Source of the DNA: Rhodococcus sp. P-2
Lineage (GTDB): Bacteria; Actinomycetota; Actinomycetes; Mycobacteriales; Mycobacteriaceae
Direction of reading: 5' to 3'
DNA: 64,000 nt
Assembly: GCF_016598535.1 (NCBI RefSeq)
Contig: NZ_CP066779.1
Span: forward strand, 5,206,053-5,270,052
Of this stretch, positions 1 through 64,000 are shown piece after piece (positions within the stretch are counted from its first letter, which is position 1; every line of letters starts with the position of its first letter). The translations under genes were made by a program, and so were the position numbers. The notes below the pieces were generated by a model. The model saw only the letters and a program-made list of their open reading frames with translations. It ran no database searches and was not told the origin of the DNA.

Positions 1-2
1 CC

Positions 3-887
3 GCGACGCACGAGCGAGTGCGCAACATTCTCGCGTCCCCACTGTCCGGCCGTATCGGGGGCGTCGCCGATATTCGCGAACTGGTCCACCGGCTCGATTC
101 CGCCATCCAAGCGGATCAGGCATTGGCGGGCCTGCCCGGGCGAACCCTGTTCACCCTTGACGACGGGCGCGGAGACATCACCGGGCTACGGGGCGATTTC
201 GGACTCCACGCGCGCAGTGCCACCGAACATTCACTGGTGCTCGCGGGTCACCACACCACTCACCTCGTACAGGCGGACGACGCCGTCGAATTGCTCCTCG
301 AGGCGGCTCGATCGTTCCTCGACGTCCGCGACAATCATTGGCGCCTGGCTGAAGTTCCGGACGGAATCGAGCGCACCCTCGAGCAGTTGGGTCTGAGCGC
401 CGAGTCCACCGGTGCGGCAGATCTCACGGCGGATGCACGGCCCACCATCGGTTGGCTCGAGCAGCGAGACGGAACGGTCGCCCTGGGCGGCGGCCTGCGA
501 TTCGGGCTGCTCGACGCTCGGCTGGCCGAGTTCCTCGCCGCCGTCGACAAACCCGTTGTCGTGACGCCGTGGCGATCGGTGCATATCTTCGACCTCGACG
601 AATGGGCTGCCGAACAGGTGGTCCGGGTGTTGGCGCCGATGGGGTTGATCTTCGACGAGAACTCTCCGTGGCTCGACGTCACCGCGTGCACCGGAAGCCC
701 GGGATGCGAGAAGTCGCTCGCCGACGTGCGCACCGACGCGATCACCGCCGTCGAGCAGGCAGAACTGCCCGTCGTCGGGCGCCAGCACTGGGCCGGGTGC
801 GACCGCAGCTGCGGACGTCCCCGCGGGGACGTAGCGGATGTGATTGCGACGGGTGACGGTTACCGGGTGAATCCGGCCGATCGGTGA
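3..887 (+). CDS. cobG: Precorrin-3B synthase CobG, 5'-truncated by window edge
   Basis: CobG converts precorrin-2-derived precorrin-3A to precorrin-3B in the oxygen-dependent (aerobic) cobalamin pathway, using a siroheme/[4Fe-4S] sulfite-reductase-like fold. The reading frame is open from the left edge ([17 protein letters not shown]), so the GTG at 18 is internal and the true start lies outside the window. The [10 protein letters not shown] core and the C-terminal cysteines ([10 protein letters not shown], then [12 protein letters not shown]) fit the nitrite/sulfite reductase Fe-S and siroheme motif. The gene is followed after 19 bp by cobH in the same direction, as in M. tuberculosis (Rv2064-Rv2065). 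The function is confident from context and motifs. Confidence 0.9.
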
Positions 888-893
888 TGCCTC

Positions 894-899
894 TATCGT
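894..899 (+). promoter_or_regulatory. -10 hexamer TATCGT for leaderless cobH
   Basis: TATCGT ends 7 nt before the ATG at 907, the spacing expected for an actinobacterial leaderless transcript. It supports 907 over the GTG at 898 as the cobH start. Confidence 0.45.
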
Positions 900-906
900 G
901 TGGCAC

Positions 907-1533
907 ATGATCGAGTACATCCGTGACGGCGCGGAAATCTATCGCCAGTCCTTTGCCACCATTCGGGCCGAAGCCGACCTGAGCCGTTTCCCGGCGGATG
1001 TCTCGCAAGCTGTAGTGCGCATGATTCATGCAAGCGGCCAGGTCGATCTCGTCGACGACGTCGCCTTCACACCCGGTGTCGTCTCGGCTGCGCGTGCCGC
1101 TCTGCGCGACGGCGCGCCGATTTTCTGCGACGCTCAGATGGTGGCTGCCGGGATCACGCGCAAGCGTCTGCCCGCCGGTAACGACGTCATCTGCACCCTC
1201 GGCGATCCGCGGGTTCCCGTGCTGGCGTCGACCATCGACAACACTCGTTCGGCAGCTGCTCTCGAACTGTGGGGAGCCAAGCTCGAGGGCGCTGTTGTCG
1301 CGATCGGAAACGCACCCACCGCACTGTTCCATCTCCTGAACCTCATCGAAGCCGGCGCGCCCCGTCCGGCCGCCATCGTCGGAGGCCCGGTCGGCTTCAT
1401 CGGCGCTGCCGAGTCGAAGGAAGCCCTCATCGAACACGCCAGCGGGATCGATCATCTCGTGCTCCGCGGCCGACGCGGTGGCAGCGCGATCACTGCGGCC
1501 GTCGTCAACGCGATTGCGAGCGAAGTCGAATGA
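907..1533 (+). CDS. cobH: Precorrin-8X methylmutase CobH
   Basis: CobH moves a methyl group from C-11 to C-12 of precorrin-8X to give hydrogenobyrinate, late in corrin ring synthesis. The protein (about 208 aa, normal for the family) begins [16 protein letters not shown], the usual CobH opening, and carries [14 protein letters not shown] and [16 protein letters not shown], the conserved product-binding motifs. A GTG at 898 is in frame, but the family N-terminus and a -10 hexamer 7 nt upstream favour the ATG at 907. Its TGA overlaps the ATG of cobIJ (ATGA at 1530-1533), so the two are translationally coupled. Confidence 0.94.
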
Positions 1534-3017
1534 GCGCAGGCAAGCTCTGGGGTGTCGGTATCGGCCCCGGCGATCCCGAATTGGTGACCGTCAAGGCCGC
1601 CCGCGTCATCGGCGAGGCCGATGTGATCGCATTCCACTCCGCGCGGCACGGCAAGAGCATCTCCCGAGCAGTTGCAGCGCCGTACATGCGCGACGGCCAG
1701 ATCGAAGAACACCTCGTCTACCCCGTCACCACCGAGACCGTTGATCATCCCGGTGGATACCAGGGCGCGATGGACGAATTCTACGAAGCAGCTGCCGAGC
1801 GGTTGGCAGCTCACCTCACGGCCGGTCGAACCGTCGCGCTGCTCGCCGCCGGCGATCCGCTCTTCTACAGCTCCTACATGCACATGCACAAGAGGCTGGC
1901 CGATCGCTTCGACGCCGAAGTGATTCCCGGCGTCACCTCCGTCAGCGCGGCGTCTGCTGCCCTTGGAAAACCGCTGGTCGAGGGTGAAGAAATCCTCACG
2001 ATCCTGCCCGGAACCTTGCCGCAGGCCGAGCTGACCAGGCGGCTTAAGGAAACCGACGCCGCAGCCATTCTCAAGCTCGGACGCACGTTCCCGCCGGTCC
2101 TGCAATCGCTCGAGGATTCCGGCCGCCTGGGCGAAGCGCACTACGTCGAACGCGCGAGCACCACACGTCAACGCGTCGAATCCGCTGCCGAGGTCGACCC
2201 CGACGGAGTTCCGTACTTCTCGATCGCCATCGTTCCGAGCCCGTCGAACAACCCTCGACCCGCAGCCGAGTCGCACGGCGAGGTGGTCGTGGTCGGACTC
2301 GGACCGGGCGACACCGCGTGGACCACACCCGAAGTGGCGCATGAGCTTTCGTTGGCCACCGACCTCGTCGGCTACGGCCCCTACGTCGATCGAGTGCCGA
2401 CGCGTCCAGGCCAGCGGCGCCATTCCAGCGACAACCGCGTCGAAGCCGAACGCGCCGCAATGGCGTTGGACCTGGCGAAGAACGGCGCCCGTGTAGCTGT
2501 CGTCTCGTCGGGAGATCCCGGCGTATTCGCCATGGCTGCAGCAGTTCTCGAAGTTGCCGCCGAAGACCAGTGGCGCGGCGTCCCGGTCCGCATCCTTCCC
2601 GGTATGACGGCGGCAAACGCTGTCGCCAGTCGCGTCGGCGCTCCCCTCGGGCACGACTACGCGGTGCTCTCGCTGTCTGATCGCCTCAAGCCGTGGGATG
2701 TCGTCGCGCGCCGTATCTCGGCAGTTGCAGCCGCGGACATGGCGTTTGCGGTCTACAACCCGGCGTCCAAGTCCCGGACGTGGCAGGTCCAGGCTATGAA
2801 GGACCTCGTGCTCGAGCACCGCTCCCCCGAGACTCCTGTTGTCATCGGGCGCGATGTTGCCGGCGCCGAGGAATCCGTTCGCGTCGTGCCCCTCGGTGAG
2901 CTCGAGCCTTCCGAGATCGACATGCGGACTCTGCTGATCGTCGGCTCCTCGATGACGACGGTCGTCGAAACCGGTTCGGGCCGTCAGGTGTTCACCCCGC
3001 GGCGCTACCCGGAGTGA
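1530..3017 (+). CDS. cobIJ: CobIJ fusion: precorrin-2 C20- and precorrin-3B C17-methyltransferase
   Basis: This 495-aa protein joins two SAM-dependent tetrapyrrole methylases. Residues 1 to about 240 are CobI ([13 protein letters not shown] near the N-terminus, then [10 protein letters not shown] and [11 protein letters not shown]). Residues about 250-495 are CobJ (a second GLGPGD, then [11 protein letters not shown] and [12 protein letters not shown]). CobI methylates C-20 of precorrin-2; CobJ methylates C-17 with ring contraction. The same fusion occurs in mycobacteria (Rv2066), so it is a lineage trait. The start is the ATG overlapping the cobH stop; in-frame starts further upstream (from 1269) only extend into cobH. 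Confidence 0.94.
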
Positions 3018-3031
3018 CATCCACGCAGCGA

Positions 3032-3037
3032 TAGCAT
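3032..3037 (+). promoter_or_regulatory. -10 hexamer TAGCAT for leaderless HNH gene
   Basis: TAGCAT ends 6 nt before the ATG at 3044, with no Shine-Dalgarno between. This suggests that the three-gene cassette has its own leaderless transcript, separate from cobIJ. Confidence 0.45.
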
Positions 3038-3043
3038 GGCGTC

Positions 3044-3403
3044 ATGCCCGTCAACCGGACCCGGAAAGCCAGATACGCGCGCAAGCGCAAACGCCGAATG
3101 GATCTGGTGGAGCACGACCTGTCCACCGAGCAATGGTCCGCGCTCAAAGCCGCCTGGGGTGGATGCGCGTACTGCGGTGAGCCGGACGAGTCGCCGCAAC
3201 GTGACTGCGTGCTGGCGATCTCCCGCGGTGGGCGCTACACCCTCGACAACATCGCACCGGCATGCCGCTCGTGCAATGCGAGCAAATGCAACAGCGAGGT
3301 CACTCTCTGGTTGCGGCGCAAGGGGTATGACGAGAAGGCCTTCCTCCTGCGCCACGCGGAGATCGGCATCGAGATGAGGGCTCAGTTCTCGGAGCAGTCG
3401 TGA
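3044..3403 (+). CDS. HNH-endonuclease-like protein lacking the catalytic His
   Basis: This 119-aa basic protein has the zinc-binding pairs C41-x2-C44 and C74-x2-C77 and the GG-x5-N-x4-CRSCN core of HNH nucleases (SRGGRYTLDNIAPACRSCN). In active enzymes the first strand reads DH; here it reads DC (D54, C55), so the general-base histidine appears to be lost. It may be an inactive or nucleic-acid-binding derivative. An Arg/Lys-rich N-terminus (RKARYARKRKRR) would favour DNA or RNA contact. The start is the ATG behind a leaderless -10 signal. The stop overlaps the next gene's GTG (GTGA). The family call is good; nuclease activity is doubtful. Confidence 0.75.
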   Translation: MPVNRTRKARYARKRKRRMDLVEHDLSTEQWSALKAAWGGCAYCGEPDESPQRDCVLAISRGGRYTLDNIAPACRSCNASKCNSEVTLWLRRKGYDEKAFLLRHAEIGIEMRAQFSEQS

Positions 3404-3696
3404 CGACCCCGGACGAGTTACGCCCGATTCTCGACGAGTTGATGGAGTTCGAACCTCTGTTTCACCGAACGCGAGTAGCAATGTCACGAGACGAGTTCGG
3501 TGCGGTCGTCGACCCGGGGTTCCGCGAAATCGGACCCACGCTGAGCAGGATCGCGCCTGACTCTTACTTGGTGACGTATCGGCTGACCCAGGCGCATCGG
3601 GTTACCGAGCGATCATCTATCTGGCGGTTCACGGATAATCGATGGAGTGTGCTGTTTCATCAAGGAACAGTCGTGGAAAGTGGTCTGGAAGCGTGA
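3400..3696 (+). CDS. DUF4440 / NTF2-like small protein
   Basis: This 98-aa protein resembles the DUF4440 group of the NTF2-like cone fold: an N-terminal helix (ELRPILDELMEFEP), an acidic FGAVVDPGFREIG segment, and a C-terminal YRLTQAHRVTERSSIWRF...WSVLFHQGT strand set typical of the family. The molecular function of the family is mostly unknown; members are small-ligand or catalytic pockets of many kinds. It starts at the GTG overlapping the HNH stop, and its own stop overlaps the GTG of the next gene, so all three genes are translationally coupled. Confidence 0.7.
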   Translation: MTTPDELRPILDELMEFEPLFHRTRVAMSRDEFGAVVDPGFREIGPTLSRIAPDSYLVTYRLTQAHRVTERSSIWRFTDNRWSVLFHQGTVVESGLEA

Positions 3697-3932
3697 ACGA
3701 ATCGACCCACAACCCCACCATTCCGCTTTGGATGGACATCACTTTCACCGTCTTCGTTCTTGCCTGGATCTTCATCACGATTAGCGCGCTCGTGGCGATC
3801 ATGCGCACCGACTTCGATCGCTCGGGCGGCAAGTTCTGGTGGTCGGCACTGGTGATCGCGGTGCCTGTACTCGGTGCGCTCGTCTGGTTGTTGTTCGGAC
3901 GACCCCCGCGTGACTCCAGGTCCCGAACCTGA
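3693..3932 (+). CDS. PLDc_N-domain small membrane protein
   Basis: This 79-aa protein has two predicted transmembrane helices (MDITFTVFVLAWIFITISAL and FWWSALVIAVPVLGALVWLLF) separated by a short charged loop, with the RTDFDR and LFGRP elements that typify the phospholipase D nuclease N-terminal (PLDc_N) domain. No catalytic HKD motif is present, so it is a stand-alone membrane segment of unknown role. The start is taken as the GTG at 3693 that overlaps the DUF4440 stop (GTGA); an upstream in-frame start at 3642 would add non-hydrophobic residues read out of frame from DUF4440. Confidence 0.7.
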   Translation: MNESTHNPTIPLWMDITFTVFVLAWIFITISALVAIMRTDFDRSGGKFWWSALVIAVPVLGALVWLLFGRPPRDSRSRT

Positions 3933-4009
3933 TCTACACCGACGGCCCGGCAGTAGTCTGAGTACGGTCCGGTGCTGTCACTCTGCTCGCATCAGGGGAG
4001 AACAACGAG

Positions 4010-4588
4010 ATGAGACTACTTCGATACTCGATCAACGTCACCCTCGACGGCTGCTGTCATCACGAGGCGGGGCTACCACCCGACGAGGATTCGATGCGCT
4101 ACTGGACCGCTCAGATGGAACGAGCCGATGCTTTGCTGTTCGGCCGGGTGACCTACGAGATGATGGAGTCGGCGTGGCGGCGTCCCGCAACCGGCGCGTG
4201 GCCTGACTGGATGGACGAGTGGGAGATCCCGTTCGCCGAGACCATCGACGAGGCCAAGAAGTACGTCGTGTCGAGCACGCTGAGCGGGGTCGATTGGAAT
4301 GCCGAGCTGGTGCCGGGCGACTTGGGGCCAGCAGTTCAGCGACTCAAGGAGCAGCCCGGCGAAGGCCTGTGGGTTGGCGGCGTGACACTCCCCCTGGCAT
4401 TGGCAGACCTGGGACTGATCGACGAGTACGAGTTCCTTGTGCAACCGGTCCTGGCCGGCCACGGACCGACGTTGCTCGCCGGCCTGCGCGAGCGCATCCA
4501 ACTCGAGCTCGTCGATCGCCACGAGTTCCAGTCGGGCGCAGTCGCCGTGCGATATCGGCCTGCGCAAGGATCGGCTAGACATGACTGA
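4010..4588 (+). CDS. Dihydrofolate reductase-family (RibD C-terminal-like) protein
   Basis: This 192-aa protein opens MRLLRYSINVTLDG and contains LLFGRVTYEMMESAW, KYVVSSTL and GLWVGGVTLPLALADLGLIDEYEF, the usual order of motifs in DHFR-like RibD_C reductases common in actinobacteria. They bind NAD(P)H, but substrates are generally unknown, and it is unlikely to be the housekeeping folate enzyme. The start ATG is preceded by a good Shine-Dalgarno (AGGGGAGAA). It stands alone; a hairpin follows about 95 bp downstream. Confidence 0.82.
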   Translation: MRLLRYSINVTLDGCCHHEAGLPPDEDSMRYWTAQMERADALLFGRVTYEMMESAWRRPATGAWPDWMDEWEIPFAETIDEAKKYVVSSTLSGVDWNAELVPGDLGPAVQRLKEQPGEGLWVGGVTLPLALADLGLIDEYEFLVQPVLAGHGPTLLAGLRERIQLELVDRHEFQSGAVAVRYRPAQGSARHD

Positions 4589-4681
4589 CTAGTGCGAACA
4601 TTCCGCTCCCACCACCGGAATCAAGTGGTGAGGCATCGCGGCGTCGACCTTGGTCGTGTTGGAGGTTTGTGGTGGAGAAAG

Positions 4682-4710
4682 ACCAACGCAGTCACCGCGA
4701 CTGCGTTGGT
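4682..4710. terminator. 11-bp perfect hairpin between convergent genes
   Basis: ACCAACGCAGT pairs perfectly with ACTGCGTTGGT across a 7-nt loop (CACCGCG). It lies between the end of the DHFR-like gene (+) and the end of the decayed gene (-), so it could stop transcription from both sides, although there is no U-tract. Confidence 0.5.
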
Positions 4711-4833
4711 GCAGTCCAGCATCGAACCGGTCCGCGCACCTGACTACTCGTCGAGCCGATATTTCATCAGCAACGTGACGTCCCCGATGACGTATCTGCG
4801 GGCTGCGAATGACCTCGCACTGGTGACCGTCTC

Positions 4834-5355
4834 TCAGGACAACTGCGGTAGCTGGAGTTCGATAGTCGTTGAAGTCAGATCGAATTCGGGATATGCCACG
4901 GTGATCCACAATGGCCCTAGCGGGGGTGGGCTGAGGATGTATTCGCCGCCAGTTGCGATGCCGTACAGGTTCTCGGCGATGCCGCGCCATGAACGGCCGC
5001 CGTCCAACCAAGGCCCTTTCGGGTCGTCGGGGTAGTCGCCGGGGTGGGTCGAGTTCGCGAGGATCGGTCCGGTGATGGTTTCGACAATGAGTCGAATTCT
5101 GTGCGGCTCGTCGGGTTTGATTCGGGATCCGAAGTTCATCTGTTCGTTGCTGGGCTGGTTCAGCGATGGCATCTGTTCGACTGTTGTTTAGTGGGCCACG
5201 ATATGAAATGCCAGCCCGGTGCGAAATATTCGCAGGCTGTTCAATCGAAGATCGACATCTGAGTTGGCCTTGAACGGCAGGGATATGTCGTAACGCGCGA
5301 AGTTCCGAATCGCCCTGGGGGATCCTTCGATAGTCAGGGAGATCGTGGCTACGAA
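4834..5355 (-). pseudogene. Hypothetical gene broken by an in-frame ochre stop and without a start codon
   Basis: Reading leftward from 5355 the frame is open (SLTIEGSPRAIRNFARYDIS...RTGLAFHIVAH), hits a TAA at 5190-5188, then continues in the SAME frame from codon 5187 to the TGA at 4834 (MPSLNQPSNEQMNFGSRIKP...ELQLPQLS, 112 aa after an internal ATG at 5172). Both halves have protein-like composition and together (about 173 codons) look like one protein. There is no ATG, GTG or TTG at the expected start; an ACG sits where one might lie (5346). The 5' part abuts the stop of the small gene at 5356 in the same frame. I do not recognise the family. Alternatively, the distal half may be expressed alone from 5172. 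Confidence 0.5.
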
Positions 5356-5526
5356 TCAGTTGTTCGGTACGGATCGTTCTGGACGGTTCAGGGCATCAAG
5401 TTGCGTTGCCGGTTTTGGATCCGGGATATCGTCGCCGGCCAATCGAAGGACCTGTCCGCTGCGCAGTACGTGTGCTTCGCACTGAGGGTTGGTATGGATG
5501 TAGGCGGAATTGACGCGTTCCGACAT
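5356..5526 (-). CDS. Small hypothetical protein, 56 aa
   Basis: This short gene begins ATG (5526) with a clear Shine-Dalgarno (GAGAGG, 7 nt upstream) and reads MSERVNSAYIHTNPQCEAHV..., ending RPERSVPNN. The composition is that of a real soluble protein, and the frame is shared with the decayed gene immediately downstream, which starts right after its TGA. I recognise no domain. The tight junction with the broken gene suggests they were once a two-gene unit. The RBS and codon use support it; homology is unknown. Confidence 0.55.
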   Translation of the reverse strand: MSERVNSAYIHTNPQCEAHVLRSGQVLRLAGDDIPDPKPATQLDALNRPERSVPNN

Positions 5527-5903
5527 TCGTAATCCTCTCGGTCCCCGGATCCGCTCCAGATCGGTCCCGTCTCTGGACTATCTGCACGCTACGATACCGT
5601 CCGCCGAGCTAAGCGGTCGCTGGAACTTCTGAAGCCGCACATCAGCCGTTCAAAGCGCCGGTCTTCGAACCGGATCCGAGGTAACTCAGGTTTTGATTGC
5701 TTCCATATCTTCACCGCTCGTGGATCCGTTCAAATCACTGCCTCTGTCGAGTCGTTTGTGGGCTGCGGGAATGCGAAGTTGCGTAAGTTCATCGACAACT
5801 AATCGCGGCGGTGATCTGCTGCGGCCTCACTGATTTGGCCAGTTTTCTCCCAGCCGGTCAGCGCGTCGCGGGGTCCGGGCGGCCACGCCATACTGTTCGA
5901 CTT
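5527..5903. other. Non-coding stretch of about 380 bp
   Basis: I find no convincing gene on either strand here. Base composition is more AT-rich than its neighbours. A short hairpin (CCGGT-CTTCGA-ACCGG) lies at 5658-5673, and a TATCGT-like -10 on the minus strand near 5595 could serve the small gene at 5526. It may hold promoter sequence and remains of lost genes. Confidence 0.4.
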
Positions 5904-5938
5904 CGTATCGGCGTCCGGCGGCGCCGGACGCCGATACG
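5904..5938. terminator. 16-bp perfect hairpin, terminator of the hydrolase gene
   Basis: Two perfectly complementary 16-nt arms (5904-5919 and 5923-5938) enclose a 3-nt GGC loop, 8 bp beyond the stop of the minus-strand hydrolase. The stem is long, GC-rich and lacks a U-tract, as is usual for actinobacterial terminators. Confidence 0.7.
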
Positions 5939-5946
5939 TGTTCACG

Positions 5947-6720
5947 TCAGCTCACGGCGCTCCCGCCGAGGTGGCGGGCGAAGAACCGAGCCGAACTGTC
6001 GCGCTCGTAGTCGGGCACCGGATAGTGCCTGCCCGAGTAGGCGTGCAGCGTCTTCTCCTTCGATCCGAAGGCATCGAACAACGCCACCCCTGACGTGCGG
6101 TCGTAATCCTTGTCGTCCCAAGGGATCCGGTACTCGACCGGGACGGCGAGCTTTCGTGCCGCCTCGACGAGGGAGTCGTCCACAAAGACTCCCCCGAAGC
6201 TCACGGCAGCGATCCTGGACTCGACCGGGGCCAACATCAGCCCGGTCACGACTCCTAGCGACACGCCGCCGAAGCCGATCGGAGCGTCGGCGTCGACGTC
6301 GGGCAGCGTTTGCAGCGCGTCGATGGTCGCCTGCCATTCCGGCACTGCACGCTCCGCCAACGATCGGTTGTACTCGACGACGATCGGGGCGATCGGCTCG
6401 TGGGCCGCCCGGGCCTGGTGGATCGCCTCGACCCACTGTTCGTCCTGTGTGTTTCGCGGCCGGTCGCCATGTCCGGGCGCGTCGATCGCGGCGACTGTGA
6501 ACCCGTGGGAGCTCACGCTGTGGAGCGCACTGGCAACCAGACCTGGTGCCTTCTTGTGCATGCCGCCGGAGTGCCCGGACAGCAGAAGTGGTGATCCGAC
6601 GGATCCGGATGCGGGTGACCAGAGGACACCGCTGATGTCGTCTACAACGAAATGCCGTTCGACGACACCGTTCGACGTTGTCTCGGAAGTGAATTCGATG
6701 GTCTGAGAATGAGATTGCAT
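5947..6720 (-). CDS. Alpha/beta hydrolase
   Basis: This 257-aa protein has the alpha/beta hydrolase order: LLLSGHSGGMHKK (oxyanion-hole region), TVAAIDAPGHGDRP, then the nucleophile elbow GFGGVSLGVVTG (G-x-S-x-G), with a later D...SGRHYPVP segment suited to the Asp/His of the triad. It looks like a dienelactone-hydrolase or esterase type enzyme; the substrate is unknown. The start ATG has an AAAGG ribosome-binding site. It is preceded by a 19-codon ORF with a near-perfect ribosome-binding site and ends at a strong hairpin. Confidence 0.8.
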   Translation of the reverse strand: MQSHSQTIEFTSETTSNGVVERHFVVDDISGVLWSPASGSVGSPLLLSGHSGGMHKKAPGLVASALHSVSSHGFTVAAIDAPGHGDRPRNTQDEQWVEAIHQARAAHEPIAPIVVEYNRSLAERAVPEWQATIDALQTLPDVDADAPIGFGGVSLGVVTGLMLAPVESRIAAVSFGGVFVDDSLVEAARKLAVPVEYRIPWDDKDYDRTSGVALFDAFGSKEKTLHAYSGRHYPVPDYERDSSARFFARHLGGSAVS

Positions 6721-6766
6721 GGTGTTACCTTTCGGGATTGCCTAGTCGAGGCGCTCCCGGCGACAC

Positions 6767-6826
6767 CTACGTCAATCGCCGATCCGTGAACACGAGTGGG
6801 AGCACCCACATGGTTACTGCGTTCAT
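6767..6826 (-). CDS. 19-codon upstream ORF with perfect Shine-Dalgarno
   Basis: On the minus strand AGGAGGTGAG stands 4 nt before an ATG that encodes MNAVTMWVLPLVFTDRRLT and ends in TAG, 46 bp before the hydrolase ATG. The ribosome-binding site is the strongest in this part of the window, far better than chance would give for a 19-codon frame. The peptide has a hydrophobic middle and a basic end. It may be a leader peptide controlling the hydrolase or a small membrane peptide. No homologue is known to me. Confidence 0.5.
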   Translation of the reverse strand: MNAVTMWVLPLVFTDRRLT

Positions 6827-6920
6827 GGGTCTCACCTCCTGGCGTGTTGTCACGGTCTCGCACAAGCTATCAACCCGAACCCAAGCACGTCCAATCATTT
6901 TCCAGCGCGCCCGATGGTGG

Positions 6921-7436
6921 TCATACCCGCGATCGGTCGACGCTCACGCGGACGGCGCGGATGTAGCGGCGCGTGACAAACGCTTGCACTCGACGTCCGA
7001 TCGGAGCGCCGAGACGCACCCACCACGTTCCCGGCTTGGAGAACGCGATGATCTCGACGCGGACCGCTGTGCTGGTCTCGTCGAACTGGACGACAAACAG
7101 CTCCTCCCCACATTCGGGGTGGCCGGCGCGGGTTCCGTATGCGAAGCCCTTGCGATTGGGTTCGTCGACGACGTAGACGATCCGAACTGGGATAGTCACC
7201 GGACCGAGTCCGAAGGTCGCATCGTGACCCGCCATGGCGGTCGGGGCCGCCGTACGGACGGTCAGACCGGCTCCGCGGTGCATTCCCCAATTCAGGACGG
7301 TACGAGCGGCAACCTCGAAATCCTCACGTCCGGATCCGACAGTCGCGCTCTCGTGAACGTGGTGATAGCCGGCGGGGAGAACGCCGGACGTTGCGCCCAC
7401 CTCGAGGTACGTCAGCCCGCCCGGGCCGGACGCCAT
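6921..7436 (-). CDS. DUF1990 family protein
   Basis: This 171-aa protein has DUF1990 (UPF0548) features: LTYLEVGATSG near the N-terminus, GYHHVHES, and the C-terminal VQFDETSTAVRVEIIAFSKPGTWWVRLGAP. The family function is not established. The start is the ATG at 7436, whose A is also the last base of the VOC gene stop (TGATG), so it is translated in series with that gene; longer in-frame readings would run through the VOC gene. Confidence 0.82.
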   Translation of the reverse strand: MASGPGGLTYLEVGATSGVLPAGYHHVHESATVGSGREDFEVAARTVLNWGMHRGAGLTVRTAAPTAMAGHDATFGLGPVTIPVRIVYVVDEPNRKGFAYGTRAGHPECGEELFVVQFDETSTAVRVEIIAFSKPGTWWVRLGAPIGRRVQAFVTRRYIRAVRVSVDRSRV

Positions 7437-7795
7437 CACGGCTCGCGTCGGTGGCTGAGGATGTTGATCACGTGACCGTCGGGGTCGGCAGCGAAGAACC
7501 TGCGCACACCCCACGGCTCCTCCGTGACGGGATAAACGATGGTGTCGCCGCGCTGCACCGCGGCCTCGTACGCTGCGTCGAGATCGTCCACCTCGACGGA
7601 GACGTCGGGAACCACGGGCGCATGAGCGTCGTGCGTCATGACGCTGATCTGCAAGGACGGATCCGTCGGCGAAGCCAACGTCACGATCCACCCGTGATCC
7701 ATGACAACTTCGAGGCCCAGCACTTCGGTGTAGAAGCGCTGCGCGGCCTCGAGCGAACTACTCGACAGATCCGAAACTATCCGCGTGACGGCCAT
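7436..7795 (-). CDS. VOC (glyoxalase/bleomycin-resistance) family protein
   Basis: This 119-aa protein carries one vicinal-oxygen-chelate module: MAVTRIVSDL, a SLEAAQRFYTEVLGLEVVMDHGW helix-strand, and the C-terminal FFAADPDGHVINIL signature. VOC proteins are metal-dependent isomerases, dioxygenases or drug-binding proteins; with one module this is probably a homodimer of unknown substrate. The start MAVTRIV is chosen because upstream residues in the frame are Arg/Ser-rich shadow sequence. It is coupled to DUF1990 downstream and lies 10 bp after the TetR regulator. Confidence 0.85.
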   Translation of the reverse strand: MAVTRIVSDLSSSSLEAAQRFYTEVLGLEVVMDHGWIVTLASPTDPSLQISVMTHDAHAPVVPDVSVEVDDLDAAYEAAVQRGDTIVYPVTEEPWGVRRFFAADPDGHVINILSHRREP

Positions 7796-7805
7796 GTCCC
7801 GCAGG

Positions 7806-8447
7806 TTACGCCGCCGCCGGAGTCCACCGCGACTTGACGAGCCGTTCGATGTCACCGGAAAGTTCGTCGCTGACGATTCCTGGAAGCAGGATCTGCCACA
7901 TCTCGTCGACACGATCCGGAAGATCCGAGCGTCGGGTGAGAACGTTCGAAACCAGCTGTACCCCGGTGAATGCCGAGGGCATGAACCTGCCGAACGATTC
8001 TGCGCTGACCGATTTTCGGATTTCACCTTTCGCCTGAGCTCTGGCGGTGAGATCGGTGATTGCCGAGATCCATTCGGCGTACGGTTCCACCGGCCCCTCG
8101 TACGTGCTCAATTCCAACGTGAGGCGAATGCCCGCGCGAACGATCGGCTCGTCGACAATCTGGCGTGCCATTTCGTGCGTGAGCATGATCATCTGTTCCA
8201 ACGGGTCCTTACCCGTCGCGGAAATCGCCTGCACCGATTCGATCGAGAGCCGATGCTGTTCGGCAATGATGAATTGGGCGAGCTCGTCCTTCGACGCGAA
8301 ATGGAAGTACAACGCGCCCTTGGTAGTACCGGCCCCCGAGACTATGTCGGCCATGCTGGTGCTGCCGTAACCAGTCTTCTCGAACTGCGCGGCCGCGCCG
8401 GCAACGATTTGCTGCCGAGTCAGCTCGGCGCGTGCTTGCTTGACCAC
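7806..8447 (-). CDS. TetR-family regulator, gamma-butyrolactone-receptor-like
   Basis: This 213-aa protein has an N-terminal HTH (ARAELTRQQIVAGAAAQF...STSMADIVSGAGTTKGALYFHF), with the long spacing and SKDELAQFIIAEQH extension typical of ScbR/ArpA-type autoregulator receptors. The ligand-binding C-terminal half is less conserved. I chose the GTG at 8447, which has an AGAGGG ribosome-binding site 6 nt upstream; frames starting further upstream read through a non-coding-looking leader. It probably controls the VOC-DUF1990 genes with which it is nearly contiguous. No butyrolactone synthase is in the window, so the ligand is unknown. Confidence 0.8.
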   Translation of the reverse strand: MVKQARAELTRQQIVAGAAAQFEKTGYGSTSMADIVSGAGTTKGALYFHFASKDELAQFIIAEQHRLSIESVQAISATGKDPLEQMIMLTHEMARQIVDEPIVRAGIRLTLELSTYEGPVEPYAEWISAITDLTARAQAKGEIRKSVSAESFGRFMPSAFTGVQLVSNVLTRRSDLPDRVDEMWQILLPGIVSDELSGDIERLVKSRWTPAAA

Positions 8448-8606
8448 TGAATCCCTCTCGTCCTCCCAAGGCCCCCGCCCAGCAAACCCCACGGTTCGCG
8501 CCACACTCCAGCTATACCCAAAAACTTCACAATTGCCCCACATTACCAGCGCTCCTTCCATTGCTTCAATTACGAATGCAACAAAGTCGCTGGTCAGACG
8601 TCCGAT

Positions 8607-9578
8607 TTAGAGGGAATCTCCTCTCCCCAACGTGCTTTCGTCAACCCGCGCACGATCTACCAACTCTCCGACGAGGAGCGTCAATTCCATCATCTGGTCC
8701 GTGATTTCCTCACGCAACTGCGCGGCATCTGCCTCGGAAATCGCCCCGGACTTGGTATCGAAGGACATCAACAACTCGATATTGGTGCGCAGTGCAGTGA
8801 GCGGAGCCAGAAGGTCCTGGCCCGCTTCGGTGATGAGACTTCGCTGGCGCGCTCGCGATTCCGACAACGTCCCGAGCATCCGATTGAAACTGACTGTCAA
8901 CGACGCCAACTCGTCGTCACCGGTCACAGGGATCGGCGCGAGATCATCCGTTTCGGCGACTCGCCGCGTTGCCGCAGTGAGTCGCGAAATCGGCCGTAAT
9001 CCTGTGCGTGCCACAGCATCTCCGGCCGCGTAGGCAAGGGCGATACCGGCCGCCCCGAGAGCCGCCAACACCACTGCGAGTCGCTTGAGGACCGAACGCG
9101 TCGGCCCCAGGGACTGGGCGACAACCAAAGTTTGGCCCGCAACCGAGGGTTCGACAAGAATTCGATACGCATCGACGGTTGCGATCGTCTGCGACGAATT
9201 GCCGTCTGCGATCGACCTGATGGCGTCTGCACTGGTGCTGAACGGCGGCAGACCGGGGGTCGCCGTCACCAAGGCGCCGTCGGCAGTGAGAAGCCCCACC
9301 GCCTGGATGACCGCGGTATCCGCGCCGGCCGTCAATCCCAGAACCGGTGTGACACCGCCGAAATTGACGGTGTCGGTGATCGCGTCACTCGTGCGCTCGA
9401 GTTGCCGATCGACGTTGCCTTGCAAATAGGCGTTGAACACGATGTACACCGCCGACGCCGACACGATCACTGCGATAGCCACCAGGCCTGCGGTCAGCAA
9501 CTTCACGCGTGCATGGAGCGTCCGAACGTGAATTCCCGTTGGTTTTCGACGGCTCATTCCGGGAACCGACACTCTCAT
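8607..9578 (-). CDS. MprB-like sensor without phospho-acceptor His and ATPase domain
   Basis: This 323-aa protein aligns by eye with the N-terminal two-thirds of mycobacterial MprB: TM1 at about 27-50, an extracytoplasmic sensor at about 51-166, TM2 at about 167-190, HAMP at about 190-243 (GLRPISRLTAATRRVAETDD), then the dimerisation helices ending LVDRARVDE. The H-box normally reads GHELRTPL; here it is GQDLLAPL, with Gln254 in place of His. The protein stops before any N, G1 or G2 box. No response regulator gene adjoins. It cannot autophosphorylate in the usual way and may act as a dominant partner of another kinase or as a sensor scaffold. An alternative start is the ATG at 9557. Confidence 0.75.
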   Translation of the reverse strand: MRVSVPGMSRRKPTGIHVRTLHARVKLLTAGLVAIAVIVSASAVYIVFNAYLQGNVDRQLERTSDAITDTVNFGGVTPVLGLTAGADTAVIQAVGLLTADGALVTATPGLPPFSTSADAIRSIADGNSSQTIATVDAYRILVEPSVAGQTLVVAQSLGPTRSVLKRLAVVLAALGAAGIALAYAAGDAVARTGLRPISRLTAATRRVAETDDLAPIPVTGDDELASLTVSFNRMLGTLSESRARQRSLITEAGQDLLAPLTALRTNIELLMSFDTKSGAISEADAAQLREEITDQMMELTLLVGELVDRARVDESTLGRGDSL

Positions 9579-9634
9579 GCGCGGTCCCGCAGTGCGGCGT
9601 CGAAAGATCCCAACATCCCTCCAGTATGGTCACG

Positions 9635-9651
9635 GAACCTTAGACGAACCT
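9635..9651. promoter_or_regulatory. 11-bp-spaced direct repeat, candidate response-regulator site
   Basis: GAACCT-TAGAC-GAACCT (AGGTTC-GTCTA-AGGTTC on the minus strand) repeats with an 11-bp period, the helical spacing of OmpR/PhoB-family binding sites. It lies 57-73 bp upstream of the kinase-dead sensor gene. Confidence 0.4.
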
Positions 9652-9672
9652 GAAGCGAACGCCCTGTCGGCC

Positions 9673-10446
9673 TCACGGCGCCGTTCCACGACCGAAAGCC
9701 GTGAGCCAGTCCACGGCCCCGGCTTCGGTGTCGAATGCCTCGACCGCCTTGGGGGCCGGTGGTCGCTCGACGACGATCACCGGGATCGACAGCTGCCTGG
9801 CCGCAGCGATCTTTGCGTACGTCTGTTCGCCGCCACTGTTCTTGGTGATCACGACGTCGATGCAGTGAGCCCGCATCAGATCGACTTCTGCTTCGACGTC
9901 GAATGGGCCACGTGCGAGTAGCAATTGCGAGTGAGTCGGCAACGTCCCGGACGGCGGATCGATCGAGCGCACGAGAAACGAGACGTCCTTCACACGGTCG
10001 AACGCCGAAACTCCTTGCCTCCCGATCGTCAAGAATGCGTGGGAGCCGACCCTCGGCACCAAGTCTGCGGCGTGATCGAGATCGCGTACCGGAAGCCAGG
10101 TGTCGCCGGGTTGCTCACGCCACGGCGGGCGTCGGTACATGGCATACGGCACGGAATTCGCGACGCACGCCTCGAATGCATTCTTGGTGATGCGAGCGGC
10201 GAACGGATGCGTGGCGTCGAGCACTGCACGAATGTCGTTGGCCGACAACCACTCCGAGAGCCCTTCCGCTCCCCCGAACCCGCCGATGCGCACTTCCCCC
10301 TCGGGCCACCGAGGATCGCGAACCCGGCCGGCCAGTGAGGTGACAACTTCGAGGTCTGCTGAACCTGCCAACCGAGACGCGATCACTCGGCCTTCGCCCG
10401 TGCCTCCGAGTAGGAGTACGCGACGACGGACACCTGCCGAGGTCAG
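9673..10446 (-). CDS. cobK: Precorrin-6A reductase CobK, probable CTG start
   Basis: CobK reduces precorrin-6A to dihydro-precorrin-6 with NADPH. The dinucleotide-binding motif VLLLGGTGEGR lies upstream of the first ATG/GTG/TTG (GTG at 10386), which would cut it off. The frame is closed by a TGA at 10461-10459, and the only plausible initiator in between is CTG at 10446, overlapping the cobM stop as CTGA, exactly like the ATGA overlaps elsewhere in this operon, with a GAGAGAAG ribosome-binding site about 7 nt upstream. From CTG the protein is 257 aa. Other motifs: VLDATHPFA, FLTIGRQGV, VITKNSGGEQTYAKI. Confidence 0.88.
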   Translation of the reverse strand: MTSAGVRRRVLLLGGTGEGRVIASRLAGSADLEVVTSLAGRVRDPRWPEGEVRIGGFGGAEGLSEWLSANDIRAVLDATHPFAARITKNAFEACVANSVPYAMYRRPPWREQPGDTWLPVRDLDHAADLVPRVGSHAFLTIGRQGVSAFDRVKDVSFLVRSIDPPSGTLPTHSQLLLARGPFDVEAEVDLMRAHCIDVVITKNSGGEQTYAKIAAARQLSIPVIVVERPPAPKAVEAFDTEAGAVDWLTAFGRGTAP

Positions 10447-11192
10447 TGTGTGCTTCTCTCACGCGCTGCCGAGTAGAGGTAGCTGTCCGGAAATCCTTCC
10501 GCAGTCAACACTCGGCCGACGATCACAACGGCCGTCTTCGTGATGCCGGCTGCATGGACAAGTTCGACGATCGTGTTCAAAGTGCCTCGAACAACGATCT
10601 CCTCGGGCCGTGAAGCAAAGGCGACCACCGCCACGGGGCAGTCTTCGCCGTAATTTTCGGCCAACTCGGATGCGATCTGTTCGATGCGATGAGCGCCGAG
10701 GTGAACCACCATCGTGGCGCCGCTGCGGCCCAGGGACCGCAGATCCTCACCCTCCGGCATTGCCGTCGACAAGGTGGAGACACGGGTGAGAACAATGGTC
10801 TGGGAGACGCCTGGAACGGTCAGCTCGCGCCCCAGCGCGGCTGCTGCCGCGGTAAATGCAGGAACTCCGGGAACCATGTCGAAATCGACGCCCGCGGCGT
10901 CCAGACGGCGGGCCTGCTCGGCCACAGCGCTGAAGATCGACGGATCACCGGAATGCAGGCGCGCGACGTCCAGTCCGGCCGAGTGCGCTTCGACAAGGAT
11001 CGCGGTGATCTCGTCCAGGCTCAGGCGAGCGGTATCCACGACCTGTGCGCCGACCGGGCACCACTCGAGCAATTCCGCCGGAACAAGGCTGCCGGCGTAC
11101 AGGCACACGGGGCTCGCGGCGATGATGCGCTGCGCGCGGACAGTGATCAGATCGGCCGCACCGGGACCCGCACCGATGAAATGAACGGTCAT
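10443..11192 (-). CDS. cobM: Precorrin-4 C11-methyltransferase CobM
   Basis: This 249-aa SAM-dependent tetrapyrrole methylase methylates C-11 of precorrin-4. It begins MTVHFIGAGPGAADLITV, followed by LHSGDPSIFSAVAEQ and MVPGVPAFTAAAAALG, the three class motifs. The start ATG overlaps the cobL stop (ATGA at 11189-11192). The stop overlaps the CTG start proposed for cobK. Order cobL-cobM-cobK matches Rv2072c-Rv2070c. Confidence 0.94.
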   Translation of the reverse strand: MTVHFIGAGPGAADLITVRAQRIIAASPVCLYAGSLVPAELLEWCPVGAQVVDTARLSLDEITAILVEAHSAGLDVARLHSGDPSIFSAVAEQARRLDAAGVDFDMVPGVPAFTAAAAALGRELTVPGVSQTIVLTRVSTLSTAMPEGEDLRSLGRSGATMVVHLGAHRIEQIASELAENYGEDCPVAVVAFASRPEEIVVRGTLNTIVELVHAAGITKTAVVIVGRVLTAEGFPDSYLYSAARERSTH

Positions 11193-12472
11193 TGTGAGGA
11201 TTCCTCCGGCGTATCGGTGTCCGCGTCTGCAGACGGCTGACTTTTTGTGACGGACCATTGGACCACCGGAAGTTGCGGGCGCCAAACGTTGAACGTGCCC
11301 AGTGGCTCGGCGCGCTGAACCTGGAAGCGTCGCAGCGTCCCTCCATGTCGGCCCATCCAGCCGAGCAGCAACGATTCGGATTCGGCGGTCACGGCGTTGG
11401 CGACAAGACGTCCACCCACGCTCAGCTGCTCCCAGCACGCATCGAGCATTCCCGGTTGCGTGACGCCGCCGCCGACGAACACCGCGTCAGGACGACGAGC
11501 CTCGTTCGCGAACGCCTCGGGTGCGGTTCCTTTCACCGCCAAGGCAGGCACGCCGAGATTGCGCGCATTGGTGCCGATCTGTGAAACACGGCTCGCAACC
11601 TTTTCGAATGCTGTTGCGGTGCAACGCGGGTGGGTTCTCATCCACTCGATGGCCACAGTTCCCGACCCGCCGCCGACGTCCCAGAGGTGTTCTCCCGGCG
11701 CCGGCGCGAGTGCGCACAACGTCAGCGCACGAATCTCCTGTTTGGTCATCTGACCGTCTCCGACAAACGCTGCATCGGGTAGTCCCGGGATTCGAGTCAG
11801 CCTCAACGGATCATCGGCCGCGATGCACTCGACGGCCAGAACGTTCAACGCGTCCACGTCCTCGTCCGCGTGATCCCACTCGTCCGCAACCGTGACGGTC
11901 CGCGATTCCTCGGCCCCACCCAGCTGGGCCAGCACAGTCAGGATCGATCGACCGAATCCCGCGCCGGACAAGAGACGAGCCACCTCCCCCGGTGTCGCGC
12001 GGCCGTTGCTCAAAACCAGCAGGCGCGCACCACCTGCCACTGCCGCCAACACGGTCGCCGAGTCTCGGTTCACCAGGCTCACGACTTCGATGTCGGCCGA
12101 CGCCCATCCCATTCGCGCGCTCGCCAATGCCACCGACGACGGGTGGGAGATCACTCGCACGTTGTCCACGCCGAGCAGCCGAACCAACGTGACGCCGAGG
12201 CCGTGGAACATCGGGTCACCGCTCGCGAGTACACATACTCGCCGATCGGCGCTCTCGGCGAACATCGACGGCAACGCCGGGATCATCGGAGACGGCCAGG
12301 TCAGCCGGGTGGGCGCACGTCGCGCCCCGAGGTGTGTCGCCGGGACCAAGTCCAACTGTCGCGACGACCCCATCAGGACCTCCGCGCCGAGGATTGCGCC
12401 CTTTGCACTTTCGGACAGCCCGTCCCAGCCGTCGGCACCGATGCCGACGATCACCACCGGGTGTGCGGTCAT
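11189..12472 (-). CDS. cobL: Precorrin-6Y C5,15-methyltransferase (decarboxylating) CobL
   Basis: CobL methylates C-5 and C-15 of dihydro-precorrin-6 and removes the C-12 acetate carboxyl. The 427-aa protein has a CbiE-like methylase half (VVIVGIGADGWDGLSES, then VCVLASGDPMFHGLG) and a CbiT-like Rossmann methyltransferase half (MTKQEIRALTLCALAP, LWDVGGGSGTVAIEWMR). The start is the ATG at 12472 that overlaps the SDR stop (ATGA); longer in-frame versions run into that gene. Confidence 0.94.
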   Translation of the reverse strand: MTAHPVVIVGIGADGWDGLSESAKGAILGAEVLMGSSRQLDLVPATHLGARRAPTRLTWPSPMIPALPSMFAESADRRVCVLASGDPMFHGLGVTLVRLLGVDNVRVISHPSSVALASARMGWASADIEVVSLVNRDSATVLAAVAGGARLLVLSNGRATPGEVARLLSGAGFGRSILTVLAQLGGAEESRTVTVADEWDHADEDVDALNVLAVECIAADDPLRLTRIPGLPDAAFVGDGQMTKQEIRALTLCALAPAPGEHLWDVGGGSGTVAIEWMRTHPRCTATAFEKVASRVSQIGTNARNLGVPALAVKGTAPEAFANEARRPDAVFVGGGVTQPGMLDACWEQLSVGGRLVANAVTAESESLLLGWMGRHGGTLRRFQVQRAEPLGTFNVWRPQLPVVQWSVTKSQPSADADTDTPEESSQ

Positions 12473-13230
12473 CGCGGCATCCGGCGCCAGATCGTCTGAG
12501 GCAGAAGCCGCATGACGAAGAACACCGGCTGCAGGATTCGCGGTACCCACACACGCGTCGCCCCGGAGTTCAGTCCCCGTACGACGGCGTCGGCGACCTG
12601 CGACGGGGTGCTCGACATCGGGGCAGGCGACATCCCTTCCGTCATCTTGCCGGTGACGAATCCCGGCCGTACCAGCATCAATTGGACGCCCGAACCATGC
12701 AGTGCGTCGCCCAGACCGCTGGCAAATCCGTCCAAGCCGGCCTTTGCGCTTCCGTAGACGTAGTTGGCGCGGCGAACCCGAACGCCGGCGACTGACGAGA
12801 ACACCACGATCTTGCCGGTTCCCTGTCGGCGCATGATCTCCGCGAGGTGCGTGAGGATACTGATCTGAGCCACGTAGTCGGTGTGCACCACCGCGACCGC
12901 ATGCGCCGCGTCGGTTTCGGCACGCGCCTGATCGCCGAGAATTCCGAAGGCCAGCACTGCAACCGAAATCCGACCGTGCTTGGCGACCACGGCGTCGAGG
13001 AGGTCTCCGTGAGTGTCCACGGCGTCGGCATCGAACTCGACGGTGGAGACGCCGACCGCTCCGGCGTTCCTGAGTATCTGCTCCTGCTCCGACAGCTCGC
13101 CGCTGCGCCTGGCAGCCAGAACGATATTGCGGCCCGGCGCGAGCCTGACCGCGATCTCGAGGCCGATCTCACTTCGTCCGCCGAGGAGCAGTACCGTCTC
13201 GACGTCATTCACGTTCGCACCCGCAGTCAC
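12469..13230 (-). CDS. DprE2-like short-chain dehydrogenase (Rv2073c homologue)
   Basis: This 253-aa SDR has an atypical cofactor motif ([15 protein letters not shown] instead of TGxxxGIG) and the [25 protein letters not shown] stretch with the Ser-Tyr-Lys triad, which together resemble the DprE2/Rv2073c group of mycobacterial reductases. It precedes cobL with an ATGA overlap, as Rv2073c precedes Rv2072c, so it is in the corrin operon, but its substrate is unknown. The true DprE2 for arabinogalactan synthesis is usually next to dprE1, so this is probably a paralogue. Start: GTG at 13230, or the GTG at 13212. Confidence 0.82.
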
Positions 13231-13248
13231 CGCTCCAGTGTCCTGGAT

Positions 13249-13254
13249 TACCGT
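13249..13254 (+). promoter_or_regulatory. -10 hexamer TACCGT for leaderless biliverdin-reductase-like gene
   Basis: TACCGT ends 6 nt before the ATG at 13261 and no ribosome-binding site is present, which fits leaderless expression in the 30-bp divergent gap. Confidence 0.45.
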
Positions 13255-13260
13255 CGTGGC

Positions 13261-13686
13261 ATGACGCTCACCCCCTCCACCACACCATCGTCACAGCAGA
13301 CTCTCACCGAAGACGGGCTGAAGTTCGTCGGTGAGTACCACCTCGCGACACTCACGACGTTGCGTCCGAACGGCACCCCACACGTCGTGGCCGTCGGATT
13401 CACCTGGGACCAGGAAGCCGGAAAGGCGCGCGTGATCACCAGCGGTGGTTCGCAGAAGGCGATCAACGCAGCGCGCGGTGGATACGCCGCAGTCAGTTCG
13501 GTCGACGGCGGCCGCTGGCTCACGCTCGAGGGGCCGGCACGCGTGCTCACCGACGCGGACTCCGTGGCCGACGCCGTCCGGCGCTATGCCGAGCGGTACC
13601 GCCAGCCACGGGTCAACCCCGCGCGCGTGGTCATCGAAATCGACGTCACACGCATACTCGGGTCCGCAGCGTTCAAGGAAAGCTGA
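13261..13686 (+). CDS. PPOX-family protein, F420-dependent biliverdin reductase homologue (Rv2074)
   Basis: This 141-aa flavin/deazaflavin split-barrel protein carries [38 protein letters not shown] and [11 protein letters not shown], closely similar to M. tuberculosis Rv2074, which has been reported to reduce biliverdin with F420H2. It is transcribed away from the SDR-cobLMK operon just as Rv2074 is. Heme oxygenase, the source of biliverdin, is encoded at 62571-63257 in the same window. In-frame sequence upstream of 13261 lies in the SDR gene and is not part of the protein. Confidence 0.85.
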
Positions 13687-14823
13687 TCAGTCGAGGACAG
13701 TCAGGCCGTGCGGACGGTTGTTGAACGACTCACAACCGTCCGCGGTCACGACGACGATGTCCTCGATTCGGGCGCCCCAATTTCCGCGGAAGTAGATTCC
13801 CGGTTCGATACTGAAGGCCATACCTTCGACGAGTTCGATGGTGTTGCCCTCGACGATGTACGGCTCTTCGTGCACGGACAGCCCGATACCGTGGCCGGTG
13901 CGGTGAACGAACACCTCCGCAAGCCCCTGTGCGGCAAGAACTTCACGGGCGGCAACGTCCACCGATTCTGCGGATACACCTGGCCGCACCGAATCGACAG
14001 CAGCCTGTTGCGCCGCCTCGAGTACCGCGAACTGTGCTGCAACCTCCGCCGACGGCTGTCCCATGCTGTACGTGCGGGTGGAGTCCGAGTTGTATCCGGG
14101 CTCGACCGGTCCGCCGATGTCGATCACCACGACATCGCCGCTCTCGATCACCCGGTCCGAGACCTCGTGGTGCGGGTCGGCTCCGTGTGGGCCCGATCCG
14201 ACGATCACAAACGCAGCCTCGGTGTGCCCCTCTTCGAGAATCGCCGCCGAAATCGCCTCGCCCACTTCGGCTTCCGTACGACCGACGATCAAGAACTCTG
14301 CCATGCGGGCGTGAACACGGTCGATCGCCGCACCGGCCCGTCGCAGCGCCTCGATCTCGGCGTCGTCCTTGACCATCCGCAATTCGCGCAAGACGCCGGT
14401 GGCCAGGATCGGCAACGCACCCAACGTGTCTGCCAGGGGGATCAAATGCAGCGCGGGCATCGCGTCCGTCACTGCAACCTTGGCACCGGCCGGGAGTTGA
14501 GCCGCCACAATGGCATACGGATCAACACCGTCGACCCAGTCGAGGACGGTCAACCCGAGGTCGCCCACTGCCGATTCCTTCAACGACGCCAACTCCAACC
14601 GAGGAAGTACGACGGAGGCCTTCGCGGTCTCCGCAGCGATGACCAACGCGGTCAAGCGCTCGAACGAATCAGCCCGAGAACCCGTCAGGTACCGCAGATC
14701 CGGACCGGGAGTCACCACCAGACCGTCGAGTCCTGCTGATCGAGCCAACTCGGCGGCGCGAGCGATACGTGCGCCGTACACGGCGCTGGAGAATCGGGAA
14801 TCCTGTTCGGCTGGAGACGTCAT
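13687..14823 (-). CDS. pepE: M24-family Xaa-Pro dipeptidase/aminopeptidase
   Basis: This 378-aa pita-bread metallopeptidase has an N-terminal creatinase-like domain and a C-terminal catalytic domain with all five metal ligands visible: Asp in VVIDIGG, Asp in YNSDSTRTY, His in [13 protein letters not shown], Glu in SIEPGIYF and Glu in ARIEDIV. It probably cleaves Xaa-Pro bonds in the cytoplasm. It corresponds to Rv2089c. The stop abuts the end of the biliverdin-reductase-like gene (convergent, no gap). A TAACCT -10 lies 7 nt before the ATG. Confidence 0.92.
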
Positions 14824-14830
14824 GGCTTAC

Positions 14831-14836
14831 AGGTTA
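14831..14836 (-). promoter_or_regulatory. -10 hexamer TAACCT for leaderless pepE
   Basis: On the minus strand TAACCT ends 7 nt before the pepE ATG, with no Shine-Dalgarno between. Confidence 0.45.
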
Positions 14837-14860
14837 GTGCCGACTGGCAGGATGGTGACC

Positions 14861-15826
14861 ATGAGTGGGCCATTGCTTCTCCTCGACGGTGCCAGCCTGT
14901 GGTTTCGTGCGTTCTACGCGCTGCCCGAGTCATTCGTCGACCCCGACGGAAGACCTGTCAACGCGGTGCGCGGTTTCACCGACATGGTGGCGTCCCTGAT
15001 CACCAAACACCAGCCGAGTCGTCTCGCCGTATGCCTCGACTTGGATTGGCGACCGCAGTTCCGCGTCGACGCCGTCCCGACGTACAAAGCGCATCGCGTC
15101 GAAGAAGGATCTGACGGTTCCTCCGAAGAAGTTCCGGACACGTTGACACCTCAAGTCGACATGATCATGGACGTACTCGCAGCAGCGGGAATCGCGACGG
15201 CGGGTGCTGTCGGACTCGAAGCCGACGACGTGCTGGGCACGCTTGCCGCCACCGAGCGCGAAGATCTCACCGTCGTCGTCAGTGGTGACCGCGATCTACT
15301 GCAGGTTGTCACCGACGAGTACGTGCCCGTTCGTGTCCTCTACGTGGGCCGTGGCCTGTCCAAGGCAGAACTGTTCGGACCGGTCGAGGTTGCCGAGAAG
15401 TACGGAGTGCCCGGAGACCGTGCGGGTGAGGCCTACGCCGAACTCGCGGTACTGCGAGGAGACGCCTCCGACGGTCTACCCGGCATCAAAGGTGTCGGTG
15501 AGAAGACTGCGTCGACGCTGATGCTCCGCTACGGCTCGTTGGCCGGACTTCGGGCGGCCGCGGCTGATCCGGAATCCGACATGGCCAAGGGAATTCGCGC
15601 AAAACTCACTTCACCGGAAGCAATGGCTTACCTCGACGCTGCATTACCCGTCGTTCGGGTGGTTCGCGACGCGGACGTGCAGTTCTCGAAGGACGACCAA
15701 CTCCCGGCGACCCCCGTCGATCCCGCACGATTCGAGGAAGTGGCGGCCTCGCTGAACATCGAACGCTCGGCCGGCCGGCTTGCCGCCGCGCTGAAGGCTG
15801 CGGCGGCAAGCCGTTCCGATCAGTAG
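14861..15826 (+). CDS. 5'-3' exonuclease (Pol I 5'-nuclease domain-like)
   Basis: This 321-aa stand-alone flap/5'-3' exonuclease matches Rv2090. It opens [22 protein letters not shown], with the acidic metal-site motifs [19 protein letters not shown] and [12 protein letters not shown], and a helix-hairpin-helix ([16 protein letters not shown]). It removes RNA or DNA flaps during repair or Okazaki processing. I chose the ATG at 14861; an in-frame ATG/GTG lies 6-9 nt upstream (GGCAGG ribosome-binding site). It ends 4 bp from the convergent DUF4333 gene. Confidence 0.93.
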
Positions 15827-15830
15827 AGCG

Positions 15831-16664
15831 TCAGCTCGGGCGGCTTACCTCGTACGTGCCGTTGTCGTCGACAAACGTCACGGTCACGTTCGACTTCACG
15901 CCCGCGATCGAGAGCGTGCAGGTGAACTTGTTGCCTGACTTGACTTCCTGATCCGCGGGGCACTGAACATTGCTCACGTTCTTTGCCCCGTAGGACTCGG
16001 TGACGATCTTCTCGACGCCGGCCTGAGCCGCGCTCTGATCGAGCGTGTTCTTGCCGAAGACACCGAACACCAGAGCTACCACGACAGCTGCCAGAACGAC
16101 GAGAACACCGATCGCACCGAAGATCAGGGGCTTCTTCGACTTACCCGACTGGTTTCCGGGCGCACCGGGACTCGGGAACGGCTGAGCCTGGTTCCACTGG
16201 TTCTGCTGCCCCGGAGTTTGGCCGGGAGTCGCGGCGCCCCACGCCTGCTGCGGTGCGGCGGCAGGAGGCTGACCCCACGCCTGGGTTGCGTCAGGTGCCT
16301 GCTGTTGCCCGGGCTGTCCCCACGGCTGACCGGGAGGCTGCTGCTGGGGCTGTCCCCACGGCTGTTGCTGGCCGGGTTGTCCTTGCCCAGGCTGCTGCGG
16401 CTGACCGTACGCAGGCTGACCACCCGGCTGCGCGGGCTGCCCGTATGCAGGCTGTCCCCACGGCTGTTGCTGGCCGGGTTGTTGACCGGGCTGCGGTGTC
16501 TGACCAGGCTGACCCCACGGCTGTTGCTGGCCGGGCTGCTGACCAGGCTGCTGTTGACCGCCCGGCTGCTGAGGATTCTGCCCCCACTGCTGCTCGTTCG
16601 GCTGCTGCTGATCACCAGGACCCCATTGCCGATTCGGATCGTTCGGTCCGTAAGGCCCGCTCAT
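15831..16664 (-). CDS. Pro/Gln-rich membrane protein with DUF4333 domain (Rv2091c-like)
   Basis: The 277-aa protein has a long low-complexity N-terminal region (about residues 1-170) built from QQPWGQP, QQPGQ and YGQP units, one transmembrane helix (about 179-204), and a C-terminal extracytoplasmic DUF4333 domain (about 205-277) with the two conserved cysteines C235 and C249. Topology is likely cytoplasmic repeats and external DUF4333. The repeats in DNA span about 16290-16620 and could vary in number between strains. An SD (GGGAGGCG) precedes the ATG. It lies between the exonuclease and helY as in M. tuberculosis. Function unknown. Confidence 0.88.
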   Translation of the reverse strand: MSGPYGPNDPNRQWGPGDQQQPNEQQWGQNPQQPGGQQQPGQQPGQQQPWGQPGQTPQPGQQPGQQQPWGQPAYGQPAQPGGQPAYGQPQQPGQGQPGQQQPWGQPQQQPPGQPWGQPGQQQAPDATQAWGQPPAAAPQQAWGAATPGQTPGQQNQWNQAQPFPSPGAPGNQSGKSKKPLIFGAIGVLVVLAAVVVALVFGVFGKNTLDQSAAQAGVEKIVTESYGAKNVSNVQCPADQEVKSGNKFTCTLSIAGVKSNVTVTFVDDNGTYEVSRPS

Positions 16665-16716
16665 GTTCGCCTCCCACTCGAAATACCAGTCTGCGAATCA
16701 AACCACATAGTTGAGG

Positions 16717-19428
16717 TCATGCTGCGTCGACAGCAACTACCCCGCGACGAATTGCAGCTACCGCCCGCGCCGCAGTCTTCGCAACGTCGGCATCCGTCGA
16801 AGTCAGGCGGACCTGATCGAGGAGGTCGATCACCTGACGACACCAGCGAACAAAATCACCCGCAGACAGTGCACGGCCCTGCACTCCGGCCGCGATCAGC
16901 GCGTCGACAAGCGAGTTCTCACTCGCCCAGTGATAAACGGCAGTGACGAATCCGAGATCCGGTTCCCGCGTCGGCGGTAGCTTGTGGCGAATCTCGTCCG
17001 ACCGCAGTTCGCTCCAGAGTCGTTGAGTGTCGTTGAGCGCGTGACGAAGTGCCGCCGTCGGCACCCGGTCAACGGTGTCGCCGTCCCGACGCGATTCGTA
17101 GACCACCGAGGACACGACGGCTGCAAGTTCGGCCGGGCTGAGACCCGTCCACGCGCCGGTTCGCAGGCACTCGGCGACCAGAAGGTCGCTTTCCGAGTAA
17201 ATGCGGCTGAGTCGTCGTCCGGATTCGGTGACTTCTGGGGCTGCTTCGGCAGTCATGTACTCACGCTCTTTGAGTAGCGCGATGATTCGGTCGAACGTCC
17301 GCGCCAGCGAGTTGGTGGTGGCCGCAGCCTTTTCCCGCATCGCCTGTGTTTCGCGGGCCAGGCGGTTGTAGCGCTCACCGATCCGGCTCAGATGTTCGCG
17401 ATCAGGCCAGCTGTGGCACGGATGCGACCGAATCGCGCGACGCAAAGTAGCGACCTCGGCGTCCTCGGACGCGCCCGCTTTGTGGCGCTTCTTCCGCCTG
17501 GGCGCACTGATCCCGGTACTTCGCAACGCCGAAGCCAGATCGCGCCGGATCCGGGCGGTGTGGTGATCGACGTGCTTGGGCAGGCGCATCTTTCCCAGGA
17601 CCTCGGCGGCTTCGGGGAAATCTCCCGACGAAAGACGGCCGGCCCACTGATCGGCAGTCAGAACGAGCGGTCGTGGGTCCTTCGGATCGTTGTCCGGGAC
17701 GAGGACCACAGCCACTCCGGAATGACGACCGATGGGAATTGCGATGACGTCGCCGCGGGCGAGTGCACGGAGGGACTCCACCGCATCTCCGCGGCGGTCC
17801 TCGCGGCCCTTACGTTCGAGCGCACGCTCGCGCGCACCGAGCCGCTCACGCAACGACGCGTATTCGAAGTACTCGCCGTCTGCACCGCCGAGTTTCTCCT
17901 GCAAACCCTTCAGTGCTTCTTCGTTCCGCTCGATGCCACGCACCAGGCCGACCACCGAGCGGTCCGCTTGGAACTGTGCGAAGGAACGCTCGAGCAGCTT
18001 GCGTGAATCGGCCGCACCCATGCGCTCGACCAGATTGATCGACATGTTGTAAGAAGGCCGGAACGAACTGCGGAGCGGGAACGTCCGAGTCGACGCCAAT
18101 CCGGCGACGTCCGTCGGCTCGACACCGGGCTGCCACAGGACCACAGCGTGCCCTTCGACGTCGATACCGCGTCGGCCGGCTCGACCAGTCAGCTGCGTGT
18201 ATTCCCCCGGCGTCAGTTCGGCATGCGATTCGCCGTTGTACTTGACCAGCCGTTCGAGCACCACCGTTCGGGCCGGCATGTTGATCCCGAGGGCCAACGT
18301 CTCGGTCGCGAAAACCGCCCGCACGAGACCTTTGACGAACAGTTCCTCGACTGTCTGGCGGAATGCCGGCAGCATGCCGGCATGGTGAGAGGCCAGTCCG
18401 CGACGCAACGCCTTGCACCAGTCCCGATATCCGAGAACTTCGAGATCTTCCTCGGGGAGTTCGCCGGTGTGCTTTTCGATGATGGTGTCTATCTCGCGAA
18501 CCTGCTCCGGGGAAGTCAGGTCCAGCCGGGATCGTAGGCACTGTGCAAGAGCCGCATCACAACCGGCACGGCTGAAGATGAAGGTGATGGCCGGTAGCAG
18601 TCCGGACTGATCGAGCTGAGCGATGACGTCAGGTCGCGGCAGGGGCCGGAAATCATTGGAACTCTGGTAGCTGCCACGGCGTCCGCGGCCACGCGGCTGC
18701 CAGCTCTCGACGCGTTCGAGAGCCTGACGCTGTTTGACGTGGCGAACCAGATCCTGGTCGACGAGCACGGTCTTCGGCCCAGCGGCAGGGTGACTGCGGC
18801 TGTCGAAGAGATCGAAAATTCGTCGACCGACCATGATGTGCTGCCACAGCGGAATCGGCCGCGTTTCGTCCACGACCACAGTGGTATCTCCCCGAACGGT
18901 CTCCATCCAGGCGCCGAACTCCTCGGCATTGCTCACGGTGGCCGACAAGCTCACCAGGCGAACATCCTCGGACAGGTGCAGGATCACTTCCTCCCACACC
19001 GCCCCGCGGAATCGGTCGGCCAGGTAGTGCACCTCGTCCATGACGACGTGCGAAAGCCCGCGCAGCGCCTCGGAGTTGGCGTAAAGCATGTTCCGCAGGA
19101 CTTCGGTGGTCATGACAACCACCGGTGCGTCGGAGTTGATACTCGAATCACCCGTCAGCAGGCCGACTTCGCTGGCGCCGTAGCGCTCGACGAGTTCGGC
19201 GTACTTCTGATTGCTCAACGCCTTGATCGGCGTCGTGTAGAAACACTTGCGTCCCGCTGCCAGAGCCAGGTGGACAGCGAACTCGCCGACCACGGTCTTG
19301 CCTGCGCCGGTCGGTGCGCAGACAAGGACTCCGTGGCCCGCTTCGAGCGCAACGCATGCCTTCACCTGGAAAGGATCGAGTTCGAACTTCAGGCTGGACG
19401 CGAACGTGCTCAGTTCACTCTTGTTCAT
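16717..19428 (-). CDS. helY: DEAD/DEAH-box RNA/DNA helicase HelY (Ski2/Mtr4-like)
   Basis: This 903-aa superfamily 2 helicase shows Walker A (CAPTGAGKT), motif Ia (TTPIKALSNQK), the DEVH box (VVMDEVHYLADR), SLSATVSN, and the C-terminal RecA motifs (ATETLALGINMPARTVV, QLTGRAGRRGID). Length and motifs fit HelY (Rv2092c), related to Ski2/Mtr4 proteins that feed RNA to exonucleases. I chose the ATG at 19428 with SD GAGGTGG rather than the GTG two codons upstream. It is downstream of tatC in the same direction with a 48-bp gap. Confidence 0.94.
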   Translation of the reverse strand: MNKSELSTFASSLKFELDPFQVKACVALEAGHGVLVCAPTGAGKTVVGEFAVHLALAAGRKCFYTTPIKALSNQKYAELVERYGASEVGLLTGDSSINSDAPVVVMTTEVLRNMLYANSEALRGLSHVVMDEVHYLADRFRGAVWEEVILHLSEDVRLVSLSATVSNAEEFGAWMETVRGDTTVVVDETRPIPLWQHIMVGRRIFDLFDSRSHPAAGPKTVLVDQDLVRHVKQRQALERVESWQPRGRGRRGSYQSSNDFRPLPRPDVIAQLDQSGLLPAITFIFSRAGCDAALAQCLRSRLDLTSPEQVREIDTIIEKHTGELPEEDLEVLGYRDWCKALRRGLASHHAGMLPAFRQTVEELFVKGLVRAVFATETLALGINMPARTVVLERLVKYNGESHAELTPGEYTQLTGRAGRRGIDVEGHAVVLWQPGVEPTDVAGLASTRTFPLRSSFRPSYNMSINLVERMGAADSRKLLERSFAQFQADRSVVGLVRGIERNEEALKGLQEKLGGADGEYFEYASLRERLGARERALERKGREDRRGDAVESLRALARGDVIAIPIGRHSGVAVVLVPDNDPKDPRPLVLTADQWAGRLSSGDFPEAAEVLGKMRLPKHVDHHTARIRRDLASALRSTGISAPRRKKRHKAGASEDAEVATLRRAIRSHPCHSWPDREHLSRIGERYNRLARETQAMREKAAATTNSLARTFDRIIALLKEREYMTAEAAPEVTESGRRLSRIYSESDLLVAECLRTGAWTGLSPAELAAVVSSVVYESRRDGDTVDRVPTAALRHALNDTQRLWSELRSDEIRHKLPPTREPDLGFVTAVYHWASENSLVDALIAAGVQGRALSAGDFVRWCRQVIDLLDQVRLTSTDADVAKTAARAVAAIRRGVVAVDAA

Positions 19429-19476
19429 AACCACCTCGTCAGGGTTTCACACGCCGCCGACGTGGTGGCACGGCGC

Positions 19477-20505
19477 TCAGAGAGTGTCGGTGAAATCCTG
19501 GCCGGGCGCGTTGTCGCCGGCAGTGTCGGATTTCTCCGCGACCGAAGCCTTGGACTTGGACTTACGTCCGAACAATCCACTGGATTCGGCCTTGGGTTTG
19601 GTCGGATTGTCGAAAGCCTCGTTCAGATCGGACGGAGCCGAGATGGAGGAAGCTTCCTCGTCGGACAGTGCGCCCCAGTCTTCGCCGGCTCGCTTGGCCT
19701 TGCGCTTGTCGTTGAGACGAGCGATCTGGACCGCGACCTCGAAGAGAAGCGTGAGAGCCAGAGCGAGCGCCAGCATCGAGAACGGATCCGAACCCGGCGT
19801 GGCAACTGCAGCGAATACGAAGAGCCCGAAGATCAATCCTCGACGCCAGGCCTTCAGACGCTCGTACGTCAGAATGCCCGCAAAGTTCAGCACGACCACG
19901 AGCAGTGGAATTTCGAAGCTGACACCGAAGATGAGCAGCAGATTGATGATGAAGCCGAAGTACTCCGAACCACTGAGCGCGGTGATCTGGACGTTGTCGC
20001 CGATGGTCAGGAGGAAGTGCAAAGCCTTCGCCACGACGAGGTACGCCAGGATTGCGCCGAGAATGAAGAGAGCGGCACCGGCGGTGACGAATCCGACCGC
20101 GTATCGACGTTCCTTTGCGTAGAGGCCCGGGGTGATGAATGCCCACAGTTGGTAAAGCCACACCGGGCAGGCAAGAACGATGCCGGCGGTGAGCGCCACT
20201 TTGAATCGCAGCATGAACTGCTCGAACGGCCCGGTCGCCAGCAATCGGCACGCGTCGTCGGTGCTGAGGTTGGCGCGACTCTCGGACGGAAGCTCACAGT
20301 ACGGTCCACGAAGCAGATCGCCGAGACTTTCGAGACCGAGTATCGAGTGTGAGTACCAGAAGAAGCCGAACGCCGTGGTGATGATCACGCCGAGGAATGC
20401 GAACAACAAACGAGTCCGCAATTCGTACAGGTGGTCGACCAACGACATGGTGCCGTCTGGGTTGACCTTCCGCTTGCGGTTACGCGGGTCTAACGGAATA
20501 CGCAC
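19477..20505 (-). CDS. tatC: Sec-independent translocase subunit TatC
   Basis: TatC is the receptor core for twin-arginine signal peptides in the cytoplasmic membrane. The protein (342 aa) has the N-terminal [20 protein letters not shown] motif, six hydrophobic segments and the conserved [21 protein letters not shown] and [17 protein letters not shown] stretches. A charged C-terminal tail (about residues 270-342) is rich in Lys and Ser and is longer than in enterobacteria, as in other Corynebacteriales. Start GTG at 20505. A hairpin separates it from tatA upstream. Confidence 0.95.
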
Positions 20506-20534
20506 TGTGCATCCTGGTCTTGGTCAGCAGACAA

Positions 20535-20561
20535 CCGGGGTGAACGAATATTTCACCCCGG
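20535..20561. terminator. 10-bp hairpin between tatA and tatC, possible attenuator
   Basis: CCGGGGTGAA and TTCACCCCGG pair perfectly over a 7-nt loop, 17 bp after the tatA stop and 29 bp before the tatC start. Partial termination here would make more TatA than TatC mRNA, the stoichiometry Tat needs. Confidence 0.5.
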
Positions 20562-20578
20562 CTAGAACGCAGTGTGTA

Positions 20579-20854
20579 CTAGAGCGGCTTGACTTCGGTC
20601 GGCTGCGCAACAGGTGCTGCTGCACCGTTTGCGACCACCGCGGTGTTGGCCGTCGGCAACTGTGCCGGAGCAGGCTGTGCGACCGGCGCGCTTGCGGGCG
20701 CCGCATCGTCGTTCTGCATTTCCTTGACTTCGCTCTTGAAGATGCGGAGGGAACGACCCAGACCGCGTGCTGCATCGGGAAGCTTCTTCGACCCGAACAG
20801 AATTACGACGACAACAGCGACAATCAGCCAATGCATCGGCTGCATTGCACCCAT
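20579..20854 (-). CDS. tatA: Sec-independent translocase subunit TatA
   Basis: TatA forms the translocation-competent oligomer of the Tat system. The 91-aa protein has an N-terminal transmembrane helix ([15 protein letters not shown]), the hinge [25 protein letters not shown] forming the amphipathic helix, and an Ala/Pro-rich tail. The ATG at 20854 has a good ribosome-binding site (GGGAGG). It is the first gene of tatA-tatC-helY. Confidence 0.95.
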
Positions 20855-20988
20855 AACGACCTCCCATGATCAGATTCCTCGATGCTACCGGACACAACCG
20901 GCGCTCGGAGGTGTCAAAGCACTTACTTCAGCTACCTTTTACCTGTTTGTTTCCTGCGAACTCACTGAACGTGAAGTTTCCGGAAGGT

Positions 20989-21966
20989 TTACGAACCGAT
21001 TACGTCATAGGCGTCAAGCGCCGCAACGGCCCGATCATGTACTTCGGAGACCAGTTCCGGCGGATGAAGGACCCGAACTCCTTCACCGAATCCCAACACC
21101 AGTCTCGCCATCCATTCCAGTGTTCCGAAACTCATCGTCGCCTCGACCGACCCGTCGTCGTTCACGTGCTCGACGTCCATCGGGTAGTAGTCGAGCATCC
21201 ACACCCACTCTTTGGTGATGAACAACCGTGCTTCCGGAAGGGAGCCGTCGCCGCTGAACAACTCGAGATTCGAATCCTCCTCGAGGGCCTGCGGCGGCGG
21301 GTCGGCCGGCTCGTCGAGTTGGACGGCAGCGTCGATCCGATCGAATCGGAACAACCGCACGCCCTCGGCCTGACGGCACCACGCCTGGAGGTAGCTGTAG
21401 TTGTCGACCAACACGATGCGAACGGGGTCGACGATGCGCTCGGAGACCGCGTCACGCGAGGCCGAGTAATACGTCAATCTGAGGGCGGTCTTGTCCGCGA
21501 GCGCGGCTCTGACCGTCGCGGCGATCGGATCTTCGGCGATGTCCGGCGTCGGCGACGTGTCTCGATCTTGACCGATGGCTCGTGCCGCGGCCGATCCGGC
21601 GGCGTCCTCGATCTTCGCGATAGCGCGCTGAGCCGAAGACGGATCGACCATCCCCGGCATTTCCACCAACGACCGAAGGGCGATCAGCAATGCCGTCGCT
21701 TCCGTGGAGGTGAGGCGCAACGGGCGATCGATCCCGGCCGAGAACGTGACCTCGATACTTTCCTCGGAGAAGGACAGGTCGATGAGATCACCGGGGCCGT
21801 AACCGGGCAATCCGCAGACCCACAGTTGATTGAGGTCGGTCATCAGTTGGGTGGTGCTGACGCCGAGTTCCTCGGCGGCCTCGGCGGGACTGATGCCAGG
21901 ATTCGCGATGAAGTACGGCACGAGGTTGAGAAGCCGCGCCAACCGCGACGACAGTCGATTGCTCAT
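20989..21966 (-). CDS. pafC: PafC, WYL-domain subunit of the PafBC DNA-damage activator
   Basis: This 325-aa protein has an N-terminal winged helix (SRLARLLNLVPYFIANPGISPAEAAEELGV) and a WYL ligand-sensing domain plus WCX C-terminal part. With PafB it forms the transcriptional activator of LexA-independent DNA-damage genes in mycobacteria; it is not part of the protease itself. The start is the ATG at 21966, sharing one base with the pafB stop (TGATG). It is the last gene of pafB-pafC. Confidence 0.92.
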   Translation of the reverse strand: MSNRLSSRLARLLNLVPYFIANPGISPAEAAEELGVSTTQLMTDLNQLWVCGLPGYGPGDLIDLSFSEESIEVTFSAGIDRPLRLTSTEATALLIALRSLVEMPGMVDPSSAQRAIAKIEDAAGSAAARAIGQDRDTSPTPDIAEDPIAATVRAALADKTALRLTYYSASRDAVSERIVDPVRIVLVDNYSYLQAWCRQAEGVRLFRFDRIDAAVQLDEPADPPPQALEEDSNLELFSGDGSLPEARLFITKEWVWMLDYYPMDVEHVNDDGSVEATMSFGTLEWMARLVLGFGEGVRVLHPPELVSEVHDRAVAALDAYDVIGS

Positions 21967-22976
21967 CAGTTGTCCCCCTGTCCATTGCTGGTGATCGGGC
22001 TCGCTGCGGCGGCGCGAAGCTTCGCGACGACCTCCGCACGCAAATCCGGTGGGTCCAACACCAGCGCATCCAACCCGTGGCCGGCGATCAACCGAGCGGT
22101 CCATTCCCAGGATCGGACGGGAATGGCCAGCACGCTGCCGTCGCGATCGGTCAACCGCCGATCGGAAGACGACGTCGCAAGCCGGCGAAGCTCATGCGCG
22201 CGGCCGTCTGCGACCCACACGGTGGCGGTCCCGGTAACGACGCCCGAACCGGTCACGCGATCGACGACCTCGCGAAGATCGACACCTTCGGGTTTGTGAA
22301 CCGAACCGGCCGGGCCGAACTCCCTGACGTCGTCCCCGATTCGGGAGAGCCGGAAGGTCCTCACCGCATCACGGTCGACGTCGTGCCCGACCAGATACCA
22401 CTTGCCGTTATGCGTGACGACGCCCCACGGTTCGACGGTGCGCTCGGTGAACGGTTCGTTCAATGCCCCGCGGTGCTGAAAATGAACTGCTCGGCCGGCG
22501 TCGACCGCTGCAAGCAGCTTGCCGAGCGCGGGCTCCGAACCCCGGGTTCGTGCCGGAATCGCGGTGACCGGCGCGGCACTGACTTCTGAGTCGACCTGGA
22601 CGCCGGCCGCTCGGAGTTTGAGTAGTGCACTCTGGGCTGCCGAAATCAGTTCCGGCGATTCCCACAACTGCACAGCGACGGCTACCGCAGCAGATTCCTC
22701 GCTGGTGAGGTCCACGTCCGGAAGCTCGTAGGCATTGCGATTGATCCGGTACCCCTCGACCGTCGAGAACCGTCCTGCCAGACCGGTTTCCAACGGGACA
22801 CCCAGGTCACGAAGTTCGTTCTTGTCGCGCTCGAACATGCGACTGAACGCTTCGTAGTTCGCGGATTCGTTGTACCCGGCCACACTGTCACGGATTTTCT
22901 CCGCCGTGAGGAACTGTCTGGTGGACAGCAATGCGATCACCAGGTTCATCAACCGCTCGATTTTTGATGTCGCCAC
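21966..22976 (-). CDS. pafB: PafB, WYL-domain subunit of the PafBC DNA-damage activator
   Basis: This 336-aa protein begins ATSKIERLMNLVIALLSTRQFLTAEKIRD (wHTH) and continues with a WYL domain (VHFQHRGALNEP...VEPWGVVTHNGKWYLVGHD). Together with PafC it activates promoters of the RecA-independent type; a candidate target lies at 34581-34603. Start GTG at 22976 with a -10 TAGGAT 6 nt upstream. It lies downstream of pafA, the conserved arrangement. Confidence 0.92.
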   Translation of the reverse strand: MATSKIERLMNLVIALLSTRQFLTAEKIRDSVAGYNESANYEAFSRMFERDKNELRDLGVPLETGLAGRFSTVEGYRINRNAYELPDVDLTSEESAAVAVAVQLWESPELISAAQSALLKLRAAGVQVDSEVSAAPVTAIPARTRGSEPALGKLLAAVDAGRAVHFQHRGALNEPFTERTVEPWGVVTHNGKWYLVGHDVDRDAVRTFRLSRIGDDVREFGPAGSVHKPEGVDLREVVDRVTGSGVVTGTATVWVADGRAHELRRLATSSSDRRLTDRDGSVLAIPVRSWEWTARLIAGHGLDALVLDPPDLRAEVVAKLRAAAASPITSNGQGDN

Positions 22977-22982
22977 GCCGAA

Positions 22983-22988
22983 ATCCTA
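22983..22988 (-). promoter_or_regulatory. -10 hexamer TAGGAT for leaderless pafBC
   Basis: On the minus strand TAGGAT ends 6 nt before the pafB GTG, suggesting pafBC can be transcribed separately from pafA. Confidence 0.45.
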
Positions 22989-23086
22989 GTGGCTATCCGA
23001 TAACCGAACGCGCGCCGGACACTTTCGTGCCCGGCGCGTCGCCGCAAAACAGACCTGCTGTGTTGTAAATCGTGAAATTGGCTGAC

Positions 23087-24445
23087 CTACATCGAAGCAA
23101 TCAAACGCTCGACACGCTCGTCGACGGAACGGAACGGGTCCTTGCAGAGCACCGTTCTCTGTGCCTGATCGTTGAGCTTGAGGTGAACCCAGTCGACCGT
23201 GAAGTCCCGGCCTGCTGCCTGGGCTGCGGTGATGAAGTCGCCTCGCAATTTCGCGCGCGTGGTCTGCGGCGGATTCTCGACGGCGTCGTCGATCGTCTCG
23301 TCCTCGGTGACCCGCTTGACCAAGCCCTTGCGCTGCAGCACGTCGAAGACACCCCGGCCGCGTTTGATGTCGTGGTAAGCCAGGTCGAGCTGCGCGATCT
23401 TGGGATCGGACAGGTCGAAACCGTGACGGTCCTGGTATCGCTGGAACAGCTTGCGCTTGATGACCCAGTCGATCTCCGTATCGACCTTCGCGAAATCCTG
23501 AGCTTCGACGGCGTCGAGGGTGCGACCCCACAGGTCGACAACCTGCTCCACCTGCGCGTCCGGTTCGCGGTTACGCAGATGTTCGACTGCCTTGGCGTGA
23601 TACTCGCGTTGAATGTCGAGGGCACTGGCCTGACGACCACCAGCGAGGCGGACAGGCTTCTTGCCCGTCACGTCGTGACTGACCTCGCGGATGGCACGAA
23701 TCGGATTGTCCAGGGCGAAATCGCGGAACGAAACCCCGGCTTCGATCATCTCGAGCACCAGTGCTGCAGAACCGACCTTGAGCATCGTCGTCGTTTCGGC
23801 CATGTTCGAATCGCCGACGATCACGTGCAGTCGGCGGTATTTCTCGGCGTCCGCGTGCGGTTCGTCGCGGGTGTTGATGATCGGACGCGAGCGAGTGGTG
23901 GCCGACGAGACGCCCTCCCAGATGTGTTCCGCGCGCTGCGAGAGACAGAACGTCGCGGCCTTCGGTGTCTGCAGTACCTTGCCGGCACCGCAGATCAACT
24001 GGCGCGTGACGAGGAACGGCAGCAAGACATCCGAAATGCGGGAGAACTCACCGGCGCGCGCGACGAGAAAGTTCTCGTGGCAGCCGTACGAGTTTCCGGC
24101 CGAGTCGGTGTTGTTCTTGAAGAGGTAGATGTCGCCACCGATCCCCTCCTCGGCAAGTCTCGCCTCGGCGTCGATCAGCAGTTCTTCGAGCACACGCTCA
24201 CCGGCGCGGTCGTGATTGACCAACTGGATGAGACTGTCGCACTCGGCCGTCGCGTACTCCGGGTGCGAACCCACGTCCAGGTACAAGCGGGCCCCGTTGC
24301 GGAGGAAGACGTTGGAGCTGCGGCCCCACGACACGACACGACGGAAGAGGTAACGAGCAACCTCGTCGGGGCTCAGTCTCCTGTGCCCGTGAAAGGTGCA
24401 GGTAACGCCGAATTCCGTCTCGATACCCATGATTCGTCTCTGCAC
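23087..24445 (-). CDS. pafA: Pup-protein ligase PafA
   Basis: PafA attaches the C-terminal glutamate of Pup to substrate lysines with ATP. The 452-aa protein has the glutamine-synthetase-like fold with [14 protein letters not shown] (Mg/ATP glutamates), the catalytic aspartate in [11 protein letters not shown], and [20 protein letters not shown]. It is very similar to the mycobacterial enzyme from its first codon, which fixes the start at GTG 24445. It is the ligase partner of dop and pup encoded about 3-5 kb away. Confidence 0.96.
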
Positions 24446-24532
24446 ACTTCGACACTACAACCAGAATGGGAGGTTCACCCGTGTACTTCGATCGCGTCGT
24501 AAGTCACGACTCGACAACGTCGGACAGCGGCA

Positions 24533-24538
24533 TAGTGT
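24533..24538 (+). promoter_or_regulatory. -10 hexamer TAGTGT for leaderless PAP2-kinase fusion
   Basis: TAGTGT ends 6 nt before the GTG at 24545; no ribosome-binding site is visible. Confidence 0.45.
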
Positions 24539-24544
24539 GACGGT

Positions 24545-26008
24545 GTGAGCCTTATTCGCCGAAAAGTTGTCCGAAGCGACGTCAAAGTCATGGAAAGTAC
24601 TGGAGCACTGCGCCCTTCCGTGCTCGACCCGACCATGCGGTTTCTCTCCAGAGCCGCCGATCACGGCGTTTTGTGGATGGTTGTCGCCGCCTTGCTCGCG
24701 ATGATCGGCGGGCGGCCCCGTAGGGCAGCAGCACGCGGGCTGCTCGCACTGGCCGGTTCGAGCGCGCTGGCCAACGGCATTCTCAAGCCCCTCTTTCCCC
24801 GCCGACGCCCACCGGCACGCGTCTGGCTGAGCCCCAAGCGAGGAGTCGACATCCCGACCTCGTCCTCGTTCCCCTCCGGCCATTCCTCATCAGCAGCGGC
24901 ATTCACTGCCGCAGTGGCCATGGAATCCCCGGTTGCGGGAGCTGCGCTGGCACCACTCGCTGCAGCAGTGGCGTATTCACGCGTTCACAACGGAGTCCAC
25001 TGGCCGTCCGACGTCTTCGCGGGCCTCGCGGTCGGCGGCGCAATCGCTGCCGGCACCCGCCGTTGGTGGGCGGTGCGCGACGAAGAACCCGCCGAACTCG
25101 GACCCGAGTGCGTCGTCCCCGCGCTCCCGCGCGGAGAAGGCTTGTTGGTCTTCACCAATCCTGGTTCAGGCTCCGAGGACGACGGGATCGTGGAATCGAT
25201 TCGAGAACTACTACCAGATGCGATCGTCTACGAGTTCGACGCGGACATCGACTTCGACATGCAGATCGATGCCAAGATCCCCGAACTCTCACCGAAGGCG
25301 TTGGGAGTATGCGGGGGCGACGGAACAGTGGTCACGGTCGCGACCGCGGCGACAAAGCACGAGCTACCACTTGCGGTTTTTCCCGGCGGAACGCTTAACC
25401 ACTTCGCCCGCGACGTCGGGGCGGTAAATGTCGAGGAGACCGCACAGGCAGTCGAGTCGGGGCAGGCGGCATTTGTCGACCATGCGGTGGTGCGCACGGA
25501 TTCCGGAGTGACTGCACGGTTTCTCAACACCGCCAGCCTCGGCGGATACCCCGACGCTGTGCGTCTGAGGGAAAAGTGGGAACCGCGATTCGGTAAGTGG
25601 CCGGCCGCGGGAGCCGCGATGATGCGTGTTCTCGCAGCGGCGGAGCCGATGACGGTCACCATCGACGGGAAGCGGACCACCATCTGGATGCTGTTCGTCG
25701 GAAACGGGAGGTATTCCCCCGCTGATCAGGTGCCGATGTCGCGTCCGGAGATGAACCGTGGACTACTCGACGTCCGCTATCTGCGCGCGGACAAGAAATT
25801 CTCGCGCTCACGTCTGCTGTTTGCGGCTGCTACAGGCACATTGGGCAGCTCGCGGGTCTACGTTCGCGAACTCGTCTCGTCGATGTCGGTCCGAGTCGCC
25901 GATTCACCGGTAGCCATCGCCACCGACGGTGAAGTGGTGGCAGACGCGCGCCGGTTCGATTTCGACACCGAACCGGGCGCGGTGGCCGTCTACAGAATCA
26001 CGCAGTGA
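24545..26008 (+). CDS. PAP2 phosphatase fused to diacylglycerol/lipid kinase
   Basis: This 487-aa protein has two enzymatic halves. Residues about 30-190 are a PAP2 phosphatase with membrane helices and motifs KPLFPRRRPP, FPSGHSSSAAAF and SRVHNGVHWPSD. Residues about 200-487 are a DAGK/YegS-type lipid kinase with GLLVFTNPGSGS, VCGGDGTVVTVA and FPGGTLNHFARD. A lipid phosphatase and a kinase in one chain could interconvert phosphatidate-type and diacylglycerol-type lipids or act on a glycolipid such as polyprenyl or inositol phosphates. The gene sits alone on the plus strand inside the Pup-proteasome cluster and ends one base before the convergent prcA. Confidence 0.9.
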   Translation: MSLIRRKVVRSDVKVMESTGALRPSVLDPTMRFLSRAADHGVLWMVVAALLAMIGGRPRRAAARGLLALAGSSALANGILKPLFPRRRPPARVWLSPKRGVDIPTSSSFPSGHSSSAAAFTAAVAMESPVAGAALAPLAAAVAYSRVHNGVHWPSDVFAGLAVGGAIAAGTRRWWAVRDEEPAELGPECVVPALPRGEGLLVFTNPGSGSEDDGIVESIRELLPDAIVYEFDADIDFDMQIDAKIPELSPKALGVCGGDGTVVTVATAATKHELPLAVFPGGTLNHFARDVGAVNVEETAQAVESGQAAFVDHAVVRTDSGVTARFLNTASLGGYPDAVRLREKWEPRFGKWPAAGAAMMRVLAAAEPMTVTIDGKRTTIWMLFVGNGRYSPADQVPMSRPEMNRGLLDVRYLRADKKFSRSRLLFAAATGTLGSSRVYVRELVSSMSVRVADSPVAIATDGEVVADARRFDFDTEPGAVAVYRITQ

Positions 26009-26776
26009 CTATGAGGGTGCGTCGCCGTTTGCCGGCGGCGCATCCTCGGTTGCTGCCGGAGCTGGAAGCATTTCTTCCAACGCCGTCCCCGCGATCCGTT
26101 TGAACGCACGGCGTGGACGGTTGCTGTCGAGGACAGCAACCTCGAGTGCACTCACGTCGAGAGTTCGCGGTTCCGCCTCGGCGGTTCCGGCCGGCGCCGG
26201 GCCGCCCTTTTGGAGCGCCCCGACCGCGAGCCGCACCGCGGATTCGAGGTCGAGGTCTCGCTGATAGGACTCGCGCATCGCCGTCACGATCGGTTCGGTC
26301 GTGCCGCCCATGACCACGAATTCCTGCTCGTCCGCGATGGAACCGTCGTACGTGATCCGGTAGAGCTGGGCCGGCGTACTACTCCCGAAACGGCCGATCT
26401 CGGCAACGCAGATCTCGACCTCGTAGGGCTTGGGCTGCTCGGTGAAGATCGTTCCCAATGTCTGTGCGTACGCATTGGCGAGCGAACGCCCCGTGACATC
26501 CCGACGGTCGTACGAATACCCGCGCATGTCCGCGTGGACGATGCCCGCACGACGCAGATTCTCGAACTCGTTGTACTTGCCCACCGCCGCAAATCCGAGA
26601 CGGTCGTACAGTTCGCTGACCTTGTGCAGAGCACGCGACGGATTCTCCGCGACAAAGAGCACTCCGTCGCGATAGGTGAGAACGACGACGCTGCGTCCGC
26701 GGGCAATTCCCTTGCGCGCCAATTCCGAACGATCGCGCATGATCTGTTCGGCTGATGCGTAATACGGCATCGTCAT
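26009..26776 (-). CDS. prcA: 20S proteasome alpha subunit PrcA
   Basis: PrcA forms the outer gating rings of the 20S core. The 255-aa protein opens [26 protein letters not shown] (gating N-terminus and helix H0) and contains [13 protein letters not shown] and GTTEPI motifs of actinobacterial alpha subunits. It ends in an Ala/Pro-rich tail. Its ATG overlaps the prcB stop (ATGA), ensuring balanced synthesis. R. erythropolis is known for two alpha and two beta subunits; only one pair is present here. Confidence 0.96.
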
Positions 26777-27651
26777 AGCGCAGACTCCCCTTCCGGACTC
26801 GCGGTCGCCGTGCGAGCCGCGACGATCTCCCTGGCGATCTCGGCAGCCTTGGTGGGCGACAACTCCACGGCGCCGGCCGAGGTGATGGTGACCGCTGTCG
26901 GATAGATCCCGCGTGTCAGGTCAGGACCACCGGTAGCCGAATCGTCGTCTGCCGCGTCGTACAGCGCCTCGACAGCGAACCGAAGCGCAGTGTCCTCGTC
27001 GATTCCCGGTGAATACAGCTTCTTGAGCGCCGATTTCGCGAACAGGGAACCTGATCCGACTGCGTGATAGCCAGCGCGCTCCTCGTATCGTCCACCGACG
27101 ACGTCGTAGGAGACGATGCGACCGGCGGTCGACGGATCGACCGCGTCGAGGTCGTAACCCACGAGCAGTGGCACGACCGCCAAACCCTGCATCGCTGCTC
27201 CGAGATTCCCTCGAACCATCGACGAGAGTCGATTGGCCTTGCCGTCGAACGTGAGGGGGACGCCTTCGATCTTCTCGTAATGTTCGAGCTCGACCGCGAA
27301 GAGTCGGACCAGTTCGATTGCGATCCCGGCCGTTCCGGCGATACCCGCAGCCGAGTAGTCGTCGGTGACGTACACCTTCTGCACGTCACGGCTGGCGATG
27401 AGGTTGCCCATCGTCGCCCGGCGATCACCAGCGAGCAAAACTCCACCCGCGTAGCTGATCGCGACGATGGTGGTGCCGTGCGGAGCTACGTCTCCCCCGC
27501 CCATGACAACACCTCCTGTGTCGGCGAAGCGGTTCTGCGGAAGATGTTCCGGTGCGTGCACCCGAAGGTATTCCGAGAATGACGACAGATTCGAGCCGAA
27601 GCTCAACCGTGTGTCCCCGTCTGTGATCCGGGGCGCGCGATCCACCGTCAC
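26773..27651 (-). CDS. prcB: 20S proteasome beta subunit PrcB (pro-form)
   Basis: PrcB carries the proteolytic active site. The 292-aa precursor has a propeptide that ends GGGDVAPHG before the catalytic threonine T60 ([21 protein letters not shown]), with Asp and Lys of the catalytic set in the following strands. The 59-residue propeptide is removed during assembly. Start GTG overlaps the pup stop (GTGA at 27651-27648). Order pup-prcB-prcA is the conserved one. Confidence 0.96.
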
Positions 27652-27842
27652 TGGCCGCCCTTCTGGACGTAGGCACGGACGAAGTCCTCGGCGTTCTCTT
27701 CCAACACGTCGTCGATCTCGTCGAGCAGGTCGTCGGTTTCTGCAGCGAGCTTCTCGCGACGTTCCTGGCCGGCACTGCCGTCGCCACCAGTGGTTTCGTC
27801 GTCTTCGCCGCCACCGGCACGCTGCGTCTGTTCTTGAGCCAT
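27648..27842 (-). CDS. pup: Prokaryotic ubiquitin-like protein Pup
   Basis: Pup (64 aa) is intrinsically disordered and acidic, with the C-terminal helix motif [28 protein letters not shown] that binds Mpa. It ends GGQ, so Dop must deamidate the terminal Gln to Glu before PafA can use it. The ATG has a strong Shine-Dalgarno (AAGGAGGT, 8 nt upstream). Its stop overlaps the prcB GTG. Confidence 0.97.
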
Positions 27843-27915
27843 CGCCGTCGACCTCCTTGTGTGAAGGGAGCTCTCGCGAGCATCCTGTTCGGCCCAGCAG
27901 AGTCGGTAACTGATC

Positions 27916-27943
27916 CCGCTCGGACCTTCACCCTACCGAGCGG
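27916..27943. repeat. 8-bp inverted repeat in the dop-pup gap
   Basis: CCGCTCGG and CCGAGCGG are separated by 12 nt, about 75 bp upstream of pup and 48 bp downstream (transcription-wise) of dop. It could be a weak terminator or operator; a TAGGGT-like -10 lies inside it on the minus strand. Confidence 0.35.
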
Positions 27944-27990
27944 CACCGTCAGGTGTGGAGAGACGCGACGGCGAGCCGCATCGGCTGATT

Positions 27991-29490
27991 TCAGTGAGTG
28001 AGCTGATCGACCAATTCCGCGGCGCTGTCCACGGAGTCGAGCAATGCTCCGACGTGCGCTTTGGTACCTCGAAGCGGCTCGAGGGTAGGGATGCGGATCA
28101 ACGATTCGCCGCCGAGATCGAAGATGACCGAATCCCAGCTCGCGGCCGCGATATCGGCACCGAATCGGCGTAAGCACTCGCCTCGGAAGTACGCGCGAGT
28201 GTCGGTGGGAGGGTTCGTGACCGCGTCGAGAACCTGCTGTTCGGTGACAAGCCGCTCCATGGAGCCGCGAGCAACCAGGCGGTTGTACAGGCCCTTGTCG
28301 AGTCGCACGTCTGAGTACTGCAGGTCCACAAGATGCAATCGCGGCGCCGACCACGCGAGTCCCTCACGATTGCGGAAGCCTTCGAGCAGACGCAGTTTGG
28401 CCGGCCAGTCGAGGATGTTCGCGCACTCCATGGGATCGCGCTCGAGGAGATCGAGGACCATCGCCCACTTGGCGACGATATCGTCCGCTCGCGGGTCACG
28501 AGCGGCCTCGCGATCGAGGAACTTCGAGACTCGTTCGAGGTAAATACGTTGCAGCGCAAGCCCAGTCAGTTCGCGACCGTCGGCCAGTGCAACGGTCTTG
28601 CGCAGCGTGGGGTCGTGGCTGATGTGGTGGACGGCGGTGACCGGACGTGCCAGTTGCAGATCGGTGAGGTCGACACCCGCTTCGATCAGGTCGAGTACCA
28701 GCGCGGTTGTTCCCACCTTGAGATACGTCGACATCTCCGCGAGGTTCGCATCACCGATGATGACGTGCAGACGGCGGTACTTGTCCGCATCCGCGTGCGG
28801 TTCGTCGCGGGTGTTGATGATTCCGCGCTTGAGCGTGGTCTCGAGGCCTACTTCGACCTCGATGTAGTCGGATCGCTGCGAAAGCTGGAATCCGGCGTCG
28901 TCGCCGGACTGACCGAGACCCACACGACCGGAACCGCAGATCACCTGCCGAGACGCGAAGAACGGCGTTAAGCCGGTGACAATCGAGGCGAACGGGGTGT
29001 CACGCGAGCAGAGGTAGTTCTCGTGCGTGCCGTACGACGCACCCTTGCCGTCGACGTTGTTCTTGTACAACTGCAACCGTGGGGCACCCGGCACGCTGGA
29101 GGCGTGCCGTGCAGCCGCTTCCATCACTCGTTCGCCGGCCTTGTCCCAGATCACGGCATCGAGCGGGTCGGCGACCTCGGGGGCCGAGTACTCCGGATGG
29201 GCGTGATCGACGTACAACCGTGCCCCGTTGGTGAGAATCATGTTCGCGGCGCCGATCTCGTCCGCGTCGATCACCGGTGCGGGACCGCTCATTCGCCCCA
29301 GATCGAAGCCTCGGGCATCTCGCAGCGGAGATTCCACTTCGTAATCCCAGCGTGTGCGCTTGGCCCGTGGCACGCCCGCTGCGGCGGCGTAGGCAAGCAC
29401 CGCCTGCGTTGAAGTGAGAATCGGATTCGCCGACGGCTCACTGGGTGAAGATATTCCGTATTCGACCTCGACACCGATGATCCGCTGCAT
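27991..29490 (-). CDS. dop: Pup deamidase/depupylase Dop
   Basis: Dop deamidates the C-terminal Gln of Pup and also removes Pup from substrates. The 499-aa protein is a PafA paralogue: [13 protein letters not shown] at the N-terminus, catalytic aspartate in [29 protein letters not shown]. It carries the Dop-specific loop inserted at about residues 40-65 ([17 protein letters not shown]), which PafA lacks. Start ATG at 29490; a TAGGCT hexamer lies 8 nt before it. Confidence 0.96.
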
Positions 29491-29548
29491 GACACAAGAG
29501 CCTATGTGATTGCGGCGCGGCGCCTACAGGCGTGGCACAGTTGGAGGA

Positions 29549-30106
29549 ATGCACCAACCTCTCACCGCAGACCTGAATCCCGCGGACGAGGTAGTCGCCG
29601 TGTACGACCGGACGGGTAATCCGATCGGCCGAGCAACGCGTTCCGTCGTCTACTCGGGTGGGCTCTGGCACGCGAGCGCGGGCGTTCTGGTTCGCACCGG
29701 GGACGGCTCTCGCATCTACGTTCATCGCCGAACCGACACGAAAGCGGTGTTCGGGGGCTATCACGACTGTCTTGCCGGAGGTGTCGTGGATCCAGGTGAG
29801 ACGCCGCAGGAAACTGCGATCCGTGAAGTGGGTGAAGAACTCGGAATCTTCGGAACAGCAGATCAGCCACTCCAACTGACGGAAATCGCTCGAAAATCCT
29901 GGGACGGTGAGTGGAAGAACTCTCCGTTGCGCTGTCACCTGTTCGCGTTCGAACTCAGATACGACGGGCCGATGGCACATCAATCCAGCGAGATCGCCGA
30001 AGGTTGGTGGTGGACGCCGAAAGAACTCGGCGCCCACCTGCAGGATCCGTCGTGGCCGTTCGTTCCGGACTCACGCGCGCTGCTGGCCGACTATTGCTGG
30101 AGCTGA
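29549..30106 (+). CDS. NUDIX hydrolase
   Basis: This 185-aa protein carries a complete Nudix box (GGVVDPGETPQETAIREVGEELGI) and an IDI/MutT-type layout with WHASAGVLVR and HRRTDTKAVF. It probably hydrolyses a nucleoside-diphosphate derivative or an isoprenoid-type pyrophosphate. The start ATG has GGAGG almost adjacent, which is unusually close. Its TGA lies inside the first unit of a 17-bp tandem repeat. Confidence 0.85.
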   Translation: MHQPLTADLNPADEVVAVYDRTGNPIGRATRSVVYSGGLWHASAGVLVRTGDGSRIYVHRRTDTKAVFGGYHDCLAGGVVDPGETPQETAIREVGEELGIFGTADQPLQLTEIARKSWDGEWKNSPLRCHLFAFELRYDGPMAHQSSEIAEGWWWTPKELGAHLQDPSWPFVPDSRALLADYCWS

Positions 30107-30186
30107 ACACCCCTGGAGCTTGAACACCCATGGGGCTTGAACACCACTGGGGCTTGAACACCACTGGGGCTTGAATACCACCGGGA
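30102..30186. repeat. Five-copy 17-bp tandem repeat between convergent genes
   Basis: Five adjacent 17-bp units begin at 30102, 30119, 30136, 30153 and 30170; the third and fourth are identical (CTTGAACACCACTGGGG) and the others differ at a few bases. The first unit overlaps the NUDIX stop codon and the last ends 7 bp before the AIM24 stop. Copy number could vary between strains. Confidence 0.9.
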
Positions 30187-30192
30187 CTGCGA

Positions 30193-30870
30193 TCAGCCCG
30201 GGGTGATCGCCGAGAGCCACGCAGCGAACGCGCTGGGGTTGCGGGTCTGTGCGAGCACGCGACCGGGTCCGGTGAAGTCGAAGACAAATCCTTCGCCGGA
30301 CTTCATCGACTGAATGGTGCGTCCCTGAACGGCGCGCCGCATGTTGAAGTTCATCCCGAGGTCGTAGGCGACCACGTGACCGGTATCGATCGTGACCGTC
30401 TCACCTGGCTGCAAGTCGATGACGTCGATCGCGCCGTAGACGGCCAGCACTACTTCACCGTCACCACTTGCCCGCAGGCCGAAGCCGCCCTCACCGCCGA
30501 AGAGATTGGACATGCCTCCCCACTTGGACTCGACCGTCACACCGTAGGAGTTGGCCAACCAGGTTCCACGGTTGAGGAAGAACGGGCGATCGGACGTGAT
30601 GGTCAGCGGGATCAGATCACCGGGAAGCACACCGGTCACGTCGACCCAACCACCTTGCGGCGGAGCGGTATACGTCGTGACGAAAAATGATTCGCCGCTC
30701 AGCATCGACCGCTTGAGTCCCTGCAGGACGCCGCCCTGCGCCTTCGCTTCGAGAACCACCCCGGCGGAATGCGCGAGCATTGCTCCGCTCTCCACGCGCA
30801 GCGGTTCGCCGGGCGCGAGGTAGCAGCGAGCCACAGTGGACGACGGATTGTGTCGAAGATGTATCTGCAC
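30193..30870 (-). CDS. AIM24 family protein
   Basis: This 225-aa beta-rich protein fits the AIM24/TIGR00266 family: VARCYLAPGEPLRVESGAMLAHS, a glycine-rich middle (LFGGEGGFGLRASGDGEV) and DTGHVVAYDLGMNF. Its bacterial function is not known. Start GTG at 30870, with a TAGAGT -10 6 nt upstream. It ends near the tandem repeat shared with the convergent NUDIX gene. Confidence 0.85.
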   Translation of the reverse strand: MQIHLRHNPSSTVARCYLAPGEPLRVESGAMLAHSAGVVLEAKAQGGVLQGLKRSMLSGESFFVTTYTAPPQGGWVDVTGVLPGDLIPLTITSDRPFFLNRGTWLANSYGVTVESKWGGMSNLFGGEGGFGLRASGDGEVVLAVYGAIDVIDLQPGETVTIDTGHVVAYDLGMNFNMRRAVQGRTIQSMKSGEGFVFDFTGPGRVLAQTRNPSAFAAWLSAITPG

Positions 30871-30876
30871 GGCGGG

Positions 30877-30882
30877 ACTCTA
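30877..30882 (-). promoter_or_regulatory. -10 hexamer TAGAGT for leaderless AIM24 gene
   Basis: On the minus strand TAGAGT ends 6 nt before the GTG start, consistent with a leaderless transcript. Confidence 0.45.
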
Positions 30883-30988
30883 AACCAGCGCGACCGACCG
30901 GTCCAATCGCAGCGGAGGGAACAGCAGCGGCGCATCGATCAGGCCGGCAACTCTCGAGGAGTAGCCGGCCCGATCGATGTTCGTATTT

Positions 30989-32764
30989 CTACAGATACTG
31001 GCCCGTGTTCGACTCCGTGTCGATCGCGCGGCTGGCACTGGCGTTCTTGCCCGTGACGAGAGTGCGGATGTAGACGATCCGCTCTCCCTTCTTGCCCGAA
31101 ATACGTGCCCAGTCATCAGGATTGGTGGTGTTGGGCAGATCTTCGTTCTCGGCGAACTCGTCGACGATGGAATCGAAGAGGTGCTGCACACGCAAGCCCG
31201 GAGCACCGGTGTCGAGTACCGACTTGATCGCGTACTTCTTGGCGCGGTCGACGATGTTCTGGATCATCGCACCCGAGTTGAAGTCCTTGAAGAACAGGAC
31301 TTCCTTGTCACCGTTGGCGTAGGTGACCTCGAGGAAACGATTCTCTTCGCTCTCCGCGTACATGCGATCGACGACGCGAACGATCATCGCCTTCAAGCAT
31401 GCAGTGCGATCTCCACCGAACTCGGCGAGGTCGTCCGCGTTGATCGGCAGACCGTCCACCAGGTACTTCGAGAAGATGTCCTGAGCGGATTCCGCGTCGG
31501 GACGCTCGATCTTGATCTTCACGTCCAGTCGGCCCGGACGCAGGATGGCAGGGTCGATCATGTCCTCACGGTTGGAAGCACCGATCACGATGACGTTCTC
31601 GAGCCCTTCCACGCCGTCGATCTCGCTGAGCAGCTGCGGAACGACCGTTGTCTCCACATCGGAGGAAACTCCCGAACCACGGGTACGGAAGATCGAGTCC
31701 ATCTCGTCGAAGAAGACGATCACGGGCGTGCCCTCGGACGCCTTCTCACGAGCACGCTGGAAGATCATCCGAATGTGACGCTCGGTTTCGCCGACGAACT
31801 TGTTCAGGAGTTCCGGGCCTTTGATGTTCAGGAAGTAGGACTTGGCGTCCTTGCTGTCCTGGCCGCGGGCTTCGGCGATCTTCTTGGCCAACGAATTGGC
31901 GACGGCCTTGGCGATGAGCGTCTTACCGCAACCGGGCGGGCCGTAGAGCAGTACGCCCTTCGGCGGTCGAAGCGAATACTCGTGGAACAGATCCTTGTGC
32001 AGGAACGGAAGCTCGACGGCGTCACGGATCTGCTCGATCTGACGACCGAGACCACCGATGTCGTCGTAGTGAACGTCCGGAACTTCCTCCAGAACCAGAT
32101 CCTCGACCTCGGCCTTCGGGATGCGCTCGAAGGCGTATCCGGCCTTGGTGTCGACGAGCAACGAGTCGCCCGGACGCAGTTTCCTGGTCGGAGAATCGGC
32201 GTCGTACGCGATGATGTCGGCCTCGGGGTCGGCGAAGACGGCTGCCAACGGCGCTGCGAGCCAGACGATGCGCTCTTCGTCGGCATGACCGACAACCAGT
32301 GCGCGCAGGCCGTCGTCGAGTACCTCACGGAGCGTACTGATCTCGCCGACCTGCTCGTAAGTCCCGGCTTCGACGATGGTGAGTGCCTCGTTGAGACGAA
32401 CCGTCTGCCCGAGCGCGAGGGTGTCCGTGTCGATATTCGGTGAGCACGTCAATCGCATCTTGCGACCTGACGTGAACACGTCGACGGTCTTGTCCTCGTG
32501 TACCGAGAGGAGGACTCCGTAACCGCTCGGCGGTTGACCGAGTCTGTCGACTTCTTCACGAAGTGCGATGAGCTGCTGACGGGCCTCCTTGAGGGTGTCC
32601 ATCAGCTTGCTGTTTCGGATGGACAACGAGTCCACCTTCGACTCCAGCTCACGCACCTGCTCCGGCGATTGTGCAAGTTGTCGGCGCAGAACTTGTGCTT
32701 CCACTCGTAGCGCGTGGAGTTCTTCTGCTGCCGCAACCGAATCCGGGTTCTCTGTCGAGCTCAT
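30989..32764 (-). CDS. mpa: Proteasome-associated AAA+ ATPase ARC/Mpa
   Basis: Mpa (ARC in Rhodococcus) recognises pupylated proteins, unfolds them and feeds the 20S core. The 591-aa protein has an N-terminal coiled coil (about 10-77) that binds Pup, OB domains (about 80-220), Walker A GPPGCGKT (275-282), Walker B IVFFDEMD (349-356) and the C-terminal GQYL tail that docks into PrcA pockets. The length equals that recalled for R. erythropolis ARC. I start at the ATG at 32764, with SD GGGAGGAG, rather than the longer frame start at 32815. Confidence 0.96.
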
Positions 32765-32894
32765 GTGCGTCTCCTCCCAGTGCGATCCATCAACGCTACC
32801 GGCATAAGGGCCCAACTGTCGCCAGACACGGTGCGCGAGTGCGAATTCACACCTGCGCGCGGACCGTGCCGACTGGTCTCGAGCCAGAATTTGG

Positions 32895-32913
32895 TCATGT
32901 TAGCCTTGCCTAC
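32895..32913. promoter_or_regulatory. Candidate IdeR/DtxR iron box upstream of lipoprotein gene
   Basis: On the minus strand the 19-mer is GTAGGCAAGGCTAACATGA, close to the TTAGGCAAGGCTAACCTAA type of iron box (about 15 of 19). It is 47 bp upstream of the lipoprotein start and could make that gene iron-repressed. Confidence 0.45.
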
Positions 32914-32959
32914 AAGATGGAGACAGCGCCTGTCTCTCTTTACAACGAAAGGTAACGCT

Positions 32960-33484
32960 GTGATCATCCGCAAGACTCTCATCAGCGCTTGTGCCGTCGC
33001 TGCCGTCCTGACCATGGGTGCATGCAGCTCGGACGACAACAAGGACTCGACGGCTGCCAGCTCGACTTCCGCCGCCGCCTCGAGCACCACGGCCAAGGCC
33101 TCGGCTTCCGCCACGACGTCAGCTGCCGCTGCCGCTGCGGCTCCGACGGCCGAGGAGCTCAACGCGTCGCTCGTCGCTCTGATCGATCCGGCCAAGCCGA
33201 TCGAGGAGAAGACCGCTCTGGTGGTCGACGGAACCAAGCGTCAGGCCAACATCGAGACGATGAGTGCTGCGCTGGGCGGTAACCCGGCCTACGCGATCAC
33301 GTTCAACGTGGACAACGTCAAGGTTGACGGTCAGACTGCAACCGCAGACGTCGCGGTCGTAAGCCCGCACGGCGCCGCACCGGCCACCCCGTGGACCTGG
33401 GAGCTCGAAGACGGCTCCTGGAAGCTGTCCGACACCTCGGCTTGCGTGCTCCTGGAAATGGGCCGCGCTTCCTGCACCGCATAA
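32960..33484 (+). CDS. Secreted lipoprotein (LppK-position)
   Basis: This 174-aa precursor has a signal peptide (IIRKTLISACAVAAVLTMGAC) with a lipobox (MGAC) and an Ala/Ser/Thr-rich linker, then a small alpha-beta domain. It is anchored to the outer face of the membrane. Position next to mpa and trmI matches Rv2116 (lppK). Start GTG with SD AAAGG. The ligand is unknown; a candidate iron box lies upstream. Confidence 0.85.
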   Translation: MIIRKTLISACAVAAVLTMGACSSDDNKDSTAASSTSAAASSTTAKASASATTSAAAAAAAPTAEELNASLVALIDPAKPIEEKTALVVDGTKRQANIETMSAALGGNPAYAITFNVDNVKVDGQTATADVAVVSPHGAAPATPWTWELEDGSWKLSDTSACVLLEMGRASCTA

Positions 33485-33493
33485 CTTCCAGCT

Positions 33494-33538
33494 ACAACAA
33501 GAGCGGCGATCCGGTATCCGGATCGCCGCTCTTGTTGT
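33494..33538. terminator. 21-bp perfect bidirectional terminator
   Basis: Two perfectly paired 21-nt arms (33494-33514 and 33518-33538) with a TAT loop, flanked on the right by TTT and ending 10 bp short of the trmI stop. It serves the lipoprotein gene (+) and trmI (-). Confidence 0.8.
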
Positions 33539-33548
33539 TTTCGTGTGA

Positions 33549-35501
<1,953 letters not shown>

Positions 35502-35502
35502 C

Positions 35503-36312
35503 ATGACGGACAGTTCGTACTACCGCTACCTCGGAACGACGGAGGAAGGGCACGAGCGGTTCGCGAGCACGCAGGCAACTGTCAGCATCTGGGGCCCGAC
35601 GCTGCAGCACGGCGCTCCCCCGTCGGCGCTGTTGGTTCGAGCCCTCGAGCGGTGCGGTGCGCGCGACGAAACCCGTCTGACGCGCGTTGTCGTCGAGATT
35701 CTCGGACCGATTCCGATCGCCGACCTCGAAGTACGGTCCTGGATCGAACGACCCGGTCGCCGAATCGAATTGATCGTTGCCGAGCTGTGGGCAACGACTG
35801 CCGACGGATCTGCACGCGCCGTAGCGCGCGGAACGGCCTGGCGGATGGAGACAGTCGATACCGGCGACGTCGTCCACGTTGTCGATCCTCCACTCGAACC
35901 CCGCGACAGCGGCACCCCGGGCGTTCTCGAGGGCCTCTGGAGCGTCGGCTATCTCAAGACTCTCGACTGGTCCTGGATTGCTCCGATCGGGTGTGTCGGA
36001 ACCGGGAAGGTATGGGCGCGCCCCAAGCCCGAGCTGGTCGAGGGCGAGAAGATGTCTGCTCTCGAGCGTTTGTTCGCGGTGGCGGACATCTCCAACGGCG
36101 TCGGCGCCAAGCTCGACCCGGAGCACTGGACGTTCCTCAACACCGATCTCACGGTGCATGTCTTCCGTGTGCCCGAGGGCGAGTGGGTCGGTGTCGCCGC
36201 CGAAACCACCACCGGTCCGGACGGCGTCGGTATGTGTGCGGGAGTGCTCTACGACGAGCAGGGTGCCGTCGGCCGTATCGCCCAGACTCTGCAGATTCGC
36301 GCCCGTTCCTGA
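35503..36312 (+). CDS. Thioesterase-family (acyl-CoA thioesterase-like) protein
   Basis: This 269-aa protein appears to hold two hotdog domains: an N-terminal half with GPTLQHGAPPSALLVRALE and a C-terminal half with SALERLFAVADISNGVGAKLDP and TDLTVHVFRVPEGEWVGVAAET, as in TesB-like acyl-CoA thioesterases and related proteins. It lies 1 bp downstream of the RecB-like gene, with an AGGAG ribosome-binding site 11 nt before the ATG, so it may be co-transcribed. Substrate not known. Confidence 0.75.
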   Translation: MTDSSYYRYLGTTEEGHERFASTQATVSIWGPTLQHGAPPSALLVRALERCGARDETRLTRVVVEILGPIPIADLEVRSWIERPGRRIELIVAELWATTADGSARAVARGTAWRMETVDTGDVVHVVDPPLEPRDSGTPGVLEGLWSVGYLKTLDWSWIAPIGCVGTGKVWARPKPELVEGEKMSALERLFAVADISNGVGAKLDPEHWTFLNTDLTVHVFRVPEGEWVGVAAETTTGPDGVGMCAGVLYDEQGAVGRIAQTLQIRARS

Positions 36313-36333
36313 TTTCCGGGAACGGGCGCGAAT
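36295..36333. terminator. 15-bp hairpin enclosing the stop codon
   Basis: Perfect 15-nt arms (36295-36309, 36319-36333) enclose a 9-nt loop that begins with the TGA stop of the thioesterase gene. It probably terminates that transcript and faces the convergent hisG. Confidence 0.7.
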
Positions 36334-36358
36334 GCGCGTAAATCTATTCGGGCAGTGA

Positions 36359-37210
36359 TCAGAAAGCGCGTACCGAGCGGATGTTCGACGCGAGGATGGC
36401 CTTGGCGCCGAGTTCCGCCAAGGCATCCATCACCTGGTTGTGCCCCTTGATCGGGACCATTGCGCGAACCGCGACCCAGTCGGGATCGGCCAACGGCGAG
36501 AGGGTCGGCGACTCCATACCCGGGGTCATCTTGATGGCGTCGTCGAGGATGGTGCGCGGGCAGTCGTAGTCGATCATCAGATTCTGCTGAGCGAAGACGA
36601 TTCCGCGTACGCGTTCGATGAGCTGGTTGCGTGCGGGATCGTCCTGCGGAGCGCCGGTGCGCTCGATCAGGACACCTTCGGAATCGCAGAGCGATTCACC
36701 GAAAGCAACGAGGTTGTGTTGACGGAGAGTGCGACCCGACCCGACCACGTCGGCGATTGCGTCGGCGACACCGAGCTGAATCGAGATCTCCACGGCGCCG
36801 TCGAGACGGATGACGGTGGCGTCGAGTCCACGATCGGTGAGGTCCTTGCGGACGAGGTTCGGGTACGACGTCGCAATGCGCAGGCCGGACAGATCCTCGA
36901 CCGTCCAATCCTTGCCGGCCGGTGCTGCGTAGCGGAACGACGAACGGCCGAACCCCAGCGACAGACGCTCGGACACGGGAGCTCCCGAGTCGCCGGCGAG
37001 GTCGCGACCGGTGATGCCGAGATCGAGCTCACCGGAGCCGACGTAGATCGCAATGTCCTTGGGGCGCAAGAAAAAGAACTCGACCTGGTTGGCAGGATCC
37101 AGGACCGTCAGATCACGGGAATCGGTGCGTCGACGGTAGCCGGCCTCGCTGAGAATCTCGGCGGCGGACTCGGACAGTGAGCCTTTGTTGGGAACTGCTA
37201 CGCGCAGCAT
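36359..37210 (-). CDS. hisG: ATP phosphoribosyltransferase HisG (long form)
   Basis: HisG makes phosphoribosyl-ATP, the first step of histidine synthesis, and is feedback-inhibited by histidine through its C-terminal ACT-like domain. The 283-aa protein begins [24 protein letters not shown] and contains [21 protein letters not shown] and [20 protein letters not shown] (PRPP loop region), with the regulatory domain at about 210-283. The ATG has GAAAGGACAT upstream. It follows hisE with a 97-bp gap. Confidence 0.96.
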
Positions 37211-37307
37211 GGTGGATGTCCTTTCGGAAGGTGTGGGTGACGTGAGACGACGTGAATCGGAAGCCCTGGACGAGCGAGATGGCGAACATCTCGCTGGTCA
37301 GCTCCGA

Positions 37308-37571
37308 TCACAGATGTCGGTACACGTCCTCGAGGGTCAGTCCGCGACCGACCATCAACACCTGCGTCCAGTACAGCAGCTGGGAAATTTCCTCGGCTAG
37401 CTGCTCATCGCTCTGGTATTCCGCAGCGATCCACACTTCACCGGCTTCCTCGATGACCTTTTTGCCCTGAGCATGCACACCGGCGTCGAGGGCGGCGACA
37501 GTGCCGGACCCCTCGGGGCGAGTAGCAGCACGCTCGGTCAATTCGGCGAACAAGGATTCGAAGGTCTTCAC
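37308..37571 (-). CDS. hisE: Phosphoribosyl-ATP pyrophosphatase HisE
   Basis: HisE hydrolyses phosphoribosyl-ATP to phosphoribosyl-AMP, the step after HisG. The 87-aa protein has the MazG-like all-alpha fold with [15 protein letters not shown] (metal-binding glutamates) and [15 protein letters not shown]. It starts with GTG at 37571 ([11 protein letters not shown]) by comparison with M. tuberculosis HisE; another in-frame GTG at 37589 would add six residues. HisE stands apart from HisI here, as in other actinobacteria. Confidence 0.93.
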
Positions 37572-37630
37572 GGGTAGACATTCTTTCACGAGGACGGAAG
37601 CGGTTTTCACACCCCCACGAACAGCGGTGT

Positions 37631-38545
37631 TCACAGGCCCGCGTCGAGGGTGCGCGAACTCACGAATCTGCGGGTCTGCCCGGTGATCGGATCCGGGTAC
37701 TCGAGTGCCCTCGCCAACAATCGCAATGGCGTGGAGAAGTCGCCGGGCACCGCAGGCAGATACTCGGGGTAGTAATTGTCACCGACGATCGGGACGCCCA
37801 GCGAGTTGAGGTGCAGGCGAAGCTGATGGGTCCGGCCGGTCCGTGGGAGCAACCTGTATCGCCCGAGAGTCCGGCCGGCCGAGTCGGTGATCACCTCGAT
37901 CAGATCGATCGAGGTCTCACTGTTCGGCTCGCCGTCGATCTCGGTAGCCGTCATCTCGCCGTGAACTTTATTGATGCGGCTAAGCACCGTGCGTGGGAAA
38001 GTCAGTTCCGGATCGAAGCCTGCGATCGCCTCGTATTCCTTGACGATCCGCTGCTCGGCAAAAAGTTCCTGGTACGGCCGTCGTAGGTCCGGTGTCACCG
38101 TGAAGACGATGACACCCGCCGTCATTCGGTCGAGGCGGTGAACGGGCGCAAGATCAGGAAGATCCAAGTCACGACGCAGTCGCACGACGGCGCTTTCGAC
38201 GATGTGCGCTCCCCGCGGAATGGTCGCCAGGAAGTGCGGCTTGTCGATCACGAGAATCGAGTCGTCGCGGTACAAGATCTCGATCTCGTGCGGTACCGGA
38301 ATCTCGGGCGCCGGCTCGCGGTAGAAGTACACGAAACGGGTCGGCTGATAGGGCGTACGGCTCGTGATCTTCCGCCCGTGCTCGTCGACGACGTCCCCGG
38401 CGTCGACGAGGTCCGTCCACAGGTCCCGCTCCCCCGGGTGCTCGCCGATCAGGTGCTCGAGGACGGTACGCGCCGACGACTCCGCCGGCATCCGTAGCCG
38501 GTCAGGTCCGAGACCGTTTCGGATCGGCAACGGAGCCTTGGGCAC
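37631..38545 (-). CDS. RluA-family RNA pseudouridine synthase
   Basis: This 304-aa protein contains the catalytic motif [15 protein letters not shown] (active-site Asp) and the [25 protein letters not shown] motif of RluA-type synthases. No S4 domain is visible. The target RNA (tRNA or 23S rRNA) cannot be told. Start GTG at 38545, 3 bp after the trhO stop, so it is likely co-transcribed with it. Confidence 0.88.
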
Positions 38546-38548
38546 TGC

Positions 38549-39409
38549 TCAGTCCTGCTCGAGGTCTGGTGAACAACTCTCGCAGAGCAATTCGAGCGTT
38601 CGGCCGTCGCCGTCGATCCGATTGCGGTATCGCGGTGTCGGAGTACCACAATCGACGCACACGCCGAGTGTCTTGGCTTCGGATGAGAACTCGATGTTCA
38701 TCCGCTTGTCGAACACGTACAGGGAACCGTCCCAGAGACCGCGGTCGCCGAAAGTCTCTCCGTAACGGACGATTCCGCCGTCCAACTGGTAGACCTCGTC
38801 GAAGCCACGAGAGCGCATCAGCGAAGACAACACCTCGCAGCGCACGCCGCCGGTGCAGTACGTGACTACGGCTTTGCCCTTGAGATGGTCGTATTTGCCG
38901 CTGTCGAGTTCGTCGACGAAATCGCGAGTGGTGGCGACGTCCGGAACTATCGCATCTCGGAAACGACCGATCTCGGCTTCGAAGGCATTGCGCCCGTCGA
39001 AGAACACGACGTCGTCACCGCGGCTGTCGACGAGTTCGTGTAGTTCCTTGGGTGCCAGGTGAACTCCGCCGCCGACAACACCGTTCTCGTCGACTTTCAG
39101 CTCGTCGGGGGCTCCGAACGTCACTATCTCCGAGCGGGCCTTGACGCTGAGACGGGGGAAGTCGTTCCCGAGTCCGTCCGACCACTTGATGTCCGCGGTA
39201 CGGAAGGGCTCGTAGCCACGCGTACCGCGGACGTATCGCTTGACGTCCTCGATGTCTCCACCGACCGTCGCATTGATCCCGTGAGGCGAGACGATGATTC
39301 GGCCCGTCAGGTTGTTGGACTCGGCCAGGCTGTGCTGCCACAGCTTGATCGCTTCCGGGTCCGCCACCGGCGTGAACTGGTAGAAGAGAACAATTTTCGG
39401 AATAGCCAC
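38549..39409 (-). CDS. trhO: tRNA U34 hydroxylase TrhO (rhodanese-related, YceA-like)
   Basis: TrhO oxygen-dependently hydroxylates uridine 34 of tRNA. The 286-aa protein has the N-terminal acylphosphatase-like domain ([36 protein letters not shown]), the rhodanese domain with the active loop YCTGGVRCE, and a C-terminal CVDCG...CESC pair likely to bind zinc. Start GTG at 39409. It sits between a pseudouridine synthase and a HAD gene on the same strand. Confidence 0.9.
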
Positions 39410-39421
39410 AGCAAATCCAGC

Positions 39422-40120
39422 CTAACGTGCCGCGCTTGAGTGAACGTCGTGAAGATCGTGAATGGACAAGTCCACCAGAGACTCTCGAAACACGCGTCCA
39501 GGGCCGGCCGGGACATCGACCTCACACGGAACGACGAGCACCGCGCAACCCGCAGCGTCGGCCGACGCCGTGCCGGTCGGCGAGTCTTCGATCGCGAGGC
39601 ACTGCGCCGGCTCGAGCCCGAGTAGGTGCGCGCCGCGCAGGTACGGATCCGCCGCCGGTTTCCCGTTGGGGACCTCGTCGCCGCACACCGAGTGGTCGAA
39701 GAACTCACGGCCGAGCATCCCGAGTGCCCGATCGACCAGTACTCGCTCGGTGTTGGTGACCAGTGCGGAACGCAGACCACCGTCACGCACGGTCGACAGT
39801 GCATCGCGAGCACCCGGCCGCCAGGTCACGCCGTCCTCGAACAGATCGCCGACGCGGGTGTACATCCAGTCCTTCGCCTCGGCGATGGCATCGGGATGCT
39901 TCTCCAAGCCGAGCGCGTCGAACACCGTCGCCAAGGCGAAGGGGCTCGACGCGCCGATGACGGCGACGCGTGTCGCTTCCGTCATCGGTCCGCCCAGGCG
40001 TAGGGACAGCTCACGAAGCGCGATGTCCCACAGCTTCTCCGAATCGAGCAGGGTGCCGTCCATGTCCCACAGCACACCCCCGAGGGTCGATTCGGATACT
40101 TCGGTCAACAACTCAGACAT
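39422..40120 (-). CDS. HAD-superfamily hydrolase
   Basis: This 232-aa protein has the HAD nucleophile motif LWDMDGTLLDS, the ALVTNTERV motif II and AIEDSPTGTASADAAG motif IV, with a helical cap at about residues 30-100. It is probably a small-molecule phosphatase such as a phosphoglycolate-like or sugar-phosphate type. Start ATG at 40120, overlapping the metH stop by 8 nt; longer in-frame readings run into metH. Subfamily uncertain. Confidence 0.87.
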   Translation of the reverse strand: MSELLTEVSESTLGGVLWDMDGTLLDSEKLWDIALRELSLRLGGPMTEATRVAVIGASSPFALATVFDALGLEKHPDAIAEAKDWMYTRVGDLFEDGVTWRPGARDALSTVRDGGLRSALVTNTERVLVDRALGMLGREFFDHSVCGDEVPNGKPAADPYLRGAHLLGLEPAQCLAIEDSPTGTASADAAGCAVLVVPCEVDVPAGPGRVFRESLVDLSIHDLHDVHSSAAR

Positions 40121-43100
40121 TGAAATACTTTGCTTCCGGGTGGTGCAGGACAAAAGCGTCCGTGGACTGCTCGGGATGCAGCTGCAGTTCCTCGGACAGT
40201 TCGACGCCGATTCGCTCGGGTTCGAGCAACGCAACCAACTTGGCACGATCCTCGAGATCCGGGCACGCACCGTATCCGAACGAGTAACGAGCGCCGCGGT
40301 ACTCGAGGTCGAAGTAACCGGCGACCTCGGTGGGATCCTGCTCCGCGACGGTGTGACCCTCGGGAAGCACAAGCTCTTCACGAACGCGCCGATGCCAGTA
40401 CTCGGCCAGAGATTCCGTGAGCTGGACGCCGATTCCGTGAACTTCGAGGTAGTCACGGTACGAGTTCGACGCGAACAATTCGTTGGCGAAGTCCGCGATC
40501 GGCTGACCCATCGTCACCAACTGGAACGGAAGAACGTCGACCTGACCGGTTGCCTCGGCGTCCTTGCGCGAGCGGACGAAGTCCGCGATGCACAGGAAGC
40601 GGTCGCGGTGCTGACGCGGGTAGGTGAAGCGGAATCGTTCGGGTGCATCCGGTTTGGGCTCGGTGAGCACGATGACGTCGTCGCCCTCCGAGATCGCCGG
40701 GAAGTACCCGTACACAACGGCGGCGTGCGCGAGGATGCCCTCAGACGTCAGCCGATCGAGCCAGTACCGAAGCCTCGGACGGCCTTCCGACTCGACCAGT
40801 TCCTCATATGTCGGACCGTCGCCCTTACGCTGACCGCGCAGGCCCCACTGGCCGAGGAAGAGAGCGCGCTCGTCGAGCAGCCCCGAGTACTCGGACAGCG
40901 AGATTCCCTTGACGATGCGTGAGCCCCAGAACGGCGGTGTCGGTACCGCGATGTCGGTTGCGACATCGGAACGCTCCGGCAGGACGACGGGAACCGCTGC
41001 AGCTTTACGCTTTTCGGCAATGCGCTTGGAACGCTCGTGGCGGGCCTTACGCTCGGCAGCCTTCTCGCGAGCAGCGATGGCCTCCGGGCTGTCCGGCGCG
41101 GGGCCACCGCCACGCTTGGTCGTCATGATCTGGTCCATCAAGTTCAAACCCTCGAAGGCGTCGCGGGCATAGCTGACGTCGCCCTCGTACACCTCCTGCA
41201 GATCGTTCTCGACGTAGGAGCGCGTGAGCGCCGCACCACCGAGCAGAACCGGGAACTTCTCGGCCACTCCGCGTGCGTTGAGTTCCTGGAGGTTCTCCTT
41301 CATCACGACGGTGGACTTCACGAGCAGGCCGGACATGCCGATCACGTCGGCCTTCTTGTCCAACGCGACGTCGAGGATGGTCGCGATCGGCTGCTTGATG
41401 CCGATGTTGACGACCTCGTAGCCGTTGTTGCTCAAGATGATGTCGACCAGGTTCTTGCCGATGTCGTGAACGTCGCCCTTGACGGTCGCGATCACGATGC
41501 GACCCTTCCCGTCCTCGTCGCTGGCTTCCATGTGCGGTTCGAGGAAGGCCACGGCAGCCTTCATGACCTCGGCCGACTGCAACACGAACGGCAACTGCAT
41601 CTGACCGGAGCCGAACAGCTCACCGACGGTCTTCATGCCCGACAGCAAGGTCTCGTTGATGATGGCCAGCGGCGGCTTGATCGTCATCGCCTCGGTGAGG
41701 TCGTCGTCGAGGCCGTTGCGCTCACCGTCGACGATGCGACGTTCGAGGCGTTCGAACAACGGAAGTCCGGCGAGTTCCTGTGCACGGGACTCACGTGCCG
41801 ACGCAGCCGATACGCCCTCGAAGAGAGCCATCAGCTTCTGCAGCGGGTCGTAGCCCTCGCTGCGACGGTCGTAGACCAGGTCGAGTGCGGTTTCGCGCTG
41901 CTCGTCCGGAATACGGGCCATCGGCAGAATCTTGGACGCGTGAACGATCGCCGTGTCGAGTCCGGCCTCGGTGCACTCGTGCAGGAACACCGAGTTGAGG
42001 ACCTGGCGAGCGGCCGGGTTCAAACCGAACGAAATGTTCGAGATGCCCAGCGTGAAGTGCAGTTCCGGGTACGCAGCCTTGAGCTGACGGATCGCTTCGA
42101 TGGTCTCGATGCCGTCGCGTCGCACCTCTTCCTGACCGGTGGAGATGGGGAAGGTCAAGGCGTCGACGATGATGTCGGACTCGGCGAGTCCCCAGTTTCC
42201 CTTGATGTCCTCGATCAGACGCTTGGCGATGGCCACCTTGGTCTCGGCCGTGCGAGCCTGGCCCTCTTCGTCGATGGTCAGGGCGACGACCGCCGCGCCG
42301 TGTTCCTTGACCAACGTCATGATCTTGTGAAAACGCGATTCAGGGCCGGCGCCGTCTTCGTAGTTGACGGAGTTGACGGCGCAGCGGCCACCGAGGTGTT
42401 CGAGACCGGCCTGCAGCACGGCAGGCTCGGTGGAGTCGAGCATGATCGGCAGCGTCGATGAAGTCGCCAGACGACTGGCCAGTTCCGACATGTCGGCGGC
42501 ACCGTCGCGGCCCACGTAGTCGACGTTGAGGTCGAGCATGTGTGCGCCGTCGCGGGTCTGGTCCTTGGCGATGTCCAGGCACTTCTGGTAGTCCGCGGAG
42601 AGCATTGCCTCGCGGAAAGCCTTGGAGCCGTTGGAGTTCGTACGTTCACCGATCATCAGGATGCTGGCGTCCTGCTCGAACGGCACCGCCGAGTACAGCG
42701 ACGAGGTGCTCGGCTCGTGGATCGGAGTGCGCTGGGCCTTCTCGACCTGACGAACCGCGTCGGCGACCGCGCTGATGTGCTCGGGTGTCGTACCGCAGCA
42801 TCCACCGACGAGACCGAGTCCGAACTCGGAGACGAAACCACTGAGCGCTTCGGCCAATTCGTCGGCGGTCAGCGGGTACTCGGCGCCCTTGGGGCCGAGC
42901 TGCGGCAGGCCGGCGTTGGGCATGACCGACACGGGCAGCGTCGAGTACTTGGAGAGATGTCGGAGATGTTCGCTCATCTCGGCCGGCCCCGTGGCGCAAT
43001 TCAGGCCGATCATGTCGATCCCGAGAGGCTCGAGTGCCGTCAATGCTGCACCGATCTCACTGCCCAGGAGCATCGTTCCGGTTGTCTCGACCGTCACGTG

Positions 43101-43682
43101 CGTGATGATCGGCAGCCGCAGTCCGAGTTGCTCCATCGCACGCTGACTACCGAGGATCGCGGCCTTCACCTGAAGCAGGTCCTGGCAGGTTTCGACGAGG
43201 ATGGCGTCGGCGCCACCGTCGATCATGCCGAGCGCAGCTTCGGTGTACGCATCACGAAGGACTGCATACGGTGCGTGTCCGAGACTGGGGAGCTTGGTTC
43301 CCGGTCCCATCGAGCCGAGTACGAAACGGGCCATGCCGTCGCGGCCGGGTCCCATCTCGTCCGCTACTTCGCGGGCGAGAGCAGTGCCTTTTTCCGCGAG
43401 CTCGCGGATCCGGTGAGAGATGTCGTAGTCGGCGAGGTTGGGCAGGTTGCAACCGAAGGTGTTGGTCTCGACGGCATCGGCACCAGCGGCGAAGTACGCA
43501 CGGTGGATGTCTTTGAGCACGTCGGGACGGGTGTCGTTGAGGATCTCATTGCACCCCTCGAGGCCGAGGAAGTCGTCCAGGGTGAGGTCCGCGGCCTGCA
43601 ACATGGTGCCCATCGCTCCGTCGCCGATGACAACGCGCTGTTTCAGCGCATCAAGCAGGGCAGAGTTAAATGGGGCAGACAT
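40113..43682 (-). CDS. metH: Cobalamin-dependent methionine synthase MetH
   Basis: MetH transfers the methyl of 5-methyltetrahydrofolate to homocysteine through methylcobalamin. The 1189-aa protein has the homocysteine domain with its zinc ligands (GLNCATGPAEM, GGCCGTTPEH), the pterin-binding domain, the cap, the B12-binding domain with GDVHDIGKNLV, whose His ligates cobalt, and the C-terminal SAM reactivation domain (about 900-1189). Longer in-frame starts (to 43937) lie in the divergent PAC2 gene, so the ATG at 43682 is used. It depends on the corrinoid genes in this window. No cobalamin riboswitch is seen upstream. Confidence 0.96.
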   Translation of the reverse strand: MSAPFNSALLDALKQRVVIGDGAMGTMLQAADLTLDDFLGLEGCNEILNDTRPDVLKDIHRAYFAAGADAVETNTFGCNLPNLADYDISHRIRELAEKGTALAREVADEMGPGRDGMARFVLGSMGPGTKLPSLGHAPYAVLRDAYTEAALGMIDGGADAILVETCQDLLQVKAAILGSQRAMEQLGLRLPIITHVTVETTGTMLLGSEIGAALTALEPLGIDMIGLNCATGPAEMSEHLRHLSKYSTLPVSVMPNAGLPQLGPKGAEYPLTADELAEALSGFVSEFGLGLVGGCCGTTPEHISAVADAVRQVEKAQRTPIHEPSTSSLYSAVPFEQDASILMIGERTNSNGSKAFREAMLSADYQKCLDIAKDQTRDGAHMLDLNVDYVGRDGAADMSELASRLATSSTLPIMLDSTEPAVLQAGLEHLGGRCAVNSVNYEDGAGPESRFHKIMTLVKEHGAAVVALTIDEEGQARTAETKVAIAKRLIEDIKGNWGLAESDIIVDALTFPISTGQEEVRRDGIETIEAIRQLKAAYPELHFTLGISNISFGLNPAARQVLNSVFLHECTEAGLDTAIVHASKILPMARIPDEQRETALDLVYDRRSEGYDPLQKLMALFEGVSAASARESRAQELAGLPLFERLERRIVDGERNGLDDDLTEAMTIKPPLAIINETLLSGMKTVGELFGSGQMQLPFVLQSAEVMKAAVAFLEPHMEASDEDGKGRIVIATVKGDVHDIGKNLVDIILSNNGYEVVNIGIKQPIATILDVALDKKADVIGMSGLLVKSTVVMKENLQELNARGVAEKFPVLLGGAALTRSYVENDLQEVYEGDVSYARDAFEGLNLMDQIMTTKRGGGPAPDSPEAIAAREKAAERKARHERSKRIAEKRKAAAVPVVLPERSDVATDIAVPTPPFWGSRIVKGISLSEYSGLLDERALFLGQWGLRGQRKGDGPTYEELVESEGRPRLRYWLDRLTSEGILAHAAVVYGYFPAISEGDDVIVLTEPKPDAPERFRFTYPRQHRDRFLCIADFVRSRKDAEATGQVDVLPFQLVTMGQPIADFANELFASNSYRDYLEVHGIGVQLTESLAEYWHRRVREELVLPEGHTVAEQDPTEVAGYFDLEYRGARYSFGYGACPDLEDRAKLVALLEPERIGVELSEELQLHPEQSTDAFVLHHPEAKYFNV

Positions 43683-43721
43683 GCCGTCCAGAGTAGTGGG
43701 CGCACCGACAAGCTCTGGCCG

Positions 43722-43727
43722 TAGGCT
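43722..43727 (+). promoter_or_regulatory. -10 hexamer TAGGCT for leaderless PAC2 gene
   Basis: TAGGCT ends 6 nt before the GTG at 43734, in the 51-bp metH/PAC2 divergent gap. Confidence 0.45.
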
Positions 43728-43733
43728 GGGTGG

Positions 43734-44705
43734 GTGAGTCCAAGTGAGTTCCCCGTCACTCCCGACGGCCCGGTCGATTTCGACGATTCCGCGGCCTTCG
43801 AGAGTCCTGACGGCTTTGCCGTCGACAGCAGCGACCGCCTTGAAGGCGACATCCCTGTCCTTCGTGATCCCATCCTCGTTGCAGCTTTCGAGGGCTGGAA
43901 CGACGCCGGTGACGCGGCCAGTGGTGCGGTCGAACATCTCGAGCTGATCTGGGACGCCCAGCCGCTCGCCGAACTCGATTCCGAGGACTACTACGACTAT
44001 CAGGTCAACCGTCCCACGGTCCGTCAGGTCGACGGAGTGACCCGCGAAATCGTCTGGCCGGCAACACGTTTGTCGGTCTGTTCACCTCCGGGTAGTGAGA
44101 GCGACATCGTCCTGCTTCGCGGGATCGAACCCAACATGCGGTGGCGCAGTTTCTGCGAGGATCTGCTCGAGCTGATCGACCAACTGAACGTCAAGACCGT
44201 GGTCATCCTCGGCGCCCTGCTCGCCGACACTCCGCACACCCGCCCGGTACCGGTCACGGGCACGGCGTACAGCAGCGAATCCGCTGCACGATTCAACCTC
44301 GAACAGACCCGCTACGAAGGGCCGACGGGCATCACCGGAGTCCTTCAGGACGAGTGTGTTCGTGCTGGTGTACCCGCTATTTCGTTCTGGGCGGCGGTTC
44401 CGCACTACGTGTCGCAGCCACCCAACCCGAAGGCCACCGTGGCCCTCCTTCAACGGGTCGAGGATGTGCTCGACATCGAGGTCCCCCTCGGGGAACTCCC
44501 GGCTCAATCGGAGGATTGGGAGGAAGCGGTCAACGAAATGACCGCGGACGACGAGGAAATCGGCGAGTACGTGCGCACTCTCGAGGAACGGGGGGACGCC
44601 GAGACCGACATCAGTGAAGCGATCTCCAAGATCGACGGCGACGCCATCGCCGCGGAATTCGAGCGCTACCTCAGACGGCGAGGCCCCGGCAGCTTCGGAC
44701 TGTGA
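43734..44705 (+). CDS. PAC2-family protein (Rv2125 homologue)
   Basis: This 323-aa protein has the PAC2 fold: PILVAAFEGWNDAGDAASGAVEHL, VVILGALLADTPHTRPVPVTG and PTGITGVLQDECVRAGVPAISFWAAVPHY. PAC2 proteins in eukaryotes help assemble proteasomes; the bacterial role is not proven. It is shown in M. tuberculosis between metH and other genes of this segment. The start is the GTG behind a leaderless -10. Its stop overlaps the MFS gene GTG (GTGA). Confidence 0.88.
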   Translation: MSPSEFPVTPDGPVDFDDSAAFESPDGFAVDSSDRLEGDIPVLRDPILVAAFEGWNDAGDAASGAVEHLELIWDAQPLAELDSEDYYDYQVNRPTVRQVDGVTREIVWPATRLSVCSPPGSESDIVLLRGIEPNMRWRSFCEDLLELIDQLNVKTVVILGALLADTPHTRPVPVTGTAYSSESAARFNLEQTRYEGPTGITGVLQDECVRAGVPAISFWAAVPHYVSQPPNPKATVALLQRVEDVLDIEVPLGELPAQSEDWEEAVNEMTADDEEIGEYVRTLEERGDAETDISEAISKIDGDAIAAEFERYLRRRGPGSFGL

Positions 44706-45865
44706 GCAAGAACACCCCAGGAGGCGACGGCGGGAGTCCACAGCGTCCACTGCGCCTCCGGCTGCAACTGATCGCGCTGTACGCCGGCGGGTTCCTCGGC
44801 CCGTTCGGCGGCGGTGTGGTTGCTTCCATCCTCCCCGAGATCGGTGACGATCTCGGGGTCGGACCATCGGCGGCAGCCTCTTCGCTCACCGCGTACCTGC
44901 TCCCCTTCGCCGCTCTGATGTTGGTGTCGGGGACGCTCGGAACACGCTGGGGCAAAGTCCGGACGGTACGGATCGCATACGGGGTCTACGTTTTCGCGTC
45001 GTTGGCATGCTTCCTGGCCCCGACTCTCGAAATCTTTCTGGCCGCCCGGGTACTACAGGGCTCCGCGAACGCATTCACCACACCGCTACTGCTTGCCTCT
45101 CTGGCGGCCGCAACACCGCAGGCCCGACTGGGTCGGGCCCTCGGTGCCTTCGGTGCCTTCCAGGCCGCAGGGCAGTCGTCGGCTCCACTGATCGGCGGTC
45201 TGGCGGCTGAATTCGACTGGCGTCTTGCCTTTCTCGTCATTGCAGTGGTCGCAGGCATCCTGGGTGCCGTCGGACTCCCGAAGTCGGAAACACCGACAGC
45301 GACTGCTCCCGCACGCCTGCGTGATGCACTTCGCCCGGAAGTGCTCCGCATCGGCATCGCTGCACTGCTCGGCTGGGGCGCTCTCGGTGGGCTGAGCTTC
45401 CTGCTCGCCTTCCGCTTCGAAGACGAGTTCGGACTGTCCCCCACTGTCCGCGGCCTACTGCTCACCGTCTTCGGCGTGGCCGGCATCCTCTCGGCCCGGC
45501 GCATCGGAATCCTCATCGATCGCATCGGCGCACGTTCATCCGTGATGATCGGCGCCCTGGGCGGTGCTGTCCTGGTCTCCATCGTCGGCCTCGCCGGCCT
45601 GGTGCCTGTGATCGCGATCGCATGGTTTGTCGCAGGCGTCGCGAGCCAGTTCGTGCTGGTCGGCGTCAACGCGGCGGTACTCGGCTCCGAGGGACCCAAC
45701 CGCGGCGGCGCCGTGTCGGTCGTGCAAGCGATGCGCTTCGGCGGCGCTGCCCTCGCTCCCCTGGCGTTGACCCCGATCTACGACTCCTCGCCTGTCGCGA
45801 GCTTCCTGATCCCTGCACTACTGCTCGCCGTCGTCGCTCCCCTGGTCATGCCGAAGCAACGCTGA
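44702..45865 (+). CDS. MFS transporter
   Basis: This 387-aa protein has about twelve hydrophobic segments and the MFS signatures (GTLGTRWGKVRTVR motif A, AFGAFQAAGQSSAPLIGG motif C-like). It is likely a drug or small-molecule exporter of the DHA family. The start GTG overlaps the PAC2 stop. It lies just before the SMC defence-like operon but is not obviously part of it. Confidence 0.88.
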   Translation: MSKNTPGGDGGSPQRPLRLRLQLIALYAGGFLGPFGGGVVASILPEIGDDLGVGPSAAASSLTAYLLPFAALMLVSGTLGTRWGKVRTVRIAYGVYVFASLACFLAPTLEIFLAARVLQGSANAFTTPLLLASLAAATPQARLGRALGAFGAFQAAGQSSAPLIGGLAAEFDWRLAFLVIAVVAGILGAVGLPKSETPTATAPARLRDALRPEVLRIGIAALLGWGALGGLSFLLAFRFEDEFGLSPTVRGLLLTVFGVAGILSARRIGILIDRIGARSSVMIGALGGAVLVSIVGLAGLVPVIAIAWFVAGVASQFVLVGVNAAVLGSEGPNRGGAVSVVQAMRFGGAALAPLALTPIYDSSPVASFLIPALLLAVVAPLVMPKQR

Positions 45866-45963
45866 TCGGTCTTTGCCAGTTTCGGAATTCGAGTTGTGCG
45901 GACGGTGAAGTTAGCCGGTGAAAGTGACCACCGTTGTGTGTGATGGCGTGACCGACCAATATT

Positions 45964-45983
45964 CGGAAAATCTGGTGTTTCCG
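45964..45983. promoter_or_regulatory. Short inverted repeat upstream of wHTH gene
   Basis: CGGAAA and TTTCCG lie 8 nt apart in an AT-rich 147-bp gap, about 30 bp before the start of the wHTH gene. It may be an operator, possibly for autoregulation. Weak evidence. Confidence 0.25.
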
Positions 45984-46000
45984 TCAACGACAGATATTGA

Positions 46001-46006
46001 TACCAT
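46001..46006 (+). promoter_or_regulatory. -10 hexamer TACCAT for leaderless wHTH gene
   Basis: TACCAT ends 6 nt before the ATG at 46013, consistent with its own leaderless transcript. Confidence 0.4.
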
Positions 46007-46012
46007 TGGAAC

Positions 46013-47098
46013 ATGAGCGAATCTGAATCGGAACCGGAACGGTCGATCGACATTTTTCGACGATCGGTTGCCGTCATCGAAGAAAATTTGCCTCCTACCT
46101 GGTCTTTGTCGACGCAGCGCTCCCCCGACCTGTCCGAGGCCCCGCTCCGACTCGACCTCCGCTCCCCTGACGGCGCGGTGGCCAAATTCGGCGTCTACGC
46201 CGCGCACGGTGTCCTGAGCAGCGACGTTCCCGGTATCGCCGATCGCTTCCCCACCGGTCAATCGGGCTTCGTGTGCGCAAAATATCTGTCCGAGCCCGTG
46301 CGCCGGCAGCTCGATTCCCACGCGATCTCGTACGCAGATGCCACGGGCAACGTTTCGTTGACCGCTGATCGACCCGCAGTCTGGGTGCGTGGACGCGGAG
46401 CCGACGCCGACCCGTGGCGGGGACCCGGACGTCCTTCCGGACAGCTGACGGGCGATCCGTCAGCTCGCGTCGTGCGAGCGCTTGCCGATTTCGCGGCGCC
46501 GCTGGCGATCACAGCCTTGGTGCGCCTGGCCGGTGCGTCGACGGGAGCAACCTATCGGGTGGTTCAGACACTGTCGGATCGTGAACTGGTGACCAGGCTC
46601 CCCCGCGGTGGGATCGGCGACGTCCGCTGGCCGAAGATGCTTCGGGAATGGGCAGCTGAAGCCGGCGCCAAAGCGCCGACGCCTCACGGCTTTCACGCGC
46701 CGGACGGTCTGGAGGCTCTCTTCGATCAACTGCGTCAACTCAGCGGTCACATCTATGCCGGTACCGCTTCGGTGGCCGCTGCGCCCTTTGCTCGGTATGC
46801 GCCCACCCGACGTGCTCACTTCCATGCCGACAACGTCGATCAGTTCGCCGACGCTCTCGGCCTCCGGCGAGTGGAATCCGGCGGTGACGTGTGGATCACC
46901 GCTCCCCTCTCACCGTCCGCGTTCGACCGATTGCTCACTCGCGACGGCATTCGCATCGTCGCACCCAGCCAGGCGTTCGCCGATCTGCTGGTCGGTCCGG
47001 ACTCCGACGAGGCGGCAGCCGAGCACCTGCTCACATGGATGATCGAGAACGAATCGCAGTGGCGACGCGCCGCATCCCCTGCTACGGATCGCCCGTAG
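46013..47098 (+). CDS. Winged-helix protein of unknown family, first gene of the SMC cluster
   Basis: This 361-aa protein has three visible parts. Residues about 1-125 form an alpha-beta domain (LRLDLRSPDGAVAKFGVYAAHG, FVCAKYLSEPVRRQL, ISYADATGNVSL) that resembles a PD-(D/E)XK-like fold with the usual E-x-K missing (VYAAHG). Residues about 150-210 are a winged helix (RVVRALADFAAPLAITALVR...STGATYRVVQTLSDRELVTRL). The C-terminal part ends LLTWMIENESQWR, reminiscent of AbiEi-like proteins. It is 33 bp upstream of the DUF2397 gene and may be a regulator or an extra component. No catalytic motif is intact that I can see. Confidence 0.6.
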   Translation: MSESESEPERSIDIFRRSVAVIEENLPPTWSLSTQRSPDLSEAPLRLDLRSPDGAVAKFGVYAAHGVLSSDVPGIADRFPTGQSGFVCAKYLSEPVRRQLDSHAISYADATGNVSLTADRPAVWVRGRGADADPWRGPGRPSGQLTGDPSARVVRALADFAAPLAITALVRLAGASTGATYRVVQTLSDRELVTRLPRGGIGDVRWPKMLREWAAEAGAKAPTPHGFHAPDGLEALFDQLRQLSGHIYAGTASVAAAPFARYAPTRRAHFHADNVDQFADALGLRRVESGGDVWITAPLSPSAFDRLLTRDGIRIVAPSQAFADLLVGPDSDEAAAEHLLTWMIENESQWRRAASPATDRP

Positions 47099-47122
47099 GA
47101 AAAAGAGGGGCCGTCTCTCGCC

Positions 47123-47128
47123 TACCCT
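47123..47128 (+). promoter_or_regulatory. -10 hexamer TACCCT for the JetABC operon
   Basis: TACCCT ends 6 nt before the GTG at 47135 (3 nt before ATG 47132). It suggests that the operon has its own promoter and starts at 47135. Confidence 0.4.
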
Positions 47129-47131
47129 GTC

Positions 47132-48637
47132 ATGGTGGAAGAAACGAGTGCGCCCGATTACGCCGCGTACGCCGACACCAATCGACTGAAGCTGTTTTCG
47201 TTCACGATCGCGGAAAAACGGACCGAGTACCTCTGGGTGCTCCGTGCCTTCGACCATGCTCGCGCCAACTACACAGTGCTGCTGCACGCCGGAACAGTCG
47301 CGCAAATCCTCGAAAAGATCGGTGGCTCGGATCCGGCGGCCGATCTGTCGGCGGCGGAGGTCACTCCCCTGTTGGATCAGCTTCACGTCTGGGAGATCCT
47401 CGAGCGCAGCTACGACGGCACCCGCGCGGCCACGCTGGCCGAGTACCGTAATCGCCACTTCGTCTACCAGTTCGGTCAGGCCGGATATCAGGTCTATCGA
47501 TCAGTCGAGGACGTTCTTGCCGCCCGCCTGGACTCGGCGTCGCTTTCGCGTCTCGCCTTGGCGGATCTGCTCGCAGACATGTCCGAACTTGCCGAAGCCA
47601 ACCGCAGTTCCGACGGCGACCTGATCTTCCGCAAGCTCAAGCGCCTGGACTCGACGCTCTCCGACATGGCTGATCGAGCCGCGCACTTCTATCTGACACT
47701 GGGCGACCTGGTACGTACCACGGAGATCACTCCGCAGGCTTTCCTCACGCACAAGGACGCTCTGCTGACTCACATGCGCGAGTTCAGTTCCGACCTGGCG
47801 CGCTACGCCCCCAAGCTCAAGGAAGCGATCGAGCACGTCGAATCCACCGGTGTCGATCGCATGATCCGCCTCGCCGCGGCCAGTGACGAGCGGGTGTTCG
47901 TCCCGATCACCGAACGTGAAGACGACTGGGCGGCGCGGTGGCGAGGATTGACCGCCTGGTTCGTCTCCGCGGAATCGGGGATCAGCGAGTCCGAACGCCT
48001 CCGTGAGGGCACGATGAGTGCGATCGCCGCGGTTCTCGCCCTCCTTCGCCGCGTCACGGAGACACGTCGCGGCGGCGTCAGCCGCGAGAGCCAGCTCCGG
48101 CACCTCGCCGGCTGGTTTGCCGCCACGCCGTCCGAAGACGCAGCTCATGCTCTGTTCCAGGCAGTATTCGACCTCGGCCGTCCACGCCATCTCTCGATGG
48201 TGCATCCGGACGCCGACATCATTTCTCACTCGCGATCGTGGTGGGAGGCGCCGCCGGTGGAGATCGCACGAACCCTCGCCGAAACCGGCCGTCCGCCCTC
48301 ACCCGGATTGCCGAGCAAGGTCGCCCGCAACGACGGCAGCATCCGCCGACTGCGCGAAGAACAGTTGGCGGCGCAACGTACCCGCAGCGCCGCCGCGCAA
48401 TCTCTCGCGTCGAACGGTGTCTACCAGCGTGAACTCAACGAGCAGGAGACCGAAGTTTTGCTGAGTCTGCTCAATGCAGCATTGACCGCGCGTGTTCCGG
48501 TGGTGGGACGCGTCAAGAGCTCCACCGGTAGCGAGAACGGGGTGAAGCTGACACTGAGTCCCTCGGACGGTTCGACCACCATCAAGACCGCCCGCGGGCG
48601 TATGCATCTCGACGGTATCGAGGTCAGTGTTCGATGA
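47132..48637 (+). CDS. jetA: JetA-like protein (DUF2397/TIGR02677)
   Basis: This 501-aa protein has the DUF2397 layout: an N-terminal FSFTIAEKRTEYLWVLRAFDHA followed by wHTH-like and helical regions. In Wadjet-type systems it is the MukF-like kleisin that links the SMC heads. DUF2397, DUF2398, a large SMC ATPase and DUF2399 form a conserved four-gene neighbourhood; here the first, second and SMC genes are present in order. The start may be the GTG at 47135 instead. The stop overlaps the DUF2398 start (ATGA). Confidence 0.82.
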   Translation: MVEETSAPDYAAYADTNRLKLFSFTIAEKRTEYLWVLRAFDHARANYTVLLHAGTVAQILEKIGGSDPAADLSAAEVTPLLDQLHVWEILERSYDGTRAATLAEYRNRHFVYQFGQAGYQVYRSVEDVLAARLDSASLSRLALADLLADMSELAEANRSSDGDLIFRKLKRLDSTLSDMADRAAHFYLTLGDLVRTTEITPQAFLTHKDALLTHMREFSSDLARYAPKLKEAIEHVESTGVDRMIRLAAASDERVFVPITEREDDWAARWRGLTAWFVSAESGISESERLREGTMSAIAAVLALLRRVTETRRGGVSRESQLRHLAGWFAATPSEDAAHALFQAVFDLGRPRHLSMVHPDADIISHSRSWWEAPPVEIARTLAETGRPPSPGLPSKVARNDGSIRRLREEQLAAQRTRSAAAQSLASNGVYQRELNEQETEVLLSLLNAALTARVPVVGRVKSSTGSENGVKLTLSPSDGSTTIKTARGRMHLDGIEVSVR

Positions 48638-50076
48638 GAGCTCGCGAGATCACGCCCCTTGCCCTCGATTCGTACCAACGCGCGGCGCGCGTCATTCTGT
48701 CCAACCACCTGATCACCTCGACGTATCCGGATCGAATTGCGTTGCCGCTCTTGCGCCGTTGGGCCACCGAGCTGCGTGACGACCTACTGGAACTGTTCGG
48801 CTACCGCCTCGAGGTGACAGAGACCACCGCGCGCCTGTTCACGGTGTCGGATCGACTCAACCCGTCGGCACCGGCCCGGACTGCCTCCGAGCGAACCTTC
48901 GATCGCACGCGCTACGCGTACCTGGCGTTGTGCCTGGCCGCGTTGGGCCGCGCCGGAAACCAGATCACGTTGTCGGAGTTGGCCGATCACGTCGCGGCCG
49001 ACGCCGCGCAGGTGGACGGCGTCGAACTGTCCACCGATCGTGCGTCGGACCGCGACGCGTTCGTCGACGCCGTCGGTTGGCTCGGCGTCAGGGGCGCCAT
49101 CGCCCTGGCCGACGGTGACGCTAACGGCTGGGCGTCCAATCCCGAAGCGGGCGAAGCGCTTTACGACATCGATCGTTCCGTCGTCGTCGCCCTCTTCCGT
49201 CCGCCGCGTGCCCTGCAGCACCTGCACTCCATTCGAGGACTGTTGGCCGCCGAGACCTCGAGCGCCTCTGAGGACGACGGAATTCCCGTGGACGCGAAGG
49301 AGATCGGCCGCCGGGTCCGCCGGGCTCTCGTCGAGCGGCCGGTCGTACTGGCCGGCGAACTCGATCAGCACGAGTTGATCGCGTTGGCGCAGCCCAAGAC
49401 CGCGTCGGAGGTCGAACTCCTGACGGGGTTGGTGGCCGAGCGCCGTGCCGAGGGGATCGCGATGATCGATCCCACCGGTCGCCTCTCCGACGTCCGCTTC
49501 CCGAGTACCGGAACGATCGCCCAGGTAGCGCTACTCCTCGCCGGCGAGATTGCCGACCGCGTACTCGACGTCGACGCTCCGGAGCTGCCGAAACTTCCGA
49601 TCCCGCACGTGTCGGACGATCACCTGATCGAACAACTCGATGCCGCCATCCCTGAGGCCGGGATCTTCGAGGACCTCGCCGACGAGGACGACGACTTCGT
49701 GCTGCCTGCCGGCGAACCGGCCGAGCCCCCGGAACCCGTCACGTACCCGATGATCGACGACGACTGGCTCGCCGACAAGGTCACCGAGTTGGTGGACCAG
49801 TTCGGACGCACGTTCGCAGCGCAATGGCAGGCCGATCACAACGGGCTGCGCAAGCAGGCGCTCGGGTTGCTGCAACGTCTGCGCCTGACGCATGCGGTCG
49901 ACGGCGGCGTACTGGTGTTGCCCGTCCTTGCCCGGTACCGCGACGTCGTGGTCTCCGTACGCGAACGCGATCCTCAGATCGACTTCGCGGTAGACAACTC
50001 CGCACCGGATCCGGTCGACGAATTCGGCCCCGAATCTTCCACCAACGGCGAACTATCAGAGGTAGAGAACGTATGA
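48634..50076 (+). CDS. jetB: JetB-like protein (DUF2398/TIGR02678)
   Basis: This 480-aa protein matches the DUF2398 layout: YQRAARVILSNHLITSTYPDRIALPLLRRWATEL at the N-terminus, tandem winged-helix-like segments, and an acidic C-terminus (about 355-480, with DLADEDDDF). In Wadjet complexes it is the MukE-like KITE dimer that binds the kleisin. It overlaps both neighbours by ATGA, so the three subunits are translated in a fixed ratio. Confidence 0.82.
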   Translation: MRAREITPLALDSYQRAARVILSNHLITSTYPDRIALPLLRRWATELRDDLLELFGYRLEVTETTARLFTVSDRLNPSAPARTASERTFDRTRYAYLALCLAALGRAGNQITLSELADHVAADAAQVDGVELSTDRASDRDAFVDAVGWLGVRGAIALADGDANGWASNPEAGEALYDIDRSVVVALFRPPRALQHLHSIRGLLAAETSSASEDDGIPVDAKEIGRRVRRALVERPVVLAGELDQHELIALAQPKTASEVELLTGLVAERRAEGIAMIDPTGRLSDVRFPSTGTIAQVALLLAGEIADRVLDVDAPELPKLPIPHVSDDHLIEQLDAAIPEAGIFEDLADEDDDFVLPAGEPAEPPEPVTYPMIDDDWLADKVTELVDQFGRTFAAQWQADHNGLRKQALGLLQRLRLTHAVDGGVLVLPVLARYRDVVVSVRERDPQIDFAVDNSAPDPVDEFGPESSTNGELSEVENV

Positions 50077-53000
50077 GCAACGCCCGCTTCCGACCTACTC
50101 GGGCTGGAATCATCAACCTCTGGGATTACCGAGACCAGGAGTTCTCGTTCGCCGACGGTCGACTGGTCCTACGAGGGCCAAACGGATCCGGCAAGACCAA
50201 GGCCCTCGAGGTCTTGTTCCCGTTCGTTTTCGACGGCCGCATCGAACCGCGGCGCCTCAACCCCTTCGCCGGTGAAGAGCGCACGATGAAGTCCAACCTG
50301 CTCTACCGGGGCCAGGACAGCGCGCACTCCTACGTGTGGATGGAGTTCTGCCGCGGCTCCCTCGAAGATCCCGAGTCGGTGACCGTGGGCATCGGCATGC
50401 GTGCAACCCGCACCAACGACAAGGTCACCCGTTGGTACTTCGTCGCCGACGGCCGCGTCGGAGTCGACTTCTCGCTGATCGGCAACGACGATCGCCCTCT
50501 CACCAAGAAGCAGTTGGCCGAACAACTCGGCAGCGATTCCATCACCGACCGTCCCCTCGACTACCGCACCGCGATCGACGCGCGGATGTTCGGTCTCGGT
50601 GTGCAGCGTTACGACCAGCTGATCAACCTCATTCTCACGCTACGCCGACCCCAGCTCGCGAAGAACCTTGATCCGAAGGGCCTTTCGCAGGCGCTCACCG
50701 ACGGCCTCCGTCCGCTCGACGATCAACTCGTCCTCGAAGCTGCGCGTTCGTTCAGCGACATGGAGGAGGTCGGCCGCGCGCTCGAGGGACTCGCGGCCGC
50801 CGATCAGGCAGCACAGAGTTTCATCGGGGTCTACACCAAGTACCTGCGTCAGCAGTCGCGCGGAGAGATCGAACAGGTCAGCACCCGCCTCGCAGCGGTC
50901 ACCAGAGGTGTTGCCGCCATGGACGAGTCGTCGCTCGCCCAGACCCGCAGCCGTGAGGCACGCGCAGCAGCCGAGGAGCGCTTCAACCAGGCCGAACAGG
51001 CACTCGAGAATGCGCGCGCCAATGTCGAAGCGTTGCAACGCTCGAGCGCCTACGAAGGCAAACAGCAGCTCGACGATCTCGCCCAGGCGGTCGCGACGCT
51101 CAAGCTCTCGACCGAGCAGCAGGCAGACAAGTCACGGAAAGCGCAGGCCGCACTGGCGCAGCGCGGCGACGAAGCCGACAAGGCCGCATCGTCGGTCAAG
51201 CGTGCGGCCGAAGCACTCTCGCGCGCCGAGGACGAACTGCAGGCAGCCGCCGAGGACGCCGGCATCGTCTGGACTCCCCTACCCGACGGCTCACGCAGCG
51301 ACCAGATCACGGCAGCCGTCCGTGGACATGCCGAAGAGCGTGACGGGGACGTGCGCGTCGTCCGCGCCGCTCTGGCGACCGTCGAGAAGGCCTCGACCGA
51401 ACGCTCTCGGGCCGAAAACAGCTCGCGCCGTGGACAAGAGCTGCTCGAAGCGTCCAAGGCCGCTGTGCTCGAGGGCGAAGCTGCCGTGGAACTCGCGCGC
51501 AGTCAGTGCGCCAGCGGGCTGCGCGCCTGGTGGACCGATCATTCCTCCTTGTTCTCGGCTGTCGGCGCCGACACATCGCTGTTCGAGGCACTCGACTCAG
51601 CGCTCGCCCAGGTCGGCGACGAGGACGCTCCGGCGTTGTCCGCAGTGCTCGCCGAGCACACCGAGGCAGGCTCCGAGACGCTACGCGAGCGTCGACGCGA
51701 AGCAGAGGCGGAAATCTCGGCATCACACGCCTCGATCGCGGCTCTGAAGGCCGAACGCAAGACCGTCTCGGCGGAACACGACGACGCTCCGCCTGCCTTC
51801 CACGCACGTACCGACAACCGCAGTGCCCTGGGTGGTGCACCGCTGTGGCAGCTGGTGCGCTTCGTCGACTCCGTCGAACCGGACGTGGCCACGGGAATCG
51901 AATCCGCACTCCAGGCGGCAAATCTGCTGGACGGCTGGGTCTGCCCGGACGAGACGATTCCCGAGCACGTCAGTGAGCAGTTCCTGACGGCTCTTCCCGT
52001 CAAGCAGCGCCCGAAGGGACGCACGCTGGCCGACGTCCTCGAGGTCGAAGGCAATGCCGACGTACCCGACGCTCGGGTACAGGACATTCTCGCGTCGATC
52101 AGTCTCGTCGAGGCACCGGGCGACACGGACGCAAGCGTCGCGATCGGCGTCGACGGCCGCTTCTGGCAAGGCGTCTCGCGCGGCCGGCACGTCAAGTCCG
52201 ACGCCGAGTACATCGGCACGACAGCGCGGGCGCGTCGACGCGAAGCTCGGATCACCGAGATCGATGCGGCTCTGGAAGTACTTGCCGCGGCAGTCGATAC
52301 GGCCAAGGCACTGGTAGCGCAGACTACCGAGCAGCTGAGTCGGATCAACTCTGCGGCAAAGGAATTGCCGAAGACAGGTTCGATCCTGCGCGCACTCAAG
52401 ACCGTCACCGAATCCGCCGGAGCACTCCGCACTCGCTCGGAGGCCACGGAAACGGCACAACGCGAACTCGATGCGGCGATCGCCGATCTCGCGGCGAAGG
52501 AAAAGCGACTCCGAGCGACGGCGTCGCAGCACCGGACCCCGCACGTCGGCCGTGAACTCGACTCCCTCGCCGCAGCCATCCGTCATTTCGAGAAGCAGGG
52601 CGAACTGGCACTGCGCTGCCGACGCGAGCATGCCAAGGAAGTCGAACTCGAACGCGAGTCCCGCGACCGACTCGACGAATCACGTGCCAATGCCGAGGAA
52701 TTCGCCGAGGAAGCCGCCATCGCCGAGGAGAGTCTGCTCCAGCAGGTGCAGCGTCTCGAGACACTGCGCGACACCCTCGGTGCGAGCGCCGAGCAGATCG
52801 ATCTGGACCTGGCAAAAGCCCGCGCGAAGATCGAGGAATGCAAGGTCGAGCAGCGTGCAGCGCGAAAGGCGTACGACGCCGCGGTGCTCCAGATCGGCAC
52901 AGCCGAGGGTGCGTACAACACCGCTGTCGAGACGCTTCGGCACACCCTGACCGAAACCCGCAGTGATGCAGAGCGACTCGCACCCTATGCTCGTCCGGAT

Positions 53001-54248
53001 CTACTCGAGTTGTTGGGCGTCAAGGAACATCTGAGCTGGCCGGCAAGTTCGGCGGCGTGGATGAGCCCCGATCAGTTGGTCTACCGCATCCAGAACGAAG
53101 ATCGCAGTGAGGACGCGGCCCACCCGCCGGTCCTGCCCGAAGACGTCGACAAGTTGTACCGAGCGCTCGAGGCTGCGACCTCGGCGGTACGCGTCACCGA
53201 CGGCGCCCGCAAGGCAACCCGCACGGCACTGACCTCGGCGTTGCAGGACTTCGACGCCCAACTCGCAGCGGCCGGACAGGACTACCGTCTGCAGTGGGAT
53301 GCACCGGACGGACTGACCGTCGTACGAGTGCAGGATGATCAGGGCTATTCGTCGATCGGTGAATTCGCAACGCGGATCCACGATGCTCGCGGCGATCAGG
53401 AGCAGTTGCTCACCGAATCCGAACGTCGCATTCTCGAAGATGCTCTGCTGACCGGTTTGGCTCAGCAGATTCACGAGCGCACGGTCGACGCGCGCGAGTT
53501 GATCGCTCAAATGGGCACCGAGATGCGTGAGCGTCGTATGTCCTCGGGCAACACCATCGGCGTTCACTGGGTGCTCGCCGACAATCTCGACGACAGCTCG
53601 CGGGCGATCTCCAAGCTGCTGGATCGCGATGCGTCGGCCCTCGGCGTCGACGAACTGGCCACTCTGCGAGCACATTTCGCGACCCAGATCCGCACCGCCC
53701 GCGCCGCGCATCCCGAGCGTTCCTACCCGGAGATCCTGTCGTCGGCGCTCGACTACCGCCAGTGGCGCGTGTTCTCGTTCACCCTCATCAGCGGTGAGGG
53801 CAAGGAGGACCGGCTGACCGTTGCGCGACACAGCGCACTGTCCGGTGGCGAGCAGTCGGTTTCACTGCACCTTCCGCTCTTCGCCGCGGCGCACGTCATG
53901 CTGGACTCGGCCGACCCGCACGCCCCACGTCTGCTGGCACTGGACGAGGCGTTCGCCGGTGTCGACGACAACGGTCGCAGCGAACTGCTCGGCTTGAGCG
54001 TTCAGTTCGACCTGGATCTCTTCATGACCGGCTACGACCTGTGGATCACGTACGCGGACGTCCCGGGGTGTGCTCACTACGATCTCGCGCACTCCACGGC
54101 CGAGCAGGCAGTCAGCGCCGCGCTGCTGGTGTGGTCGAACGGTGAGCTGCTCGCCGAGCACGACGGAACCGATCTGGCGAGGGCGTTGGGCTCGCCGCTG
54201 CGGCGCCGGGTGCCGACACCAGCCGAAGGTGCGCTGGACTACGCCTAG
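50073..54248 (+). CDS. jetC: JetC-like SMC/MukB-type ATPase (TIGR02680)
   Basis: This 1391-aa protein is the SMC subunit. It has Walker A GPNGSGKT at 35-42, long heptad-rich coiled coils (about 330-560 and 830-1060) around a hinge-like region at about 600-750, and C-terminal signature LSGGEQ (about 1256) with Walker B LLALDEAF (about 1287-1294). It would use ATP to extrude or cleave-trap circular DNA with JetA/JetB. In four-gene systems a JetD (DUF2399) nuclease-like subunit completes the complex; none is found here. The ATG overlaps the jetB stop. Confidence 0.88.
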   Translation: MSNARFRPTRAGIINLWDYRDQEFSFADGRLVLRGPNGSGKTKALEVLFPFVFDGRIEPRRLNPFAGEERTMKSNLLYRGQDSAHSYVWMEFCRGSLEDPESVTVGIGMRATRTNDKVTRWYFVADGRVGVDFSLIGNDDRPLTKKQLAEQLGSDSITDRPLDYRTAIDARMFGLGVQRYDQLINLILTLRRPQLAKNLDPKGLSQALTDGLRPLDDQLVLEAARSFSDMEEVGRALEGLAAADQAAQSFIGVYTKYLRQQSRGEIEQVSTRLAAVTRGVAAMDESSLAQTRSREARAAAEERFNQAEQALENARANVEALQRSSAYEGKQQLDDLAQAVATLKLSTEQQADKSRKAQAALAQRGDEADKAASSVKRAAEALSRAEDELQAAAEDAGIVWTPLPDGSRSDQITAAVRGHAEERDGDVRVVRAALATVEKASTERSRAENSSRRGQELLEASKAAVLEGEAAVELARSQCASGLRAWWTDHSSLFSAVGADTSLFEALDSALAQVGDEDAPALSAVLAEHTEAGSETLRERRREAEAEISASHASIAALKAERKTVSAEHDDAPPAFHARTDNRSALGGAPLWQLVRFVDSVEPDVATGIESALQAANLLDGWVCPDETIPEHVSEQFLTALPVKQRPKGRTLADVLEVEGNADVPDARVQDILASISLVEAPGDTDASVAIGVDGRFWQGVSRGRHVKSDAEYIGTTARARRREARITEIDAALEVLAAAVDTAKALVAQTTEQLSRINSAAKELPKTGSILRALKTVTESAGALRTRSEATETAQRELDAAIADLAAKEKRLRATASQHRTPHVGRELDSLAAAIRHFEKQGELALRCRREHAKEVELERESRDRLDESRANAEEFAEEAAIAEESLLQQVQRLETLRDTLGASAEQIDLDLAKARAKIEECKVEQRAARKAYDAAVLQIGTAEGAYNTAVETLRHTLTETRSDAERLAPYARPDLLELLGVKEHLSWPASSAAWMSPDQLVYRIQNEDRSEDAAHPPVLPEDVDKLYRALEAATSAVRVTDGARKATRTALTSALQDFDAQLAAAGQDYRLQWDAPDGLTVVRVQDDQGYSSIGEFATRIHDARGDQEQLLTESERRILEDALLTGLAQQIHERTVDARELIAQMGTEMRERRMSSGNTIGVHWVLADNLDDSSRAISKLLDRDASALGVDELATLRAHFATQIRTARAAHPERSYPEILSSALDYRQWRVFSFTLISGEGKEDRLTVARHSALSGGEQSVSLHLPLFAAAHVMLDSADPHAPRLLALDEAFAGVDDNGRSELLGLSVQFDLDLFMTGYDLWITYADVPGCAHYDLAHSTAEQAVSAALLVWSNGELLAEHDGTDLARALGSPLRRRVPTPAEGALDYA

Positions 54249-54251
54249 AAA

Positions 54252-54301
54252 CTGCTGTGCGCCTTTATTAACCGCGGGCGGTTAATAAAGGCGCACAGCA
54301 G
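54252..54301. terminator. 24-bp near-perfect palindromic terminator
   Basis: Two 24-nt perfectly complementary arms (54252-54275 and 54278-54301) meet at a 2-nt centre, right after the jetC stop and 4 bp before the mshC stop. It includes an AT-rich block (TTTATTAA). It is the longest hairpin in the window and should terminate both convergent operons. Confidence 0.8.
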
Positions 54302-54305
54302 GGGT

Positions 54306-55547
54306 TCAGCGAAGCGAAATACCCAGCAAAGCGTCGACGGCATCGGCGAACTCGCCGGGTGCCTGCGCGTCGGATCCGCCGCCCTCGATTGCTCGGCGTG
54401 CCCAGCCGTCGAGCGCGTCGAGCGCCTTCGGGGTGTCGAGGTCGTCGGCCAGGTGCTGACGCAACCGTGCGACGGTGTCGGTGGCGGACGGCGCGGAACC
54501 GAGGGCGGCCGCCTCCCGCCACAGCTTCAGACGTGACTGCGCCTCCTCGAGGACCTGTTCGGTCCAGGCGCGATCCTGGCGGTAGTGACCGGAGAGCAGT
54601 CCGAGGCGGATCGCTGCGGGGTCCACCCCTTCGCCGCGCAGCTTGGAGACGAAGACCAGGTTCCCGCGGCTCTTCGACATCTTCTCGCCGTCGAGGCCGA
54701 TCATGCCGGTATGTACGTAGTGCCGCGCGAAACGGCGATCACCCGTTGCCGATTCCGCATGTGCAGCCGAGAACTCGTGGTGCGGGAAGATCAGGTCGCT
54801 GCCGCCGCCCTGGACGTCGAATCCGGAGCCGATGCGATTGAGCGCAATGGCAGCGCATTCGATGTGCCAACCGGGGCGTCCCGGCCCGAAGGGTGAGGGC
54901 CACGAGGGCTCGCCCGGACGCTCGGCACGCCAGACGAGTGCATCGAGCGGATTGCGCTTTCCGACGCGATCGGGATCTCCGCCGCGTTCGGCGAAGAACT
55001 TCTCCATCGTCGCGCGGTCGTACCCCGACTCGTAACCGAACTGCTCGGTCGCGTCGGCGCGGAAGTAGACGTCGGGGAACTCGGCGTCGTCGACGATGTA
55101 TGCGGCGCCGGAGGCCACGAACTTCTCCACCAACTCGACTACTTCGTTCACCGATTCGACGGCGCCGATGTAGTCCTTAGGCGGAAGCACGCGCAGCGCT
55201 TCCATGTCCTCGCGGAAGAGGGCCGTCTCACGCATGCCGAGGACGATCCAGTCCTCGCCGTCGCGGTTGGCGCGCTCGAACAGCGGGTCGTCCACGTCAG
55301 TCACGTTCTGGACGTAGTGAACGTCGTGTCCGGCGTCGCGCCACATGCGGTTCACGAGGTCGAACGTGAGGTACGTGGCCGCGTGGCCGAGGTGGGTGGC
55401 GTCGTACGGGGTGATGCCGCAGACGTACATCGTCGCCTTCTTGCCCGGCGTGACGGGGCGAACCTGACGGTCGGCTGTGTCGTACAGCCGCAACGGCGGC
55501 CCCTGACCGGGAACGGACGGGAGTGCGGTATCGGACCAAGACTGCAT
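54306..55547 (-). CDS. mshC: Cysteine-1D-myo-inosityl glucosaminide ligase MshC
   Basis: MshC joins cysteine to GlcN-Ins, a step in making mycothiol, the main thiol of actinobacteria. The 413-aa protein is a cysteinyl-tRNA-synthetase paralogue with the HIGH-like [11 protein letters not shown] motif, zinc-binding Cys/His ([15 protein letters not shown]) and the KMSKS loop KMSKSRGN. The ATG at 55547 is preceded at 7 nt by a TAGGCT -10 that overlaps the mmpL stop. Confidence 0.95.
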
Positions 55548-55554
55548 GCTGCCG

Positions 55555-55560
55555 AGCCTA
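55555..55560 (-). promoter_or_regulatory. -10 hexamer TAGGCT for leaderless mshC
   Basis: On the minus strand TAGGCT ends 7 nt before the mshC ATG; its TAG is also the stop codon of the mmpL gene. Confidence 0.4.
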
Positions 55561-57693
55561 GTGGAGACTGCTCTGGGGCTGGGAAGGTGCTGGCTGATCC
55601 TGCTCCGGTTCGGGCGTCGACGCGAGCTTGCTCGGCCACCAGATCTTCTGACCGATGTCGTAGGTCAAGGCCGGGACCAGCAAGGATCGGACGATCAGGG
55701 CGTCGAGTAGGACACCGAACGCCACGATGAACGCGATCTGTGCGAGGAACAACAGCGGGATCACCGCCAACGCCGAGAAGGTTGCTGCCAGAACAACTCC
55801 GGCAGAGGTGATCACTCCACCGGTCACGGTGAGTCCCCTCAGCGCACCCGCCCGAGTGCCGATCTTCAGCGCTTCCTCACGCACCCTCGTCATGAGGAAG
55901 ATGTTGTAGTCGATTCCCAGCGCCACGAGGAACACGAACGCGAACAGCGGGACCACCGGATCCGCGCCCGGGAAGCCGAAGATATGGTCGAACACCAGCG
56001 ACGAAATGCCCAGTGTCGCAGCAAACGAGAGCACAACGGTGCCCATGAGGAGCAGCGGTGCGAGCAGCGAGCGCAGCAGGAGCGAGAGAATCACGAACAC
56101 CACGATGATCACCACGGGAATGATCAGTGTCCGGTCCCGCGTCGAGGTGGTCTTGGTGTCGAGGTCGGTCGCGGTCACACCGCCCACCAACGCATCGGCA
56201 CCGTCGACGGCGTGAACTGCATCACGTAGCCGAACAATCGTGTCTTCGGCCGCGAGCGAATCGGCAGCGTCAGTCAGCGTCGCCTGCAGGGAGACTCGTC
56301 CGTCGACCACCAGAGGTGCTCCCCCGTTCTGGACAACACTCACATCGCTGACACCTTCGACGCGACTCGCTTCGACGACGGCATCGGCGTGGCCGGCATT
56401 GGCGATCACCACCGCGGGCGACCCGGAACCCGCGTCGAAGTGCTCACCGAGAATCTCCTGGCCTGCAACCGAATCGACGTCGAGCAAGAAGATGTCGGAC
56501 GAAGAGACACCGCTGGCTTTGAACTGCGGCATCATCAGCGCGAAGATCACAAGCACCAGCGTCGACGCCACCCAGAAGCGGCGCGGATGCCGACCGATTC
56601 GAGCAGCGAGCCCGGCCCAGAACCGGTGATCGCTCGCCTCGTCGTGGTGCTCGCGGTCGGCGTCGAACTTCGGTGTGGTCGGCCAGTACGCCGTCCTCCC
56701 GAACAGAACGAGGACAGCAGGTAGGAACGTCATCGATGCGAGGAAGGACGCGGCGATGCCGATGGCGGCCACCGGACCGAGTCCGCGGTTCGAGTTCAGG
56801 TCGGAGAGCAACAGGCACAGAACGCCCGCGATGACCGTTCCGGCAGATGCTGCAACTGGTTCGAGCGTCGCGCGCCACGCAGTGCGCATTGCTGCGTACT
56901 TGTCCTTCTCGATCCGCAGTTCCTCCCGGTAGCGAGAGACCAGAAGTAGCGCGTAGTCGGTGGCGGCACCGAACACGAGGATGAACAGGATGCCCTGGCT
57001 CTGACCGTTCAGTGCGATGACGTCCGCGTCGGCGAGCAGATACACGAGCAAGCTCGACAATCCGAGCGCGAAGATCGCCGAGAAGATCACCACGAACGGC
57101 AGGATCGGGCTCCGGTAGACGACGATCAGGATCAGGATCACGACGGATCCGGCAACTAACAACAGCAGTCCGTCGATACCGGCGAATGCCGCCGACAGAT
57201 CCGCAACCTGCCCGGCGGGACCGGTGACCTTGACTGTCAGTCCGTCGGGGCTCGACTCCAGCGCCGCGCGCAGCGCTTTCACGCTGTCCTTGACCTCGAG
57301 GGTGCTGTCGACGGGCAGGAACATCTGGAGCGCCTGCCCGTCGGCCGACGGGATCGGCGGCGATGCGGCGTCTCCGAATCCCTCGGTACCGACAAACGAA
57401 TCGACGGCCTCGGACAGGAAGGTGGAGTCGGTGGGCTCGAGTCCTCCGGATCGTTCCGCCACGACGATGGCCGGCACGAAACGTGTGTCCGTGAAGCTCT
57501 CTTGAAGCTTCGCCACCTCGGTGGCTTCGGCCGAGGCCGGCAGGAACGACGTGTTGTCGTTCTGCTGCACCGTGCTGAGCTTTCCGGCGAACGGCCCGCC
57601 GAATCCTCCGATGGCCAGCCAGCCGATCACGAGGAGAGCTGGCACAATCCATCGAAGGCGACGAACAGGACGATTTTGTACTGGTGTGCTCAC
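55558..57693 (-). CDS. MMPL-family (RND) transporter
   Basis: This 711-aa protein has the MmpL topology: a first membrane helix (about residues 10-30), an outside loop, a block of five helices, a second outside loop and a second block of helices, with the [19 protein letters not shown] and [22 protein letters not shown] core motifs that carry the proton-relay Asp residues. It probably exports a lipid or drug using proton-motive force. I chose the GTG at 57693 with an SD (CTGGAG); an ATG at 57747 would overlap the palindrome proposed as operator. It is divergent from marR. Confidence 0.86.
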
Positions 57694-57740
57694 TGGGTCT
57701 CCAGGGATCGGCAGCAGAGAGGGCTTGCCGACTATTTTGT

Positions 57741-57752
57741 TCAGCATGCTGA
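57741..57752. promoter_or_regulatory. Palindrome TCAGCATGCTGA, candidate MarR operator
   Basis: A perfect 12-bp palindrome lies in the divergent mmpL/marR gap, 25 bp before the marR start and 47 bp before the mmpL start, the place where a MarR repressor would control both. Confidence 0.45.
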
Positions 57753-57777
57753 GTAATTGCAAACGGAAGGCACGAAC

Positions 57778-58239
57778 ATGAGTAGCGACGGCCTGGACGA
57801 CTGGCCAACCGGCCGACTGTTGTCCACCGCTGCGCGCCTGGTAGAGCACTCGTGGGAGAAGGTTCTGCGGTCTCAGGACATGACGCACGCCGGACTGATC
57901 GTGCTCCACTCCATCGCCGGTGGACCCGCGTCGCAACGCGACATCGCAAAGAATGCCCGAGTAACCGATCAAACGATGAGCCGCACCATCGATCGCCTCG
58001 AACGAGCGGGTTACGTCACCCGAGACACCGATCCGCGCGACGAACGTCGGCGCGTGATCGCGATAACCGACGCCGGACGACTCACCTACGAGCGACTGCT
58101 CACGCTCGAGAAGGAAGACGCCGCATTGACCGTCGGTGTCGGGGACGTCGCCGCGCTGCGCGAACAACTACTGCGGTTGGTTCGCTCGCCCGGATTGAAG
58201 ACGGCAACTCGCGAACAGCAAGAACCTGCGCGCGAGTAG
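57778..58239 (+). CDS. MarR-family transcriptional regulator
   Basis: This 153-aa protein has a wHTH with GPASQRDIAKNARVTDQTMSRTIDRLERAGYVTRDTDPRDERRR, the MarR recognition helix and beta-wing with the D-x-R-D-x-R motif. It begins at the ATG at 57778 with SD GGAAGG. It probably represses the divergent mmpL and itself through the palindrome between them. Confidence 0.88.
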   Translation: MSSDGLDDWPTGRLLSTAARLVEHSWEKVLRSQDMTHAGLIVLHSIAGGPASQRDIAKNARVTDQTMSRTIDRLERAGYVTRDTDPRDERRRVIAITDAGRLTYERLLTLEKEDAALTVGVGDVAALREQLLRLVRSPGLKTATREQQEPARE

Positions 58240-58248
58240 AAAGCGCGG

Positions 58249-59055
58249 CTAGAAAGCCGGCCAGGGAATCGTTCGATGGCCGTTCGGTTCGGGCATCACC
58301 GCGGACTCGGCGAACTGCATCGCCCGCACGGCCAAGGCCACGACTTCTTCTTCGGTGATCAGTTCGGACAACTCGTCCCCGAGATCCCCGTCGAGGGTTG
58401 TCGCGAATTCGGCGACGTCGGCGATCAAGGCACCGGGTACGGGCTGGCCGGCCCAGCCCCACAACACGGTCCGCAACTTGTTCTCCGAGTGAAGACAAAT
58501 TCCGTGATCAACTCCGTACACCGAGCCGTCGACGCCTTCGAGCGCGTGACCACCTTTGCGGTCGGCATTGTTGATGAGGACGTCCAGAACGGCCATTCGC
58601 TGCAGCCGTGGATCGTCCGCATGGATCAGCGAGACGGGTTCGCCCTCCGAGTCGAAGGCCTGCAGGACCTCGAACCACCCGGGCGGAACATTGCCGGGAC
58701 TGCACAGGTCGACCATCTCGAGTCCGCCAGATCCGTCCGCACGGCGATCGACGGTGTCGATCCATCGCTGCACCATTCCCGGCCCGAAAGGCCCGTCCCG
58801 CAACACTGTTCGCGGAATCACACCCCAGCCCAGCGCCTCGGACACCCGGTACGACGCGACCTCACGCCCCGCCAGAGTGCCGTCCGGGAAGTCCCACAGG
58901 GGACGCTCCCCACGCACCGGCTTGTAGACCACACGGGTGGACTGCTCCCCCAGAGTCGACTCGCACACCAGCGTGGCGTTGCTCGCTGTCGTGATCTGAC
59001 CGATGAGCGTCAGATCACCCTCGAGCAGAACGTCCGGCACACCAGGTTCGGACAC
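58249..59055 (-). CDS. SCO1664/TIGR03843 family protein (PI3/4-kinase-like)
   Basis: This 268-aa protein has LVYKPVRGERPLWDFPDGTLAGREVASYRVSEALGW and the kinase-like DVLINNADRKGGHAL and VDHGICLH motifs, a fold related to PI3/PI4 kinases. It is one of a conserved actinobacterial trio (SCO1664-like, DUF3090, histidine phosphatase) whose function is not established. Start GTG at 59055, 4 bp after DUF3090. The homologue is Rv2133c. Confidence 0.85.
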   Translation of the reverse strand: MSEPGVPDVLLEGDLTLIGQITTASNATLVCESTLGEQSTRVVYKPVRGERPLWDFPDGTLAGREVASYRVSEALGWGVIPRTVLRDGPFGPGMVQRWIDTVDRRADGSGGLEMVDLCSPGNVPPGWFEVLQAFDSEGEPVSLIHADDPRLQRMAVLDVLINNADRKGGHALEGVDGSVYGVDHGICLHSENKLRTVLWGWAGQPVPGALIADVAEFATTLDGDLGDELSELITEEEVVALAVRAMQFAESAVMPEPNGHRTIPWPAF

Positions 59056-59059
59056 GACG

Positions 59060-59659
59060 TCAGACCTCGTCGTCGTCTGCGTCGTCGATCGCAAAACCGA
59101 AGGACTCGCCGCGACGGTATCCGTTGGTGCGGATGCACACGTGTCCCTCGGGCGCCAACGGTTCACCACACAGCGGGCACGGAGCGCGTCCCGCCGCGAT
59201 GACGCGCTCGGACCGCAGCGAGAATTCACGCGCTTGCTCCGGGGTCAGGAACACACGGACAGCGTCCGGACCGTCGTCGGCGTCGTCGAGGACAACCGAT
59301 TCGTCGAACTCCGTCTCACTGACGGCAAGCAGCTCCACGACGACCGCACCGGCATCGGCGTCCCAACCGAGCCCCATCGTGCCGACCCGGAACTCCGCGT
59401 CCAGCGGAGTGACCAGTGGGCTGAGATCGGAGACGTCGTCGGCCTGCGGCGGAACCTCGGTACCGAAGCGTCGATGCACCTCTTCGAGGAGAAGGCCCAT
59501 GCGATCGGCGAGGACCTGAACCTGCTGCTTCTCGAGCAGCACGCTCACCACCCGTGATTCGTGCACGGCCTGGAGATAGAAAGACCTGTCACCGGGTTCG
59601 CCCACCGTTCCTGCGACAAATCGGTCAGGAGTGCGAAATACGTGAATCGCGCGCGACAT
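59060..59659 (-). CDS. DUF3090 / TIGR03847 family protein
   Basis: This 199-aa protein starts MSRAIHVFRTPDRFVAGTVGEPGDRSFYLQA, the family signature, and ends with a zinc-ribbon-like CPLCGEPLAPEGHVC. It is the second gene of the conserved trio; function unknown. The ATG has a strong ribosome-binding site (AGGAGG). Homologue of Rv2134c. Confidence 0.88.
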   Translation of the reverse strand: MSRAIHVFRTPDRFVAGTVGEPGDRSFYLQAVHESRVVSVLLEKQQVQVLADRMGLLLEEVHRRFGTEVPPQADDVSDLSPLVTPLDAEFRVGTMGLGWDADAGAVVVELLAVSETEFDESVVLDDADDGPDAVRVFLTPEQAREFSLRSERVIAAGRAPCPLCGEPLAPEGHVCIRTNGYRRGESFGFAIDDADDDEV

Positions 59660-59714
59660 TGCACCTCCTCGAGTTCGAGCAGAACATCACTGAATACCCA
59701 TTATCCGTCACAGC

Positions 59715-60410
59715 TCACGCACCGACCTCTCCGCCGGGGACTGACTCCTGTGCGGGAGCCGAACCGTTGGTCGCGGCCTTCGCTGCACCGATCGCGGCGA
59801 GCACGTCTCCGGTGTCGTTGACTCGCAGAACGAACGGCAGTGTGGCCGTGTAGCGAATCACGCTGACCGAGGCGGGCTCGGCGACGATGCGCTGGAACGA
59901 ATCGAGGTGCATCGCAAACGCGTCGGCGAGAACCGATTTGATGACGTCACCGTGCGTGCACGCGATCCAGACGACGTCCTTGCCGTGTTCTTCGGCCAGC
60001 CGTGCGTCGTGCTCTCGGATCGCGGCGACGGCTCGCGCCTGTACCTGAGCGAGCCCTTCACCCCCGGGAAACACTGCACCGGAAGCGTGGCGCTGCACCA
60101 CTTTCCAGAGCGGTTCTTCCAACAACTCCTTGAGCGGGCGACCCGTCCAGTCGCCGTAATCGACCTCGATGAGGCGATCCTCGACGACCGGTGTCAGACC
60201 ACGGTCGACGGCAATGGGGCCGACCGTCTGCTCGCATCGCAACAGCGGCGAGCGGACGATCTCCGCGATGTCCAGACCGACCAGCCGATCGACGACGCCT
60301 TCGGCTTGTTTCCGGCCGTGGTCGTCGAGTTCCACACCCGGCGTTCGACCGGCCAGGGTATGGGCAGTGTTGGACGTCGACCGCCCGTGCCGCAGTAGGA
60401 CAACTGTCAT
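59715..60410 (-). CDS. Histidine phosphatase (MSMEG_4193/TIGR03848 type)
   Basis: This 231-aa phosphoglycerate-mutase-fold protein has the RHG motif LLRHGRSTSN, the second-half ACTHGDVIK motif with its catalytic His, and EVDYGDWTG. It is the third gene of the trio SCO1664-like/DUF3090/phosphatase. The substrate is unknown. A TAGGGT -10 lies 6 nt before its ATG, making it the probable first gene of a leaderless operon. Confidence 0.88.
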   Translation of the reverse strand: MTVVLLRHGRSTSNTAHTLAGRTPGVELDDHGRKQAEGVVDRLVGLDIAEIVRSPLLRCEQTVGPIAVDRGLTPVVEDRLIEVDYGDWTGRPLKELLEEPLWKVVQRHASGAVFPGGEGLAQVQARAVAAIREHDARLAEEHGKDVVWIACTHGDVIKSVLADAFAMHLDSFQRIVAEPASVSVIRYTATLPFVLRVNDTGDVLAAIGAAKAATNGSAPAQESVPGGEVGA

Positions 60411-60416
60411 TCCACA

Positions 60417-60422
60417 ACCCTA
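60417..60422 (-). promoter_or_regulatory. -10 hexamer TAGGGT for the trio operon
   Basis: On the minus strand TAGGGT ends 6 nt before the ATG at 60410. Confidence 0.45.
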
Positions 60423-60468
60423 ATGGGGCGGTGGCCTGACGGACGGGTGGTCGACGTCGAAACGGGCT

Positions 60469-61314
60469 CTATGTCGCGGACACGACCCCTGTGGCCAGCA
60501 GCGCAAGGACGACTACGCCGAGAGCGATTCTGTATCCGACGAACCAGTACATGGAGTGATCGACAACAAATCGAAGCAGCCAGGCGATCGCTGCGTAACC
60601 GACCGCGAAGGCGATGACCGTTGCCACCAGCAACTGCGGACCGCTCGCGTTCAGACCCTCACCGGCCGGCTCGAAGGCATCCGGGAGGCTGAACAAACCG
60701 GAAGCGAGAACCGCGGGAATCGCCAGCAGGAAGGAGTAGCGTGCCGCAGCCTCGCGGGTGAGCCCGAGGAAGAGACCGGCACTGATCGTGCCACCCGAAC
60801 GTGAGACACCAGGGATGAGCGCGAGCGCCTGAGCCGAACCCATGATGATGCCGTCGCGCGCCGTGAGCGATTCGATCGGACGCGTCTTGCGTCCGTAGTA
60901 CTCGGCAGCGGCGATGACGAGTGCGAACACGATCAGCATCGTGGCAATCAGCCACAAATTGCGTGCGCCGGTACGGATCTGGTCTTTGAAGAAGAACCCG
61001 AGGATGCCGACCGGGATGGTGCCGATGATGACGTACCAGCCCATCCGGTAATCGAGATCTCCCCGGTGCTCGGCGTTGAACACACCCCGGAACCAGGCAG
61101 TGATGATCCTCACGATGTCGCGCGCGAAGTAGATCAGGACCGCCAACTCGGTGCCGAGCTGCGTCACCGCGGTGAACGACGCACCGGCGTCACTGCCGAA
61201 GAATATCTCCGACACGATTCGCAAATGTCCGGAAGACGAGATGGGCAGGAACTCGGTCAATCCCTGCACGAGGCCCAGGATCACGGCCTGGAGCCAGGTC
61301 ATCGCTTCGCCCAT
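60469..61314 (-). CDS. uppP: Undecaprenyl-diphosphatase UppP
   Basis: UppP removes a phosphate from undecaprenyl diphosphate to recycle the peptidoglycan carrier lipid. The 281-aa protein has about eight membrane segments, the N-terminal [14 protein letters not shown] motif and the [13 protein letters not shown] motif, the two catalytic signatures. Start ATG at 61314 with GGTGAG upstream (GTG at 61317 is possible). It is Rv2136c. Confidence 0.95.
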
Positions 61315-61470
61315 CACTCACCGATCCCGGCTGATTCGAATGGGGTTACTGCACACAGGTTTCGTGTGTCGGGTTCACGTTTCACCGGCGCCACGCTACC
61401 GGGGCCCACCGTGCCGCGCCGCGCCCGGCACGTCCGTGTCCGAATACCCCGACTCGAGGCGAGCGCCCAC

Positions 61471-61476
61471 TAGTCT
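61471..61476 (+). promoter_or_regulatory. -10 hexamer TAGTCT upstream of AKR leader ORF
   Basis: TAGTCT ends 7 nt before the GTG at 61484, implying a leaderless transcript that begins with the small upstream ORF. Confidence 0.4.
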
Positions 61477-61483
61477 GCACGTG

Positions 61484-61546
61484 GTGAGATCTCTCGGGTG
61501 CCGCACTTGCGCACACGAGTCGGGCGCGAGATGCAGGCGGTTATGA
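61484..61546 (+). CDS. 20-codon Cys-containing upstream ORF coupled to AKR gene
   Basis: GTG at 61484 encodes VRSLGCRTCAHESGARCRRL and its TGA overlaps the ATG of the aldo/keto reductase (ATGA at 61543-61546). It is headed by a leaderless -10. Three cysteines in a short peptide recall the cysteine-responsive upstream ORFs of mycobacteria, although here they are not consecutive. It may couple translation of the AKR to cysteine or redox state. Confidence 0.45.
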   Translation: MRSLGCRTCAHESGARCRRL

Positions 61547-62478
61547 AGCACAGATCTGTCGGAACGAGCGGACTTCGGGTCTCGCGACTTGGGCTCGGCA
61601 CACTGACATGGGGACGCGACACGGACGGCGACGAGGCCGCTGCGCAGCTACTCGCGTTCGCCGAGGCCGGCGGAACCCTGGTCGACACCTCGCCCGCGTA
61701 CGGCGCCGGTGCGGCGCAACGGATCCTCGCCGAGTTGCTCGACGACGTCGTTCCACGTGACGAACTCATCATCAGCTCGAGCGCCGGCATCGATCCCACT
61801 CCGATCGGCACCGACCGCGTCGACTGCTCGCGGCGAGGATTGCTCCGCCAGCTCGACGCGACTCTTCGTGAACTCGGAACCGACTTCCTCGACATGTGGC
61901 AGGTCGCAACCTGGGATCCGCTCACGCCTGTCGACGAGGTTGCAGCAACCCTCGACTACGCGGTCTCGAGCGGCAAGGTGCGGTATGTCGGAGTGCGCGG
62001 CTACCTCGGCTGGCAGCTCGCAACGGCCGTCGGAGCCGGTGGCGCAACAACGCTCGCCGCGACGCAGGCCGAGTACTCGTTGCTGGCGCGCGGCGTCGAG
62101 GAAGAATTGTTCGCAGCGGCGGCCCATCACGGCGTCGGAGTGTTCGCCGCAGTACCCCTCGCGGGCGGCGTTCTGACCGGCAAGTACCGCGACGGCATTC
62201 CCGTCGATTCCCGCGGCGCCGACGAGGCACATTCACAGGACGTGCAGAGCTATCTGACCGATTCCTCGATCCGGGTGGTCGACGCAGTCGTTACCGCCGC
62301 CGACGGTCTGGGTACTTCTCCACTGGCGGTGGCACTGGCCTGGGCACGCGATCGTGCCGGGGTGGCCAGCGCCGTCGTCGGTACGCGTGATCTCGCCCAG
62401 TTGACAGGAGTACTGGCAACCGAAGAATTGGAATTGCCGAAAGCGATTGCCGCGGCTCTCGACGACGTGAGCGCTTAG
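61543..62478 (+). CDS. Aldo/keto reductase homologue lacking catalytic Lys and His
   Basis: This 311-aa TIM-barrel protein resembles AKR oxidoreductases (MKHRSVGTSGLRVSRLGLGTLTWG; SSGKVRYVGVRGY). The catalytic tetrad is partly lost: D48 and Y53 (VDTSPAYG) remain, but the Lys usually in IATK-VG is Ser80 (ISSSAG) and the His usually in YQVH is Ala122 (WQVATWD). It is therefore probably not a normal reductase. The chosen ATG (61543) overlaps a short upstream ORF; a longer in-frame start at 61498 is possible. Homology to Rv2298/Rv2137-region genes is not asserted. Confidence 0.8.
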   Translation: MKHRSVGTSGLRVSRLGLGTLTWGRDTDGDEAAAQLLAFAEAGGTLVDTSPAYGAGAAQRILAELLDDVVPRDELIISSSAGIDPTPIGTDRVDCSRRGLLRQLDATLRELGTDFLDMWQVATWDPLTPVDEVAATLDYAVSSGKVRYVGVRGYLGWQLATAVGAGGATTLAATQAEYSLLARGVEEELFAAAAHHGVGVFAAVPLAGGVLTGKYRDGIPVDSRGADEAHSQDVQSYLTDSSIRVVDAVVTAADGLGTSPLAVALAWARDRAGVASAVVGTRDLAQLTGVLATEELELPKAIAAALDDVSA

Positions 62479-62517
62479 TTCGTCCCGCTGATCGAAATAC
62501 CGGAGGTATCGTCTTGG

Positions 62518-62536
62518 CGAGGGCAGGCTAACCTAG
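62518..62536 (+). promoter_or_regulatory. Candidate IdeR/DtxR iron box upstream of heme oxygenase
   Basis: CGAGGGCAGGCTAACCTAG matches the TTAGGTTAGGCTAACCTAA iron-box consensus at 14 of 19 positions, including the GGCTAACCTA core. It is 34 bp upstream of the heme oxygenase ATG. Confidence 0.6.
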
Positions 62537-62570
62537 TAGGCAACGCTTGACTACAGCCTCAGGAGAATCA

Positions 62571-63257
62571 ATGACCACGCTCGACGTAGACAGCCTTTCC
62601 GCAGACGCAGGCCCCGCCTTCTCCGAACGAATCAAGACCGAGACGGACGCAGCACACCGCGAGACGGAGCAGTCGCGATTCGTAGGCGCGCTTCTCGGCG
62701 GTGAGCTGACCACGGCTGGCTACGCCGCTCTTCTGGGACAGACGTACCTCGTCTACACGAGCCTCGAAGAGGCCGGCCGCACACACGCCGACAACGAGTT
62801 GGTCGCTCCGTTCCTGTCCGAGGATCTGTTGCGGGTGGCTTCGCTCGAAGCCGATCTCGAGTTCCTCGGCGGACCGAACTGGCGCGACGAACTCGTGGCC
62901 TTGCCGGCAACCGAGCGTTACATCGCCCGCCTGAAGGAGGTGGCGTTCGACTGGCCTGCCGGCTTCGTCGCACATCACTACCTGCGATACATGGGTGACC
63001 TCTCGGGCGGACAGATCATCCGCCGGATGCTCGAGCGCGCCTACGGATTCGAGACCGACGGACTTCGCTTCTACATCTTCGAAGGCATCCCCAAGCCGAA
63101 GCCTTTCAAGGACGACTACCGCTCGAATCTGGATGCACTGCAGATTCCTGCCGAAGAGCAGCAGCGTTTCATCGACGAGGTGAATCTGGCGTACCGCCTC
63201 AACGGTGACCTGTTCGCCGATCTCGAAGGCGACATCGAGAGCTACCTCGTCAAATGA
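62571..63257 (+). CDS. hmuO: Heme oxygenase HmuO
   Basis: Heme oxygenase splits heme to biliverdin, CO and iron. The 228-aa protein has the proximal heme ligand H29 (DAAHRETE) and the distal-helix motif YMGDLSGGQIIRRML with the flexible glycines. The length and motifs match bacterial HmuO. SD CAGGAG is 6 nt before the ATG. Its stop overlaps the ATG of the substrate-binding lipoprotein (ATGA), and an iron box is upstream, so it is expected to be induced by iron lack. Confidence 0.94.
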   Translation: MTTLDVDSLSADAGPAFSERIKTETDAAHRETEQSRFVGALLGGELTTAGYAALLGQTYLVYTSLEEAGRTHADNELVAPFLSEDLLRVASLEADLEFLGGPNWRDELVALPATERYIARLKEVAFDWPAGFVAHHYLRYMGDLSGGQIIRRMLERAYGFETDGLRFYIFEGIPKPKPFKDDYRSNLDALQIPAEEQQRFIDEVNLAYRLNGDLFADLEGDIESYLVK

Positions 63258-64000
63258 TGAAGCGCTTGGCCGCGGCGGCACTGGTCGCAGCAGCGGGTAT
63301 CGGTTTGGTCGCTTGCGGCTCCAGCGACAATTCCACGACCTCGCAGGGTGCCCGGACCGCGGTACTCGAAGATTCCAGCCCGGTTCCCGTGGCCGACAAC
63401 CCGACCGCGACTCTGCCCGTGACGGTCAAGAGCTTCGACGGCGTCGACGTGACCATCACCGACAACAGCCGGATCGTGGCGGCCGACCGCTACGGGACGC
63501 TCGCAACGACGACGGTAGCTCTCGGACTCGGTGACAATCTTGTGGGCCGCGACACCGCCGCCAAGTTCCCTTCAGTCGCGGACGTGCCGGTTGTCACGGT
63601 CGGCGGCCAATCGCTCAATACCGAAGCGATCCTCGATTTGAATCCCACCGTGGTACTCACCGACACGAGTATCGGGCCCAAGAGCGTCCAGGATCAGTTG
63701 CGCGCTGCGGGTGTTCCCGTCGTCTTCTTCGATCCCACCCGAACACTCGAAGGTGTGCCGAGTCAGCTCCAGGCCGTCGCCGACGCCCTCGGCGTTCCCG
63801 CGCAGGGCGCCGCGCTTGTCGACCGAACCGAATCGGAGATCGCTGCAGCTCGCGACCTGGTTCCCGACGAGGGTGATCCACTGAAGATCGCGTTCCTCTA
63901 CATGCGAGGATCGGCCATCACCATGATCGGCGGTGAGGGTTCCGGAGCCGATTCGTTGATCGAGGCGCTCGGTGCCACCGATGCAGGCACGGCCTCGGGC
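63254..64000 (+). CDS. Hemin/siderophore-binding lipoprotein, 3' end outside window
   Basis: The open frame begins ATG-ATG-AAG at 63254/63257, overlapping the hmuO stop, and runs to the window edge (249 codons so far). It opens with a signal peptide and a lipobox (MMKRLAAAALVAAAGIGLVACGS), then a helical-backbone metal-receptor domain (RIVAADRYGTLATTTVALGLGDNLVGRD, IIGGEGSG-like). It resembles periplasmic hemin/siderophore receptors such as HmuT. Together with hmuO it is probably the start of a heme-uptake operon whose ABC genes lie outside. HmuT versus another Fe-ligand is not certain. Confidence 0.85.
   Translation, partial: MMKRLAAAALVAAAGIGLVACGSSDNSTTSQGARTAVLEDSSPVPVADNPTATLPVTVKSFDGVDVTITDNSRIVAADRYGTLATTTVALGLGDNLVGRDTAAKFPSVADVPVVTVGGQSLNTEAILDLNPTVVLTDTSIGPKSVQDQLRAAGVPVVFFDPTRTLEGVPSQLQAVADALGVPAQGAALVDRTESEIAAARDLVPDEGDPLKIAFLYMRGSAITMIGGEGSGADSLIEALGATDAGTASG

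Follow-up and report, generated by a model that had tools for sequence, protein, structure and literature searches.

A type II Wadjet-like jetABC operon without jetD in Rhodococcus sp. P-2, a possible nuclease-free SMC complex

Introduction

Type II Wadjet comprises JetA, JetB, JetC and JetD (TIGR02677, TIGR02678, TIGR02680 and TIGR02679), with JetA described as the kleisin and JetB as the KITE subunit (PMC10586767). The same source suggests that MukBEF and MksBEF stem from Wadjet, the MksBEF of P. aeruginosa through loss of JetD, and states that MukBEF seems to have taken the place of Smc-ScpAB in the bacteria that have it. Muk-like SMC systems of actinobacteria include the EptC locus of Mycobacterium smegmatis and MksBEFG of Corynebacterium glutamicum, both described as plasmid-acting; the latter is reported to keep its nuclease MksG (PMC10123090) and is called type I (PMC12287153). 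A nuclease-less operon called MukBEF-like, for which descent by nuclease loss was proposed, has also been described, the Wadjet type being unstated in the account at hand. Among genome surveys, one table lists Wadjet_II in Rhodococcus erythropolis with three proteins only (PMC12915292, Table 4), and another lists one Wadjet of Paenarthrobacter as JetA, JetB and JetC (PMC11719660, Table 6). A study of 97 Rhodococcus genomes reports Wadjet plus RM and Eleos or PD-T4-3 in 73% of them (PMC10482375). Within the open-licence literature, as far as it was accessible, no report of JetD loss in type II Wadjet was found, which is not proof of absence.

The operon described here shares the JetA, JetB and JetC families and their order with type II Wadjet, and most JetD-positive relatives occupy the same chromosomal site; it differs in having no JetD, so that the defining cutting step is missing. 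With the MukBEF-like operon of the literature it has in common the SMC-kleisin-KITE trio, but here the type is II, the hosts are Actinomycetota and the inferred losses are traceable singly. Its architecture is broadly like that of MukBEF, another three-subunit nuclease-free SMC complex; in apparent contrast to MukBEF hosts, canonical Smc is present, encoded in the same genome (984.6 bits).

Results and discussion

A jetABC operon without jetD

The window, the whole stretch of 64,000 nucleotides that was analysed, contains the following features.

46013-47098, plus strand: X1, 361 aa, winged-helix, IclR/MarR-like (PF09339, 1e-4), a resident neighbour outside the Jet system
47132-48637, plus strand: JetA, 501 aa, kleisin, MksF/MukF-like, DUF2397/TIGR02677
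48634-50076, plus strand: JetB, 480 aa, KITE, MksE/MukE-like, DUF2398/TIGR02678, 4-nt overlap with jetA
50073-54248, plus strand: JetC, 1391 aa, SMC ATPase, MksB/MukB-like, TIGR02680, 4-nt overlap with jetB
54249-54305, plus strand: jetC-mshC gap, 57 bp between convergent stops, where JetD-positive relatives have jetD (~1.2 kb)
54306-55547, minus strand: mshC, flanking site marker outside the Jet system (TIGR03447, 9.7e-223)

A preliminary description of this DNA had assigned 47132-54248 to the DUF2397, DUF2398 and SMC members of type II Wadjet, and profile searches bore this out. JetA matched PF09660 (DUF2397, 1.1e-139) and TIGR02677 (2.7e-73, 247.3 bits; cut-off 165.85), JetB matched PF09661 (DUF2398, 1.7e-66) and TIGR02678 (9.4e-40, 136.8 bits; cut-off 124.65), and JetC matched TIGR02680 (7.6e-222, 739.6 bits; cut-off 462.85). 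The top PADLOC models were JetA2 (1.3e-185), JetB2 (1.7e-221) and JetC2 (0). The operon therefore has the JetA2, JetB2 and JetC2 of type II Wadjet and lacks its JetD2; by family assignment, an operon of SMC, kleisin and KITE genes with no nuclease gene also belongs with the MksBEF/MukBEF-like nuclease-free SMC systems. The ATPase motifs of JetC are intact in translation: GPNGSGKT, LSGGEQ and LLALDEAF, which we take to be Walker A, the signature and Walker B, respectively. The longest jetC reading frame in the ORF listing begins at 49824; a start at 50073 is likelier because this ATG overlaps the jetB stop.

The surroundings, too, are as first described: mshC follows the operon, PAC2 and MFS genes confirmed by profile search lie on the other side, and the putative terminator at the operon end is a hairpin (54252-54301) with perfect 24-bp arms around GG, which folds far better than shuffled sequences (z -8). 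The jetA ATG is preceded, at a distance of 3 nt, by a -10-like box, TACCCT. In the four close relatives read, the box is TACCCT in two and TACGCT in two, and the ATG is replaced by CTG in one; box and relatives together suggest that jetA may have its own leaderless promoter.

JetD is indeed missing from the window, as had been claimed: a JetD HMM built in this analysis matched none of the window ORFs of at least 40 aa, and no homologue lies in or beside the operon. The proposal that JetD might be encoded elsewhere did not hold, since in the one-contig genome TIGR02679 gave no match, PF09664 only one at E 0.62, below the cut-off, and PF09983 (JetD_C, type I) none. These results, and the lack of any nuclease candidate in the jetC-mshC interval of those loci of the genus that were inspected, argue against cutting restored in trans by a nuclease that JetABC recruits from elsewhere in the genome. 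Conservation of JetABC positions as in JetD-positive relatives, as though JetABC still had a binding partner, would fit such recruitment, which we nevertheless consider improbable.

Distribution and chromosomal site

JetC is present in 26 of the 28 genomes of the genus and JetD in two. mshC lies within ~4.2 kb after JetC in 24 of the 26, the contig ending first in the other two (G018 and G020). JetC distances track those of mshC (r 0.80, 19 JetD-less loci; Mantel 0/2000) and of PAC2 (r 0.77, 29 loci; Mantel 0/2000), in tests that omit the 13 of 72 named loci where neither flank was seen. The operon had been described as an accessory insertion, which this neighbourhood comparison contradicts. 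Among JetD-positive loci (n=22), 20 are flanked by PAC2 and mshC, one by mshC only and one by neither. Flanks were mostly not seen in the Rhodococcus ruber/coprophilus-like group, so either the operon moved there or the site differs.

Defence modules are not usually near-core in a genus and inherited together with their flanks, as this operon is, which speaks against a mainly plasmid-directed JetABC that would entrap or extrude plasmids and lower their copy number or segregation without cutting. JetC had no match in phages, and plasmid-borne relatives were found only in Streptomyces (seven records each for JetC, at 45-46%, and JetA, at 56-57%, under the E-value limits used). Suppression of plasmid transformation is reported to need all four Jet subunits (PMC10586767). 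On the other side, that source assigns the sensing of circles to JetABC and the cutting to JetD, and EptC of M. smegmatis is reported to hinder segregation of pAL5000-type plasmids (PMC6135046). Overall, we regard a chiefly plasmid-directed role as rather unlikely.

X1 is inherited independently of Jet

An extra winged-helix gene, X1, does precede the operon, 33 bp upstream of jetA and on the same strand. This position favours the earlier suggestion that X1 is a new effector in place of JetD, but its distribution refutes it. X1 occurs without Jet in one genome (G006) and ~11 kb from Jet in another (G013), is absent or a fragment in the Jet-bearing G010 and G008, and was not seen in 33 of the 50 JetD-less named loci (flank up to 10 kb), while R. 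tibetensis carries both X1 and JetD. X1 and Jet being distributed independently, X1 was rejected as a Jet component or JetD substitute, and we find its role as replacement effector barely credible. Where both lie close together in the genus, the X1-jetA gap is 1.4-1.7 kb in 12 of 21 loci. All 16 X1 relatives match HTH_IclR; a weak AbiEi_2 match (9/16, best 0.0021) is confined to the relatives, none being reported for the window X1 itself.

JetD appears to have been lost repeatedly

Among the 72 evaluable named loci, mostly from Rhodococcus and Nocardia, JetD follows JetC in 22 and is missing in 50; eight of 80 (L169, L212, L226, L227, L233, L234, L235 and L245) were left out, as their sequence stops short of the JetC end or of the point 900 nt past it. 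In the JetC tree on which label changes were counted, JetD is missing from all 22 rows of one clade (Nocardia, Antrihabitans and others); another JetC tree omits G003 for its split JetC. The order A-B-C-D is found in outside relatives, namely the G208-like clade and two annotated Streptomyces plasmid loci of the four fetched. In the JetD tree, from which G024 was left out as the same locus as L197, Nocardiaceae JetDs group with the G208-like clade (and G107), as in the JetC tree. JetC and JetD distances correlate with r=0.94 (26 rows; Mantel 0/5000), a value resting on few deep splits, with 20 of the 26 rows in one fascians-like clade.

Two JetD-less loci retain remnants of the jetC-jetD junction. 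G009 and R. tibetensis share an identical 26-nt stretch that runs through the putative GTG start of jetD; L218 matches the jetC-jetD junction of SMB37 (23 nt, 91%, E 0.01); a third close pair, kyotonense KB10/JCM, showed no clear jetD footprint at the junction. Judged by the broad agreement of the two trees, the outside gene order and these traces, JetD looks ancestral and repeatedly lost, and we infer loss and not regain from the pattern. Without regain, the JetC tree requires 11-16 losses. When regain is allowed, six label changes suffice, and re-acquisition may thus account for some JetDs. The case for an ancestral JetD is weakest in SMB37: its JetD is ~0.60 from the six JetDs compared and its JetC 0.33-0.52 away, it has no settled position in the JetD tree, and its flanks were not seen. 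If SMB37 regained JetD, the losses shrink to 7-11 (hand count).

JetABC is under purifying selection

When the window is compared with G002, G015 and G017, dN/dS for JetABC is 0.03-0.08, similar to the values of neighbouring genes. In the same comparisons mshC gave 0.03-0.04, metH 0.06 (the value against G011 being excluded as a frame artefact), MFS 0.07-0.09 and PAC2 a lower 0.01-0.02. Other pairs in this set reach a dN/dS of 0.155. Median values for A, B and C are 0.070, 0.116 and 0.086 in 11 JetD-less pairs vs. 0.044, 0.112 and 0.060 in eight JetD-positive pairs, those of JetA and JetC being somewhat higher without JetD. JetABC is thus under purifying selection in JetD-less groups. Site comparison revealed no residues relaxed upon JetD loss (1, 3 and 6 sites in A, B and C, with the same numbers in reverse), and hence no sequence sign of re-specialisation, nor any signal of a decaying JetD-docking surface.

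The selection data largely refute a decaying Wadjet remnant awaiting loss; the presence of JetC in 26 of the 28 genus genomes and a large clade entirely without JetD also speak against it. In favour are an apparent frameshift that splits JetC in R. jostii (G003/L176) and a slightly raised dN/dS in some JetD-less lineages; for JetC, dN/dS reaches 0.32 between R. ruber and R. aetherivorans. For the operon as a whole we think a remnant decidedly improbable. The system had been called possibly incomplete, which stands insofar as JetD seems lost, but not as regards JetABC, which shows no decay by dN/dS.

A possible nuclease-free SMC complex

We propose that the ancestor of Rhodococcus, Nocardia and their relatives carried a four-gene type II Wadjet in the order A-B-C-D, placed in most lineages between the PAC2/MFS genes and mshC, and that jetD would then have been deleted repeatedly while jetABC was retained. 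That many Rhodococcus and Nocardia kept JetABC despite several apparent JetD losses suggests a useful non-cutting activity. Most probably, JetC, JetA and JetB still assemble into a complex that extrudes loops by ATP hydrolysis, which would work without cutting, like MksBEF or MukBEF, as an accessory chromosome organiser or segregation factor beside canonical Smc. Near-core presence, inheritance with the flanks and purifying selection point, though only indirectly, to such a chromosomal role. From the sequences, we lean slightly towards a nuclease-free, MksBEF-like complex derived from Wadjet that extrudes loops without cutting. More tentatively, with the case nearly balanced, Nocardiaceae might have re-enacted in nature the origin proposed for MksBEF and MukBEF, whereby a four-gene plasmid-cutting SMC system became fixed in the chromosome and, through ~7 to 16 separate jetD deletions on the tree used here, became a nuclease-free condensin-like complex, some deletions being recent enough for a leftover jetC-jetD junction.

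Close relatives differ in jetD within the same operon, mostly at one site, and therefore offer natural pairs for studying the change. Counts of Wadjet in Actinomycetota may include nuclease-free operons, and if this re-enactment did occur, many of the "Wadjet II" operons counted by software in Nocardiaceae would not be defence systems.

JetD-less operons also occur in another family (G096, G103, G117 and G124), where a conserved downstream gene was considered as an alternative effector and rejected, being AfsR/SARP-like in the two of these four in which it was scanned. Outside the family discussed here, G228 carries a diverged JetD-like ORF (E 5.5e-5).

Gene content of the operon

Profile searches identified the products of three overlapping genes as the type II Wadjet proteins JetA (kleisin), JetB (KITE) and JetC (SMC ATPase), in agreement with the preliminary description, and the translated JetC contains the ATP-binding and hydrolysis motifs. 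Upstream lie PAC2, MFS and the winged-helix gene X1; the next gene downstream is mshC, as previously described (TIGR03447 match), convergent with jetC across a 57 bp gap.

Features of the Jet region
46000-46013 and 47123-47132: -10-like boxes a few bases before the X1 and jetA starts
46013-47098 (+): X1
47132-54248: the three Jet genes
within 47132-54248: JetA (DUF2397, TIGR02677)
within 47132-54248: JetB (DUF2398, TIGR02678)
within 47132-54248: JetC (TIGR02680)
54252-54301: jetC-mshC hairpin

The reported lack of the nuclease gene jetD from the operon was borne out: neither TIGR02679 nor type I JetD_C matched the host genome (one contig, 6.34 Mb), and a local HMM trained on 33 of the order's JetDs found no match among window ORFs of at least 40 aa. 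The sole PF09664 match in the genome was below threshold (E 0.62), and this whole-genome search speaks against a JetD encoded elsewhere, as had been suggested.

The core of the hairpin is an 18-bp palindrome, TTAACCGCNNGCGGTTAA, with 19 occurrences in the genome vs. 0 for a reversed control; in two relatives (G007, G010) the core is kept at the jetC-mshC junction with different outer arms. These sites perhaps form a family of two-way terminators. The -10-like boxes, mostly kept in four close relatives, suggest separate leaderless transcripts for X1 and jetA.

X1 is a neighbour of the Jet genes

X1, a 361-aa winged-helix protein (AlphaFold model, mean pLDDT 83.6), had been proposed as an added part of the operon. 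Because it is present without Jet in G006, missing beside Jet in G010 and ~11 kb away from Jet in G013, X1 is a neighbour of the Jet genes and not part of their system; G008 has Jet with an X1 fragment only. Where both occur close together in the genus, X1 and jetA are side by side in 9/21 loci (the window's group) and 1.4-1.7 kb apart in 12/21, the spacer in the loci read being a gene of 380-420 aa; one spacer protein scanned had no Pfam or NCBIfam match. Within the flank covered (up to 10 kb), X1 was found at 17/50 JetD-less vs. 1/22 JetD-containing named loci. X1 relatives matched HTH_IclR (16/16) and, weakly, AbiEi_2 (9/16).

Distribution and inheritance of the locus

JetC is present in 26/28 genus genomes (25 above cut-off), and an X1 match of some kind in 26/28, one being a fragment. 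In 24/26 of the JetC-containing genomes mshC follows within ~4.2 kb, and in the other two (G018, G020) the contig stops before mshC could be reached. The operon is thus no strain-specific insertion, against the earlier reading as an accessory insertion. In the genus genome G006, which lacks a JetC match, a putative TnpB-like ORF (L070, 11638-12660, by translation) separates the X1 region from mshC.

A JetA-alignment scan with one genome per species retained the best 80 of 264 relatives, of which 72 were evaluable, being readable through the end of JetC and for 900 nt or more past it. At 59/72 of these named loci mshC or PAC2 was visible; among the other 13 are SMB37 and N. vaccinii, for which little upstream sequence was covered, and the majority of the R. 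ruber/coprophilus-like group, whose Jet site seems to differ. Among loci with covered flanks, which leaves these 13 outside the test, JetC distances track those of mshC (r 0.83, 40 loci; JetD-less only, r 0.80, 19) and PAC2 (r 0.79, 49 loci; JetD-less only, r 0.77, 29), with 0/2000 Mantel permutations as high in each test, which fits inheritance with the chromosome.

JetD was found in only 2/28 genus genomes, each time directly 3' of JetC, and at 22 of the 72 evaluable loci (from the best 80 of 264): 20 Rhodococcoides fascians-like genomes, R. tibetensis and Rhodococcus sp. SMB37. The 50 JetD-less loci include R. erythropolis, R. qingshengii, R. opacus, R. jostii, R. ruber NBRC, Prescottella equi, three Antrihabitans, all 15 evaluable Nocardia (of 20), Speluncibacter and others; beyond the 28 genus genomes this absence is locus-level, save for G genomes searched whole. 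All three JetDs scanned exceeded the Pfam cut-offs for DUF3323 and DUF2399, with TIGR02679 above cut-off in one and slightly below in two, and the catalytic EN and DxD TOPRIM motifs were kept in 54/54 JetDs of the tree set.

Probable loss of jetD

In a JetC tree (82 rows, LG+G4, SH-aLRT support only), the JetD-containing rows of the family, which comprises Rhodococcus, Nocardia and relatives, fall in three separate places among JetD-less rows. Without regain this implies 16 losses (11 with forks <95 collapsed); with regain allowed, six label changes suffice, outgroup counted. Three lines of sequence evidence favour loss over gain. First, the family's JetDs group with the outside G208-like clade and G107 much as the JetCs do (JetD vs. 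JetC distances, r 0.94, 26 rows). Second, the order A-B-C-D occurs in the G208-like clade; it is also found in the 2 annotated of four Streptomyces plasmid loci. Third, junction remnants persist at two loci with no JetD following: a 26-nt stretch shared without mismatch by G009 and R. tibetensis runs across the jetC stop and on through the putative GTG start of jetD, and L218 retains the SMB37 jetC-jetD junction (91% over 23 nt, E 0.01), its ATG spaced, by eye, as in SMB37. TIGR02679 is absent from the whole genomes of G009 and G187, and the kyotonense KB10/JCM pair has no clear jetC-jetD footprint. The SMB37 JetD, ~0.60 from six other JetDs of the distance comparison and without a resolved place in the JetD tree, could be a regain, leaving 7-11 losses by hand count.

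Selection and possible function of JetABC

Between the window and JetD-less G002, G015 and G017, dN/dS was 0.033-0.039 for JetA, 0.065-0.076 for JetB and 0.055-0.061 for JetC; the flanking genes gave 0.055-0.062 (metH), 0.030-0.039 (mshC), 0.065-0.088 (MFS) and 0.009-0.017 (PAC2), and five other Jet pairs 0.034-0.155. Median values for A, B and C were 0.070, 0.116 and 0.086 over 11 JetD-less pairs vs. 0.044, 0.112 and 0.060 over 8 JetD-containing pairs; one JetC value, for R. ruber/R. aetherivorans, reaches 0.32. JetA and JetC are slightly looser without JetD, yet far from neutral, and by these ratios JetABC is maintained in JetD-less lineages. Sites conserved in one JetD class only were equal in both directions (A 1/1, B 3/3, C 6/6).

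According to PMC10586767, JetABC of Wadjet senses circular DNA, with loop extrusion the favoured model, and JetD cuts. A JetABC motor lacking JetD would still extrude, without cutting. Such a complex might control plasmids without cleavage, which we rank second and consider rather unlikely; a chromosomal role ranks first and is somewhat favoured. The same review describes P. aeruginosa MksBEF as contributing to chromosome organisation and segregation and proposes its origin by JetD loss, which we infer here for type II JetABC. Since the host also encodes a canonical Smc, JetABC would be an additional SMC complex. Searches of the open-licence literature uncovered no study of JetD loss in type II Wadjet; one published table gives a JetABC-only operon under Wadjet (PMC11719660), and another gives just three proteins for Wadjet_II (PMC12915292).

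Other JetC clades

Across the order, TIGR02680 matched 59/219 genomes and TIGR02679 50/219. No adjacent JetD was detected by HMM, in the stretch covered, in G082, G096, G103 and G117, in G110 and G177, or at one of two loci each in G138 and G124. Such absences need care, because a strongly diverged JetD-like ORF after JetC in G228 (L156, 10792-12312; local HMM E 5.5e-5) was missed by TIGR02679. Two JetC genes lie within ~20 kb, with one full-length JetD nearby, in G124 (C37), G195 (C45) and G242 (C48, L161); both are accompanied by JetA and JetB in G242, and one was seen so in G124. A clade of JetABC loci without their own adjacent JetD (L148-L151, in G096, G103, G117 and G124, respectively) carries a conserved ~1010-aa gene directly 3' of JetABC, and the two products scanned are AfsR/SARP-like (BTAD, NB-ARC, TPR).
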